Source: Cliona cf. orientalis (lineage: Eukaryota; Porifera; Demospongiae; Clionaida; Clionaidae). From it: a stretch of DNA of 64,000 nucleotides. Below the pieces are notes generated by a model. It saw nothing but the letters and a program-made list of their open reading frames with translations, was not told the origin of the DNA and searched no databases. Each line of letters starts with the position of its first letter. The stretch's first letter is position 1. The position numbers were made by a program, and so were the translations under genes. The DNA lies in NCBI GenBank assembly GCA_963930775.1, contig OZ005698.1, positions 4,842,501 through 4,906,500 of the forward strand, in the 5' to 3' direction. Shown here in pieces: positions 1 to 64,000 of the stretch.

Positions 1-221
1 TCTAATTTTCGTTCTTGAGCTATAATTGAGCAGATTCTAACAGATAACTCCACACATGTTGCCACACACTTTCATTCAATAGCGCTAGTAATTACATTTA
101 AATAGCAAAAATGTGTATTGCAAGGGGGCTTGGTGGAATTTTGAAGATTTTTCATAATACTGGTAATTTGAGTACATATATTATAGTACGGTGTCAAAAG
201 TGTACTTGTGTTTTGCTATAG

Positions 222-3200
222 GTGAATATTCTTGGTTTGTGTGTATGCACACGGGAGTTTGTGACTCAGCTTAATGAGAGAGGAATAAATGAAGGGCACA
301 TTTTTCTCCTAAATAGGTAAGTTTAGAGTGCATGTAAGCCTTAGGGCCCCTCCTCCACTTGAAATTAGAGTTCTTCAGATGTGCTTGTGGCACTGATAGG
401 GCTGAAAGTACATGGCCTGCAGTGCATGTGGATAGTCCACTCTGGATTATTATAATAATATTATAACATGTACATGTATATCTATCTACCTATACAATGT
501 ACTGGTCCTCGTGTGGTACAAAACTGGTCGAGTAGATTGTCATCACCAATTTGCAGTAGCTAACTTTTAAATAATATTATTTCTAAATATGTAGAGTGTT
601 CTCCTCCTTGAGTTTTTTTTTTTTTTTGGCCAAACATGTACATACATACTTCAGCGATAACTCAACACATCATTCTTATATTATAAGAATACAGCCATGC
701 CTAGCTTCCACTGAAGTTAATATGATTTTCAATATCCTATGTACTACTTGGCACAAGAAAGTGAATGGCAGTAGGAAAACGTATCGGTACCTTTGAAGTG
801 AAATTTCTCGTAGAATAGTGATTTAGAAACAACAATAATATTATTGGAATCTTCAGTCTTCTGATTCCATTTACATGTAAGTATAAAATATGGTTGGAGT
901 ACATGTAAGTGCCTGCAAACTTACTATTACAAATTGCCAATTTTGAAAGTCCAGAATCATGCACAATGATGGACCTGTTACCAATAGGTAACACTTTGTA
1001 AGTACCAAGTGCCATAGAGAACAAGTTATGCATAACCATCAGCCCCTTCCCCAGTCTAGGCTATCTACTGACTTATTTTGGGGAGGGGGGGGGGTGAGGG
1101 AGATATTTTTTGACAGGATTTTTCTTCTTCTCATATGCTTTATATCTTTGGATGCATATTTTTATCAATCTAGTATGTCAGGCCATCGACTAATCTCTAC
1201 CCAGCCTAATACTTTCTTCTATGGTGCTACTAAGTTTGCAGTAACTGCTCTAACTGAGGGTATTCGCCAAGAACTTCGAGAAATGAAATCCAATGTCAAA
1301 GTTACAGTAAGTTAACTCTCAACTAATGCACATTCGTTGAACCCCATCCTCAATGATTGGATGATCGTAGCATAGTACTGTGACGTAACAGACAGGAGAC
1401 AATCCATAAATAGATACCGTATTTTCCTGCTATTAAGCGCATGCGCTTATATCTCCACAGGAAGAAAACCTGCGCTTAATAGCGATGTGCACCTAATAGC
1501 GAGATGCGCCTAACAAAGAATAGCTGCATCCAAGAACGCATGCGCGCTCGCGGTATCATTTAGGGGTGTGGCCAATCGATCGATCGCACAATCATTTGTA
1601 TTGCTGAATCGATAGTAGCCATCGTGATTTCGAGTAACTAGATACGGCTGGAACCTTGGACTAGCAAGAAAGCATGCAGATTATCGAGGTCAAGGCGCTT
1701 ATACACAAAATGCACCTAACAGCGAGTGCTTAGTATGCGCTTAATAACGAATATGCGCTTATAAGCGAGATGCGCCTAATAATGAGAAAATACGGTACTG
1801 CATTAAAAATCTTGATTACAACCAAGATAGAAACAAACGATTCTGTCTATGGACAACTTAACTATCCAGTAAACTTACTGATGGTTCAACTAGATGCTTT
1901 AGTCATCCTTAGTGCAAAAGTGACTAGAGCATCTAGTCAAAATGAGGCAAGCTTACCATTGTTCATAGCAAATCTCTATTTGTTTCTATGCAGATAGCGA
2001 CTGAGAACGATGTTATTTGATACTTATTTGAATTGTGACTTCTGGTATACTCAACACAATAGTAATGAAAGCACTAAAGTACAAAATGCTCGGCGCAAAT
2101 TCAGCACAATATTAACACAGCAGTTATACTGTGGAGGGTTAATAACGCTGAGATTGTGCAATGTGAGTCACAAGTCAACATTGGTGTTAAATGGAATAGT
2201 AGTTAATTTTGTGAAGATAACATTTTGGGGTGTTCTTGTAGTGATTTTTATTTCAATTGTGCTGATGTGTGTGAGCTGTTATTCATTAGAACAGTAATAC
2301 TGGCCAGGTTGCTAGACTGCAGACAGTTAGTTACTGTCATCAAGATACACGTACAACCATAATATGCATGCAAGCTTGGCCTCATGCACTATAAATCTAT
2401 GATAGCTAGGATAGTGAGTACATGTATGCAACCCACTCAATTTTAAGATGAGACCATAGCTATAATCTAGCCTCAAACCCAGGCTCACTTTAGGATAAGC
2501 TATGACACTGGCAGGATGAATACATGTACTGCCACGTGACAACTACAGATTGTGTTTCCCTATAGCCTATGAACTGTATCCTGTTTACCCATATATTAAG
2601 GTTATAGGCATTACCACAAGTAGTATATGGAGGAGATTTAACAGTACTGGGAATTCACTGAAAAATGGCTGCTGACTTTGCTATGCTAAAAATGAAGAAT
2701 AAGCTATAACTCATTAGAGAAAGTTTTTAGCAAAATATCTTAGTTGAAAACCTTTGGAGTTTGGCGCAAAATTGGCTGGTACGTTCATTTTGTTGCATAA
2801 ATGTCCTATGCAGGCAGTAGAGTGGTAATAGATAGACACACTGTAACCCTCGTGCGCATGCACTGAGCGTTAATTACATCCCGAGTCCCAATCAACAAAA
2901 ATAATTTGGCCAACCAATGAGGTAATTATGATGAAACCTATGATGAAATTGCTGTGAAACTGTTTCAAATCGTTTAGTGCGCATGAAAGGTTGTTGGGAT
3001 CCAGAATTTGAACCTAGCGTAGAAGAGATCGTGGACTATCAATGATACATGTGTATGGCGATTCTCTCAGTTCACTTTCTTTGGCGAGCTCGGGGGGGGG
3101 GGGGGGGATTTCCGCTTCGGCCGACCGATGAGGTAATTGTGATGAAATGATGATGAAACCTATAATGATTAGGGTGAAGACTGCTTCAAAATGTTTAGCT

Positions 3201-6200
3201 TGCATGACAGGGTGTTGGGACCCAGAATTTGAACCTAGCGTAGAAGAGATCGTGGACTATCCTATGATATATGGCGATTCTCTCAGTTCGCTTTCTTTAG
3301 CGAGCTCGCTTTCAGGGGGGATTTCCCTATTCAGTCGAGCACATGGCAGGTGAAGGTCAAGCCGCGCGCCCCAATATTATATGCGTATACGGAGCATGCG
3401 CAGTTTGTCAATGTGTCCTAGTTCGAATTATGGCGGTGTATTTATGAGGGACTCTGGATGTAGTCTAAGTTGTTCATTACGTCCAGAGTCCCAATTAGAA
3501 AAACGCTTCGGCCGACCGATGAGGTAATTGTGATGTAAAATATGACGAAAATGCGGTTAAGACTGTTTCAAAATGTTTAGCACGCATGAAAGCTTATTAG
3601 GGCCCAGAATTCGAACCTAGCGTAGAAGAGATAGTGGACTATCGATGAGATATGGCGATTCTCCCAGTTCACTTTCTTTGGCGAGCACACACTCGGGGGG
3701 ATTTCCCCATTCAGTCTAGGCACATGGCAAGTGGAGGTCACGTCCGGGTCAACCGGCTCAAGCCGCGCGCCTCAATATACTCGCATACGGAGCATGCGCA
3801 GTCTGTCGACGTGTCCTGGTTCGAATTATGGCGGGTACAGTAGCGCGATGTGGTACTTTTCATGAGGGACTCTGGACGTAGTCTCCAAGTTGTTCATTAT
3901 ATCCCCAGTAGCAATTTATTTTTCTGTAGTTATGAGGTAATTGTAGTATAATTATTAGGTAATCTCTAAGGTAATCTATGAGATAATTACAAGAAAACTC
4001 GGGGCCTCTATGGAGCTGTTTCATGACTCGAAAATTGGTAAGTATGTAGGGTGTCTAACGCATGTATCGAGCGAATACCTTATAAGCCATGCTCTACTTT
4101 CCTCTGACACGTGTGGCTCGTTGAACTTTTTGGCTTACGTAATCCCTAGCTAGCATGCGCTATATATAGCACGCGGTCACTTTGGAAGCTGTCCTGCGCT
4201 GTCAATGTCCTTTCTGTGATTGAAGCATCACTTTTGAGGTCAAGTCGGTCTCAGTCTCAATCTCCGCGACTGAGGCATCGAAGGTGCACACTACCATATA
4301 GCCAGAAATTTTGGTGGGGAATTAAATTTGGTGGTTTGGCAGTCTATGTTACAACCGCCAAATTAAAATTCGCCAAAAATTTGCTACCTGCATAATTGGC
4401 GATCCTGTACCGAACCACCAAATTTAAATCCGCTAATATTCTTGCAATAGCGATTTTGGGCTCAACCACGAAATTTAATTCCCGCCAATATTTCCGGCTA
4501 TACAGTATGTCAACGATCCTTTACCACACACATTGTTGTACCATGCAGCTACTGGGGATATGGTCAAGTGTTCATAATAAATGTTATGATGATGAAGAGC
4601 ACAGTGACTTAAAACAAAAGAGAGTATATCGTATCACCTTGCTTGCCAGCAATCACAATATTATTATTGTAGAAAACTATACTATAACAGGGTGTTGAGA
4701 TTTCGCGTAGTCAGACACCCTCTTCTCTACCTACACATTCTTGGTATCAAATGAATTCGGCAAGAAGCACACTGCATTATCAGGTTGTCAACGGTTGTCT
4801 TTTTAGTCTATATCTCCAGGATTGGTGAAGACTGAATTTCGAGGACGACTGGAAAAGAGGAGTGACCCTAATTCTGCATGGGAAGATGTTGAAGGAGTTG
4901 GTGGAGCACCAGTAAGTCCTTGCAGTCCTATATATACTAGGGCCATGAGAAGGTTGCATGTTTATTTGCATAATTATTATAGGCTCTAGAGTCTGAAGAT
5001 GTTATTGATGCAATCATCTATGCTCTGGCCACACCCCCTAGAATGCAGGTATGATAATAAACTACAAGCTTGGGGAGCTCGCTCTGCACACTTCCCTACA
5101 TGGTGCACCCACTTTAAAGAGATTTCCTACATATACCCAGTACTTACACAGGGCTGTAGGAAGCAAATTGTTAGATAACATTATTGTGACTGATGTTTTT
5201 AATTGTTAATGCTTAGTTCGATTGAGTTTTCACTTGCCAGTCAATGATTATAAAAGTCTTACCCCAATGTTTCAACATCTCTTTATAATTAGGTGTCTTC
5301 ATCGGGGGAATGATAACAGAGTGATGGTGATTGACAATAAATAAGTGGTGAAATGGGCGTGGTCAATAGTTGCGCACATGTGTACAATACAATGCACATA
5401 TGCATGATGGTAGCTACTGAGCAGTTCTTACGTAGTAGAGTACAGTAAATCTGGGGGAGGTTTCCACGGTACCTGTTCATCATCCTTGGCTCTTTGTGAA
5501 TGTGCCAGGATTCAAGCAGATGGATTGGTGTACAGCACTTCTGCAGCTTCCCAGTTGATCTGGTGCTGATGTCCCCATGCATGTTCTGCAATAGTGGAGG
5601 CGTTTGTATTTCCTCCTCTGATTGTCAATCACCATCACTCTGTTCTCATTCCCCTCATGAAGACACCTGAAGAGGTGTCGAAACGTTGGGATAAGAAACT
5701 GGCTAGTAAAAACTCGATCAAACTAAACACTAACTATATGTTTGACCCTAGCCACCTAGAATATAGTGACATGAATTGATGTGCACCCAGCCAAGTGGTG
5801 AAACTCATTAAAATTCCTTCACACTTCCATTATTCTACTTATTACCTATATTATATAATTTCATATTTTTCGCGAATAGGTTAGGTACCACAAAAATTTT
5901 AAATGGGTGGACAAAATGTGACGTCATACATACAGCTATACTGTATATGCACAATCAATCATTGCGGGTGTGATCTCTACACAGAGAAGGCGTAAAAATT
6001 AAAACGTCTTTTGAAGGTTATCATGAAATTCTGTGAAATTTTGCACCTACAAACAGCAATTCAGGTGGTAAGGGAGATGGCAAGCAAGTTTCTAATAAGA
6101 CTAGGCCATGCATGTATGTGAGCAGGATATTATAATGAATAGGCATGTGCCATATTTTTACCACCAGTGTCTTGAGGTTGTTTTCCACTGATGTCCCTCT

Positions 6201-6305
6201 ATTGTGGACAGATGAACACAGCTAGATAAATTTGTGATTAACAATAATTGGTTTCTATTCTAGGTTCATGATATTCTGATGAGGAATGTCCATCAGCAAA
6301 GATAA
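222..6305 (+). CDS. Short-chain dehydrogenase/reductase related to DHRS11 (3' part, five exons)
   Basis: Exons at 222-316, 1174-1306, 4808-4912, 4983-5048 and 6264-6305 join in frame (441 nt, 146 residues plus TAA) with GT-AG introns. The first begins VNILGLCVCTRE; upstream exons with the nucleotide-binding Rossmann start lie outside the window. The catalytic serine is in NSMSGH, split across the first junction. YGATK in exon 1174-1306 is the SDR YxxxK catalytic pair, followed by TALTEGIRQELRE as in DHRS11. SPGLVKTEF follows in the third exon and the protein ends VHDILMRNVHQQR. Family members are cytosolic NADP(H)-dependent reductases of ketosteroids and related carbonyls; the substrate here is unknown. 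Intron 2 (1307-4807) and intron 4 (5049-6263) are packed with MITEs. Orthology to DHRS11 versus a sister SDR is not settled. Confidence 0.85.
1417..1795. repeat. MITE family A, copy 1 (TA-flanked)
   Basis: Ends CCGTATTTTCCTGCTATTAA and its inverse, flanked by TA on both sides. The interior is built of repeated GCGCTTAATAGCGA-like words. A second copy lies at 29885-30330. It sits inside intron 2 of the SDR gene. Confidence 0.85.
2877..3460. repeat. MITE family I, copy 1, with internal duplication
   Basis: Starts CATCCCGAGTCCCAAT and ends GGGACTCTGGATG, flanked by TA. An internal block (GATGAGGTAATT through the GAACCTAGCG...ATGGCGATTCTC segment) occurs twice, around 2920-3065 and 3126-3285, so this copy is partly tandem. 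A run of about 17 G occurs at 3091-3107. Other copies: 3480-3878 and 11155-11526. Confidence 0.75.
3480..3878. repeat. MITE family I, copy 2
   Basis: Inverted ends CGTCCAGAGTCCC / GGGACTCTGGACG with TA on both sides. The flank TAGTCT..AAGTTGTTCATTA follows both copy 1 and copy 2, which suggests that the element plus its right flank was duplicated in tandem rather than inserted twice. Confidence 0.8.
3900..4560. repeat. MITE family H, copy 1 (contains family C insert)
   Basis: Ends TATCCCCAGTAGC and GCTACTGGGGATA are inverted repeats. The interior resembles the blocks at 9277, 11527, 32338 and 38870 (GGGCCTC..TGGAGC, AGCGAATA..TACAAGC, ACGACCTTTTACCACA). A family C element (4294-4505) is inserted in it and must be younger. 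Confidence 0.7.
4294..4505. repeat. MITE family C, copy 1
   Basis: About 210 bp with long imperfect inverted halves (CCATATAGCCAGAAATTTTG / CGCCAATATTTCCGGCTATA) flanked by TA. A close relative lies at 57390-57588. Nested in family H copy 1. Confidence 0.8.
5214..5741. repeat. Inverted-repeat element in SDR intron 4
   Basis: Arms of about 130 bp: 5214-5345 is the inverse of about 5610-5741 (GGTGTCTTCAT, AACAGAGTGATGGTGATTGA and TTTAGTTTGATCGAGTTTTT-like stretches match). Short ORFs inside are by-products of the repeat. I could not define exact ends or a target duplication. Confidence 0.65.
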
Positions 6306-6964
6306 CAGTGAATTGAACAGCAACTTTACCAACTGCTAAAACAGTTCACCCTAAAATATTTGGAATGTTATTATTATTATTATAAAGTTGGCATGTATAT
6401 AGGCCCTCCAGACCAGAATAAGAGATCTGAGATTAAGATATTATTGTTGTGTTGCATAAGTTATAAAACTATTTTTATAAAATATTCATAATTATGAGTG
6501 CCAGGTGGCACACGATTATTTGCAGGACAATTATGGGCCATACAAATCCATAAAAATTGTTCTGTGAAAAAAAGCATATTAATTTGGATAAAATAATCAC
6601 AATTATTATGCTGGCTGAGGTTTGCCACTTGTGTGCCCAAAACTGATGCTAGCATCATATTGTCTAATACTACTCTGGCATAGTTAATTTATCTAGTCTA
6701 CCCCTACGTGAATTTGGAGTCAATGATATATCAATCTCAATATGAAAAATATTGTTCTAGTTCACTATAATTATATGCAGTTCATTCTTGACAAAATTTA
6801 TATCTGAGCTATAGCCTACATACATTCTTGCATGAAGGGGGCTGGGCACGAGACTATTAGTGCGTGTGGCCGTGGGCAACAGTAGAATGCCGCTGCACAC
6901 ATGTGAGGGGCGGGGCTGATCAACTTTGAGACAGGCCTCGCCCTCTTAGCTCGGCTCAAGCGCC

Positions 6965-8176
6965 ATGCAAGTACTAGGTCGAAGATCAAAGCGATTCTTT
7001 CTATGTGCTGCACCACTTCTTTGTGTACTGATTGGTCTTATTGACTACTGCAAAGATGGAAATATTCTACTTTTGAAAATTTTTCACGGTGAATTTGTCG
7101 TTAACGGTTTCTCCAGCGATAGCTTTCCAACCACAACACAAGTTTGCAACTGTAACTGTACTGTGTCACTCTCCTCAAGTCAGGAATCTGGTACAATTGA
7201 ACCCCAACTCCTTCCTCGTCAAGAGGATGATCTAGTTCCAATGAAGGTATTGAAGGAGAAAATAGATTTTAGCGAGAAAGACGGCCTCAAGTATTTGGAT
7301 CATGTGTCTTTGAGTCGTTACTACTCGTGCAAACCTTCAAGAATGCTGCTCCTTTCTAACAATGCATTGTCTGAAAAACAATGCAACAAGAGGAAATTTC
7401 TAGACCTACCATCACCAGTAGTAGCACTTGTTAGTTTTCATGGCTCTGGGAATACGTGGGTGAGACACCTCATAGAGCAGGCTACAGGAGTATTCACAGG
7501 ATCCATTTATTGTGATCCAGGCCTCAAAGTGGCCTTCCCAGGAGAGTCAGTAGTCAGTGGCAATGTAATTGTTACAAAGACCCATAGGTCTGACTCGATG
7601 GAACTACCAGGCGACATTGTAATGTACACTGGGAAGAGAAATTATGACAAAGCTATACTACTAGTAAGAAATCCATATGATGCCTTAGTTAGTGAAGCTA
7701 ACCGAAGATGGAACTCAAAACACTCCGTCAATGATCATCTAGGTGTTGCAGCCAAATCTGCATTTGTTAGTAAGTACCACACTAACAATAATATTTTACC
7801 CAATAAATATATTATTATTATGCATTACCCAGGTAATTCAAAGTGGGATTGGCTTATTGAATATAAAGGCGCCACATGGGCATTCCTACTGCACACATGG
7901 CTGGCTCAAAGGGAATTACCAATACTAGTAGTACAATATGAAGCACTAATTGATCATACAGAACAAGAACTGATGAAAATTCTCAAGTTTCTGAATTTTT
8001 CCTCCTCAAACAGAAGTATTGAATGTGCAGTGAAGAATGGAGACGGAATGTTCAAACGGACAAAACACTTAGATTTCAATCCCTATTCTGCAGAGAACTG
8101 TGAAGCACTGAATAGGTACATCAAGCAAGCTGCTCCACTACTTGCTCAACATGGAATTATATATGAGCTTAAATAG
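6965..8176 (+). CDS. WSCD-like membrane sulfotransferase
   Basis: Open frame of 403 codons from ATG to TAG. Residues about 9-28 form one hydrophobic segment after a KR-rich start, a type II Golgi anchor. FHGSGNTWVRHLIEQATG (about 157-174) matches the 5'-phosphosulfate loop of PAPS-dependent sulfotransferases. LLVRNPYDALVSEANRRW (about 230-247) matches the 3'-phosphate site (RNPxxxxxS). IYCDPGL..FPGES after the first motif is typical of the WSCD1/2 group, but no WSC domain precedes it. Sulfate transfer to a glycan in the Golgi lumen is expected; the acceptor is unknown. A 63 nt stretch at 7770-7832 has perfect intron borders (GTAAGT...CCCAG) and a length divisible by three. Removing it gives 382 residues and deletes an AT-rich insert absent from relatives, so it is probably a real in-frame intron. 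Confidence 0.85.
   Translation: MQVLGRRSKRFFLCAAPLLCVLIGLIDYCKDGNILLLKIFHGEFVVNGFSSDSFPTTTQVCNCNCTVSLSSSQESGTIEPQLLPRQEDDLVPMKVLKEKIDFSEKDGLKYLDHVSLSRYYSCKPSRMLLLSNNALSEKQCNKRKFLDLPSPVVALVSFHGSGNTWVRHLIEQATGVFTGSIYCDPGLKVAFPGESVVSGNVIVTKTHRSDSMELPGDIVMYTGKRNYDKAILLVRNPYDALVSEANRRWNSKHSVNDHLGVAAKSAFVSKYHTNNNILPNKYIIIMHYPGNSKWDWLIEYKGATWAFLLHTWLAQRELPILVVQYEALIDHTEQELMKILKFLNFSSSNRSIECAVKNGDGMFKRTKHLDFNPYSAENCEALNRYIKQAAPLLAQHGIIYELK
7770..7832 (+). other. Probable 63 nt in-frame intron in the sulfotransferase
   Basis: Begins GTAAGTACC and ends GCATTACCCAG. It encodes an Asn/Ile/Tyr-rich insert if read through and is far more AT-rich than the flanking coding DNA. Excision restores FVSNSKWDWL. 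RNA reads would decide whether it is spliced always, sometimes or never. Confidence 0.6.
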
Positions 8177-8659
8177 ATGACTGACACTTTATAATTCATC
8201 ATTCATACTTCACTACATGCAGTACTACAAAATACCATTCTGATATCAGAGTAGACAGTTTCTTTGCTCCTGTTCAAAAAATAGACTAGTACCAGAGACT
8301 TCATTGTTCAACAGTGAATCAAATTCCTCCCAGCACCTAAAGTATAAATATTATGCACCATAGCCGAAAATTTGAGGGGTAAAAAAATTGAAATGTTGGC
8401 CAAATTCTAGTCAAACACTCTATGGCCAAGTACATTATACAGCCATCCATGCCTTTTACAGGTATCATTCTGCTGTTAACCTATCCAAGAAAGTATTTTT
8501 TAACTTTAGATACAAGTTTCGTTATGTACATGTATACAACAAGTACAAAGAACGTTACCATAATATTATAGGTAGAAATTTTCTCCAGGAGAAACTTTTC
8601 ACTAATTTTACAACTCTTATCGGCAATGAAGTGCAAACACTAAAGCAGTGTAGGTAAAC

Positions 8660-11600
8660 TTACACTTGTAGTTCCTGGTGCTGCTGTTCAGAAGTACCAA
8701 GAAGAGTCTCAGTCAAATCTGTCAGGCTGGACACCTTCAAATAGCGAAGTGTAAAGATGCAACTACATAGCTAACTTGCTTACTGTCAAACTCTTTCTTC
8801 CTATACTATCAGCAATATCACTTAGCAGGTGCTCTGACAAGCCTAGCTGAGTATTTAGTTCATCTGTAACGTGGAAATTAAATAGTGTGCAAAAAGTGAT
8901 CTCAGCTTCACTATCACCTTCACTGCAAGGTGAAATCCTCCTGCAGGCCATATCATATCGAGTGGCATCTAGGGCCTTGGCCATGCAAGAATATTGTTGT
9001 TCCAGAGCATGGAGATCACTGTTTGCAGGACCAAGATGATGAAGCTGTTTCAGTAAATACAAACACACCTTCATTTAAAACTTCTGGTAATGTAAACTAC
9101 TTGAACTTACCTGAATCTCAATAGCTTTTTCCAGCGCTAGTGTCCTTTCCTTTGTTTCAATTATCTTTTCCAAAGAAGTGGTTTCATCTTTTTCCTCCAA
9201 GACACACTGCCACAATCTGTGAAGCTGGGACTGCACGTGGGTGCACAACGCTTAAAACCACTGCAATGCAGTATTATATCCCCCAGTAGCAATTTACTTT
9301 TCTGTGGATATGAGTGTAACCTATGGTGAAATTATGATGCAACCTATGAGGTAATTATGAAAAAATCCAGGGCCTCTCTGGAGCCTTTCAGGGACTTAAA
9401 GATCAATAAATATGTAGAGTATCTTTCTTATGCATGTATCCAGCAAATACACTACAAGCTGAGTGCTACTTTCTCTGAGAAGTACTGTTGGTTGAACTTG
9501 AGGTGTTTTCTTACGTAATGCCGTGGATAAATAGAGCTAGCCTTGCGCTATATATGGCATACATCATTGTCATAAGGGGCAGGCCGGCCCACATGAGACT
9601 GCCGCAGCGCGACCAACCTGAAATTCGGAAGGAATACTGTGCTGTCAAGTTCGTCTCTGTGATTGAAGCATAGAAACTTGTCGCTATCAAGGTTGAGAGA
9701 CGCCATCTCCATGATTTCTGGGGCCAGCATCATTTCGTGATCCCTCAGAGCACAAGTTAGATATTGACTGCCGTTTCTTCATCGCTAGTGCTTTTGTGCT
9801 TTTTCCACCAGATCTGTTCTATTTACACTCGAATAAGCCATTAGCTAAATTTATTTACTTTCTATTTAATACCGAACAATAATATTAATATTCTTGGCCG
9901 TCAATTAGAGCAAGTACAAGTAATGCAATACAGGCAGGGACTAGCATGCACGAAACTGAGAGACGTGGCCAAAACTATTACAAAAGTGCTAGCCTAATAG
10001 TGATTGCTAGTGTCATTCACTTGACGGCGTCTTCAACTCTAATTATTGTTCTCTAGCCTGCACTGTTTGTCCAAATTATGGCTTGCTAACTGAAATCTAA
10101 AGTTGTGCATCAGCTAACAATCTGTTAATTTGATGGTCATGAAAACAATTTCTGAGGGCAGTACCCCTGAAGATACCCGCAATACGGTATATTTCATGTT
10201 GCCTTACATAACTCCCTGATGAGCTGCTTGATGACATGCAAATAGCACACACTTTATTCCACACATCATAGTCTTATGAAAAGGGGACTTAATGGAAGCT
10301 TAATACTATACAATAATATTGATGTCACAATTATTGGTCCACCCTTCCGACTGAGCCCTGGTAACGCGCACTGCCTGATTGTATCTGTTAGTTTTACCAT
10401 ACTCTTGATTTTACACTGACATTAAATTTTGATTGCTCAAAATGCCTGCCTTTTACATTATTTAGACACCCAAGGACAAGGGATCTACATGTACAGTATT
10501 TAGCATCCCGATGGCCCCCAGCTGTGACACCTGAGCATGCATTGTGAGGGTGTTTAATACTAAGGGAACAGAGGGATGCTACATGTGTAAATACTGTGGG
10601 CCAAGGTGAGCCAAGTTATTTAGACTTTTACAACAGTTGCTATAGTAGTACAGCTATTTGCTTTGGAGCTCTCATAATCTATTGGCCAAAGTTTACAAGT
10701 AAGTAAAATTTACAAGTAACTAAGTAAAACCTAAGCTACTTAGTTACTACCTATTGACCGATCAGATTACAGGAAAGTGGCAGTAAAATTTTAACCATAA
10801 CCTAAACCAATACACACAATTATAGCTACACAAGTGGCCAGATACCTTGGCTTCTTCTTCTTGCAATCTCAATGATTTAGCAGACTGCATAATATATACA
10901 GGAGTGAGGTGACTGAAACACACTGCACTTGGTTACAAGTATACCATGATATCCAAGTAGCTTGCTTGCAGAAGTCTGGCAAGGATTAGCTCAGTTTGTA
11001 ATTCACCAACATCACTACTTACCTGTAATACATCAATCACACATGCGTATATCAGGGACAGGGGATAAGAGCCTAAAAGTAATGTGGTAAGGGTTGTTTC
11101 TATATACAAGAATTATTTTCTTACAGTTTACAATAATAATTATGTATAATTATATCCCAAGTCCCAATTAGAAAAAACAATTCGGCCGACCAATGAGGTA
11201 ATTATGAGTAATGATGATTAATGATGACGAAATTGCTGTGAAACTGTTTCAAAATGTTTAGCGCTAATGAAAGATTGTTGGGACCCAGAATTCGAATCTA
11301 GCGCGATTTTCTCAGTTCGCTTTCTTTTGCGAGCTCGCACTCGTGGGGATTTCCCTGTTCAGTCTAGCACATGACAGGTGGAGGTCACGTCCGGGTCAAC
11401 CGGCTCAAGCCGCGCGCCCCAATATACACATATACGGAGAATGCACAGTTTGTCGATGTGTCCTAGTTTGAATTATGGCGGCGTACAGTAGCGCGGTGCA
11501 ATACTTTGCATGAGGGACTCGGGATGTAGTCTAAATATCTATGGTGTAACCTATGGTGAAATTATGATGCAACCTATGAGGTAATTATGAAAAAATCTAG

Positions 11601-14600
11601 AGCCTCGCTGGAGCCTTTCAGTAAATATGTAGAGTATCTTATGCGTGTATCCAGCGAATAGATTACAAGCTGAGCGCTACTGTCTCTGAGAAGTACCGTT
11701 GGTTGAACTTCACGTGTTTTCTGGGCTTATGTAATGCCGTGGATAAATAAAGCTAGCCTTGCGCTATATATAGCATGCATCATTGTTAAGGGGCTGGCCC
11801 GCACGAGACTGCAGCAGCGCAACCAACCTGAAGTTCGGAAGGAATACTGTGCTGTCGAGTTCGTCTCTGTAATTGAAGCATTGAAACTTGTCGCTATCAA
11901 GGTTGGGAGTCGATCTTAGACACCATCTCCATGATTTCTGAAGCCAGCATCGATCGATGTGTACGCATTCTATTGACGACCTTTTACCACATGCACCATT
12001 ACACTATGCAGCTACTGGGGATATGGTCAAGTGTTCATATTATATTCTAAAGTCACTATGTCATATAATTTTGATGCATAATACTGTACCCTCGCGAAAG
12101 AGGGCCCACTATAGAATATCAGCCCACCCCCCCACTTTGGGCTAAATTTCCTGCTATGGTCTAATGTAACTCAAATATGCACCCATACCCTTGAAAACGC
12201 AGCTCAAATGGCTGGTTCATGAGGACTGAACTTCAAATAGTCTATGCAAGATCGATAAGTAACCTGCCATAAAACTAGCTTTATGCTCAGTGGCAGTTCT
12301 ATGGGGGGGGGGGGGGGGGGCCATGCCCCCCCCCCCCCCCCCCCCCCATTGAAAAATCGTTTAGCTCATCCGCATCTTGTATCTATTTATGAGAAAGAAA
12401 TATTAAAGATTCTGACACGTGCAGATTTAATGTTGCAGTTCAAGCATAATAATATTATTATGGTTGAGTTTCATAGTTTGCAGACTGTTGAAGAGTAATG
12501 ACCATGGATGATCATGCATGTAAATCCAGAAAAGGGGTGATAACTTTGAAAATATGCTGAAGTAGGTAACAAACTGACTGTAATGATAGTCTGAGTATTA
12601 CTGTGCAAGGGGTGGTCTCTCCTATACCCAGTGTGGTCAGATCTGCGACCGGGGTCACGGGGTAGTCACTGGGTCACCGAGGTTTTTCATAAGTGGTCAC
12701 CAGGTCACGGCGCTAAAATTGCTATTCCGCGGTCACAGAGCACAAACATGGACGAGGTTGTCAGATATGTCAAATACTAGCTAAATAATACGTAGGTACA
12801 TATTCAGAGATGATATACTCGCCCTTTAAACGTTCCATATCCACATGACATGTTCTGGTTCGACGTTCTACAGCTAGCTAGCTAGCTAGCTACGTTACTA
12901 ATATCATTTAATAATTATGTTCACGTGAGCACGCGCGGCCCGCGCGTCTACTACTATTCTATACTATGCTATACTATAGCTAGCTAGTGCTAATAGCCGA
13001 CGTGGTCACTAGGTCACAGCCGAATTTTAAGCACGGTCACGAGGTCACAGCCGAATTTTGGCGGTCACAAATTGTGACCCCGGTCGCAGATCTAACCACA
13101 GTGGGTATAGGAGAGACCACCCCTTGCTGTGTGTATGTGTCACCAGTGACTCCAGGGTGAATCACTCTATACCTGAGCATGAGGGAGCTAGCTGCCCCCC
13201 CCCTATATAAACTGGCCTAGAACCGCCACTGTTTATGCTATATTTCAAACGATCATGCACAGCCAACAATCGTAACCACGCCCACTTAATACGGCTGCCA
13301 TCAACAACATACGGTGAAGTATCGGCCCAATAGCCGGCCGCCCTCACTCTTGATTGGTAATCGTGCTTGAATAATGGTAGCCGCTGCTACTATTCAAATG
13401 AAGCACTATAGTGCAAAACCCTCGGCGCAATAGCTATAGCTAGTCTGCATATTGCATATTTGCCAAGCTTATACAGTGTACAGTGTAGTTGTACAGAGTA
13501 ACCACAAGAATGCACTAATACGGATTGCATGCGATTAGGTAATAGTACCACGTGCATGCAAGATCAGCAGATCTAGTACAAAGTAAAGCCAAGAAGCGTA
13601 GTTGAGTCAGTTTAGTTACAAGAACTATCGCTAGAGCTACACACTACTAATCTTGAAATGAAGCCATCACTGTCTCTTTCATCGATCGAGAGCTCGTCAA
13701 GAAGCGAAGAAGGCCATGGTGGTCAGCAAACGTTGCCAGAACTTTTGAACGAAGCGTTTTCAACGAAATCCACACAATTCATACCTTGAAGATACCGTGA
13801 AAAGCCTAATGGCGCCTTGTTTGCATCGTATAAACCAGGTATGTAGTAGCTGGCGTGATAACAGACAGACACACACACACACACACACAGACACAGAACG
13901 ACTACCGTACCCCTCGCGCATGCGCCGAGGGTTAAATGTGGGTTGAGACATTGTTTAACCCGAGTTAACCGAAGGAGGGCGTGCCGACGAGGGGGCGGGG
14001 CGTGCATGTTGGCGCGATGGCGCCGGCGCATGCGCAAGGCGAAGAGCGCCAAAATCGAATGCTAGTCACATAGATAAGCTCCTGTCAGCTTGCCATTTCT
14101 CAGTCTCAGTCGACTATCAAGGCCTTGACAGCAGCAAAACGTCGTGACTTGCTAACGAAAGCTCCCACCCTCCCACCGCCGGCCTCGCAAACCCTCGTCC
14201 AACCGTCCCGACCGGTTGTGACCAGTACTCTGCCTGTGGACCGAATGGGGATAAGAGCGTATCCCCATCACTTGTATCTCCAAGGAAACAGATGCAGGGG
14301 AAGGAAGGCGGAGGCCCGGCCATACTCATTCCACAAAACACTCAGGTGCGGCATCACAGAGCACAGGGATAGGCCTCCAGTCAGGTATAGGTTCACGGAA
14401 CAAATATTAACAAGCCCCGCCTCAGGCAGGGTACGCCCTCCAACACAAACCTCACTTGACCTAACATGGTCAGGCAGCAAACTACATGTACGTCGCGACG
14501 TACGGTTAATTATGAAATTATCTGGGCGCTCTTTCGCGTCTAAATGAGGTACTGATACCTAGAATATCAGCCCATCCCCAATCTTGGCCCAATGTAAGGT

Positions 14601-16409
14601 GCACCACCCGTGGGCCCTCTTTTGCGAGAATATAGTATTACCGTACTTAATCTAATACTACGCATGCCAATTTCAATTTTGAAAAACGCGCGGTTTTCTG
14701 GTAAAGGTCGTCAATCTCTCCATATATATATAAACGTTATGAGAATTCGTAAAATGCTAATTTATTGCGTTAAATTGGATCATGCGTTGTATTCGATTAA
14801 CTACGGTATGCGACACCAGAAAGTTCATTGATAGGATGAACAAACAAGAAGCCTACCATTGAGTGAACAGCAGTAAACAATGCCAAGGAAGAATCTCTGC
14901 TAAATAGGTTCAGAATAATGGATAGACATCAGTGGCTGAACAATTTTAAATAACATTGACAGTGACATTATACCGTAGTGTTCCAGGCACACTCACTCCC
15001 GGCATATATGATATTTCAAGGGATGATTGTAGCAAATCCATATACAATTTATATGCAAGTTCTGTGGGCGCTCGCTCGGGATACTACAGTATGTTAATTG
15101 ATTTCAACATCAACATGCATACTTACGTTGGTATCTCCAACACTGATGAGTTGAAAAGCAGGAGTAGCATGTTGTGTATGAGCAGGTGTGGAGGTAGTCA
15201 TCGCTAGAAGAAAGAACATAACAAAGAGGTAGTTTATTAATGCCAGAAATCCACCTTCAAACCCTATTCACTTCTGCTGGCTATGAAACATAACCTACAT
15301 GTACATGTACATGCATCATACATTCTTGATACTCCACTGTGGGCTACCCACCTAAGAATCAAGAGAAACCACTACCCCAAAGACATCACTCTGTAGCCAT
15401 ACTGCTAATCTGGCCATTGGTCAAGGCTACTTATAATACAACTAACATGAAGGAGTAAAATGGAGAGAAATTGGCTTGTGAGCTGGTGTGAATGGCTGTA
15501 GCTGTGGGGATGCCAACTGCTGTGCATGCCTCAAGTGCTGGTTGGACTTTTTAGCTGAAGAGTTAGCTGCCTTCATTTCTGATTTGGACTTGACTGCAAA
15601 CTGAACAAAATAATATTATTGCAATAATAGTCAACAGTATTCAGTAATCATGTACAAAAAGTCACAGGTACATGTACATGATACCTGGTTATCACCCACA
15701 TAATATATATACCAACAGTGAATGGTCACAGTCTCACCAAAATTAGAAAGCACAGTAATTATTGGATTAATGTTAGAAGAGAAAACATCTCAGGGCAGCC
15801 TGCAGCCAGGAATCAAACCAAAAGCACGCCTCTACTGTAAACTGCAGATACTACTGAGCCATGGCTCCCACAGCTACCCGAGCAGCTTTGTGAGTACCGG
15901 TAATAGACAACCCTACATGTACAATATACAATCATGTATGTATGCATGCACCCAAACTGGTATTATACTCAGTTATATTATCATCATACATGTACATGCA
16001 TGTCTGTGGGCAATTTAGGTACACCCAAGTACATAAACAACAGCATATCCTATATTCAGATATTATTTTCTGTTTGTGACTCTATGGAGCCATACATACA
16101 TGTACATGAATTGAGCTCACTTTGTCTGTTTTATGCGTTTTTCCACTTGAGCTGGTAGCAGCAGTGAGGACAGCAGAGGTATTACCAGTGTGGAAACGAC
16201 TGGGTGGATTCTTGGGACCACTCTTGTATCGTGATGCTACCACACGTCCTGATTTGTATTTGAAGGATACGTACATGTACATGCATGTGATATAAGCCAA
16301 CCTTTTTTCAAAATCTTCTTAGAGGTTTCAGGTCCACTGAGATCAACTGAAGCCTGATTTGCCTCAGGGATGGTACTCAAAGAATGAGAGTGTACAGAAG
16401 TACATGTAC
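8660..16409 (-). CDS. HAUS8: HAUS augmin-like complex subunit 8 (HICE1)
   Basis: Minus-strand exons, in coding order: 16302-16409, 16121-16248, 15447-15600, 15127-15203, about 14857-14899, 10945-11022, 10846-10884, 9111-9230, 8784-9044, 8660-8734 (stop TAA). The junction 16302/16248 creates KKGRVVASRY, matching the GGRVIESRY start region of animal HAUS8, the basic microtubule-binding part. Exon 8784-9044 has EQQYSCMAKALDATRYDMA, matching the EQYRTFATALDTTRHEL segment. Between them lie Ser/Lys-rich then coiled-coil exons (QTELILARLLQASYLDIM, SLEKIIETKERTLALEKA). Augmin recruits gamma-tubulin to spindle microtubules. The first coding exon was not found, and the phase around 14857-14899 does not close, so an exon may be missing there. 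It converges on the sulfotransferase, 483 bp apart. Confidence 0.85.
9277..9735. repeat. MITE family H, copy 2
   Basis: Left end TATCCCCCAGTAGCAATTTA. The body matches 11527-12023 closely (CTATGGTGAAATTATGATGC, TACGTAATGCCGTGGATAAA, CGCGACCAACCTGAAATTCGG). The right end seems lost after GGGGCCAGCATC. It lies in an intron of HAUS8. Confidence 0.7.
9740..10840. other. HAUS8 intron, no gene seen
   Basis: AT-rich sequence without coding signal on either strand. It contains scattered short direct words (ACAAGTAAC, CAATAATATT). I see no confident transposon ends here. Confidence 0.5.
11155..11526. repeat. MITE family I, copy 3
   Basis: Starts TCCCAAGTCCCAATTAGA and ends GAGGGACTCGGGATG with TA flanks. 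The interior has GAACCTAGCG-type and AACCGGCTCAAGCCGCGCGC blocks as in copy 2. It abuts family H copy 3, whose left end it replaced or removed. Confidence 0.75.
11527..12023. repeat. MITE family H, copy 3
   Basis: Body nearly identical to copy 2. The right end GCAGCTACTGGGGATA is intact; the left end is missing at the junction with family I copy 3. Confidence 0.75.
12288..13231. mobile_element. hAT-type element with 8 bp target duplication, interrupted by a second element
   Basis: Terminal inverted repeats CAGTGGCAGTTCTA / TAGAACCGCCACTG, flanked by perfect 8 bp duplications TTTATGCT (12280-12287 and 13232-13239). CAGTGGCGG-type ends and 8 bp duplications are hallmarks of hAT transposons. 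Poly-G and poly-C runs fill 12303-12347. No transposase frame survives; a short frame at 12360-12498 is unassigned. An insert at 12606-13126 splits it. Confidence 0.85.
12606..13126. mobile_element. Inverted-repeat MITE nested in the hAT element
   Basis: About 50 bp inverted ends beginning CAAGGGGTGGTCTCTCCTAT and continuing through a GATCTGCGACCGGGGTCAC-like block. Flanks CTGTG (12601-12605) and CTGTG (13127-13131) suggest a 5 bp target duplication. Internal GGTCAC repeats are abundant. Non-coding. Confidence 0.8.
13700..13960. repeat. Dispersed repeat L, copy 1, with CA microsatellite
   Basis: The inverse of this region matches 57715-57960 (GCATGAATTGTGTGGAYTTC, a CA/TG run, and CCCTCGCGCATGCGCCGAGGGTTA-like end). 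A (CA)n run lies at 13867-13889. ORFs across it are low complexity and not credible genes. Confidence 0.6.
14125..14547 (+). other. Unassigned open frame of 140 codons in a GC-richer block
   Basis: Continuous frame starting MTAAKRRDLLTKAPTL. It is Pro/Arg/Ser-rich, without a domain I recognise, and the opposite strand is also open for 70-74 codons. It sits inside an intron of the minus-strand HAUS8 gene. It could be a chance frame in GC-rich DNA or a fossil of a mobile element; I favour chance. Confidence 0.2.
14641..14806. repeat. MITE family J, copy 2
   Basis: Ends CCGTACTTAATCTAATAC / GTATTCGATTAACTACGG flanked by TA. The interior GGTAAAGGTCGTCAATC and ATAAACGTTATGAGAATTC is shared with copies at 29724-30421, 39411-39562 and 61011-61147. 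Confidence 0.85.
15775..15890 (-). repeat. tRNA-derived SINE-like head
   Basis: Read on the minus strand it has an A-box-like ATGGCTCAGTAGT and a B-box-like GGTTTGATTCC about 50 bp apart. It resembles the plus-strand unit at 16563-16640. No tRNA cloverleaf is intact. It lies in a HAUS8 intron. Confidence 0.5.
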
Positions 16410-16562
16410 CTGAATTATTTGAAAGATACAGTTGAGTTTCCTAGACCTATCTAGATCACATTAACTTGGTGGCGTACATGTACACGTGTACATATGTACA
16501 TGCACATACATATTGACAGGGTTGGGTACAGGTTGGCTATCAACTTTAAAGCTGGAAAGTCA

Positions 16563-16640
16563 ATGCTTGGGTAGCTATGGCTCAGTTGTCAGAGCACATG
16601 CAGCTAAAGCGGGAGGCCATGGGCTCAATTACTGGTGGCT
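16563..16640 (+). repeat. tRNA-derived SINE-like head
   Basis: A-box-like TGGCTCAGTTGTCAGAGC and a B-box-like GGGCTCAATTACTGG, with GGGTAGCTATGGCTCAG matching the inverse of 15775-15890. The spacing fits a polymerase III type 2 promoter. It lies just upstream of the first HAUS8 exon found. Confidence 0.5.
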
Positions 16641-17950
16641 TCCCTGGATTTTTCTCTTCCAACTGGCTTGCTAATGTAGATGAAATGAAGCTAGGATCTG
16701 TGGTGCTCTAGTACAGCTACATGTAGTATGGCTGCTATCAATAGAATTAATGTGAAGGCCTCCATTTACATTAGGCTTCGCCAGAACTATCATACGTATA
16801 ATATTATATATGCTCTGCTCATGATTTTACACTCAGAAAGTCTATCGACATGCACATAAAGGGTCATTTATATACATGCACGCAACCTGAGGGTGGCAAA
16901 AATCACGTTTTCTCCTTTCTTTTTGCAACACCATAACTCAATCCCACATCAACACTTTGAGGTACTTTTCATATCATTCAGTTGATTCAGAAGCAGTTGT
17001 GCAAAAGCCCAGTAGTTTTCATTCTTTGTCAAGCATTTTCCAAATGCAGCAACTATTATGTACATGTATACACATGTATATACCGCAATGTCCTGGGTAG
17101 GTGCCATGGGCGCCTGCCCGGGAGTGGGTGCTTGCCTGGGACACTGTGGTAATATGCATAGTGTAATGTATGCTACACCCATGAATTATAAATAAATGCA
17201 GCAGCTTCTTTCAGACTCGATCACTTTGGATACTGTACGTTGTGCATATAGCTAGCTATACATGAAGCAGCTGATTGTGGGTGTGTGTTGTTTATCACCT
17301 TTGAAATTTCCAATAAAATTATTCTAGCTTCTATACGGACAAATAATTTAGCATAATTATGTTGCATGCTTCCAACAGTTACATGTACATGTAGGCCAGT
17401 GTACAAAGTCAAGTTAGCAACAAAAAATAAACACAAGCAGGGTATATTTAGGGGGGTGGGGGGGGGGGGGGCACTCGGGCCCCCCTTGGAAGCTGGTTGC
17501 CCCCCTTGAGAGTAGCTATCAACCATACACGCAATATATGTACATGTAAAAGTTTGAATGGTGAAAGTGTCCAAAGTGGCAGTTTTGCTCATTTTTGATT
17601 AGCCCATAAACCACCGTATGGCAGGTAATTTTTGTGGTTGACTTGGTATTTCCAGTCACGAAAAATAATGCCTACAGTGATGTAAGTATACAGTCCTAGA
17701 TGATGGGCGTGGCCAAAACATCGTGGCAGCACGACCAACCTCTCAGTATCGGCAAGCAACAGTAGCCACTATCATCCAGCTATAAATGGCATCTTCAACA
17801 CTAATATTCTTCTACTACGTGCAGTAGGAGACACATCACCCATCCAACATTTAAAACTTTTAAAGGGAGGGGAACAATGGATATCACTGACAGGTTTCTT
17901 CCCAATCAGGTATCAGAAGCCACCAGAAACAGTCTTAGAGGTTGAACATT
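16641..17950. other. Intergenic DNA upstream of HAUS8
   Basis: The HAUS8 promoter and first exon should lie near its start but were not recognised. It holds many TACATGTA words, a poly-G/poly-C patch at 17454-17470, and one arm of family E at about 17613 (CCGTATGGCAGGTAATTTT). The segment 17700-17830 is the inverse of about 47980-48090. Confidence 0.5.
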
Positions 17951-19306
17951 CTATCTGGGCCATCTTTCACTTCTAGGACTCCAAACAAAGACCAGAAGAC
18001 AGAGAAACTCTTCTACTTTCTGCTCGTTCAAGTCCCATAACCCGGAGACATTCATGAGCTCTGCGGCAAGCACTCACAAAAAGTGCCTCGCGCAAAAAGT
18101 GGTACGTTTTGGTTCCCCTGGATGGATTCCCATGATTCAAGCACTATTCAATAGCTCTTGTGTTGCTCTACAATATAAGACTGGAACGAAGTTTTTCCAT
18201 CGAGCGGTTCCAGAGTTACACGGCATCAAAAATCAGACAATTTCAGTACAACCGCGTGGTATATTCCATGTCTTCTCGAAGGTTTATGGAGTCTGCCCAA
18301 GAACAAATCGTAAAGGACAAGAAAAAGAGTATTCCTTGTGTACTGCCAAGCTTCTAGGGAGGAGGCATCGTCATCCAGATGGAAGGATTCCTTCTCTATA
18401 GTCAAGTAAGCATATCTGAATGTTGGCCACGGTGAATAACAACATTATCATGACAAAGCGTGTGTGAGGTGAGTGTATCAGCATAAGTCCAGGGATGGGG
18501 TGAGCCTTACCAGTGTACATCAGAGGATGAGCCTGTGTTAAAGCAACTCACATCAAAGCTGAAAACTGTCTCGCGCGCCAGGCTGGGGACAAGACTAGCT
18601 GAAACCCCCGAGCGAATACTTGCAATTGGGCGGTAGCTAGTACTTGACTAGTGTTTTTTTTATCTGTGTCTCTCCCTCCCTCCTTCTCTCCCACTCTCTC
18701 TGTCTCTTTCCCTCTCCCTCTCCCTCTCTCCCTCCCTCTCTCCCTCTCTCTCTCTCTCACCCTGACCCCGTGTAGGTACACAATAGGTGATGTTCCGGCT
18801 GTGATCAGATTACCAAGTATATGAAGAGAGTGCTTTCTGTCAACCATAGCTGTGATGATGGAATAGGAGACTGATTGTGAAAGCTCCAACAACCTTCAGC
18901 AAAACTTCAAGATGGCCTTTGATAGCTAGCAGCAATATAGCTAGCTTGTATTATGTTTAATGCCATTGGTTTGTATGTAAACGTACACAGTAAAATAGCA
19001 ATTTTTGTACTATTTTTAACAGCGTGTAACTTTGGAAAAACTTCATTCCAGTCTTATATTGTAGAGCAACACAAGAGCTATTGAATGGTGCTTGAATCAT
19101 GGGAATCCATCCAGGGGAACCAAAACGTACCACTTTTTGCGCGAGGCACTTTTTGTGAGTGCTTGCGAGTAGCATGCACAAAAGCGCTTGCCACGGAGCT
19201 CATGAATGTCTCCGGGTTGTGGGACTTGAACGAGCAGAAAGTAGAAGAGTTCCTCTGTCTTCTGGTCTTTGTTTGGAGTCCTAGAAGTGAAAGATGGCCT
19301 AGATAG
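17951..19306. repeat. Large inverted repeat (arms 249 and 273 bp)
   Basis: Left arm 17951-18199, right arm 19034-19306 (inverse), with a spacer of about 830 bp. The arms are highly similar; the right arm carries about 24 extra bases near AGTAGCATGCACAAAAGCGC. Both arms encode the same short peptide (STHKKCLAQKVVRFGSPGW) on opposite strands, simply because they are inverse copies. No terminal transposon signature was identified. Confidence 0.8.
18660..18760. repeat. CT-rich polypyrimidine microsatellite
   Basis: About 100 bp of mixed CTCC and CTCTCT units. The minus-strand frame over it is an Arg/Glu repeat and is an artefact. It lies in the spacer of the large inverted repeat. Confidence 0.9.
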
Positions 19307-19756
19307 AACAAGTAAGACAAATAGATAAAAAACGGCAAAAATGCACTGGAATGTGCCACCGGATGCACTTCCTGGATCTGCAACGCTTGTACGTGTTTTG
19401 GACCGCAGCGCTGGCTTAACGACTGATGGGCACTACATGTATATCATTCTTCATGGATGAAAAAATACTACTACAATCTTCAGCCCCCCTTTAACTCCAC
19501 AGTTGTCAAGTTTGCACCCCTTGATGAAATTCTAAATTTAACCCTGACAAGTATTAAAATTGATGGAAAACTAAGACTAGGAGACATCCCTACATGAAGT
19601 AAAATGAAGTAGTAAGCGCCGCCTTAAATCATGATCTCATGCTACATGTATTTGTCCAAGTCTCTTTGCAGTGGCTAAGAAAATTGAGCACGTGTATCGA
19701 TTATATCATAGTTTGAGCAGTACCACGCCCCTGGCCCGGGTTGCTGTCACAAAATT

Positions 19757-20777
19757 TTAAGGTACCATTTAATTGCGTGGGCGTGAGCGTCAGGAATGGC
19801 TAATTCAATTAGCGAATCGTGAAGGGGCGTGGCCGAAGAGGCCATACGAGTGCTTTTGGTCGAAGGTGGGCGTGTCCAGAATCGGCCAGGGATGATTATG
19901 CGCGTGCAATTAGCGACCGGAAGTGGCCCCTGAAGAAAAGGCCGGTAATTGCCCACATCAAAGCAAGATCAAAGCATTCTTTCTTAACTATTAACCGCAA
20001 CGACAAAAAAAAAAAAAAAAAAAAAAAAAGCTTATTAGGCCTAATTAAGCATGTGGGCGTGTTCCTGGCACTGTGTGGAGTGTGTGCGTGTGCGTTAATG
20101 CAGGTTTTATTGCTTCCGATTGGGCGTGGCTTCACGGGCCAGTGCTTGGATATCGGCGCCTGGGACTTGGCCTCGGCGATAGGTGGGCGTGTCCCGGAAG
20201 CGGTGGTGACCTTTGAACCCCGCGAGGAGGCTTTGGGGGCGTGGCAGGAGGTCAAAGGTGAGGCCATGTCTGTTAATGAGGCACTGTACGGCGGTGCGAT
20301 CGAGGGGCCTGTACGGCTGGACGGAAGCTGACGATGGTTTGAAGCGGATGTGGTTGCGATGACGTGTTGTTACTCCGCCCACACAGGAAATGAGGTGAGC
20401 TCTTGCGTGGGCGGTGTGGCAGAACGGCCTCCAAGTGTTTGTGTGTGTTTTGGCCTTGAGGAAGCTGTGTGTTTTAATTGGGATTGATTGTGGGCTTCCG
20501 GTGGACATCCGGTGGTTAGTAGGCACTTGATTGAGAATGGTGGTCCTTGGGGAAGAGGGTGGGGCTGTTTTGGGCGTGGCCTGGCCCCTCCCTTCCGGCT
20601 CGGCTTCCGGTCCATGGAGGATATTAAATGAACACTTCCGGCTCTAGCAGCCACACCCCTGAGACCTGTGCAATTAAAAGGGCGTGGTTACACAACATGC
20701 ACCTCACTAATGACTTTGATGTGGTTTAGGTGTCATATCCCCCACCTCACGCCCACGCAATTTAATGCTACCTTAAA
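19757..20777. mobile_element. 1 kb GC-rich element with inverted ends
   Basis: Ends TTAAGGTACCATTTAATTGC..GTGGGCGTGAG and its inverse at 20745-20777. The interior is much more GC-rich than the surroundings and contains many GGGCGTGG words and a run of about 24 A (20006-20029). The part at 20180-20650 is repeated in inverse at about 40262-40600. Open frames of 100-170 codons on both strands overlap one another and match nothing I know. Outside the ends, 19560-19596 and 20858-20895 are also mutually inverted, so the element may sit within another. Confidence 0.65.
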
Positions 20778-21359
20778 CTGCGAAAATATATTATGTAAAT
20801 TCTGAAGGCCTTCTCTAATTTTTCACAAACATTAGTACCCCTAAAAATAACTTGCCATGTAGGGATGTCTCCATTATTAGTTTTCCATCATCATCGTTCT
20901 TGTTTGATGGTTTTTGTTACAGACATGCTGGTGCTGTTGTGCTGATGAGTCGCTCGTACTTGTATGCCTTGATTCTGAGGCTGGGGGATTTCTATGCCAT
21001 GACAACAATCATTTACCATCCCCTGCCTCCGATGAAATGCTACTTTCTACATGTATGTGAAATTATGCCCAAATAAAGTGCTTTCAATATAAATCATCCA
21101 AAAGTGGATGATTAACTACATTGTGTTCATTATGAAGGGGGTCCATTATATAAATGCATGCACAAACTCATAACCATGAATCTGCGTTATACATGCACAT
21201 GTACAGTACGTACCTGAATTTTTTTTACCTTTTACTGTTATTCTAGATCATTATGATCTATTCCTTAGGACACATTTAGGCCAAAACCCTAACTTAGAAT
21301 TAAGGGTGGGGGGGGGGGGGGGGAGGGAGGGCATAAATAATGTGTATCTCCATATGTAC
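20778..21359. other. Gap between the GC-rich element and the first exon candidate
   Basis: Contains the outer inverted arm (20858-20895) and a poly-G stretch at 21306-21330. No coding exon is convincing; a 74-codon frame at 20852 lacks splice context. Confidence 0.4.
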
Positions 21360-21534
21360 CTGTTATATTTTCATCTTGTGTATCTAGCACTGATACACTT
21401 TGCTGAAGAGAAGTTGACACATGTACAGGGACAAAGTTTGAACTGAATCTTCTGTCATCAGATCTACATGTAGATTCTAGCATAATATTATGTCTTGTAA
21501 CTTTCACTGATGGGGGGCCCTCAACTGGTATCAC
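21360..21534 (-). CDS. Exon candidate of an unassigned minus-strand gene
   Basis: Minus-strand exon with acceptor CTGTAG and donor GTACAT, 175 nt, starting VIPVEGPPSVKV and ending near DTQDENIT. Ser/Arg-rich, no domain recognised. With 23314-23456 and 24343-24409 it may belong to one gene, but the phases do not join, so this is unproven. Confidence 0.4.
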
Positions 21535-21702
21535 CTACAGCAAGGTATGATTGCAAACTCTCCAAACTGCATTCATGTACCATTTAGGAATTTTTGTTTG
21601 TAGCCTTAAGCTTGTTGTATGTATGTATGGAGTAATTCGGGGCAAGCCTGAGCGAGCCCCGGATACATGAGAGACGGGAAGTGGTTTTATATGCATACAT
21701 TA

Positions 21703-21855
21703 CTGTATGGCGGGTAATTTTCATGGAGGATAATTTTCGTGGAAAGTCCAAAAAGGCCCTCAAAATTAATTTTTGTGGGTGGGAAAATTTCGTGACTGCC
21801 AAGTCACCACGAAAATAACGAAATTAGCACCCCACGAAAATTATCCGCCATACAG
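21703..21855. repeat. MITE family E
   Basis: 153 bp near-palindrome with ends CTGTATGGCGGGTAATTTTC / GAAAATTATCCGCCATACAG and TA on both sides. Partial relatives lie at about 17613 and 47402. Confidence 0.85.
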
Positions 21856-21988
21856 TATATTATAATACTAGTATGTATGTTTGTGGGGTGAGGAGAGAGT
21901 TAATTTTTGAATGCATAAGGTAACAGTGGTCATGCGCATACACCCGTAGCACGCGATCTAAGAGATAACTCAGGCCTGTACAGTGTAG

Positions 21989-22122
21989 GCAAAGGCATAA
22001 AACTGGAAAGTGAGTGCTGTACCACTCTGGCAAGGCTTGGATCCGCTATTAACATCACTGGTAGACTCCACTTCCCTGAGCATGAAGATGACAGTATGGA
22101 GGCCCTCGGGGCCTGGCTACAG
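21989..22122 (+). CDS. Isolated plus-strand exon candidate
   Basis: 134 nt with acceptor AGTGTAG and donor CAG/GTACTT, encoding KGIKLESECCTTLARLGSA then NITGRLHFPEHEDDSMEALG and AWLQ. The composition looks like a genuine conserved exon, but I cannot name the family and found no partner exon on this strand. The opposite strand is also open, so the strand call is moderate. Confidence 0.35.
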
Positions 22123-22558
22123 GTACTTGGACTCATGATGGTCACAGCATGTAGACTACTAAATATACATGTAGTATAGGTGATCAATATTATTGGACTA
22201 TGTACTAGCAATCTATGGTACTTTCACTGTCGTGGTAGCTTCTCAGGCCTAGCTATAGGGTGCCAACCCCATGTGCACGTGCATGCCTGTGTGCTTTCAA
22301 AGAAATCTTATGATTTCCGCGAAGGCTCGCCCCGCACAGATGATTATCATCACTACTAGTGTACAATACATATAATTCGCTCTATGTTTGTGTCCCTACA
22401 CTGATACAGTCATGTATACTGATAGCTACACTCGTAGAAAGCAAGTTGGATACTGTAACAGTCATGATAAAAATTATTCATACATAATTTCCATACATTT
22501 GTATAGAAGCTGTTACATTGACCCCTTGAAATGCGCTACATGGGCAGTTACCCGGGAC

Positions 22559-22982
22559 ACTACGGTATTCGAATACTAGCCACAGATATTATTAATTTCA
22601 GCCTTGCTGGAGTGCGGCTACTAATCGAGAGCGGCTTTTATTATCCTGGAGTGTAGCCTCGTCCCAGCATAGGGAGGGGCCTGGGAACGAGGCTCGATAC
22701 CTCTCGGTGACATTGACATCGTTTTTCAGCACTAATTTTCGAGTAGTCGAGATACATGATCGAGAAATAAGCAGCAGAATCAAGCCAGGAATGTTTTCTG
22801 CCATGTTGTTGCCTCGAATCAGGGACAATGCATTAATGTATAGTTCCTGCTCGAACTAACAATTGTTCACGCCTACTTATTTGTGTTCACGTACATGTGC
22901 GGCTATTATTCGAGGGCGGCTACTATTTCTTTCGCAGAGCTCCATATTCGGCTACTAATTGGGTGCGGCTTCTAAGTACAGT
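22559..22982. repeat. MITE family K, copy 2
   Basis: Left end ACGGTATTCGAATACTAGCC. The interior carries GCGGCTACTAAT and CGAGGGCGGCTACTATTTC words in inverse to 55469-55847. A small hairpin (22650-22694, AGCCTCGTCCCAGC / GGGAACGAGGCT) sits inside. Confidence 0.75.
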
Positions 22983-23313
22983 AATAGCTCTTTACCTTCA
23001 AGGCACATGATTTCAAAGTTGGGGGGAGGGGGGCTTTGCGACAACTGCAAGCAAAATGTGCAAAAAAATTTTCCCTATTGTGTCCAGAAGCCTTAATATC
23101 AGCAATTTCCAGCTTACATGTATTTTGTATATTTTGGCTATCCAACTATCATCAGAGTGAAGACAGCTAAAATTTCATCTAGCTTTAACAATCCCATATA
23201 ATTATAGTATACAAGCAGAGGGACTCGCTCTGCTCGCCCCCTGCTTTACTCAATAGTTTTAAGAACCCATGTAATAGTTTGTATACAATTGTATACATGT
23301 AGAATACAGTTAC

Positions 23314-23456
23314 TGTGTGCAACACCAATTTTTCAATAAATAAAGGTATCTTTGGTTCAAGAGAAACAAAGATAGTTCGGAACTCTTGGCATCCATTGCA
23401 TGGAACAATGGACCCAGTCTGGATCGTGTGGAGGCGGTACCCATAACTCACACCAA
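23314..23456 (-). CDS. Exon candidate of an unassigned minus-strand gene
   Basis: Acceptor ATACCAG, donor GTAACT, 143 nt. One frame reads GYRLHTIQTGSIVPCNGCQE and continues FRTIFVSLEPKIPLFIEKLV. A second frame on the same strand is also open and starts near LWVPPPHDPDW. No family recognised. Confidence 0.4.
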
Positions 23457-24342
23457 CTGGTATGTGTATTTATATGTAGCTAATGTGGACAAAAAGGAGT
23501 AAGCATGGAGTCAGGCAGGAAAAAAAATAAAACCAAAAAAGTAGCCAAAAAACAAAAGCATAATGTAACTAACATCAGCAGCAGCAGTTAAAATAGGCAG
23601 CAGTACAAAAAACTACAGCAGCGACTAAAGTTACAGTACATACATGTATCTAGTTCTTTCTTCACTATTAAATTTTATTTTACTTGATTATTTTACCCGA
23701 ATGCTGCATAATCGTCTTACCTGTGATGACGCGAGTTGTACACTGTGCCACTACTTTTTCTAAGATGGTGACAGGTCTCGGTAGACAATTTTCTTTGTCA
23801 AGGCACAGCTGTGGTGGAGGTGCTCATCTAGTGTCAGGACCAAGATATTACTTTGATTCCTGATGCGGCTCTCTCCAACATAGGGCTATCCATGAAGGAA
23901 TTTACAGCGATATACATCTACACTATTTAATTAAATAATTATGTAGAGCCGACTATAGTTATAGGTTGGTACATTTAAAACTGGTACATCAGCTAAGCAG
24001 CTAAGGACTGCCCTTTATTACCCCGCGCGCATGCGCAAGGGGTAATGTAATCAGTTTTGTCTGTCGTTGTCGTCTGTCGTTAGTACAAAAATCACCAGAT
24101 CTGGAGATCTAGGCATCTGAGCGACTCGTAAATACAACGTATCCGTCAATATCGCCGAAAAACTGGCTTCAGTATGCTTCGAATCGTTTGGCAAGGCCCA
24201 CGAGTGTTGCAAATACTGGGTTTGGGTTTGGGTTGGTATCATGCCACAAATGTGTAACCAATCTTGTAGAGACATTACATGTAACTAGGAGGTATGTATG
24301 ACTTAGGTCATATCATATCATGTAAAATTTACATTAACTTAC

Positions 24343-24409
24343 CACAGGATGAAGAAACTCCTGCGTTCCTGAAACAGAATAAGAACTGCTAGATATGGGA
24401 CTTGATGAC
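24343..24409 (-). CDS. Small exon candidate of an unassigned minus-strand gene
   Basis: 67 nt between a TTTTACAG acceptor and a GTG/GTAAGT donor, encoding SSSPISSSSYSVSGTQEFLH. The splice sites are strong, but the peptide is low complexity and cannot be assigned. Confidence 0.35.
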
Positions 24410-25772
24410 CTGTAAAACATAGCTGTGTCACAGTGATGGGCTTAAATGCTTTATTTACAAGTGGCCAAACTGTAAACCTGAAAAAGCACTTTCATCAACT
24501 AGCTCCCTAGAGCAATATACACATCTTTTGTTTACAACATGGTTTCCATTACCTATATGCACATGTAGTTGTGCACATGAGCAGAAAGCAACCTATTAGC
24601 CAAAGGTCAAATCTGTCTCTGAAAGTGGGCCTACATATAGCTGATAGGCATGGCTACAGTGGCCAAAAAATGCACTATTTGGGCCATCAATTCAAAGCAC
24701 AGGTTTTTTGCCAAATTTGATGAATTCATTGTGTGTACGAGTCACTTAGGTGCTTAAATTTCTAGATTTACATGTGTATATGCTCATGACAACAACTACG
24801 ACATAGCCGATTATTTTACCCAACTGCTCATGCATAATGTATCAAAAATAGGTGCCAAAAGTGAAACTACAAACAGCTATTTCGGCCTTATTAGGCCTTG
24901 TCAGTCAGTGCAGTACCCCAACAGGAAACCTAAGGCACCAAGCGGCTTAAATAAGTTGGAATCCTAAAGCAGATCTCATGCAGCTTGAAATACATCACAT
25001 GTAGGACAATCAAATTAAGGTACTGCCCACCATTAATATAGAAATTATGCAAGCGCCATAGAAAACCATGGTTAGGCTTATTGCTAGGCAGCAGTTTACA
25101 TACAGTGGAACCCCTCTAATTCAGACACCCTTGGGACCCAATACAAGTGGGCAGATTAGCAAGGTGTCCTTTTTTCAGAGGTTATTGAAGTATGGTGGGT
25201 GTGGCTTACCGCTATAAATAATGATATAACGTGACCTGAGACCTCTGCCACACAAGTGAAGCACATGGAGGCTGGTAATAAGTGCTATAGCTAGCCCTTG
25301 CTGTTTGTTTTACAAGCATTTTTCGCCAAAGTTGTCCACTATGAGGGTGAGTCTGTATGGGAAATGATACTGTTGGGATCAAGCCAAGTGTCTACTTTAA
25401 ATGAGGAATAGCCTGAAGTGTATCAGCTCAGAAGAATAAGGAACATTGTGTATCTACATGTATATGCAATAATTTTCTCTCTCTCGATGAGATCAACAGA
25501 CAAATATAGGTGTACCTTATCAGGTGCGTATATGCCTGAAAAAAAATATTTTGGTCTTTGGCTAGTGATAGTGCCTAGTCTGAGACATAAATTTAGATTT
25601 CTGGCTTGCCATGCCATTGACGGTCCCCCGGACTGACCACCATGCTGTATCTAGTCCCCCTGCCAATTAATACTGGACCCTGGAGTCCAACCCTGCCATA
25701 CAAATCCTTGAGACTATAAACCATGCATTTGTACCTGGACGTATTGCATCCCCACACTGGTGATACCAGAGG
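24410..25772. other. Intergenic DNA
   Basis: No credible gene. At 25103 the sequence CAGTGGAACCCCTCTAATTCA preceded by TA resembles the terminus of a Tigger/pogo-type element; its partner end was not located. Confidence 0.45.
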
Positions 25773-26376
25773 TAGTCTCGCGAGCCAGCCCCTCCTACGC
25801 AAAGAGAGAGAGGGTCTGGTGAATGAACCTACTTCCGTTTGTTCCATTGGAATGTATATTACGTCAGTTAATGTGATGTATACCTAACCGTAATGTGCTT
25901 CGCGATGATAATAAGTGCGCTTGCTTGCTATTTTCTGTGCAATCTCAATCAGTGGAAGAAATTCGAGATCACTGCAATGGAGGACACCGAGGACGTCAAG
26001 CAGCGATGGCCAAAAATGGTCAATAAATGACAATATTTGAAACGATACGATAGCCTTGGTATGAGCAGACTCTCGAACACCAGGTAGGTACAAACACTCT
26101 GTTGGTCACTGTACAAAACTTAAGATCACCTCCCCTTAGCTGGTGCATCTATGGTCGGCGTACCCTAGTCAACAGACTAGACGCAGTGGGCATGCTAGCG
26201 CTCGATAACTGGCTCAAGGGCCTGTAGACAGCAGAGAATAGTCTTTAATATGCGCACGAGAATTATACTCCTTGTGCGTACATTAACTGGTCACATGACA
26301 CAAGTCTGCAATCTCATTGGTAGTTCATATATCATACCTAGGAACAAACGGAAGTACATGTAGGTTCATTCACCAG

Positions 26377-26411
<35 letters not shown>

Positions 26412-26437
26412 GTAGGAAGGGCTGGCTCATAAGACTA
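25773..26437. mobile_element. Non-autonomous TAGTCTCG-family transposon, 665 bp
   Basis: Long inverted ends: left TAGTCTCGCGAGCCAGCCCC, right the inverse TAGTCTTATGAGCCAGCCCT, each running through a GGGTCTGGTGAATGAACCTAC segment. A 9 bp duplication TACCAGAGG (25764-25772) / TACCAGAGC (26438-26446) flanks it. The right end has a (TC)n expansion at 26380-26408 and a 6 bp CATGTA insert relative to the left. Subterminal sequence (TACCAATGA, ACATGACCA) also occurs after the left end of the element at 62661, so this is an internally deleted relative. It encodes nothing credible. Confidence 0.9.
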
Positions 26438-28490
26438 TACCAGAGCTGGGAAGCTCAAAGGGAGTGGTCTGGCACACAATACTACACTTACAGCATCAAG
26501 TATGACGAGCTCGAGGCTATTCAAATTGTCGTGACAACTACATGTGGTTTCTTGGTAATGCACCTGTCAACGGTATGCCCCAGTATCCCCCTCCCGCTCC
26601 AAGTAGGGGCATACTAGGGGATTTGACAATGATCATTTCAATTGCCCAAGGGTCGGAGCAATATTTGAAGTCAAATCCCCTATTCAGTACCCAGTGTATC
26701 CATAGGGGATTTGATTGCATTCATGCTGCTTCTGTTATGACGTGGTAATCATAGTCTCATGAGCCACACCCTCTAGTTTACGTCATTGTGCACAGAAAAA
26801 ATCAAATGCCCCACCCTAGGTCCAGCTTCTTCTGTAAAAACCCCTTGGTACCCCTTGGTTTTGCGCGGGAGGGGGATAGTGGGGCATGCCATTGACAGGT
26901 GCTTAAGGTTGCACGGCCGATAGCAGGCTCCTTCCCCTCCAGCCCATTGGAAACGAGCTAATAGCGCCTTCGATGAGCAACCTAGGGCTACCCCGCTAAC
27001 GCGTCTAGTCGGAATTAATAGTGTTATGTGGAAAGATGCCATAGAAATCGGTCAAGAAGCAGTGAGAAGGGGGTTCTTTTAAATTTTAGACTGATTTGCT
27101 CACGTAGAGAATTCCGAATGAGTGGTTCCATTATACAAGTACTGTGCGTGGTATAAAATGATAAGCATTAGAAGTTAACTCACTGCTGATTCATCATTGA
27201 TGGAACGAGCTAGCATTTCCAGTACTTGAATCAGAAGCCCCTGCTTGAATCGACTTTGCATTTGGCGGGCAATATTGCTGTTCTAAATGACGCCCACCAT
27301 CACATATGGTGCCGGTGACCCTTACCATGAACATTCATTACCCGTATATATGGGCTTAGTATCACTGTAATAATAAGGTAAATGAACCAGTTATGAAACA
27401 GTGCGTTATAAACTGACTTTTAGGTGAAACTAGATCTAATTAGCTCTTTGTTTCATAATTGGTACATGTTTCATAACTGGTTCATATATTATTATATCTA
27501 TATCCAAAGTAATTAGGGGTAACCCCCATTGCCCGCTCTAATCCCAGACTCGAGGGGTGGTAGGTTATTTTATTGGACTCCCTAGCCGGCCTATATACCT
27601 GCCCATGGACAATAATATAATATTATGTATACATCATATCGATATATCATAATCACGCAATCAGGGAAATAATATTATTACACACTTTTCCACTTTTTGC
27701 GCAAAAATACCATACCATATACATGTAATACTCACAAATTCATGCACGTGGCTAACTGCATGGTTTCGATTCAACAAAAATATATATAAAGAATGGATGA
27801 ACATCGTTGAGCACTCCCAGATCCTAGCTGTTAATTCCTCTGCATCCTTGGGGACAGCAATAAAATCAAGATAATAACTATTATTATTACATAATTATAC
27901 ATCGGAAACCTAACTATGCTGCACACTGAATACCATAATTAACATTATTACTACAAGTGATTGGTATGATATTTTAGTGGTAATAGTAATTAACTTTACT
28001 GCCACCAGCATCTTCATTCTTTGAGAAATCCTAATAAGAAAAGAGAGAATGTATTGGCCTTGTGGACATAATTAGGATCTAATTAGTATTAGATCCTACT
28101 TATAACAAATATAGTGATCTGATTGGTTAAACTGCATTATCTATCCTCAGGTGCATGCATATGCTGATCCAGAATTTTTGCATATGGAAGGTGGCTGATG
28201 GGGTGGCTACCCATAGTTAACCATACTGGTGCAAGGGGGGTGGCTGATTGATAACGGTGGATGTCTCTAATACTACGTTGCATAAAAGAACTGGTGAAGC
28301 AGGGTGGCTAACCACCCTATCCAAACTCCCCCCACCCCCCCCCCCCCCCCCCCCTTGGATCAGCCCCTGATCCTTCATAAAAAAAAACCTTGTAAGCTCC
28401 ATAAAAAGCCTGGTAAATTTGTTTGCCTATGGCTAGTTTGTTGCTAGGCATTTGTTTAAATACAAAGCTATTATTGCTAGGATCTCAAGT
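26438..28490. other. Intergenic DNA
   Basis: No gene recognised. A lone half-end TAGTCTCATGAGCCACACCC occurs at 26753, related to the TAGTCTCG family. AT-rich tracts dominate 27360-28000 and a poly-C run lies at 28331-28354. Confidence 0.45.
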
Positions 28491-28627
28491 AGTTAGGCAC
28501 TGTTTAGTCGGTTTCACGTGATTTAGAAGACCTCAGGGCTCACATAGAAACCTCGCTTCGCTCGAGATTCTACACAGAGCCCTTCAGTCTTCTAAATCAC
28601 GTAGAAACCTATAAACAGTGTCTAACT
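28491..28627. repeat. Perfect-looking hairpin / foldback element
   Basis: AGTTAGGCACTGTTTA at the left is the inverse of TAAACAGTGTCTAACT at the right. The arms continue through CACGTGATTTAGAAGAC to a short central loop, about 137 bp in all. The loop contains TAGAAACCTCGCTTCGCTCG. No coding role. Confidence 0.75.
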
Positions 28628-29381
28628 ATTATTTAGTACAGGCAATTTTTATGCATCATGTGATTATCATAAAAGCATGCGCTGTAACTTTAATATTATT
28701 ACAGTTGTGTGCATCTTCTATGAATTGTTCCAGTCTTCAGGTGGTGACATTCTCATTCTCCAAGGAGTATTTGGACTATGCATACCGTGTTGTTCTGCTT
28801 CCAAGCTCTCAAACAGTGCTCTCTGCAATTAGCAAAACTTAAACTGACAATAATATGGTTTCATAAACAATTATTCTATTATACACCGATAATAGGATTC
28901 TTGATCCTTATAATATTATATACAATTTATACTTGTAACAAACATTGTGATCTGATTAGTATCTATGGTTAAACACAGGCAAGTCGCTATAAAGAAAGAG
29001 CGGTGCTGTGGTTAAATATCCAAACATGCTCGTGATGTAATACAATTGGGCATTTAAGAGCAGTGCAGTATCACACTCTACCACCCTTTAGTGACTTCCC
29101 TGTCTCTATCCTTCATATAAGCTCGGTAGGAATTAAATTATATAAATTTTTGCCTGTGGTTAGGTTCACTGCTAGGCAGCAGTTTATATGCCAATCTTTG
29201 CTAGGATCTGACAGCTTGGATGGTCGATAGAACCCATTGGGGCTATGCACACATGCAACGCATACACCGTGTTCACGGCACATAATATGATCTGACGACC
29301 ATTACCACTACCCATCTTGGGCATGATGCAGCATTTACTAGCTAGTTATGGCCTATTATAGGCATGGCCAATAAAACATTA

Positions 29382-29569
29382 CCGTAAATTGCAAATATTT
29401 TATGTCTAAAATATTTCGTGCAATAATTTTTCTCATTAAATAATTTTCAGACAAACGACTGCATTATATATCGTTAATATTGCATAATATTATGTATTTT
29501 CACACGTTTAATTTTCGCATAATTTGCCAGGCTGTCTAGCTGAAATAACGAAATATTTGTGATTTACGG
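29382..29569. repeat. MITE family G
   Basis: Ends CCGTAAATTGCAAATATTTT / AAATATTTGTGATTTACGG, about 190 bp, AT-rich. TA precedes the left end; the right flank reads CA, so the duplication is imperfect. Confidence 0.7.
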
Positions 29570-29723
29570 CATGGCATTTGTAGCACCAGAAGAAGCACTT
29601 GTGAGCCTTGTATCAACTGCCCAGAAGCAAAACGAGTCATTTTGTCGTCATTTTCGACGTTTCATGGCCCTCATCACTTACTATGTTTAGTAACAACGTG
29701 GTAATGACAAATTAAACCAATTA

Positions 29724-30421
29724 CCGTAGTTAATTGAATACAACATTATGATTTAACGTAAGAAACTAGCATTTACAAACATGTATATAATTATTATGGA
29801 GCAAATGACGACCTTTGCCAGAAAGCGTGCATTTTTGAAAGTTTTTCCATAACGTAAGAAATTAGAATTTTATGAATTCTCATACCGTATTTTCCCGCTA
29901 TTAAGCGCATGCACTTATATCTCCACAGGAAGAAAACCTGCGCTTAATAGCGAAGTGCGCCTAATAGCGAGATGCGCCTAACAAAGACAAGAACGCATGC
30001 ACGTTCGCGGTATCGTTTATGGGCGTGGCCAATAAGTTGATCGCATGATCATTTGTGTTGATGCATTCCGCCCAGCTCGAAATGGCGCTCATAGCTCGAA
30101 GAACCTGAGAATCGATAGTAGCCATCGTGATTTATCATTCGAGTAAGCTGAAAAGGCTGGAACCCTGGGCTAGCAAGAAGCATGCAGATAATATATCGAG
30201 GTCAAGGGTCACATATGTGTTTATAAGCAAAATGCGCCTAACAGCGAGTACTTAGGTCTGGAAAATGGCATGCGCTTAATAACGAATATGCGCTTATAAG
30301 CGAGATGCGCCTAATAACGGGAAAATACGGTAACATGTATATTATGGAGTAATTGATGACCTTTGCCAGAAAACGTGTGTTTTGAAACTTTTTTCCATAT
30401 GTTCTATTAGATTAAGTACGG
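29724..30421. repeat. MITE family J, copy 1, split by a family A element
   Basis: Ends CCGTAGTTAATTGAATAC / TTAGATTAAGTACGG with TA flanks. The body GGAGCAAATGACGACCTTTGCC occurs on both sides of the insert at 29885-30330. Confidence 0.8.
29885..30330. repeat. MITE family A, copy 2, nested in family J
   Basis: Ends CCGTATTTTCCCGCTATTAA and its inverse, with TA duplicated on both sides. The interior GCGCTTAATAGCGAAGTGCG matches copy 1 at 1417. Confidence 0.9.
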
Positions 30422-31802
30422 TATTTTACCCTATGCATGGGACAATAAATTGAGATGGTAGTGCAACGGTACATGGATAAGGAAAGTAGCAACACTGTAG
30501 GGGGAAATAGAGTAAGGATTGAATATTAGATAATTATGGTACGTGCACCCTTTAAATGGACTACATGCCACGCAGGATTTAGAGCATGCACAGTATATTC
30601 TTCAGTCAACAAGTGCATCAAAGAAACTGATTATAAGCTGTGATAAAGTGTTTTGTAGAAGTGAACTGGTGCACTGTAACATACTTTTGATGAATAGATA
30701 TCCTAGTCCAAATGATGATGCACATGTAATAGGAGCATGCTATTATGAAATACTATGCAGCTCAGTATTATATGCTCCTTATAGAAAGATCATTCCGATC
30801 TGGTTAAGACACTTGTGATCATTCAGACAGGAAATTATTATGGCCACAGTGTTACATACAAAGAGAGTTTATGGAAACTGGAATCCCAAAAGTGGCATGC
30901 ATATTTTCCCACAAGTCTGTCCTCGGCAACTGTATAATAATGTACATGAGGCCTACAAGTTGAAAGTCTATATCACATATACAATGCAGGGTTCTCCCAA
31001 GTTAGAAATAGTAATGTAAAATTGTGGTTTTATCACATCAAAGGAGATATGGCACCAGAGTGGTACTGCTCTAACACGTTTTACCGTGTATATAGATAAT
31101 GTAGACCACGTAACAGTTGCATAATAGTCTCTATGATCTATGATATATCTTACAAAATATTCCGTGGCTACTTCAGCATACTTCTACTATTAGCCACATA
31201 ATACTATGACCCCTTGCTATAACAATAATATCCCAGGATGATGGCCTTAATCTACTGACGTACTTTAGCAGATTCCTTTCTTAGACCTCTCCATCGATAA
31301 CAATTGTACATTCTTTCCTTTTGTTCTTTGCAGGATGAAAATTTGCCATGAATGTAGTACTGGTGAAATTGGTGAAACGCAGCTGCAGGTATTAGGGTTA
31401 TATAAGTATGGTGCACTAAAGCTCTGGAAACATTCTAGCTGCAAAGGGACTATGCAAGCTAACTAGGAGATCATGGTGGCTCTTGCAGTTGCAGTATCAT
31501 GTAGACAGTTACATGAAATTCTACAATTATTGTTCAGATTATGAACTCTTACCCAGGACACCGACATGGTTAAAGTGGTGAATTTTTCCATTCAAAAATG
31601 CGTGCATGATGTGATATTTATGTAAAACACGATACTTCTCATGAATCTGTATAGATGGATTCTACGCAGCGTGTGAAGAATTTTAATACGATAAAAATGG
31701 TACTCAGCACCTTTTCAGGAAGTCAGCCAGGTTCCTATCATGCAGCAATACGATTATCCATCCTCCATGATAACTTCCAGTTCCTAACAGATTTACATAC
31801 TA
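30422..31802. other. Intergenic DNA
   Basis: A 91-codon frame at 30543-30818 starts MHPLNGLHATQD; it lacks relatives I know and splice context, so it is not called a gene. Otherwise no features. Confidence 0.4.
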
Positions 31803-32009
31803 CCGTATAGCGGGAAACTTTCGAGGGAGAAAACTTTCACGAATTTCGCGATTTTTCAGCCATCCGCGAAAGTTTTCTCCACGAAATTCTAGGCATGCCA
31901 CACCCATTATCCGATCAGTTTTTGCATTCCGCGAAAGTTTTCTCCGCGAAATGCTCTTTTCCTACCGATCCGCGAAAGTTTTCTCCCTCGAAAATTTCCC
32001 GCTATACGG
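31803..32009. repeat. MITE family B, copy 1
   Basis: 207 bp with long inverted ends CCGTATAGCGGGAAACTTTC / GAAAATTTCCCGCTATACGG and TA duplication. The motif CGCGAAAGTTTTCTCC is repeated inside. A diverged copy lies at 47120-47332. Confidence 0.9.
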
Positions 32010-32337
32010 TATCATTTCAAAATTTGCTGTTGAAAAATCAGATCACTAGGTGCAACCCGTGTAGCCGATCCGAGTACACAACCAATAATCACATAATTAG
32101 GCCACTCCAATATGATTCACTGTTTCCCCTTGCATCAGAAAGCCTGGAATGCGGGCGGGCGCGGGGGCGGTTCATTACTCATTATCACTAATGTATTAGA
32201 GTACCAGCAACATTGACAACCTCTGACAACAGGTATACACTATAATGAACAAAATCTGGAAATTATGGAAAAGATGCAGGCGGGAAATTGGAAACAACTA
32301 ATCTTAATCTTAATATTATTATTGGAGTGGCCTTAGT

Positions 32338-32800
32338 AACAATTTACTTTTTTGTGATTATTAGGTAATTATGCAAAAATTCAGGGCCTCGATGGAGCCC
32401 TTCTGGGACTTGAAATTCAGTGAAATAGGTAGAGTATCTTGCGTGTGTATCCAGCGAATAGCTTACAACCAGCATGTTTCCTTCTCTGACGAGCAGCAAC
32501 GGCTGAACTTCATGCATTCTCTAGGCTGACATAATCCTGTGGATATATATAGGTAGCCCTGCACCAAGTACGATGAGCAGTGTGCCGCCGGACCGATCTA
32601 CATATAGCTGTACATGTAGGCCTACTACGCTGTTGATTTTAGCTTTGAAACTTTTCACTATCAAGGTCGAGAGCCACTTTCAGATTCCCAATGATCCGCA
32701 ACTGAGGTGCTGGCATCGTACTGTTCAGTGAACCAACTATATTGACGACCTTTACCACATACACCATTTCTACTATGCAGCTACTGAGGATATATAAATA
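32338..32800. repeat. MITE family H, copy 4 (diverged)
   Basis: Shares AACAATTTACTTTTTTGTG, GGGCCTCGATGGAGC, CCAGCGAATAGCTTACAA and GCAGCTACTGAGGATAT with the other H copies. The ends are degraded. Confidence 0.65.
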
Positions 32801-33605
32801 TATGGTCGAGTTTTCATTTAATTCCCAGTTGCTGACCGAGTACAATGCATAATTACCTGATCAGACTGTGCTACCAGCATCAAAACTTGTGCACACACCA
32901 TGCAAACAGTGAATTTATATATTCCTCCCAATATTTCCCCCTGCAGACTAGCCGCACAGAACACCAGTAGAAAATATGCTTATGATTGACTCACATACAC
33001 AACGCCTCCATTCAGTGAACATATCCGAACATCGTACATTAGAATACTCTTTGTAGGAGGTATTATTTTCAACCTCACGATCAGTCGACATGTTGAATTA
33101 AACACTAGCATAAACCATAGATTCAACCTGTGCATGTGCATGTGGTAAGCTATAAGCGAGACGGTACGGATTACGTAATTTTACGCGGCCATATGGCCAT
33201 ATCAGACCGGAGACCCCGCCCGGGCGCGGGCCCAGGCCCCATCGATCAGATCATAGGTACGTAGTACTATATATATATAGTACATATTAAATGATAATGA
33301 TCGATCAGCAGTCGGCATGAAGACTTTGATGTGGATGGCGCGGCGCGCGCGCGTGCATGGCTTCGATATCGATACCGCATATTGATCTATATCTAAATAA
33401 AATGTAAATGTATTATTAGATATAATAACATAATAGGTTAAGTTGCGGCGTACGCGCACGCGCGCGTGAGCTATGGAATAACTTTAACCCTCTGTGTACG
33501 ATCGACTCAGCCGGCCGCCTGAGTCGCTATATAAAGGACGGGTCGGCCGAGTAACCCTTCTTTTCCCTGGCAGTCTCTTTGTGTGAAATCGGGCTATGTG
33601 AGAGA
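32801..33605. other. Region upstream of the phosphatidylserine decarboxylase gene
   Basis: No gene. 33180-33600 is GC- and CpG-rich compared with its surroundings (GCGCGCGCG, CGGCCGCC words), consistent with a promoter region of the gene that starts at 33606. No TATA box was assigned. Confidence 0.45.
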
Positions 33606-36600
33606 ATGTTCGCCATATGTGCGCACTGTTTTGCTGCTAAGTAAGGGTCAACGTTTACCTGTATACAAAGCAGGTAGTAAGACGATCTCGAGTGCGAGAT
33701 AAGCCGCAAGAGTATTACTACTCTTGCGCAAAAAAATATAAAGAAAAAGAAATATTATATAATATGCAATAAGTACACTATTGGTGATAATGTGTGCGGA
33801 GCCGTGCATGTGTAAACTTACTTACGTGTATTAAGCCCTATGAATATAAATTACGCGCATGACCGTCGTAATGATAAGATGATCTTGAAGGGCGCAATGC
33901 TAATTCTACTGATAATGCATTTGTTTTATAGTCGTTATATCGTTATTCTTCCTACAGGGTATACTTCAATTACGAGTTACTTCGTTTCTGCCATGTGGAA
34001 ATCAAGTATTATAGTATCGAATTCGAGCAGGCATACAGTGATTTACTCAGTTGGATATGGGTTTATTTTCCTATCTGTCTTGGTCTTGTGTATATGGCAT
34101 TTCGACTGATGTCATACCAAGAAATGGAAGAACTCTCCTTACACGGCGAACCTAAGTCATGGCAGGTAGGCAGTTCGCAAATTATCTATATAGAGCCTAT
34201 AGCATGCAAATTAATTCCCAATTACCAACGGTTGAATCTAGTGGTAACTACAAACGGTTACCAGCGGTTTCCTCAATCAAAACCTGCGTTATGAATGCGT
34301 AGTCTAAAATCGCGCAAGCCACATCTAGTGTGGCTTGCGAGACTAGAGTCTGGAGACTAAAGATGTATATTAAATGTCATGCATGTTTTTGCTATGATGC
34401 AATAATTAATTATAGCAGCTTTTAATATGAAGTCATTTCCTGCTTGAAAATTAGTAGACACCTGACAGGATTTGGATCATTATCAAGTTTGTTTGTCATC
34501 ATCAGATTGTGCAATAGAATACCATATAGAAGGAAACTTTTGAGGGCACAGCAGAGACATAAGAAGATATGTGTGCTCTGGTGCCTATTTATATACTAGC
34601 TAATCGATAATAATATTATTACAAAAGCACTTCAGAGCAAAGTATTATAATTATTGTATGTGTCCCACACATGGGTACACCCATGCATGATGCTTCCTAT
34701 GCCAGCGGAGGGACAATTCATAGAATGCTAAACCAATTGTATAGGTGGGTGTGGCACACTTATACAAGTTCGTGGAGAAAACATTCATGGTGGTTCTCCA
34801 ACTGCAAATTTGTGAATGTTTTCTCTCTCAGCTAGGGTGTGGTGCATCTGTAAGTTCGTGGAGAAAACTTTCATGGGTGGCTCTCAAACACCACTCTCTC
34901 GAAAATTTCACATACACTATATATACGGTATAGTTTCAGCCATATGAGCAATCATGGGAGGAAACTTAATGAAATACAGCGTGACCTTCCCCATCCTTAA
35001 GCTCGATTGATCCATTCCCAGGTTTTCACATGTTGTATGGCTGCATGCACTAAAGCAAGAAACAAAGACTTATAGGTTGCTAGAGACCATATAATATGCA
35101 CACACTTCATACTCTGTCATCTGTTGCCAAATAGTATATTTTAAGCATGCATTCCTATGAAACTGAGCATTCTGACTATCAAACTTAAATTCTAGCTGAT
35201 ACCAAATATTATTATTATTAATGAGACAAAATTAATGCTTATAATAATTATTATACCTGCTCTTATAATATTATGTGGTACTGTAGTGTTGAACTTTGAA
35301 GCTAGGATCGGCATATGGCTAAAGCTATATTGTTGCACACACATAATTGATCATGCAGATTCTATATATTAGCTTGTACTCAGGCTCCACCAGCTGACAG
35401 AGGGAACTAGTTCCATCCCCAGGCTGCTGTAGATGTGAGGGCTCTAATAAATTATTGTTATTATTATACTTTGCAGCTTATGGTTTTCCAGCGACTTCCT
35501 GCTCGTGCACTCTCCCGTATATGGGGTAACATCACAGCTAAAGAGCTACCCAAATGGTGTCGTCGACCTGTATTGGGATTGTATGTATGGTTGTTTGGAT
35601 GTAAAATGGAAGAAGCCCTGGTTGAAGATATCCGAGAGTATCCTAGTCTATTGAAGCTATTTACCAGACAATTGAAGGATGGTGCAAGGACTATTTGTGC
35701 TGAAAGTTCATTGGTGAGTGCATGGTAAAACTTCATACATTCAGCGTAATTCATTATTGCTTGTTTCAGGTAAGCCCCTGTGATGGTAAGGTGCTTCATT
35801 TTGGTGTTGTGAAGCCTGATGGATACATTGAACAAGTCAAAGGAGTGACATATCGACTAGATAAATTTCTTGGGTCAAGATCATCGAGTGATACTGCAGT
35901 TACAGGACCACAGCATAATATTACAAGCAGTGGATCAACACAGCTAGAAAAGTGTCTTTATCATATCCTCATCTACTTGGCTCCTGGGGACTATCACCAC
36001 TTTCATTCACCTACTGACTGGACTATAAACACAAGACGACATTTTCCAGGTAGCTACAATTGCATAATATACATACATGAAATATGATATTACCTAGGCA
36101 TACCGGTAATGATTCTTCAGGTGAATTGCTTACAGTGGCACCTTGGGCAGTAAAAAAACTTCCTGGGGTATTTGCTTTGAATGAAAGAACTGCACTGCTG
36201 GGTAGATGGACTCATGGGTTCTTCTCATACACTGCAGTCGGAGCCTTCAATGTTGGCTCTATACAGCTATCATTTGACAAGGTATTTAGTAAGCAATGTC
36301 AGCTAATGTTTGGAGCAATTCCAGTTAACAGTATGCATTTTGCTCAGATTGTCAATTGAGCTCCCATTATGTTGGTAGCTATACATATACCGTATAGCGG
36401 GTAAATTTGGCGAATCACTCCCTTAAAGATATTGGCGAATTTTAAATTTGGCGACTTGACAAATTATGAGCGTAAATAGACGTAATGCATGGATCAGCTG
36501 GCCGGCCGGCCACTCCATTCGCCGAGCTAGTTAGCAGCTGTCAAAAATGGAGACGTGTCAGATTGAGAGTTGTGTTCGAGGCACATGTTGATGACGAAAG

Positions 36601-38773
36601 TAGCGTCGGATGTTTAATGTGAAAGAACTTGAGCAGCGACATTGGTTCCTGACAAACAATTCTGTTATACACCAAGGTTGCGAGCAATCAATCTAATTTT
36701 GCTGAATTCACACTGCTCTCGTTCACATGTGCATGCGCACATGTAGTCATTACGTCATAAAAATACGTTATTTAAATATTGGCAAGTTTTTTATTCGGCG
36801 ATTTTCTTCAAAATTCACCAAATCGCCAAATTAAAAACCTCGCCAAAGTTTCCCGCTATACGGTATATTGAATCATCCCTTAAATGCAGTATGTATGGGT
36901 GGACCAGGACAGTATGATATACTTGCAGAGAGGTTTTAATGCATGGGATATTGATACTGAACTAAAAGTATCCTTGCACCTTCCCCACCCCCACATGGTC
37001 CTTCAAAGATATACCTAATTAAGCACCCAATCCTTTTGCATGCCCAGTAATTATACATCGATCTATAGAAAAACAAACTCTTGGAATTAAATCAAGCAGA
37101 ACACTTGAGCAGTTTATCTTGTTTGCTTATAGTATTTCTATATTTAGGCATGAAAAAAGCACAGAAATTCAGCAGCAGTTCTGCTTTGCTGTACGCGTCT
37201 GTAATTAACTACTACACCATGACTATACAGAGCGAAAGCCAACTGGGTACCATATTTATGCTAATAAACACAAGATCTAATTAGCACAAGAAAATTCACA
37301 TTCTAGAATTTTTCATGATGTATCATATGATGATATCTTTACCAGAAATCACTCGAAAAGTTAAAAATTGTAATTATTTTATAGCTAGCATAAACACTGT
37401 ATATTCGAAGCTGATTAAATTTAACCTCCTCACCCCATGGATATGCTGCAAGAGTATTTTTCATATTATAGTAAAATTTTTCATCCGTTTATAATTAATC
37501 AGTCATGCGGTACATATTGCAGTTCGAGATGACAACTCAAGAGTTTAGCTTCCATACAGCTTCCATGCTCATCACAGAGTGTGGCTACCACATCTTGGAT
37601 GGCATCCTAGAGCAAAAGAGAGCACAAACGTTGAAGTTTTGTAATCACTGTCAGCAATATACTCCGCATGCTATCAGCTACCGTAGATCTGGAAACTTTT
37701 GTGTAAAGAAACTTTCGTATGATAAATATTATTTTCGTGTAAAAAAATTTTCGTAGGAACGACCCCTTACCGCATTAGCGTTAATAGTGCATGCTAATTT
37801 TCGTAAGATTGATTTAATCATTTTCGTAGCCGCCATCGACTACGAAAATATTTTTATAACGAAAATTTCCAGATTTACGGTAGCTAACAATTAACCTATA
37901 GTTAATTTGACATAATACCACAAGGTACTAGCTAAAGTGCTTTATTGATTTTTTTTTCAGATCCATTAACTCTAGCTATCAATTGACACTCGTTCAGATA
38001 ATTAGAGTGAGCATGCATGGCACGTGAATTTGGATGATGGCATGGGTGCAGTACGTAACCCCCACCCCCCATCAGCTTTGCTGCTCATGTGTATAAGATG
38101 CACTCGATCACAACTGGTATGGCTGGTACAGAGAGCACAATCATGCATACAAGGATCGAGCTACCTTCTTCAACCAATAACTTGAACTCAGTTCCATGTA
38201 TTCTATATAGCTTTCTGCACTGTAGTGGCTTTTATTATAATGCACACCTTTGGCCTATTGGCTCCACCATACCCCCATTTTTAATTGGGTCCCTGCATGC
38301 CCTAAGCCTCGATCAGTATAGCTGGTGCAGGTACAATGTAACTGGTATATGTAACTCCACCTTAGGAGCAGTCTGAATTTTGGAAGTGGTATAATGTTAG
38401 CTGCTGTGATAAGGTCACCTGCATGTACAGGTGGAAGCACCCCATGCACCCCCACTCATATGGCCGCACCACATTGAATTTGGTTGCTCTGGGCCTGCTA
38501 TAATGATTCATATTTGTCCAATATGAACACTGAAATTCAGAATGTGTTTCAACCATATAGGATCTCAAGACAAACATCAAAGGCCGATACAGAATTGGAG
38601 ATTTCAATGAAAAAACTTATGGAAATCCTTTCAATGGTATTACAGTTAACAAAGGAGACCGGTTGGGATGGTTTAATCTTGGTTCTACTATCGTTCTCGT
38701 GTTTGAAGCACCAAAATACTTTCAATTTCAAGTTAATTCAGGAGATCAAGTATATTTTGGTCAACCACTATAG
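33606..38773 (+). CDS. PISD: Phosphatidylserine decarboxylase (mitochondrial, complete)
   Basis: Six exons: 33606-33640, 33958-34165, 35477-35713, 35770-36049, 36121-36281, 38561-38773. They sum to 1134 nt, 377 residues plus TAG, and every phase closes. The enzyme makes phosphatidylethanolamine from phosphatidylserine at the mitochondrial inner membrane, using a pyruvoyl group made by self-cleavage. The cleavage motif LGST is present in [15 protein letters not shown] (serine at about residue 349). Other signature segments are [43 protein letters not shown] and [15 protein letters not shown]. The short N-terminus is followed by a hydrophobic helix ([15 protein letters not shown]) before [13 protein letters not shown], as in animal PISD. 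The assignment of the tiny first exon is inferred from phase. Intron 5 contains MITEs. Confidence 0.95.
34300..34345. repeat. Degenerate TAGTCT hairpin
   Basis: TAGTCT..CGCAAGCCACA against TGTGGCTTGCGAGACTA, with about 7 extra bases in the left arm. It resembles a decayed version of the minimal element at 38972-39002. No target duplication is visible. It lies in intron 2 of PISD. Confidence 0.6.
36390..36863. repeat. MITE family D
   Basis: Ends CCGTATAGCGGGTAAATTTG / CAAAGTTTCCCGCTATACGG with TA duplication. Interior GGCGAATTTTAAATTTGGCG. Shares its terminal bases with family B. In PISD intron 5. Confidence 0.85.
37681..37880. repeat. MITE family F
   Basis: Ends CCGTAGATCTGGAAACTTTT / GAAAATTTCCAGATTTACGG flanked by TA, 200 bp. 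The interior repeats AAACTTTCGTA words. In PISD intron 5. Confidence 0.85.
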
Positions 38774-38869
38774 TCAGCTACACTATCATCAAAATCATGC
38801 TTTTTTTTTAATTACTTATTATTGTTATGAAATTTAGGGGTACTGTACTTAATCTGTATAGCTGCACAG

Positions 38870-39410
38870 TGTAATGGTGCATGTGGTAAAAGGTCGTCAA
38901 TAGAATGCGTACACATCGATCGATGCTCGCCCACAAATCATGGAGATGGCGTCTAAGATCGACTCTCAACCTAGTCTCGCAAGTGTGTGGCTTGCGAGAC
39001 TACTCTCAACCTTGGTAGCGACAAGTTTCGATGCTTCAATCAGAGACGAACTCGACAGCACAGTATTCCTTCCGAACTTCAGATTGGTCACGCTGCTGCA
39101 GTCGCGCGCGGGCCAGCCCCTTGTGACAATGATGCGTGCTATATTATAGCACAAGGCTAGCTTTATTTATCCACGGCATTACGTAAGCCAAGAAAACACG
39201 TGAAGTTCAACCAACACTGAGTAGTTCTCAGAGAAAGTAGCGCTCAGCTTGTAATGTATTCGCTGGATACACGCGTAAGATACTCTCTACATATTTACTG
39301 ATTTTCAAGTCCCAGAAAGGCTCCAGCGAGGCCCTGGATTATTTCATAATTACCTCATAGGTTGCATCATAAATTCATCATGGGTTACATCACAATTACC
39401 TCATAACCAC
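38870..39410. repeat. MITE family H, copy 5 (inverted orientation)
   Basis: Inverse of 9277-9735 and 11527-12023 (GGTAAAAGGTCGTCAATAGAA, CCGAACTTCAGATTGGTC, TTTATCCACGGCATTACGTAA). It is interrupted by the 31 bp element at 38972-39002 and is fused to a truncated family J copy at about 39411-39562. Confidence 0.75.
38972..39002. mobile_element. 31 bp minimal TAGTCTCG-family hairpin with perfect 9 bp target duplication
   Basis: TAGTCTCGCAAG, a 7 base loop, then CTTGCGAGACTA. It is flanked by perfect 9 bp repeats CTCTCAACC at 38963-38971 and 39003-39011. The uninterrupted site is visible in the family H relatives, which read through GACTCTCAACCTTGGTAGCG-like sequence without it. It contains only the extreme ends of the transposon. 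Confidence 0.85.
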
Positions 39411-39562
39411 AAACTACGCATGGAAAAAAATTCAATTTTGAAAAACGCGCGTTTTTCTGGTAAAGGTCGTCAATCGCTCTATCTATAAACGTTATGAGAA
39501 TTCCTAAAAATTTTAATGTATTGCGTTAAATTGGATCATGCGTTGTATTCGATTAACTACGG
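39411..39562. repeat. MITE family J, copy 3 (left end missing)
   Basis: Matches copy 2 from CTACGCATG onward (TTCAATTTTGAAAAACGCGC, GGTAAAGGTCGTCAATCGC, GATTAACTACGG). The left terminus is replaced by the family H copy 5 sequence. Confidence 0.75.
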
Positions 39563-39721
39563 TATGTGGCAATAACAAAAAAGTAGTACCACAATAATTA
39601 TTGTGTGGACGTGAGGTGAGGATACAACACCTATAATTACATCAGTAGGTGCATGCCGTATGACCACACCCTTTTAATCTATGTCTCAGGGGCCGGGGTG
39701 TGGCTGATGCATGTGATCGAT

Positions 39722-40244
39722 TAGTCTCGTGACCCAGCCCCCTAAACGCACGCGAAAAGGGGTCTGGTACAACGAGTTGTCGCAGTGGAATGCAATACCG
39801 GTAATTGCGTACCTGCGGTTTCGCGTTTTAAATTCGAAAACTAGTCTACTTTTTGCTAGCCAAAACGACCTAGCTATCGTTTCTACGATAGTTTCGTTGC
39901 CTCTATCACTCACCTTTTCGAAGTAAATCTTCAGAGTTCGAGCGGTCTCTCGTTTGAATTTGAAACTACAGTTAGCTTTTTGCGTCCATAACTGTTCTAT
40001 TTTTGCTTGCCATCAGTCCTTCGGATCGTTTTGTCGTCTTTGCCGCACACACTTCTCGAGTAGATCAGTAGATCTTCGGTGCTGGTCAAGCACGAGCTCA
40101 AAGTGAAAAAGATGCATGTTTATAATACGCGAATATATGTTTATAGCGATCTGATTGGTCGCGCCACATTCTTGAGCTTTGGACAACTCGTTGTTACCAG
40201 ACCCCTTTTTCGCATGCGTTTAAGGGGGCTGGGCCACGAGACTA
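39722..40244. mobile_element. Non-autonomous TAGTCTCG-family transposon, 523 bp
   Basis: Inverted ends of about 60 bp, left TAGTCTCGTGACCCAGCCCC, right the inverse TAGTCTCGTGGCCCAGCCCC, each continuing through GGGGTCTGGTA and CAACGAGTTGTC. Flanks GTGATCGAT (39713-39721) / GTGATTGAT (40245-40253) are a 9 bp duplication with one change. The interior is unlike 25773-26437. No coding capacity. Confidence 0.9.
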
Positions 40245-40261
40245 GTGATTGATGTACATAC

Positions 40262-40600
40262 CGGAAGCTGGGACGGAAGGGAGGGGCCAGGCCCAGCACC
40301 ACCCTGTGCCTCAAGGGGACCACCATTCTCAATCAAGTGTTGACTGACCACCAGAAGTCCGCAATCAATCCATTATAACACACAGCTTCCTCGAGGCCAA
40401 ATGCACACAAAATTTAATGCCGTTCTGCTACACCACCCACACAAGAGCTCAACTCATTTCCGGTGTGGGTGGAGTAATACCACCTCACATTCCCTATCGT
40501 CATATCCCGTCCAGGCCTAACGGTCCGGTCTATCACGAAATAATCACAGACGGTCCCCCTTGCACGAGCATTGGAAAATGCGCACAAAGCCCGCCCAAAA
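40262..40600. repeat. Second copy of the GC-rich repeat (inverse of 20180-20650)
   Basis: Shares GGAAGGGAGGGGCCAGGCC, GACCACCATTCTCAATCAAG, CACAGCTTCCTC and CATTTCC..GTGTGGG with the inverse of 20180-20650, but with many changes. Lacks the terminal inverted repeats of the 19757-20777 copy. Confidence 0.65.
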
Positions 40601-40693
40601 AGTGAGTGTGAAGAAAGGCGAGTTTATCAAACTGCAGCGTTATCTTTGCTCAATTGGCAATGGAATGAAACTTCCAGGATCGCAGCAGAAGAC

Positions 40694-40888
40694 TAGTCTC
40701 GCGCGCCACAACCCTTGAGATTGAAGGGTGTGGTTAGTGAGACGGCGATTCGCAGAAGCATAGATCGTGATAGATAGCATCATCGCAGGAGAAGCAGGAT
40801 CATCAATTAATAGTTATCCATGCACTGCTGTTAAGTGGGGAGACAATCAATGTCTAAGGGCCTATAGGGTCTCGCGGCGCCGCGAGAC
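40694..40888. repeat. Two small TAGTCTCG-like foldbacks
   Basis: 40694-40745: TAGTCTCGCGCGCCACAACC against GGGTGTGGTTAGTGAGAC, imperfect. 40869-40888: GTCTCGCGGCGCCGCGAGAC, a perfect 20 bp palindrome next to CTA. Neither has a clear target duplication. Confidence 0.5.
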
Positions 40889-43800
40889 TACAGGGGGACT
40901 GCTTTTGGCACTGGCAGGCACAGATGCCGCTTCATGCATTACCGTAGGTCGGGTTTTAATTGCGAGTTTTCAACGTTTCGCAATTAATAGATTCGCAAAC
41001 ATAAACATGCACGCATACTACAATACGGTACGGGGTGCAATTATTGGATTCGCAATTTGGCCTGACTTGACTAGAACGCAATTAAAAGGGGGGTCAGGTT
41101 ATTCTGGGGTCCTAGCGCTAGCACCGATGCTTCAATTAATGGATTCACCTTTGACCTGCCCCAAATGCACCTCGTGGGGTTCAAAGGTACTACTATGTGA
41201 CCGTCTCTGAGCATTCACCGATTCAGCGCTTTGTTTTAATGAAGATCGAGCAAGCGTTGTTGATAGTGAGCAAACGTACTGTAGTTCGATGAATCTAGCT
41301 AATTAGCGCACATAGCAACAGGCTCCGTGTACGGCAGCTGTACTGATTAGGTAGATCCGCCTTTGTAAGTCCGTAGACGACGGCAAAGGTACTTTTGACT
41401 TGAATGCGACTAGCGCGCGGATCCCATATGCCGGGTTTTGTCAGATTGGCTGGTGAAGCCACGACGCACACACTGCGCACGGGTACGGTGCCTACCAGGG
41501 GCGAGTGCGCCGCGCCGTTTCTAACATAAAACATCACGAGCGGTAAGCAAAGGTCGACCTGTCAGCACACTTAGCTCTAGGCTTGATTCTGGGCGTAACG
41601 AGGAGCGTTTCCAGTCCATCTGTATAATCCCTGATGGAACACGCCGAATATGTACTCAGAGCATGTATAAACGCGCGGGAACTGCTGAGTGATCACACGC
41701 GAGCGCCACGAGTTCGTAACGTTTATACGTCCTCTGTCGGTGCAGACCAACGTTGACGGAGACAAGGCGTCAATTTTAGTAGCTTTGATGACTCTAAGCT
41801 CTCTTTCAATGGAGCCAAGGGTCGAGGCTATGCTAGAACAATCAAGCATCGTTTCTGGCCCATCGACGCGAATGGCTGAACCGGCGCGTCTAGAACAACT
41901 TACAGACGATCTCAAGACTCCACAAAAAGCTTCAAGTCTGTTCTTTGGACCTTCGGTAAGCTTCGACACGATCTCAGATCCACGTGGGGGGAAGGCTCCC
42001 AAACCCTTGTCATCTGGCTGTACAAGTCGAAACTCCAAGCTTCTCTGCCTTCGTCTTACAAGCGATACACTGAAGTGTAGGGTTCCTCGCTCAGCTATTA
42101 GACCACGTGACCAAACGGGACTTTCCCTTGCCATTGACCATGCGAGTCAAATCAGTACAGAAACTATTGCAGGCATAGGTTCTACAAATGTTTTGATTGA
42201 CAGACACTAGCGATAGAGTTAAGACTAAGAGTTAGCTAGTGTATAGCGATCAACTTTTGCCACAGCTGGTCAAAGCAAAGGACCAGGCAGGCTCAAGCCC
42301 AGAATGGGCGAAGATTTTAGGCGTCGCGAAAATTTGTTCATCGGGCGACTGGACTTCGGCGATACTACAGCCATGTGGCAGCTGTGAAAGATCCAGAAGA
42401 TAGAAAACCATGTTTGACGCCTGCTGCCACCGAAAATAATTCAGTGTCGATGTTCACCAAGAAGGGCGACTATTTAAGGTCGACACAAAAATTTACTTGG
42501 TGGGTCATGGAGTCCGGGACGACCGTGGACTTGTGGCTGCCCTCAATCTTCGTGAAAGTAGGTCACTTTGTCTGACATCTTTGGAGCCAGCGATGGAGCT
42601 GGATTCCCTCTAGCAAGCAAGAACGAAGGTTTAGAAGCTCGCAAAGAAACCGTACAAAAACTCGATCGACCCGAGTATAAACCTCGCTTCGCTCGGTAAA
42701 AATAAACGTGCTAAATTATTAGAAACACAACTAGCGTGGGTAAAAACTGGGATTTTAATCAAATGCGTGGTCGTTTCACGCTCCCTCCCCCTTCCCTTTT
42801 TTTCAATTATGCGCTCCTGGGCCAGCGTATTGTACCTTATGAGATATCTGATAAATTGTTTCCATTCCCAATTGAATTTTCATGTAAGTTTCTACTAATT
42901 TTATATTTAGAGAAGGTTTTGCAATCATCTTCAATGAATCATTTTAACTTTTGGCATATTTAGCCACTCCTATCTAGTATTCACATCTACGTCTGGATGG
43001 CTGCTAAGTACATCCCATCTGTTAAAGAAGCTTTATCATGGTCGAATTCATTGCACTGAAAGTAATGACTCATAATACCAGCAGGTGGTCCATAATACCT
43101 TCAGTAATAATAATGCTGATAAGATAATTTTTAAAAATGCACATCTTTTAATAGGGGAGATCTCGTTCGTACCCGATGTAATAGACACATTGGGAAGTCC
43201 ATAAAAAAATTTAACCGCAAAAAATAACCCCCCCCCCCAATTAACATGTGGCATATCACTTGCTTAAGTGACTCATAATAGGGACATTTACCTTATTACT
43301 TTAGGGATAGGTTTTATAACGGGTACTATTAATTGCGAATTTTGCGATTTATACCAAAATCGCAATATTTAATACCCGCGAATATATAATATTTTATATG
43401 AAATTCGATTAATTAGAAACAAATACGCATGGTCCATGTCGAGGTCAGATTTCGAGTCCGTATCTTCTCCAGTCTTCTTGGCTACTGTGGTAGCCGCGAT
43501 TACGCCCCCCCCCCCCCCCGATTGTAAGTGGAGTCCATAAGCCGATAAAAAAGTAGCTACAGTTAGCGAACTAACTCTTTGTGTCATATTATGCCTTACT
43601 TTGTCGTTTTTCTCGAGTTTTGCCCACCAAACAGCCAGAGAGAGAATAGATCGCGCGCCCACGACGGTCGGTAATGGTCGTCACACGGAAATGTAACAAT
43701 CCCGTGTATAAGCCCCCTCCCCACTTTTGCCCAATCCTAGCATACACAAAGGGGGGCGTAATTGTGGGATTCTACGGTATTATCTTATCAACATTGTTGC

Positions 43801-44204
43801 CATACAACAGTACTATTGTTGAAGAGCATTAATTATAATTAGTGGGTGTGGTTGATTTTTTGCTATTCCGCAATCAGTAGTACCAGCAAAATGTGAGGGG
43901 TAGCCAAATCGCAAACTTAAGTACTCGTCATTAAACCTGTCAAGAACTGTCAATCTGACGATCTTTACCAGTTCATTTGATTGTCCGCATGACTTTACCC
44001 CTTGCACATGCGTTCTACTATGGCACGACTGCGCATGCCTAATAATAATTCTAAAGCGTGCCATACCCTACGGGGTCCGGGCCCGCGGTTAAGGGCCGGC
44101 CGGGCCGGGTGCATATGCATGTATATGTCCACACACGTGGCCGTTGAAATGGGAATTCGGAAGGGAGCTGTTAAAGGTTGATTTTTTACGACTATTAAAT
44201 CTCC
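40889..44204. other. Unassigned GC-richer region before ELYS
   Basis: Overlapping open frames of 173 (41689-42210, +) and 185 codons (41577-42134, -) occupy a MITE-free, GC-richer block. Neither resembles a family I know and each is the mirror of the other, so at most one is real. The minus frame would read LEFRLVQPDDKGLGAFPP; the plus frame has a possible donor GTAAGC at about 41956. 40935-41050 has repeated ATTGCGA/TTCGCAA words of a decayed MITE. 44070-44110 is a GC-rich stretch likely to belong to the ELYS promoter. Confidence 0.35.
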
Positions 44205-47200
44205 ATGTCTTCGTCACAAGCGGGTTCTTATGCGTCCTCGCCAACGATCATCCACCCTTCAATAGATGTATTGTTATCACAGTCGTATGGATCAGTCGCT
44301 CAAGGTGGACTTCTTTCCAATAATGCTATTGCCTGGCTGGTGGTTGAAAATTCCGTATTAATTGTTGATATTGTTAGTGGGAAAGTCATACAAAGCTGGA
44401 GACCCCCATCTGAAGCTGGGAGGATCACTCACGTTGCAGAGCTCTGCTTGGGTAACAGTGAACTCTTGGTAATTGGACTAGATCAAAATGGGTGTGGTTT
44501 AGCAGTTGTTTTGTCTCCAAACACATCAACGCCATTAAGAACTTTTGAAGTACCAGGCTGCATTACAAGTCTTCATGCATTTTCTAGTAGTATCTTTGCA
44601 ACATACACGCATACTGATGGGTATTTTTTACCTGACCTCTTCCAATCTTCTGCTCTCGAATACTTCAGTGGTGTCATTGCTGTTGGTTGTCATGGTGGGA
44701 AAGTTTACCTGATAAATCTCCATTTGAATTTAGGTGACCACTTTAGCTGTGGTTCTTATGAATTTTCAAGGCTGTGTTTAATTGAAGAGGACTCCAGTGC
44801 CGAAGAAGTTCGTGCTATCGGAGAACGTGGAGAGCATGCATATGCTCTGTTGACACGAGGTAGTGTGAGCTCTATCAAGGGGCTATAAGCCCTTGGCTCT
44901 ATGAAGTATAATGGTAATGTATACTTGGATCAAGTGGCAAGAATGGCACCGCGAAAATTTTCAACCATAGAAGATATCGGTGACCTAAAACCCTGTCACA
45001 ATAGCATGTGAAAATTGGGTGCCATTTATGCCACTTGACAGGTATGCATGTGAAAAGTACAGCTCTATAGAGCACATACCCCATCTGCATTGCATCAGAG
45101 ACGTGTGCTTGTTGATGACCCTTGTACCTACATATTGTGTGCATGAGTAGAAGCTTGTGGGGGGAATCAGGGTTAATGCAGCTTAGTAGCTAGCTATTTA
45201 TAGCCTCAACTTGTATATACGTAGTTAAATTCTAGGTCAATTTGCATCTGGTTGTTTAACAAGCATCCCCCAGGCCCCCCTTGTTTAGACGATCATGCTG
45301 TTGCTAGCTGCACTTGCGTACTCCAGCAAACAGTGTAGATACTAATTATTGTGGATGAGGTCATACTTCTGGGTGAAAAGAGTATTCCTTTGCTTGCGCG
45401 AGGCACTGCACCATGTGTACTCCCAGTAAATTGTTCATTATATGTATATGTCTGTTTGCATGTTATTCCAGACTAATTGCTACATGTGTATTATATTTAA
45501 TGCAGATTGCTACCAACGTGGTGAATTTGTGTATCGAAAACAAGTATTTAATCCAAATGCAGTAGAGGTTACTGCTCTTCACTTGGTTCCCCAGATACGT
45601 TGTCTTTGCGTTGGCTACAGCTTTGGAAGTTTCCAGCTATACAGCCTGTGTCCTATGATGGTTATCTGTTCCTCTCCAGTCTCACAAGAGGTTGCCGTCA
45701 CCAACTTTGCTTACATGGAGCCTGAAAATGACCCAAGGTCTTTTGTATATCTGTGGGTTACAACCGGGGCATCTCCACTGCTTGAAGAAAGGTACATTGT
45801 AGTACATTAAAACTTGTACAACTTTGGAGGTATCTAGATCTCAGTGAGGGAAGCTTGCTACATGTACATGCACCTTTCTCCTGTATTGAAATGGCACTGA
45901 ATCATGGCATACTGTGTTTTCTTGTTGTTAGGCACATTTTGCTTATAAGCTAATAAGCACATACCATTTTGCTGGCCTAAGCACTCGCTATTAGGCGCAT
46001 TTTGCGCACGCCCCCTGTTATCATGCCAATACGCATGCATGCGTGTATCAACGTCGCAAGAACATGCATGCGTTTAGGCTTTTTATTTCGCAGATTAAAT
46101 TTTTATGGATCACCAGTCAACCGCAAAAATTGGCTCCCTCGAAAATTTCCAGCCATGCATACAGTAACAGGAGGGTTTATTTCGGGAATGGGCCTAGTAG
46201 ATGTAAATCTTATTAAATTACTGGGATATTCCCTTGATATTGTAGTGAAATCTCAAATTTATGCCATGAAATTTGTGTCGTGGCATAGTAAAGGGATAGT
46301 AAAAGGATTTTCATAGGCCATCGATGTTACTATGATTTATAGCTGTGAGTGTAGTATGCATTTCATAGGCTTTGAAAAATCATGTGATTGTAAGCAGGTA
46401 TGAAAATGCCATAATTTGATGGAGTTGGCATTTCACATGCTGTGAAAATCCTATGATTTATCCTAATAGCAAGTGAACATCCATGAAATTAAAATTATAG
46501 GCTCCCTTGCAATTGCCTATGATTCTCCATAACACTATACAGAATTTATTTTTATCATTATTGTTACCATGGTTACAGCACAGTATCACAGTACATCACA
46601 TGCAGTACATGTAATTTCAGAGGATTATAGTCTATAGGAATTAGCAGATATCATGGTAATTTCACAGCATAGTCATGCTGTGTTATGCTATGAAAATGCC
46701 ATCAAACAATTTCATGGGTACATGCTCATAGCAATTTCATGGCATTTAATCATATCACAGGATTTTCATTGGTCTGCTTTTCACGGCATAACATGGCATT
46801 TTCAAAGAAACATGACCTCTTAAATGTTACTGAATCATGGGGTACTAGGCTGTGAAAAATACATGTAATGCCTATGAAAACAATTCATAGGCATTTCATG
46901 GGTTTTCCTACTAGTGGGCCGGTGCGGCCGGGGCAAATGCCTAGCAGGAAACTTCAACAGGGGGCAAGTACAAATCCAAGGGAGGCAACCCCATACTAAA
47001 TATTGGGAAAGCCAATTCTCAAGGTGGGGGAGTACCCACGTAATCTGGTGAGAACGTTCTTGCTTGGGACCTGAGGTTGGATGTGATCTCATGCACACAA
47101 GAAGTGGCATGTTGCCATACTGTTTAGTGGGAAACTTTCAAGGGAGAGAACCTTCATGAATTTCACGATTTTATAGCTACCTGCAAGAGTTTTCTCCACG

Positions 47201-50200
47201 AAATTTTAGACATGCCATACCCATCTACGTGTATGTAATCAGTTTAACATTCCATGAAAGTTTTCTCCATGAAATGCTCTCTTCCTACCGATTTGCGAAA
47301 ATTTTCTCCCTCAAAAGTTTCCCACTGTACGGTATACATGTACCTCCGCTTGCTTAATGGAATGTAGGAGAGACACTTAATTCAATACCAAAAGTAATAT
47401 TGTATGGCGGGTAATTTTCTGGGGTGCTAATTTTTGTAGAAAGTCATAGAAGGCCCTAATTTTCATGGTTGTATAACTGCACAAACGATGACGTAATACA
47501 TGGGCGTGATCTCGCTCGCAATTTTCCTTGTCATGAAGCCGCATCTGCAGAGACTTGGACAAATAGCATGAGATACCATATACCCTGGTTAATAAGTGTA
47601 TGCGATTATAGTGGTAAACGGAACAATAGATATGGCACATAACCACACCCACAAACGTTTGGGCACGAGATGGATGTGAGGCCTGCTAGCACTAGCGCTA
47701 GCTGGCTCGATCGATCGAGCACTTTAGCGTTTACAGCTGCCGCTCAAGATGGCGAGTGCTGGTGATTTGTCTGAAACTCGATCTTCTTGCATGACATTAT
47801 TCGTGGCCATCATTTCTCCAAAGACATCTGGGCTCCATGTACTTTCCAGCCGGTCATGGTCAGGTTCATAGAACGCCATGCCTATTAAGCGCATGCACTT
47901 AGTAAACAATAGCTTGTGATGAGAAGAGAGCATGCGCTTAATAAATAATGTGCGCTTAATAACCAGAGTTTACGGTAGAAGAATATTAGTGTTGAGGACG
48001 CCAGTAGCCGGATGATAGTGGCTACTGTTGTTCGCTAACACTGCGAACCGTTGGCTGTACTGCCATGATGTTTTTGGCCACGCCTATCATCTATTCACTC
48101 GCTGCATGTCTCATATCACCGCAGGCATTAAATTTTGGGGTGGAAACTTTCAAAATTAGCATCCCACAAACTAAATGAGTTATCCACTTATATTTAGCTA
48201 TTTTTTTTCCACAGTGCCATTTTAAGAGTACGACAGTACCAATTAATTTTATATAATAATATTGTAATTTACCCATGCAGTGTTGGTCATGAAACAAAGA
48301 TCTCTCTCTATCAGCTGATATTTTCTGATAAGATTCCTTCCAGTCATCAACCAGCCAGTCTTTATCACAATCTTCAGAGTTGTGTTCTGCGGTTGGAGTA
48401 TCCATTGACATCTACCCCTTCAACTCCAAATGCTCGTTCCTCTGTTGGCTCGTGCCTGCTCAACTGTTTCACTGTTCAGCTCTATCATCAAGTCAGGGGA
48501 TTGGAAGAGAGCAGTGAGGGACCAAGTAAGTGTGGTGGCATATAGTTCGTTGGGTTCAGGGGTTTCGCTTGGGGAGGGGGACACAAGGTGTCCAGTCTGG
48601 CTGCTGTTGCAACACAAGCATGAATGAATGTAAAGGGGGTTAACATTTATGCCATTGTCAGATCATACATGTAAGTAGTTTATAATTTATTAACATACAG
48701 TAGGAGGCATAAACGGTGATGTTTCCGTCCCATCCCGTTCCATTTAAACAGAAATGCGTGCCCATTCCATTCAACAGAAAAGCGGGAATAGACCAGGAGG
48801 CTGAGCAAGCGACAAATGGTGCGACAAACTACGCAAACCGTAGCTAGCTCGAACTACACACCAGAAGAGTCCAAGAAAGCTGGAAGGAGTATTATTTCAG
48901 TCAATCTGCTAGTTGTAGGGGTAATTTGAGTTGATCAGTGATCCAAGGTCGATTGTTTGACGATGGCGAAAATCGCTCGCAGTTGAGTGGTGATTGCAAA
49001 ACACGCTCAAGTCAGAAGAGCAGCAGCAGCAGCACAGAGTCTCATTGAAGTTAGAAGACAGTGGCAGTGTAAAGGCATCAATTCTAGTCCACAAGCAAAT
49101 GAGCTACTAGTCTCGAACCCAGACTCCGCCCTTTTCCGCAGCGCTGGATGTATTGCATCACCAGCACGCGGAAGGAAGGGTCTGGCGACTCTTGCACGGT
49201 TTTCGTGTTCTCTGGAGGAATTTGCAAAGGGCCAATAGGGTGCGAGATGTCACATGATGCGTTCGTATTATGAACCGCAAGCGCGTTAAGTATGCAATCA
49301 TTTGCGCGTGTGGAGATGGAGGAGCTTGTGAACAAAGCGGCTTTAGAAATGGGGTATTCTTCGATCCGCGACAAGCAGAAAGAAGCTATACTGGGGTTCT
49401 TGAGTGGCAGAGACGTATTCGTATCGCTCCCTACGGGAAGTGGGAAAAGTTTGTGCTACTCCATTCTGCCTAAAGTGTTCGATCGAGTGAGGAAGACGTC
49501 TGGGAGTATCGTCATCGTTGTGAGCCCTCTTGTTTCATTGATGAAGGACCAAGTACATTCCTTGGAAACGAAGGGAATAAAGTCGGTGTTTGTGACGAAA
49601 GATACGGCGAAGGACTCAGAATCTGACGATAGCTCTTTTGAACAGCAACTGTACGAAGGCAGTTTCCAGGTCGTGTTTTTCAGCCCAGAGGCTCTGCTGT
49701 GTAACGATACCTGGAGGGAATTATTACAAACTTCAGTCTACCAGAAGAATGTAGTAGCCTTTGTTATCGATGAGGCCCACCTAGTCAAGAAGTGGTGAGT
49801 TACATCAAATATCTTAGCCAAGAGATTCTTTTATCAATGTTAAATGTTTGTTGATTCTCAGGGGGGAATCCTTTCGACGTGAGTTTGCCAATTTAGGTGA
49901 GGTATCAAGTCTGCTTCCTGACGTCCACATCATGTCTTTGACTGCCACTGCTTCGAGGAACACCAGACAAAGTATCTGTAGGCTAATCGGCATAAAGAAA
50001 GTTTTACTTGTCTCACAGTCTCCTAACAAACCAAATATATACTACTCCTTGAATTCGAAACAGAAAGATCTTGAAGAAGCCTTTGACCCCCTAATCCAAG
50101 ACATTAAAGAAAAGCAAACCAGTATGAACAGGACTATCATATTTTGCAGATCTTATACCAGTTGTACCAGCATCTACTTTTACTTCAAAAGTTCCCTAGG

Positions 50201-53200
50201 AAAAGCAATATCAGAGCCTGAAGGGTACCCAAACCATGCGGAATTGCGGATAGTGGACATGTTTACAGCCTGTACCCATCCTACTGTAAAGAATACGATT
50301 TTGAGGCAGTTTCAGCAACCAGATAGCTCGTTGCGTGTGATCGTAGCCACTGTTGCATTTGGGATGGGACTCGATTGCCCCAATGTTCGTCACATCATCC
50401 ACTGGGGGTCCCCTAACGATGTTGAGACTTACATGCAGGAGACTGGTAGGGCTGGTAGAGACGGCTTACCCTCTACAGCTGAACTTTTCAGTGCAGTCAA
50501 GGAATCATCTACACGGCACATAGACTACAGAATGAAAGACTACTGCAAGTTAAAAGAAGAGGACTGTAGAAGAAAATTTCTTTTGCAGGAGTTTGATTTG
50601 TGCTCAGATTCTTCTGAAGTCACTGCAATTACTGCATGTAAATGCTGTGACCTTTGTTCAGTACATTGTACCTGTAAGTCATGCAAATAAATAATTGTTT
50701 TCAGTATAATAATTATTATTGTTCTGTGCATAATCAAGAGAAATACATGACGTTGTGTAACATAACAGGACGTACAAGTGTGTGCATGAGATATAAGCAG
50801 AGCAAATTAAATTTTGTGCATGACATGGTGTGAAAAGGAATATAAACAATACATGGGATAGTTTCAAATGTACACAGTTTTATACTTGTGTACTTGCTCT
50901 TTCATCCACTTGGAAAGAGTTGAAACAGGAAGTTTTCTTGTCATGTTCGGTTGAATCTTCTTGAATTTGGAGTGTTTTCTCCCTCTAATGTGGCCATACA
51001 CATTGTCATCCTGTAGTTGTGCAAGCAGCTTCTCCATATCTAATTGCACAGTACGCCTTGGGTGATGTCCGGAGTCAGTACAAACTTTATTTACAGAATC
51101 AAAGTTCTGAGTCACTTTCATCACTTCACCAATGCTTCGTCCAATCCGACCAACAGCTTTCTCACCAATGTTGGAGCCGAGAGATCCCATCGCCTGTTTG
51201 CACTCTTTGTTTATGTGCTCCATGTGCAAATCCATAGACACATTTCTGCCCTGTTTACCGTGAACATTGACTGTACGTTCCCACATCATTTGCTGTTTCA
51301 TTCTCGGTGTCAACGCATACTCGTACTCGAATAATAGGTTGAACGCTTCAACAGAATAATTAGTGCGATCAGAACATTTGAAGAGAGGAAGAAAATATCT
51401 CCAGCACCTAAATATTCTTTTACCACACGATTCACGCACACTGTCCCCAAATTCCATCAGGAGAAGCCCTAAGCTCAGCACTTCCCTAGCGTAAGCTCGT
51501 ACATGATCGTCATCTTTGTTGGCAGCTGTTGGGTAATTTACATCAACAAATTCATCAACAACTTTCCTTACAGCCAATTTCATAGTACTCCATCGTTGTT
51601 TTGGGTTTAGCTCAGTGCATCCCCGTGGAAAGAGAGATTCCGTAGGCGTATCATTGACAGACGACATTTCGAATACCTTCATTACAGCTGCACAAATGTG
51701 GGCTTCAACGACCAGTAAGAAAAACTCTTCACAAGCGGATACATTCTTCTCGGGTTTCTTTACGACACTTCTCCGGTTGATCAAATTTCGTAGGTGGTAT
51801 AACGTGGATGTATCCTTTTGTGATGCACAATTGTAGAGCCGCTTCCAGATCACCTATTATGATATTAAAAGTATATGTATTTTCATTGAATGTGTAATAC
51901 TCTAGAATTGTATATTTGCTCCACCCGCTAGTTTGTGCAAGGTTTTCCACAAGATAGTTAAACGCCCAGGTACAGTGTAGTTAAATAAACGGGGATTTAT
52001 GGCGAAACACCACTGGCATAGCTACACCTGGGCCATATCCTTTTATGAGTGTACTGCTAACCACTCATGCCGCTACTGGAGACTTTCTCGATGGCCTGTG
52101 ATGTGCTCCATTTAGATTTAGATGCTGCACATGCAGTGTACACTAATTAGGAGTACAGAAAGACATAGTACAATGTCATGCATGTGAGGTCAAGGTACAG
52201 CATTAAAATAGTGCAGTATTAGAGAGTGGGTTAATAAACTATCTTTGGGGGACATGCCCCCAGAATCCCCACCCCTCCCCCCCACCCCCAACTAATACCC
52301 TGTACCTGACCAAAGTAATGCTCCCAGCCAAGCCACTGTACAGTGCCCATGAGTGCTCACCCAGGACACTACGATAGCATAATGGTGTTTCAATAGTGGC
52401 TACATGCATCCATATAATATACGTACATGTAACGTGTAGTACACATGTGTAGTATACACACTGAGACTTACCCCAATGAAACACATTTTTGCGTGCCAAT
52501 CCTCCACTACTGGCTTGAAACCTTCTAGGCGGTCCTTCCCCCGGAGGGAATTGCTTCGGGTGTACTGACTCCCCCTTGCACGCTTTGCCGTCAGGAGATC
52601 ACCACCGAACAAAATGTGGTGAAATTTGTCAGAATGAATTTCCTTTTCACCAACACCTGGAATTGAGATCTTGCTCGTTTCTGATTCCACGGGGACGTAT
52701 TGCTGAAAATGTTCCATGATCTCAATCATGTCCTCATGAGTTGTTTCTGACTTTGGTAATATTCCTAGGGGTACCTACAACAAAATAACCCTGTAAATTG
52801 ACAGTGAAACAATTCAATATTTACACTTACTATTTCTGATTTTTTGGCCATCTCCCGATAGAACTCATGCTTGATGTGCTTCGGAACGCCTGTCCTGAAC
52901 TTTGAAAAAAATGGAAAATGTTTCTTCACAACTCTGGACACCAGAATGACAAAGTTACTCATGAGTGATTCATGATCTTCTGCTGTGGGGAGGATTTTAG
53001 CTTCCGAGAACGCCGAAAAGTCGGGAAGGGAGGGGTTGTCTTCCAGGCCTAAAGTCGATACACGATCCTTCACCGCATAGCAGTTGAAATAGTGAAGTGA
53101 CTGTGCCTGGTGGTCGAGCCTCATTTCACGAGGTGTTACATGCTTGTCAAGGTTGTCCCCAACAAGTTTATATGTATCAAGCATTGAGCAACTCTGTTGT

Positions 53201-56200
53201 GAACTCGGTACCACCTCGTGACCATTGGTGTCGGTAGACGATGACTGAGTGATTGAAGAGAAAGATCCAGCATCAGCAGTACTCTGACTTCCACTTGCGG
53301 TTGACGTGGAACTTAAACTCGAGCTCTGGGATGACTGCGAAGAACCATCTTCAGGTGGCTCTGTATAGCATAAATTACCATGAAAACATACAGGCAAGCA
53401 CCTACTTTATGGTATTAAAGTGCCCATGATTTTTATGAGGGAATGTACAGGGTGTTATACTAGTTTCTACAAAAATATTTGCAATTATATTCAGGATAAG
53501 CTTTATATGGGCCATAAGTTATGATTAAGCGCCCACTGGCACTTACCCAGGACACTATGGTATACAATAATACTGTTAATACTAACCAGCAAGGGTAGCA
53601 CTTTCTCCCCCAGTAATATCACCACTTAGATGTAGTGTTTGATCTTGACTATCACTTGGATTAGACATTTCCTGAGTTAAAATATAGATAAATATAAAAC
53701 AGCTGAACTACAATAATAATATGTATTAAGATCATGTTGTTGGTTTATGTACAATGTCATGTACTTACAGTGTGATTCCATAGTGAGTTGTGTAATTTAT
53801 CTCTCCACTGGCACACCACAGCATCGTGATCTTTTCCCAGCAAATCAACGGTGGAAATTGTTGACTCATGGGAGAGACAAACAAGCAACTTCTGTAGTCT
53901 TTTGAATATCTAACGTCATAGTTGCACAAAATTTAACTATCAACATCAAATTTAAGTAATACCATTTTTCATACCTGCTTTGGTGCATGACCACTATAGA
54001 GTAGCGTGGATATGATCCTTTGCACAAGGTTCATGTGCGTGTTTCTGTGGCGCAAGAGGATTGCTGCACACATACCAATGACTGTAGCATCATCAGCTGC
54101 ATAGAAGTACCCCGCTTTGAAACCTTTCTCCTCTTTCTATGTACACACTCCTTTAGCAACTGGTAAAATACTGGTGAAAATCGTTCCAATTCATCCATCA
54201 AATCTCCCCATGAAAACGATTTCATTGCAGTAGGTGTCCGTTTCCTCAATACAGATGACACTTTAACACTACACATCCGTTCCATATCTTTCCTGATCAG
54301 TCTCCCAACTCTTTTGAGGATGAAAGGCCGTATTCGAGGATGACTCATGACTTGCTTTGCAATCGGGCCACACTTTCGCCTGCCAACACTCCTTCCCACC
54401 TTCTTCATTGAATGTGTGAGGTAATGAACACTGTGCTTTGAACCAGGACGGCGCTTCACAACTACCTGTTAATAGACCACAGTATGAACCTAATCAACAC
54501 TACATACAGTCACTTACTGCAACAGCAGGAGAGCGTTCGACAACAGACTCTACAAGTACCTGACGAACCGGCGTAGATGGTTGCTCACGCTTCTTCCTCT
54601 TTCTTGCTGGTGATTCCACATCTTTAGGAGCTTCTCGTTTTCTGCTTGGAGTTCTATCCGGTGGGGGTTCATCTATAATTTCATAAACTTTAATCATGAT
54701 ACTTATTCAGTAGTACACTAGATTGAAGCTATACCTGATTGTGCCATGGCTACGTTGAGACTCGCAGCCGTGTTTTTCAGCTTCTTCTTAACATCTTCTG
54801 TCAGGAACCTCAAGTTAGCCTTCAATTTGGAGACCTTTTCCAGCTGGGAGTGACATGGGAGGCACAAAAACGGTCCATCAGCCCCTCTGTCTTTCGTGGG
54901 CACTGCGCTTCCAAGTCCTGCCTCCGAGCTAACTTCAACCAACGCTTGCAGCGAAAAGCTAGAAGAGGTACCATGAAGTCTTCTCCGCTTTGTCGAATCT
55001 TTGGGCAGTTCACAGTAACACAAGGAACAGCGCTTCATAGCTGCAGTTGCGTGAAGTACGCGTGTGGACTCATTCCAGTGTTTAATAATTGCATTCCAAC
55101 CTCGTGACTGTAGGTTTAATGGCATTCCACGCGAACACGAAAACCGTGCAAGAGTCGCCAGACCCTTCCTTCCGCGTGCTGGTGATGCAATACATCCAGC
55201 GCTGCGGAAAAGGGCGGGGTCTGGGTTCGAGACTAATGAGCTACGTGTACCGTAGCTCTGGTTTTTGACACGCTCAACGTATTAATTGATCACTTGCATG
55301 TGCAAAACAGGAATTGAACAGTGAATGGCACGGAACATATTCCATTTAAACGGAACGGAAACGTAACCATTTTTGTGCCTCCTACTGTACCGTGTATATT
55401 GTGTGTATTCAACCATGGATACTTGTGTGCAGCAGCTTCTGTTTCCTGGTCTCTTGCTCCAAGTGATATTGTATTTATTCAAATAGAAGCCACACCCTGA
55501 GCCGCCCTCGAATAGTAGCCACATTTGGAGTTCTGCGAAAGAGATAGTAGCCGCACACATGCGCGAACACAGTTAAGTGGGCAGGGCCACAATCGCAAGC
55601 CATGAACCATTGTTAGTTCGAGGCAAAAACATGGCCAAAAACGCCCTTCACTTGATTCTGCTGTTTATTTATTGATAATCTACATGTATTTCGAATATTC
55701 GAAAATCAGTCCTGAAAATCAAGTCTATTGTATCAATATCACCAAGTGATGTCGCTCTAAATTAATAAGAGCCGCCCTCAATTAGTAGCCGCACTCCAAC
55801 AAGGCTTAAATTAATAGCAGCCACGGCTAGTATTTGAATAAATACGGTAATTATATCTTTTACGAGTTTATGTTAGAAATAGATGAACAATCAGATAATA
55901 TTTGTTGTAATTATGATCCAATTACAATTATAGACCATCGCCTTGACCAGACGATTTCTGTGTTTGTGTGGAGTTCTGATGGAGAATGCTTTTTGGGATT
56001 GTTTGACATTAATCAGTGGTATCAAGCGCAAATGCCTAATGTAATTCACTGGAAAAGATCTGGAAAATATACTGGGTAAGCATGCATGTATTATAGTATT
56101 ACATGTATTTACCGTAGGGCAATTTAGAGTATGATTACCATAATTGTACGTGAAAATTTTCACTGGACAATAATTTCACCAAGCCCAGCTATTTGAAAAA

Positions 56201-59200
56201 TTTTATGGAAGAAATTTTTAGTGAGGTCAACCATATCCTCTGTGCAATCTTTAATAGGATAAAAAATTAGCATGATACAATTTTTACTAATGAGAGCAGG
56301 TGGCGAAATCGTTAAATTTTCTCCAGGTGAAAATTGCACTGATTTTTTACAGTGGCATGCATGAAAATCTTCACTATATAGAACTTTCACCCAGCCCAGC
56401 TGTGTTTGTGTTGCGGAATTAATCGATGAAAAGAAATTTCGCCAATGCAGTAGAGGATATACATTATACATGTACATGTATGGCAGGCAACCTTTAGGTA
56501 ATGATTAATGCAGAACAAAATATTCACATATAAAAATTTTGCCATTGAGAACTGATGGTAAAATTTGTGATAATTTTCTCCTGGCGAAATTTTCTAGCTA
56601 ACACTGGAGCCTCTTTGGCATGGCAATGAGTAGCCTTGCCTCTAGGCTAGGCAATAACAGCTTGAGCATATCCCTAAGTCTTGATATTATGATCAGAAGA
56701 TACATAATAATATTATAGATGATTTTTGAGAGCTGACTCAGAGAGTGACTTTGTTCTGTACACCTGTTTGATTATCCATCTTTGATAACAAGGTGCCCTG
56801 GCCCAGCTGGATTACCCTTGCAGACAATGGTTGATTCGGGCCAGGTGCCAGTCCAGGAGCCTGATGATCACTAGTGTGCAATTGTACTAATGTGTGAGTG
56901 CATGTGTGTGGGTATGCATGTGTGTGATGACTGTATTTGATAATGAGTATCCCCGGGATTAAATTTTAATACTTTTATTTGGGACATTCATGTCAGTGAA
57001 TACCGTGAAGCTATGAAGTTCTAGCAGTTCTGATTTCCTCTTCTGGAGATTTACACGCCCATTTTTTTGTTCACAGTGCTTATTGCACTCGGTCCTCGAG
57101 CTGCTTTGGTACAATCACATCCCTCACACCCATGATACATGTAACTTACTTACCGTATCCGATCTAATTAACGCGCCTCTCTAATAGATGCACCACCTCG
57201 GCCTGAAGTGCAATTTTCACGCTCTATTTAAGTGCGCCCACCCACGCGTCCCTATACTTTTGTGTACAAATTTTGCGCGCCATCTGGTCGCGAAGAATAA
57301 TTTTCATGCTCTAATGGCGCGCCATCCAGCACTCGTAATTATTTTTTCATGGCGCGTTAATTAGATTGGATACGGTACATGTACATGTACCGTATATAGC
57401 CGGAAAATTTGGCAGGGAATTAAATTTGGCGGTTTGGCGGTCTAGGTTACAACCGCCAAATTAAAATCTGCCAGAATTTCCTACTCGCATGTATACATAT
57501 GGCAATCCTGTACGTTTAAAATTCTTGCAATAGTGATTTTGGGCTCAACCACCAAATTTAATTTCCGCCAATATTTCCAGCTATACGATATCTATCAATA
57601 GATTCATAGACAAACATTCGTGTGTATTAAAGTACAGTACTAATTGTTGGAGTTGCAAGAATGCAATCATTATTCTACACAATTAAACCCTGTCCTGTGG
57701 TATCTTTACTCTTACTGATTAACCCTTGGCGCATGTGCGGAGGGTTACAGTAGTCATTCTGTGTCTGTGTGCGTGTGTGTGTCTGTCTGTCTTTCTGTCT
57801 ATCTCTTACCAAGCTGGCTGCTACATACCTTGTTTGTGAGTTCAAAGTGCGGTATTATAAGGTTCCTCATGGCATTTCAAAGGCATGAATTGTGTGGACT
57901 TCTCCAAAAACGCTTTATTCACCAGTTTTGGCATTAGCTTCTTGCAATTGACTTTGTCCGGCTAGCGGTAGCATGACTTTACGTATAAATAGAATGTTGT
58001 GTGTTGCGTGTTATGTATATTTGGTACACGTTATTACCCCTCAGCACATGTGCATTAGGCACGGTAATAGTCACCGCCCCCACCTTCCTCGCTTAGCGAA
58101 TTGGCAAACTTTCAATTGCAATAGTGGCTTCTTTTCATGATCAACTCTAAGGATATGTATGTTTAGCACCATATACATGTATATGCCACCCTTTGACTGG
58201 CTAGCTACATGTAACTATATATATACACATGCATGTGCATGGCCATGCAGTGCTTGGACCCAAGTGATCAAATCGCAGTGACAGTATTGGACATGCAATA
58301 CTGCTTAGTGTAAATATGCTTCACTCTTGTGCCAAGGTTATGCATCATAGTTCCAAGATGTTTTGAAGAATCGAAGCTAGCTATTGTCCCCAAGAATCAG
58401 AGGCTACTATGCTGAGGAAAGTTGACACAGTGCAGCGTTTGATACAACTCCTTTTACCATAATATTATGTACCATTGGAATGATGTAGCTATTGGGGATA
58501 TGGTCAAGTGTTTCATATTATAGGCTAGGCATAACATTGTACGTGTACAGCACTTGGATCCTTGAACATATCAGTGCAGGGTTTTGCACTATAGTGCTTC
58601 ATGTTGATTCTGTACTTTCCTGTATTATATTATTATGTTTATGATGCAGAGTGTTGGGATGTTCTTACTTCACCTGTTATTCACTGAAGCATTTGATGAA
58701 ACAAACTACTAAACCAATTAAGAGCAAGCATTTTTTGGTAAGAGTATAGATGTCCATTCATGTTTGAGGCATGTACACCTTGTCTGTTACCATCGCTACA
58801 ACCACCATCCCTACGTGCCTACTTCATAATCATTTAATTTTGTGCTATGCATGTATAGATTATTACATGTATACCAAGGTGCAGGTCTCTATGCATTTAT
58901 ACAACCGAGGGCTGAAGGTCCAAGTCTGTGGAAATCAGAGACTGAACCAAGATATAGAACGGACTTGTGCCGTGGGCTATGTGGCCCTGACAACGTATCC
59001 TCATGAAGCAACAACAGCGCTGGCTATAAAAATCAAGTCGAGCTTCCTGCAACACAGTAAAATATTTCGAATCATCATGACCATGAAAGCCGTCTAGTAT
59101 TTAATAATTAATGCTTACTGTTAGCTCATGGCCAAGCCTTCAAGAAGGCTAAATGCTCTGAACTTCCACAGTAATAGCTTTCTTGTTGGCCACACAGTAC

Positions 59201-61980
59201 CAAACCTCGTGACTCTCTGGCCAATATCTCCTTTACAGCTACAGCTGCTCACGAGCTGCTGACTCGGTATTCAATTACTCCACCCACTTATGGCAATTAG
59301 CCTTCAACCTCTCCATAATACTGTAGTACCATCACAATTGCTGGTAGTAGTCCTACTACAGTGTGCTTTAAGGCAGTTATCAGATCTTGAATGTAAATAT
59401 AAGGTTTGATTAGTAATTTATCAACCTCATATGGAGAAATCTGATTTATCAGAGTTTAGAACCATGGCACAATCTTATATACCCTGTAATTTGTGTTAAT
59501 TTAAATTTATGCTGTAAATTTTAGCATAAATATTTTGTTTGGAAATTTTTTATCATTATCAAATGCACGCCATACATGTATATTTGTGAACTATTTTCAC
59601 GTAAAAATTTTCGTCACATTGTGCCAAATGAAAATTTAACAGCAAAGAATTCGCAAATTACCGGTATGTTACTGTTTACTTGTAATGCAGGATGTTAGTT
59701 TGTCAAACCTCCTCCCATTCAACTCCTTGTCACCAGTGCCAGAAATCCACACATGGCCAACCTCGCTCAGTTTTCGTGAGTGGCCATATTGTAATCTTTT
59801 TTAGACTAGTAATATATGTTATTCTTATTATGTGTATTACAGACCGAGTCCAAGGTCTCTACGCCTTTTAAGAGACCTGAAGGCCCTGGGCTGTAGCACT
59901 CCATGCGCAGCAAAGGTGCTACTAAGGACCTGAGAGTCTCTTAAAAAGCGTAGAGACCATTGGACGAGGTCTCTAAAGCCCCGTTTACACGTACCAAACC
60001 AGTTTAAACTGAACCGGATTAAATCGCGTTTACACGCACTCGCTTGACCCGAGTTAAGATATTCATAGCCCACTACTATGCACGTAACCCACTTCTAATC
60101 CACATCAGGATGTGGGTTACAACCCGGGTCAACTAATTCGGTTTACAAGTGGATTAGCGCGTTTACACATAAGCGAGTTAGTTTAACGCGGATCCTGACC
60201 CGAGTTAAGGCCTACGTGTAAACGGGGCTTAACTGATTTAGAGTATAGCATCTGTAACCATGACATTTATCCTGGGGACTAGGCTACTGTTGCACTGTGC
60301 ATCTTTTGTCTTTGGCAGCCCAATAATAGACCTACCTCTCTAAGAGGTCTATAAGTCACCTGAGAGGTCTCTAAGTGAAATAATGGACCTCCAACTGACC
60401 AATCAGATTACTGTATTTGTTATGACTATATTATTCTAAATGTACGTATGTGTTTTACTTGTTTTTATAGACCTGACTGCCTTAAGTGAATCAAGTATTC
60501 ACCACTGTGAATGTTATGGTCTCCAGAAATCAGTGAGATTACAATACATTTCTCTTTTATTGTACGTATAAACGTTAATTTTATGCTAACCTTCATTGTA
60601 GACTTTGTATGAGCTGGACCTCTGTCGTGGAGCACTGTATGCTCAGCCTGAAAGATTCTTTAATATGTGCATTCAAGCTGAGATGTTGCTACATCCCTGG
60701 GAATATGCTTCAGGCTTGATAGACCTCAGTGTAAGTAGTTGATGTACGTACCGCTATGGTAGCCCCACAGTGCTTACTGCAGTCTGCTTATGCTGCAGAA
60801 TCGACCCAACCATCAAGTGTATGGAACAATAGCTACAGCTATTTGTATCAGTGTGGTCTATAATACTTTGCCGCTTTATGTGCTGTTGCCTATGGAATCG
60901 GAACTGGCATTTGCCAGTCGGTAATGGTCGTCACGCCAGAAGCAAGATCCCCTCTGCTGTCTGGCCCAGTGCAGGAGGGGGGATACTTAGTTTGGGCTTC
61001 TATAGTAATACCATAGTTAATCAAATACAACGCATGATCCAATTTAACGCAATAAATTAGCATTTTACGAATTCTCATAATGTTTATATATGGAGCAATT
61101 AAAATTGAACTTATTTTTTTCCATGCGTTGTATTAGATTAAGTATGGTAGTACCTTTTCACGCAGTATGCTAGGCTACCTATACCGAGAGCCAGTAGCAT
61201 GAATGTTGCATGTACTTGCACAAGAGTTTTTATAGATAAGATTTGTCCACACCATATAGTACATGTCCATGTATGCATGTGTAGTTTAGTCCCTTGTTCT
61301 GTACGTGTATAGAACAATTGATATCTTTCTTTAAATTGTAGCTACAGCGCAAAGCTCTGTTGACAGTTTTGTTGGAGTGGGATTGTCCAAGTCGAGCACT
61401 GGGTGCATTTGTTGAGAGTTGGCTAAGCAGTGGAGGTGGTACCTCTTTGCTTGCTCAGTGGCTCTCACAAAAATTGACCACATTTAGTGCAGATTTAGAA
61501 GGCCTATGTAAGTTAGTGTGTGTATGTCTACAATGTAAAAGCTAATACATATAATTCAGGCCAAGCTCTAGTTGAAGGCTCTCCTTTGAGCATTCCCCTC
61601 TCTTCTTATTGGAGACAGCTGACAGCAATGATCAACTTAATTGAGAAGATAATGGCTTGTGCCTCAGTTTCAGATATGAATGAAGACTCAGGTGTGCTAA
61701 GCAGTAGGACAGATTGATAGATTGGTATGATTTAACTTTTGTTATATTTTTACTCATGCAGAACTTCTGTGCTTTGATGAATTCTACTGCAAGGCCATCA
61801 CTCAGCAACGAGTAAGATATATATAGTACATTTGATGAATTATACACAAAGGGGTCACTTTTTCCATAATTTCTCTGAGCCACACAGGAAGAACTGATGT
61901 TTGCTTCATTACCTAGACGATGTGCCAAGCACTAGCGTACCTCCTTGATAGTATCAGCGAGAATAGATTAGATAAGGCAG
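44205..61980 (+). CDS. AHCTF1: Nucleoporin ELYS (AHCTF1), N-terminal two-thirds, split by transposons
   Basis: Exons: 44205-44859, 45506-45791, 48344-48525, 55883-56075, 58650-58737, 59691-59775, 60471-60565, 60602-60730, 61342-61507, 61560-61691, 61762-61811, 61917-61980. Phases match at every junction listed. The start encodes a seven-bladed beta-propeller (GGLLSNNAIAWLVVENSVLI). EPENDPRSFVYLW and FLGLFDINQWYQAQMP match the corresponding ELYS segments almost residue for residue. GCSYFTCYSLK and GLIDLS then follow as in human ELYS. Later exons are alpha-helical (ALLTVLLEWDCPSRALGAFV). ELYS binds chromatin and seeds nuclear pore assembly. Intron 3 (48526-55882) contains a 6 kb transposon. Exons may be missing between 59775 and 60471, and the C-terminal part with the AT-hook lies beyond the window. 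A further possible exon is 62408-62468 (DFVEDNVTLLINIIPPNIFV), but its phase does not fit. Confidence 0.88.
46330..46920. repeat. Repeat-rich segment of ATGAAATGCC-type words
   Basis: The words CATAGG, GGCATTTTCA/TGAAAATGCC and CATGAAATT recur in both orientations across about 600 bp of ELYS intron 2, ending near CTATGAAAACAATTCATAGG. It could fold extensively; no element ends were defined. Confidence 0.5.
47120..47332. repeat. MITE family B, copy 2
   Basis: Ends CTGTTTAGTGGGAAACTTTC / GAAAATTTTCTCCC...CCACTGTACGG with TA flanks. More diverged than copy 1 at 31803. In ELYS intron 2. Confidence 0.8.
47402..48180. repeat. Family E-related composite, partly inverse of 17613-17830
   Basis: Left end TGTATGGCGGGTAATTTTCT preceded by TAT. 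The segment 47980-48090 (AGAATATTAGTGTTGAGGAC, GGCTACTGTTGTTCGC) is the inverse of 17700-17825. The right side contains GGGGTGGAAACTTTCAAAAT. It lies immediately before ELYS exon 3. Confidence 0.6.
49108..49210 (+). repeat. Left terminal inverted repeat of the RecQ/DUF6589 transposon
   Basis: 103 bp, identical to the inverse of 55133-55235 except for T versus C within CCAGACTCCGCCC. A likely binding site for the transposase and a likely promoter for the helicase gene 81 bp further in. Confidence 0.92.
49292..50690 (+). CDS. Compact RecQ-like DNA helicase of the transposon
   Basis: Two exons, 49292-49794 and 49862-50690, joined within a Trp codon (443 residues); MEELVNKAAL at residue 9 is an alternative start. 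All superfamily 2 RecQ motifs are visible: LPTGSGKS (46-53, Walker A), VVSPLVSLMKDQV (Ia), VIDEAHLVKKWGESFR (DEAH box plus the aromatic-rich RecQ loop), MSLTATAS (III), RTIIFCRS (IV), IVATVAFGMGLD (V) and YMQETGRAGRDG (VI, arginine finger). The protein ends in a short cysteine cluster CKCCDLCSVHCTCKSC, in place of the winged-helix and HRDC domains of cellular RecQ proteins. It looks intact. Expected activity is ATP-driven 3'-5' DNA unwinding. A role in transposition or in repair of the excision site is inference. Confidence 0.9.
50864..55125 (-). pseudogene. DUF6589-type protein, proposed transposase (one frameshift)
   Basis: Eight exons in coding order: 54735-55125, 54518-54672, 53975-54465, 53769-53909, 53587-53671, 52831-53360, 52472-52774, 50864-51853 (about 1028 residues). 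The N-terminus has a zinc-binding pattern (CSLCYCELP ... CLPCH), then a basic Pro/Arg-rich linker, then FSWGDLMDELERFSPVFYQL and LVQRIISTLLYSGHAPKQ, typical of DUF6589 proteins. Candidate acidic residues are in LVGDNLDKHV, LFGGDLLTAKRARGS and FNLLFEYEYALTP, a D-D-E order compatible with an RNase H-fold transposase. Exon 53975-54465 is 491 nt; the reading frame shifts at a run of four C (54110-54113). One extra base there restores both frame and exon phase, so this is either a recent inactivating change or a sequence error. The catalytic role is inferred. Confidence 0.8.
55133..55235 (-). repeat. Right terminal inverted repeat of the RecQ/DUF6589 transposon
   Basis: Inverse of 49108-49210 with one difference. 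The DUF6589 gene's first ATG is 8 bp inside its inner edge. Confidence 0.92.
55469..55847. repeat. MITE family K, copy 1
   Basis: Ends TTGTATTTATTCAAATAG / TATTTGAATAAATACGG flanked by TA. The interior GAGCCGCCCTCGAATAGTAGC is shared, in inverse, with 22559-22982. It ends 35 bp before ELYS exon 4. Confidence 0.85.
56076..57152. other. ELYS intron 4, first part
   Basis: No gene. 56140-56580 is rich in AATTTTCAC / GTGAAAATT words in both orientations, which looks like a decayed MITE. The rest is unremarkable. Confidence 0.4.
57153..57375. repeat. MITE family N
   Basis: Ends CCGTATCCGATCTAATTAAC / GCGTTAATTAGATTGGATACGG with TA on both sides. The interior contains CGCGCC-rich words. About 15 bp separate it from family C copy 2. 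Confidence 0.85.
57390..57588. repeat. MITE family C, copy 2
   Basis: Ends CCGTATATAGCCGGAAAATT / ATATTTCCAGCTATACGA flanked by TA; the body matches 4294-4505 (GTTACAACCGCCAAATTAAA, GCAATAGTGATTTTGGGCTC). Confidence 0.85.
57715..58080. repeat. Dispersed repeat L, copy 2
   Basis: TTAACCCTTGGCGCATGTGC, a TG/TCTG microsatellite and GGCATGAATTGTGTGGACTT match the inverse of 13700-13960. In ELYS intron 4. Confidence 0.6.
59842..59975. repeat. Foldback repeat in ELYS intron 6
   Basis: Arms of about 34 bp: CCAAGGTCTCTACGCCTTTT and the inverse of AAAAAGCGTAGAGACCATTGG. GGTCTCTA words recur at 60340-60380. It directly abuts the next element. Confidence 0.75.
59976..60230. mobile_element. Inverted-repeat MITE with AAGCCCCGTTTACACG ends
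   Basis: Ends AAGCCCCGTTTACACGTA / TACGTGTAAACGGGGCTT, 255 bp. Internal words CGAGTTAA, GGTTTACA and GCGTTTACAC recur in both orientations. Termini of this type are known from several animal genomes. No clear target duplication. Confidence 0.8.
61011..61147. repeat. MITE family J, copy 4
   Basis: Ends CCATAGTTAATCAAATACAA / GTATTAGATTAAGTATGG with TA flanks; the interior GGATCATGCGTTG is found in inverse. In the ELYS intron between exons 60602-60730 and 61342-61507. Confidence 0.75.
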
Positions 61981-62882
61981 GTGTTATAAATTTGACTACA
62001 TTCACAGTCGTGGCCAAAGCCCTCTGAGGAGTCATTTCCAGTCGTGGCCTGACTGATGGTATCTGAATCAAAATAATATGGTTGCTTCAACAAATAATAT
62101 TGTTTGCTCAAACCTTTTATATTGGCTTTGCTGACACGTAGCACCAACTCGTTGAAATTTGTCTGTTTAAAATCCCTATAGTGTAAACGTAACTTCATTG
62201 TGCATAAGTCACTTGCACATGGTTGACCCCTTCATTCAAACTGACTGCAAATTTTCTCTATCTTTTCATTATCTATGCTGTCACAATTTTTATTATTGTA
62301 ATTATAGCAGGAAAATTTCATCAATAGATATATGTACATATTCGCCACCTGGTTTTATTCGACAAATTACATGTATGTATGCCCGTGATTCTTTGTCCTG
62401 TGTTAGGATTTTGTAGAAGATAATGTAACCTTATTGATAAACATTATTCCACCGAATATTTTTGTAGGTATATTTGATGTCACAGTCATAAGGTGGCTAA
62501 TATGCATGAGTTATAAATTCAGAGTAAGCTCACATACTCAGAGAAAATCTAAACAATAATCATCTCCCTGGTTGCATGACTAAGTACAGTGTATAGTATA
62601 GTGTGCATTCTGTAGAATGAACTTTAAACGTATTATTTTGTAGACCATACCCCTTGATACTAGTCTCGCAAGCCAGCCCCTCCTAACCTAACACAAAAAG
62701 CGAGAAAGGGTCTGGTAGATGAAATTACTTCTGCTTGTCCCTGGGTAGAGCATATATACGACCTACCAATGAAATTTCAGCATGTAGTCACATGACCAAT
62801 GAGTCTCATTATTCGCTATTTACGCACGTATACGCAATATTAATATTATGTTACATTCGCGCATTGCTTAAGTGGAGCAATC

Positions 62883-63590
62883 ATGGAGAAAGACAAGGCT
62901 GCGATTGAGAGAGCTGTCATTTCAGCAAGTGCTGCACTAGGCTATGACAATGTCAATAAGCCCAACATCATTTATAGTGTGCATACTTTTGAATCCATGG
63001 AAGGTACCTTCAATCAAATGATACAAACACTGAAAAAGGAACGAACAAAAATGCCGAGAACTATACTTTATTGTCAACATCAAGACAACTGTGCGCAGCT
63101 CTACTTGCAAATGAAATTGATGCTTGGAGAAGAACATGTTGAGCCTTTAGGGGCACCAGATTTACCAGAGTTTCGTTTATTTGATTTACAAGTGCAGTAC
63201 ACGAGTCTGTGAAGGAGAGTGTACTAAAATGCCTGGTTCGCCAGTACGAATTGTAATAGCCACGATAGCTTTTGGGTTGGGTATTGACACTAGCGATATC
63301 AGATACGTTGTTCACTGGGGTCCACCGCAGGACATAGAACAGTATGTCCAGGCTACTGGATGGGCAGGTAGAGATGGAAGAACATCACATGTAATACTAC
63401 TGTATGGAAAGGGATTGAAGCGTCACGTAGAGCAAACCATGCTGGACTACTATGAGAATACTACTGATTATCGACGACAAACATTGTTTCGTGATTTCGA
63501 TGTAATCCCAACATTAATGGTTGTTTGTGTTGTGATGTCTGTAGTATGAATTGTAATTGTGGTGACTGTGATGAACAATTTTTTTAATGT
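62883..63590 (+). pseudogene. RecQ-like helicase pseudogene with helicase core deletion
   Basis: The first 22 residues (MEKDKAAIERAVISASAALG) match the start of an intact relative. The sequence then jumps directly to KPNIIYSVHTFESMEGTF, which in the intact copy follows motif III, so Walker A and the DEAH box are gone. Frame breaks occur near 63190, 63250 and 63515. Motif VI reads QATGWAGRDG, with Trp replacing the first arginine. The final cysteine cluster CLCCDVCSMNCNCGDC is still readable in another frame. It cannot make an active helicase. Confidence 0.85.
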
Positions 63591-63607
63591 GTGATGTAAA
63601 CATGTAT

Positions 63608-64000
63608 TTACAATAGTCCAGCTAACAATTTTGTCCATTGTATTTTCATCCATGTGCTTACCACATCCTTATTTAGCGATAAAAGATTGTTCTGAAATGT
63701 ACTGAACGAGCTGTGTTTACGTCCACGCAAGTTACGGAAGACTTTAGCACCATGCACCTTATTTACTATACGAGTCATGTCTTTGTCAGCTGTAGGAATC
63801 TTGTGATCTGTGGTTTGAGATGGTAGCATGTCGAAGTTGTCTAATATATCTCTTCAAGTGGAGCAATGCACTTTCCTAATCGGGTGATGGCCTTGGGTGT
63901 TTTGTTAGCTTGGATGGCATCTTTCAGAAGTCTGTTCAAATGTTCCATGAACAGGTCACAGCTAATATTTTTACCAGGTTCACCGTATGTATTTATGAAC
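63608..64000 (-). pseudogene. DUF6589-type proposed transposase remnant (C-terminal part)
   Basis: The minus strand reads YGEPGKNISCDLFMEHLNRL, a frame break near 63850, then DKDMTRIVNKVHGAKVFRN and LRGRKHSSF. These align with GKQGRNVSMDLHMEHINKEC and HIRGRKHSKF of 50864-51853. It continues beyond the window. Its stop codon lies about 20 bp from the helicase pseudogene's end, the same convergent layout. Confidence 0.8.

Follow-up and report, generated by a model that had tools for sequence, protein, structure and literature searches.

A RecQ helicase gene and a DUF6589 gene paired in a DNA transposon of AcademH description in the sponge Cliona cf. orientalis

What kind of mobile element carries a RecQ-like helicase beside a protein of the DUF6589 family, and which of the two proteins is likely to move it? 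The window, by which we mean the whole 64,000-nucleotide stretch of Cliona cf. orientalis contig OZ005698.1 that was analysed, contains a complete DNA transposon of 6128 bp (49108-55235), whose terminal inverted repeats are 103 nt each with a single mismatch at position 18, and which is flanked on both sides by the target duplication ATGAGCTAC, with 9/9 bases matching. A helicase gene and a DUF6589 gene, convergent and spliced, occupy the whole of the interior. The inverted ends with one mismatch, the perfect 9 bp duplication and the two convergent spliced genes filling the element (RecQ helicase and DUF6589) had been proposed in a preliminary description of this DNA, and all of them were borne out. 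When up to 3 mismatches are allowed, the window contains 4 occurrences of the 17-nt end motif where 0.07 would be expected by chance composition alone, and the only 2 exact occurrences are at the element's own ends. The element is real and well preserved, and it is of a known kind. Its features are the following:

49099..49107, no strand: left target-site duplication ATGAGCTAC, 9 bp
49108..49210, + strand: left terminal inverted repeat, starting TAGTCTCG, 103 bp
49292..49794, + strand: helicase exon 1 (DEAD domain), from Pfam and sequence; start codon inferred
49862..50690, + strand: helicase exon 2 (Helicase_C; C-terminal cysteine cluster), including the stop, from Pfam, sequence and the E. 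coli RecQ match
50864..51853, - strand: DUF6589 exon 8 (profile 156-410; conserved NYxxEA), including the stop, from Pfam and alignment; 5' boundary approximate
52466..52774, - strand: DUF6589 exon 7 (GGDLLT here, mostly GDQLT elsewhere; EDWH), from Pfam and alignment
52816..53361, - strand: DUF6589 exon 6 (LVGDNLDK, first conserved Asp); boundaries approximate
53588..53669, - strand: possible DUF6589 exon 5, weakly supported; sequence only, boundaries by eye
53769..53909, - strand: DUF6589 exon 4; sequence only, splice sites by eye
53975..54465, - strand: DUF6589 exon 3, whose frame departs near 54.1 kb from that of the sister copy L009; splice sites by eye
54518..54672, - strand: DUF6589 exon 2; sequence only, splice sites by eye
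54736..55038, - strand: DUF6589 exon 1, N-terminal CxxC...CxxC, zinc-finger-like by eye
55133..55235, - strand: right terminal inverted repeat, 103 bp
55236..55244, no strand: right target-site duplication ATGAGCTAC, 9 bp

The helicase gene (49292-50690, + strand) encodes 443 aa in an open frame with one 67-bp intron (49795-49861, GT...AG). Pfam matches DEAD (E 1.9e-18) and Helicase_C (E 3.2e-15) in its product, and among solved structures E. coli RecQ is the closest relative (E 4.8e-57). The Pfam scan lists neither a winged-helix nor an HRDC family for it at E up to 1, and its C-terminal cysteine cluster lies at the position of the RecQ zinc-binding domain of its relatives (PF16124), which Pfam recognises in relatives only: L050 and L051 exceed the cut-off and L049 falls just short of it. 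The preliminary description had likewise characterised it as a compact RecQ without winged-helix and HRDC domains and with a C-terminal cysteine cluster. The DUF6589 gene is a multi-exon gene of the - strand, with the DUF6589 domain (PF20231) in its last two exons and matched in two open frames of that strand (E 2.3e-29 and 2.1e-10); the borders of the upstream exons were set by eye, and no Pfam family exceeds its cut-off in exon 1. Because exon 3 departs near 54.1 kb from the frame of L009, the window copy may be non-autonomous, or the assembly may contain an error at that exon.

Across the 217-Mb genome assembly (149 contigs), matches to the later part of the DUF6589 profile mark at least 102 places, and helicase exon 2 has at least 136 matches, some of which may represent cellular RecQ genes. 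A helicase lies at most 3 kb from DUF6589 in 73 of the 102 places and is convergent with it in all 73, against 0.4 expected by chance. Twenty of the remaining 29 places were fetched, and 19 of these have a convergent helicase by tblastn with the helicase N exon; the sole exception by tblastn, L043, shows helicase matches in the profile search. That search, which scores presence irrespective of orientation, finds the helicase in all 34 fetched rows that contain DUF6589 exon 8, which represent 32 distinct places. Furthermore, the distances between elements measured from the helicase and from DUF6589 agree (r 0.94 and 0.91, with both helicase exons used and L002, L004 and L008 excluded as duplicates), an indication that helicase and DUF6589 have moved about as a pair. 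The preliminary description had asked whether they are repeatedly neighbours and convergent, and bounded by TAGTCTCG-type ends with 9-bp duplications, and they are, the ends and duplications recurring in the window copy, in L009 and in further copies. At the right edge of the window, positions 63226-64000 hold part of a second helicase and DUF6589 pair, which continues past that edge.

The end sequence of the window element has at least 41 matches in the genome. L009 is a second full-length copy, at a different site and with its own 9-bp duplication, TTGCTGTCT, and it shows 96.8% identity to the window copy outside gaps; the exact 32-base end pattern occurs only in these two copies. Full-length copies lacking either gene had been named earlier as evidence that would weigh against the pairing, and L009, the one other full-length copy read, has both genes. 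Among the loci fetched by end sequence, 12 of 20 are two-ended, with duplications of 9 bp in eight, of 10 bp in three and none exact in one (L012); with the window copy included, the 13 two-ended copies comprise nine with 9 bp, three with 10 bp and one with no duplication. For the other 8 of the 20 no end pair was obtained under the ungapped script, and blastn matched both ends in 7 of these 8 (not L022). The short copies with both ends read (n = 11) are 647-930 bp long. Most short copies retain one end over about 170 bp and the other over 150 bp, and the start of the helicase was matched by profile in at least four short copies (L010, L011, L013 and L020). The flanks of L013 look, by eye, like another repeat with TAGCCTCG ends, its insertion target. 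Among 23 further DUF6589 loci, TAGYCTCG ends were found with an exact 9-bp duplication in 11 and with an 8-bp duplication in one, inverted repeats not at TAGYCTCG ends in two and none in nine; no ends were found in the shuffled-sequence control (0/23).

When the window copy is compared with L009, pN/pS from uncorrected counts is 0.24 for the helicase (34 differences) and 0.20, 0.06, 0.25 and 0.15 for DUF6589 exons 8, 7, 6 and 1 (21, 6, 17 and 6 differences, respectively). Both genes look to be under purifying selection between these two copies, and the low pN/pS suggests that both proteins have been needed.

We also considered what the DUF6589 protein may do. In an AlphaFold2 model, a DUF6589 relative shows likeness to Hermes, RAG1 and Transib, at 5-11% identity; since this list re-examines candidates that Foldseek had itself ranked, the absence of other families from it is uninformative. 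Since the modelled relative resembles these proteins, DUF6589 is very likely a DDE transposase. Acidic residues are conserved in the DUF6589 alignment, and the putative catalytic triad would consist of the Asp of GDN, the Asp of GDQLT and the Glu of NYxxEA. Alignment A2, in which the Pfam scan finds DUF6589 in 32 of 35 members and each other family in at most one, had no match to PDB sequences up to E 1, and an earlier structure model from A2 was set aside, its catalytic part being of low confidence (mean pLDDT 62.8). The likeness to Hermes (hAT), RAG1 and Transib is one of predicted fold only. Duplications are 8 bp in hAT elements such as Hermes and 5 bp for RAG1 and Transib, and none of the three is known to have a helicase partner. 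Membership in hAT was rejected, the duplications here being 9 or 10 bp and not 8 bp. The earlier suggestion that DUF6589 is a transposase stands as very likely, given the gene pairing, the ends with their duplications and the Hermes/RAG1/Transib-like modelled fold of the relative. The element type itself is not new; what is new is the evidence for DUF6589 as a transposase, through which a Pfam domain of unknown function gains a probable function.

To place the element, we compared it with described helicase-bearing transposons. RecQ helicase is listed in the Academ superfamily, citing Kapitonov et al., in the available text of PMC3627910, and the available passages of PMC10045372 give AcademH 9 or 10 bp duplications and AcademX, in the same superfamily, 3 or 4 bp duplications, linking these lengths to a helicase in the former versus a nuclease in the latter. 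The AcademH paper is Kojima 2020, Mob DNA 11:15, whose title, as cited in the reference lists of PMC10045372 and PMC10799480, contains 'found in animals and fungi', and Academ is counted among the DDD/E superfamilies in the part of PMC9587614 available to us. A helicase within a DNA transposon is common to AcademH and to the window element, where it is a RecQ, and the 9 or 10 bp duplication is matched by 12 of the 13 two-ended copies here; in this comparison, which is one of description as available in these sources and not of sequence, no difference between AcademH and the window element is established. AcademX was rejected, as the partner here is a helicase and the duplications are 9 or 10 bp, versus a nuclease and 3 or 4 bp. 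AcademX elements carry an XPG-type nuclease; across the 217-Mb genome, matches to XPG_I number only 4.

We file the element as a new AcademH family, placed by the helicase and duplication length described for AcademH, and we assign a probability of about 0.88 to the reading that it is an AcademH-type DNA transposon of the Academ superfamily, in which DUF6589 is an RNase H-fold DDE transposase acting with a 9 or 10 bp stagger. The preliminary description had known of no named superfamily with this pairing, a view that the Academ and AcademH descriptions in the available text of PMC3627910 and PMC10045372 overturn. It had also held that a library match to an already classified superfamily would count against novelty; the agreement in helicase and duplication length with AcademH points the same way, and it is an agreement other than a library match.

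Under the AcademH reading, the DUF6589 transposase would bind the long inverted ends and excise the element, probably by cut-and-paste chemistry, and the excised element would be joined to a target whose two strands are cut 9 or 10 bp apart; filling in would then leave the 9 or 10 bp target duplication. For the helicase, the most likely role would be the unwinding of DNA, either at the ends or while the gap left by excision is repaired. In this one genome there is a large family (at least 102 DUF6589 places) in which a transposon RecQ is co-inherited with the transposase and apparently kept by selection, and therefore the question of why a transposon needs its own helicase becomes testable.

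An improbable alternative is a separate superfamily with a different transposase, convergent with AcademH in both helicase and duplication length. It would accommodate the two end types, TAGTCTCG and TAGCCTCG, that occur among the DUF6589 elements of the genome, as well as the silence on DUF6589, and hence on any link to Academ, in the literature searched, a set outside which the AcademH paper lies; against it, the RecQ helicase and the 9 or 10 bp duplications both fit Academ and AcademH as described. Less probable still is that DUF6589 is an accessory protein only and that the transposase comes from an unseen gene or a trans-acting element. The DUF6589 gene of the window does change frame in exon 3, and mobility is also seen in short copies that have neither gene complete, but the element is filled by its two genes, the predicted structure of a DUF6589 relative is Hermes/RAG-like, and the window copy and L009 show conservation of their DUF6589 exons. 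Finally, a KolobokH-type element, with a Kolobok transposase and a RecQ helicase, would share with the window element a DDD/E transposase (predicted here) and the helicase, which one rhodophyte Kolobok carries on the complementary strand, but it is ruled out by duplication length, Kolobok duplications being TTAA-specific and 4 bp whereas the element here duplicates 9 or 10 bp of sequence other than TTAA, and KolobokH is reported from fungi only (available text of PMC9587614).

Related elements have also left inserts made up of ends only. Facing exact TAGTCTCGCAAG end pairs were found in the genome in the ranges of 31-54 bp (n = 14), 57-82 bp (n = 16) and 88-110 bp (n = 6), with 0 in the reversed control. 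The 30 shortest inserts (31-82 bp) are all different, and 18 of them have an exact 9-bp duplication while 12 are without one. These inserts have the appearance of repair products that arose independently where related elements were excised or broken; simple internal deletion is another possible origin. The genome search found no end-only remnants of the window element's own ends, which counts against tying the remnants to that element. We advance only tentatively, and as something that may well prove wrong, the combined proposal that DUF6589 is the transposase of the Academ lineage that carries a helicase, its RNase H core resembling that of Hermes and RAG and accompanied by a helical insertion, that its RecQ partner takes part in repairing the excision gap, and that the all-different end-only remnants of related elements with intact 9-bp duplications are the products of this repair. 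One of the 30 lies in the window itself, at 38972-39002, a 31-bp insert that consists of two TAGTCTCGCAAG-type ends only and has the perfect 9-bp duplication CTCTCAACC. Nearby, at 39722-40244, 523 bp lie between two TAGTCTCGTG ends with the flanks GTGATCGAT and GTGATTGAT, likely a non-autonomous relative.

The loci L029-L048 form a second DUF6589 group, in which the helicases are more diverged and TAGCCTCG ends are present in 10 of the 20 loci; two of its members have weak coiled-coil matches in an upstream frame, below the Pfam cut-offs. Additionally, L082 (G000:C4:3098600-3103000) holds a RecQ-like open frame that spans at least 897 aa and is extended far beyond the usual C terminus. Matches on C4, C6 and C10 have equal open-frame length (1329 aa), near-equal scores and no counted DUF6589 within 5 kb; this is perhaps another RecQ-bearing repeat.
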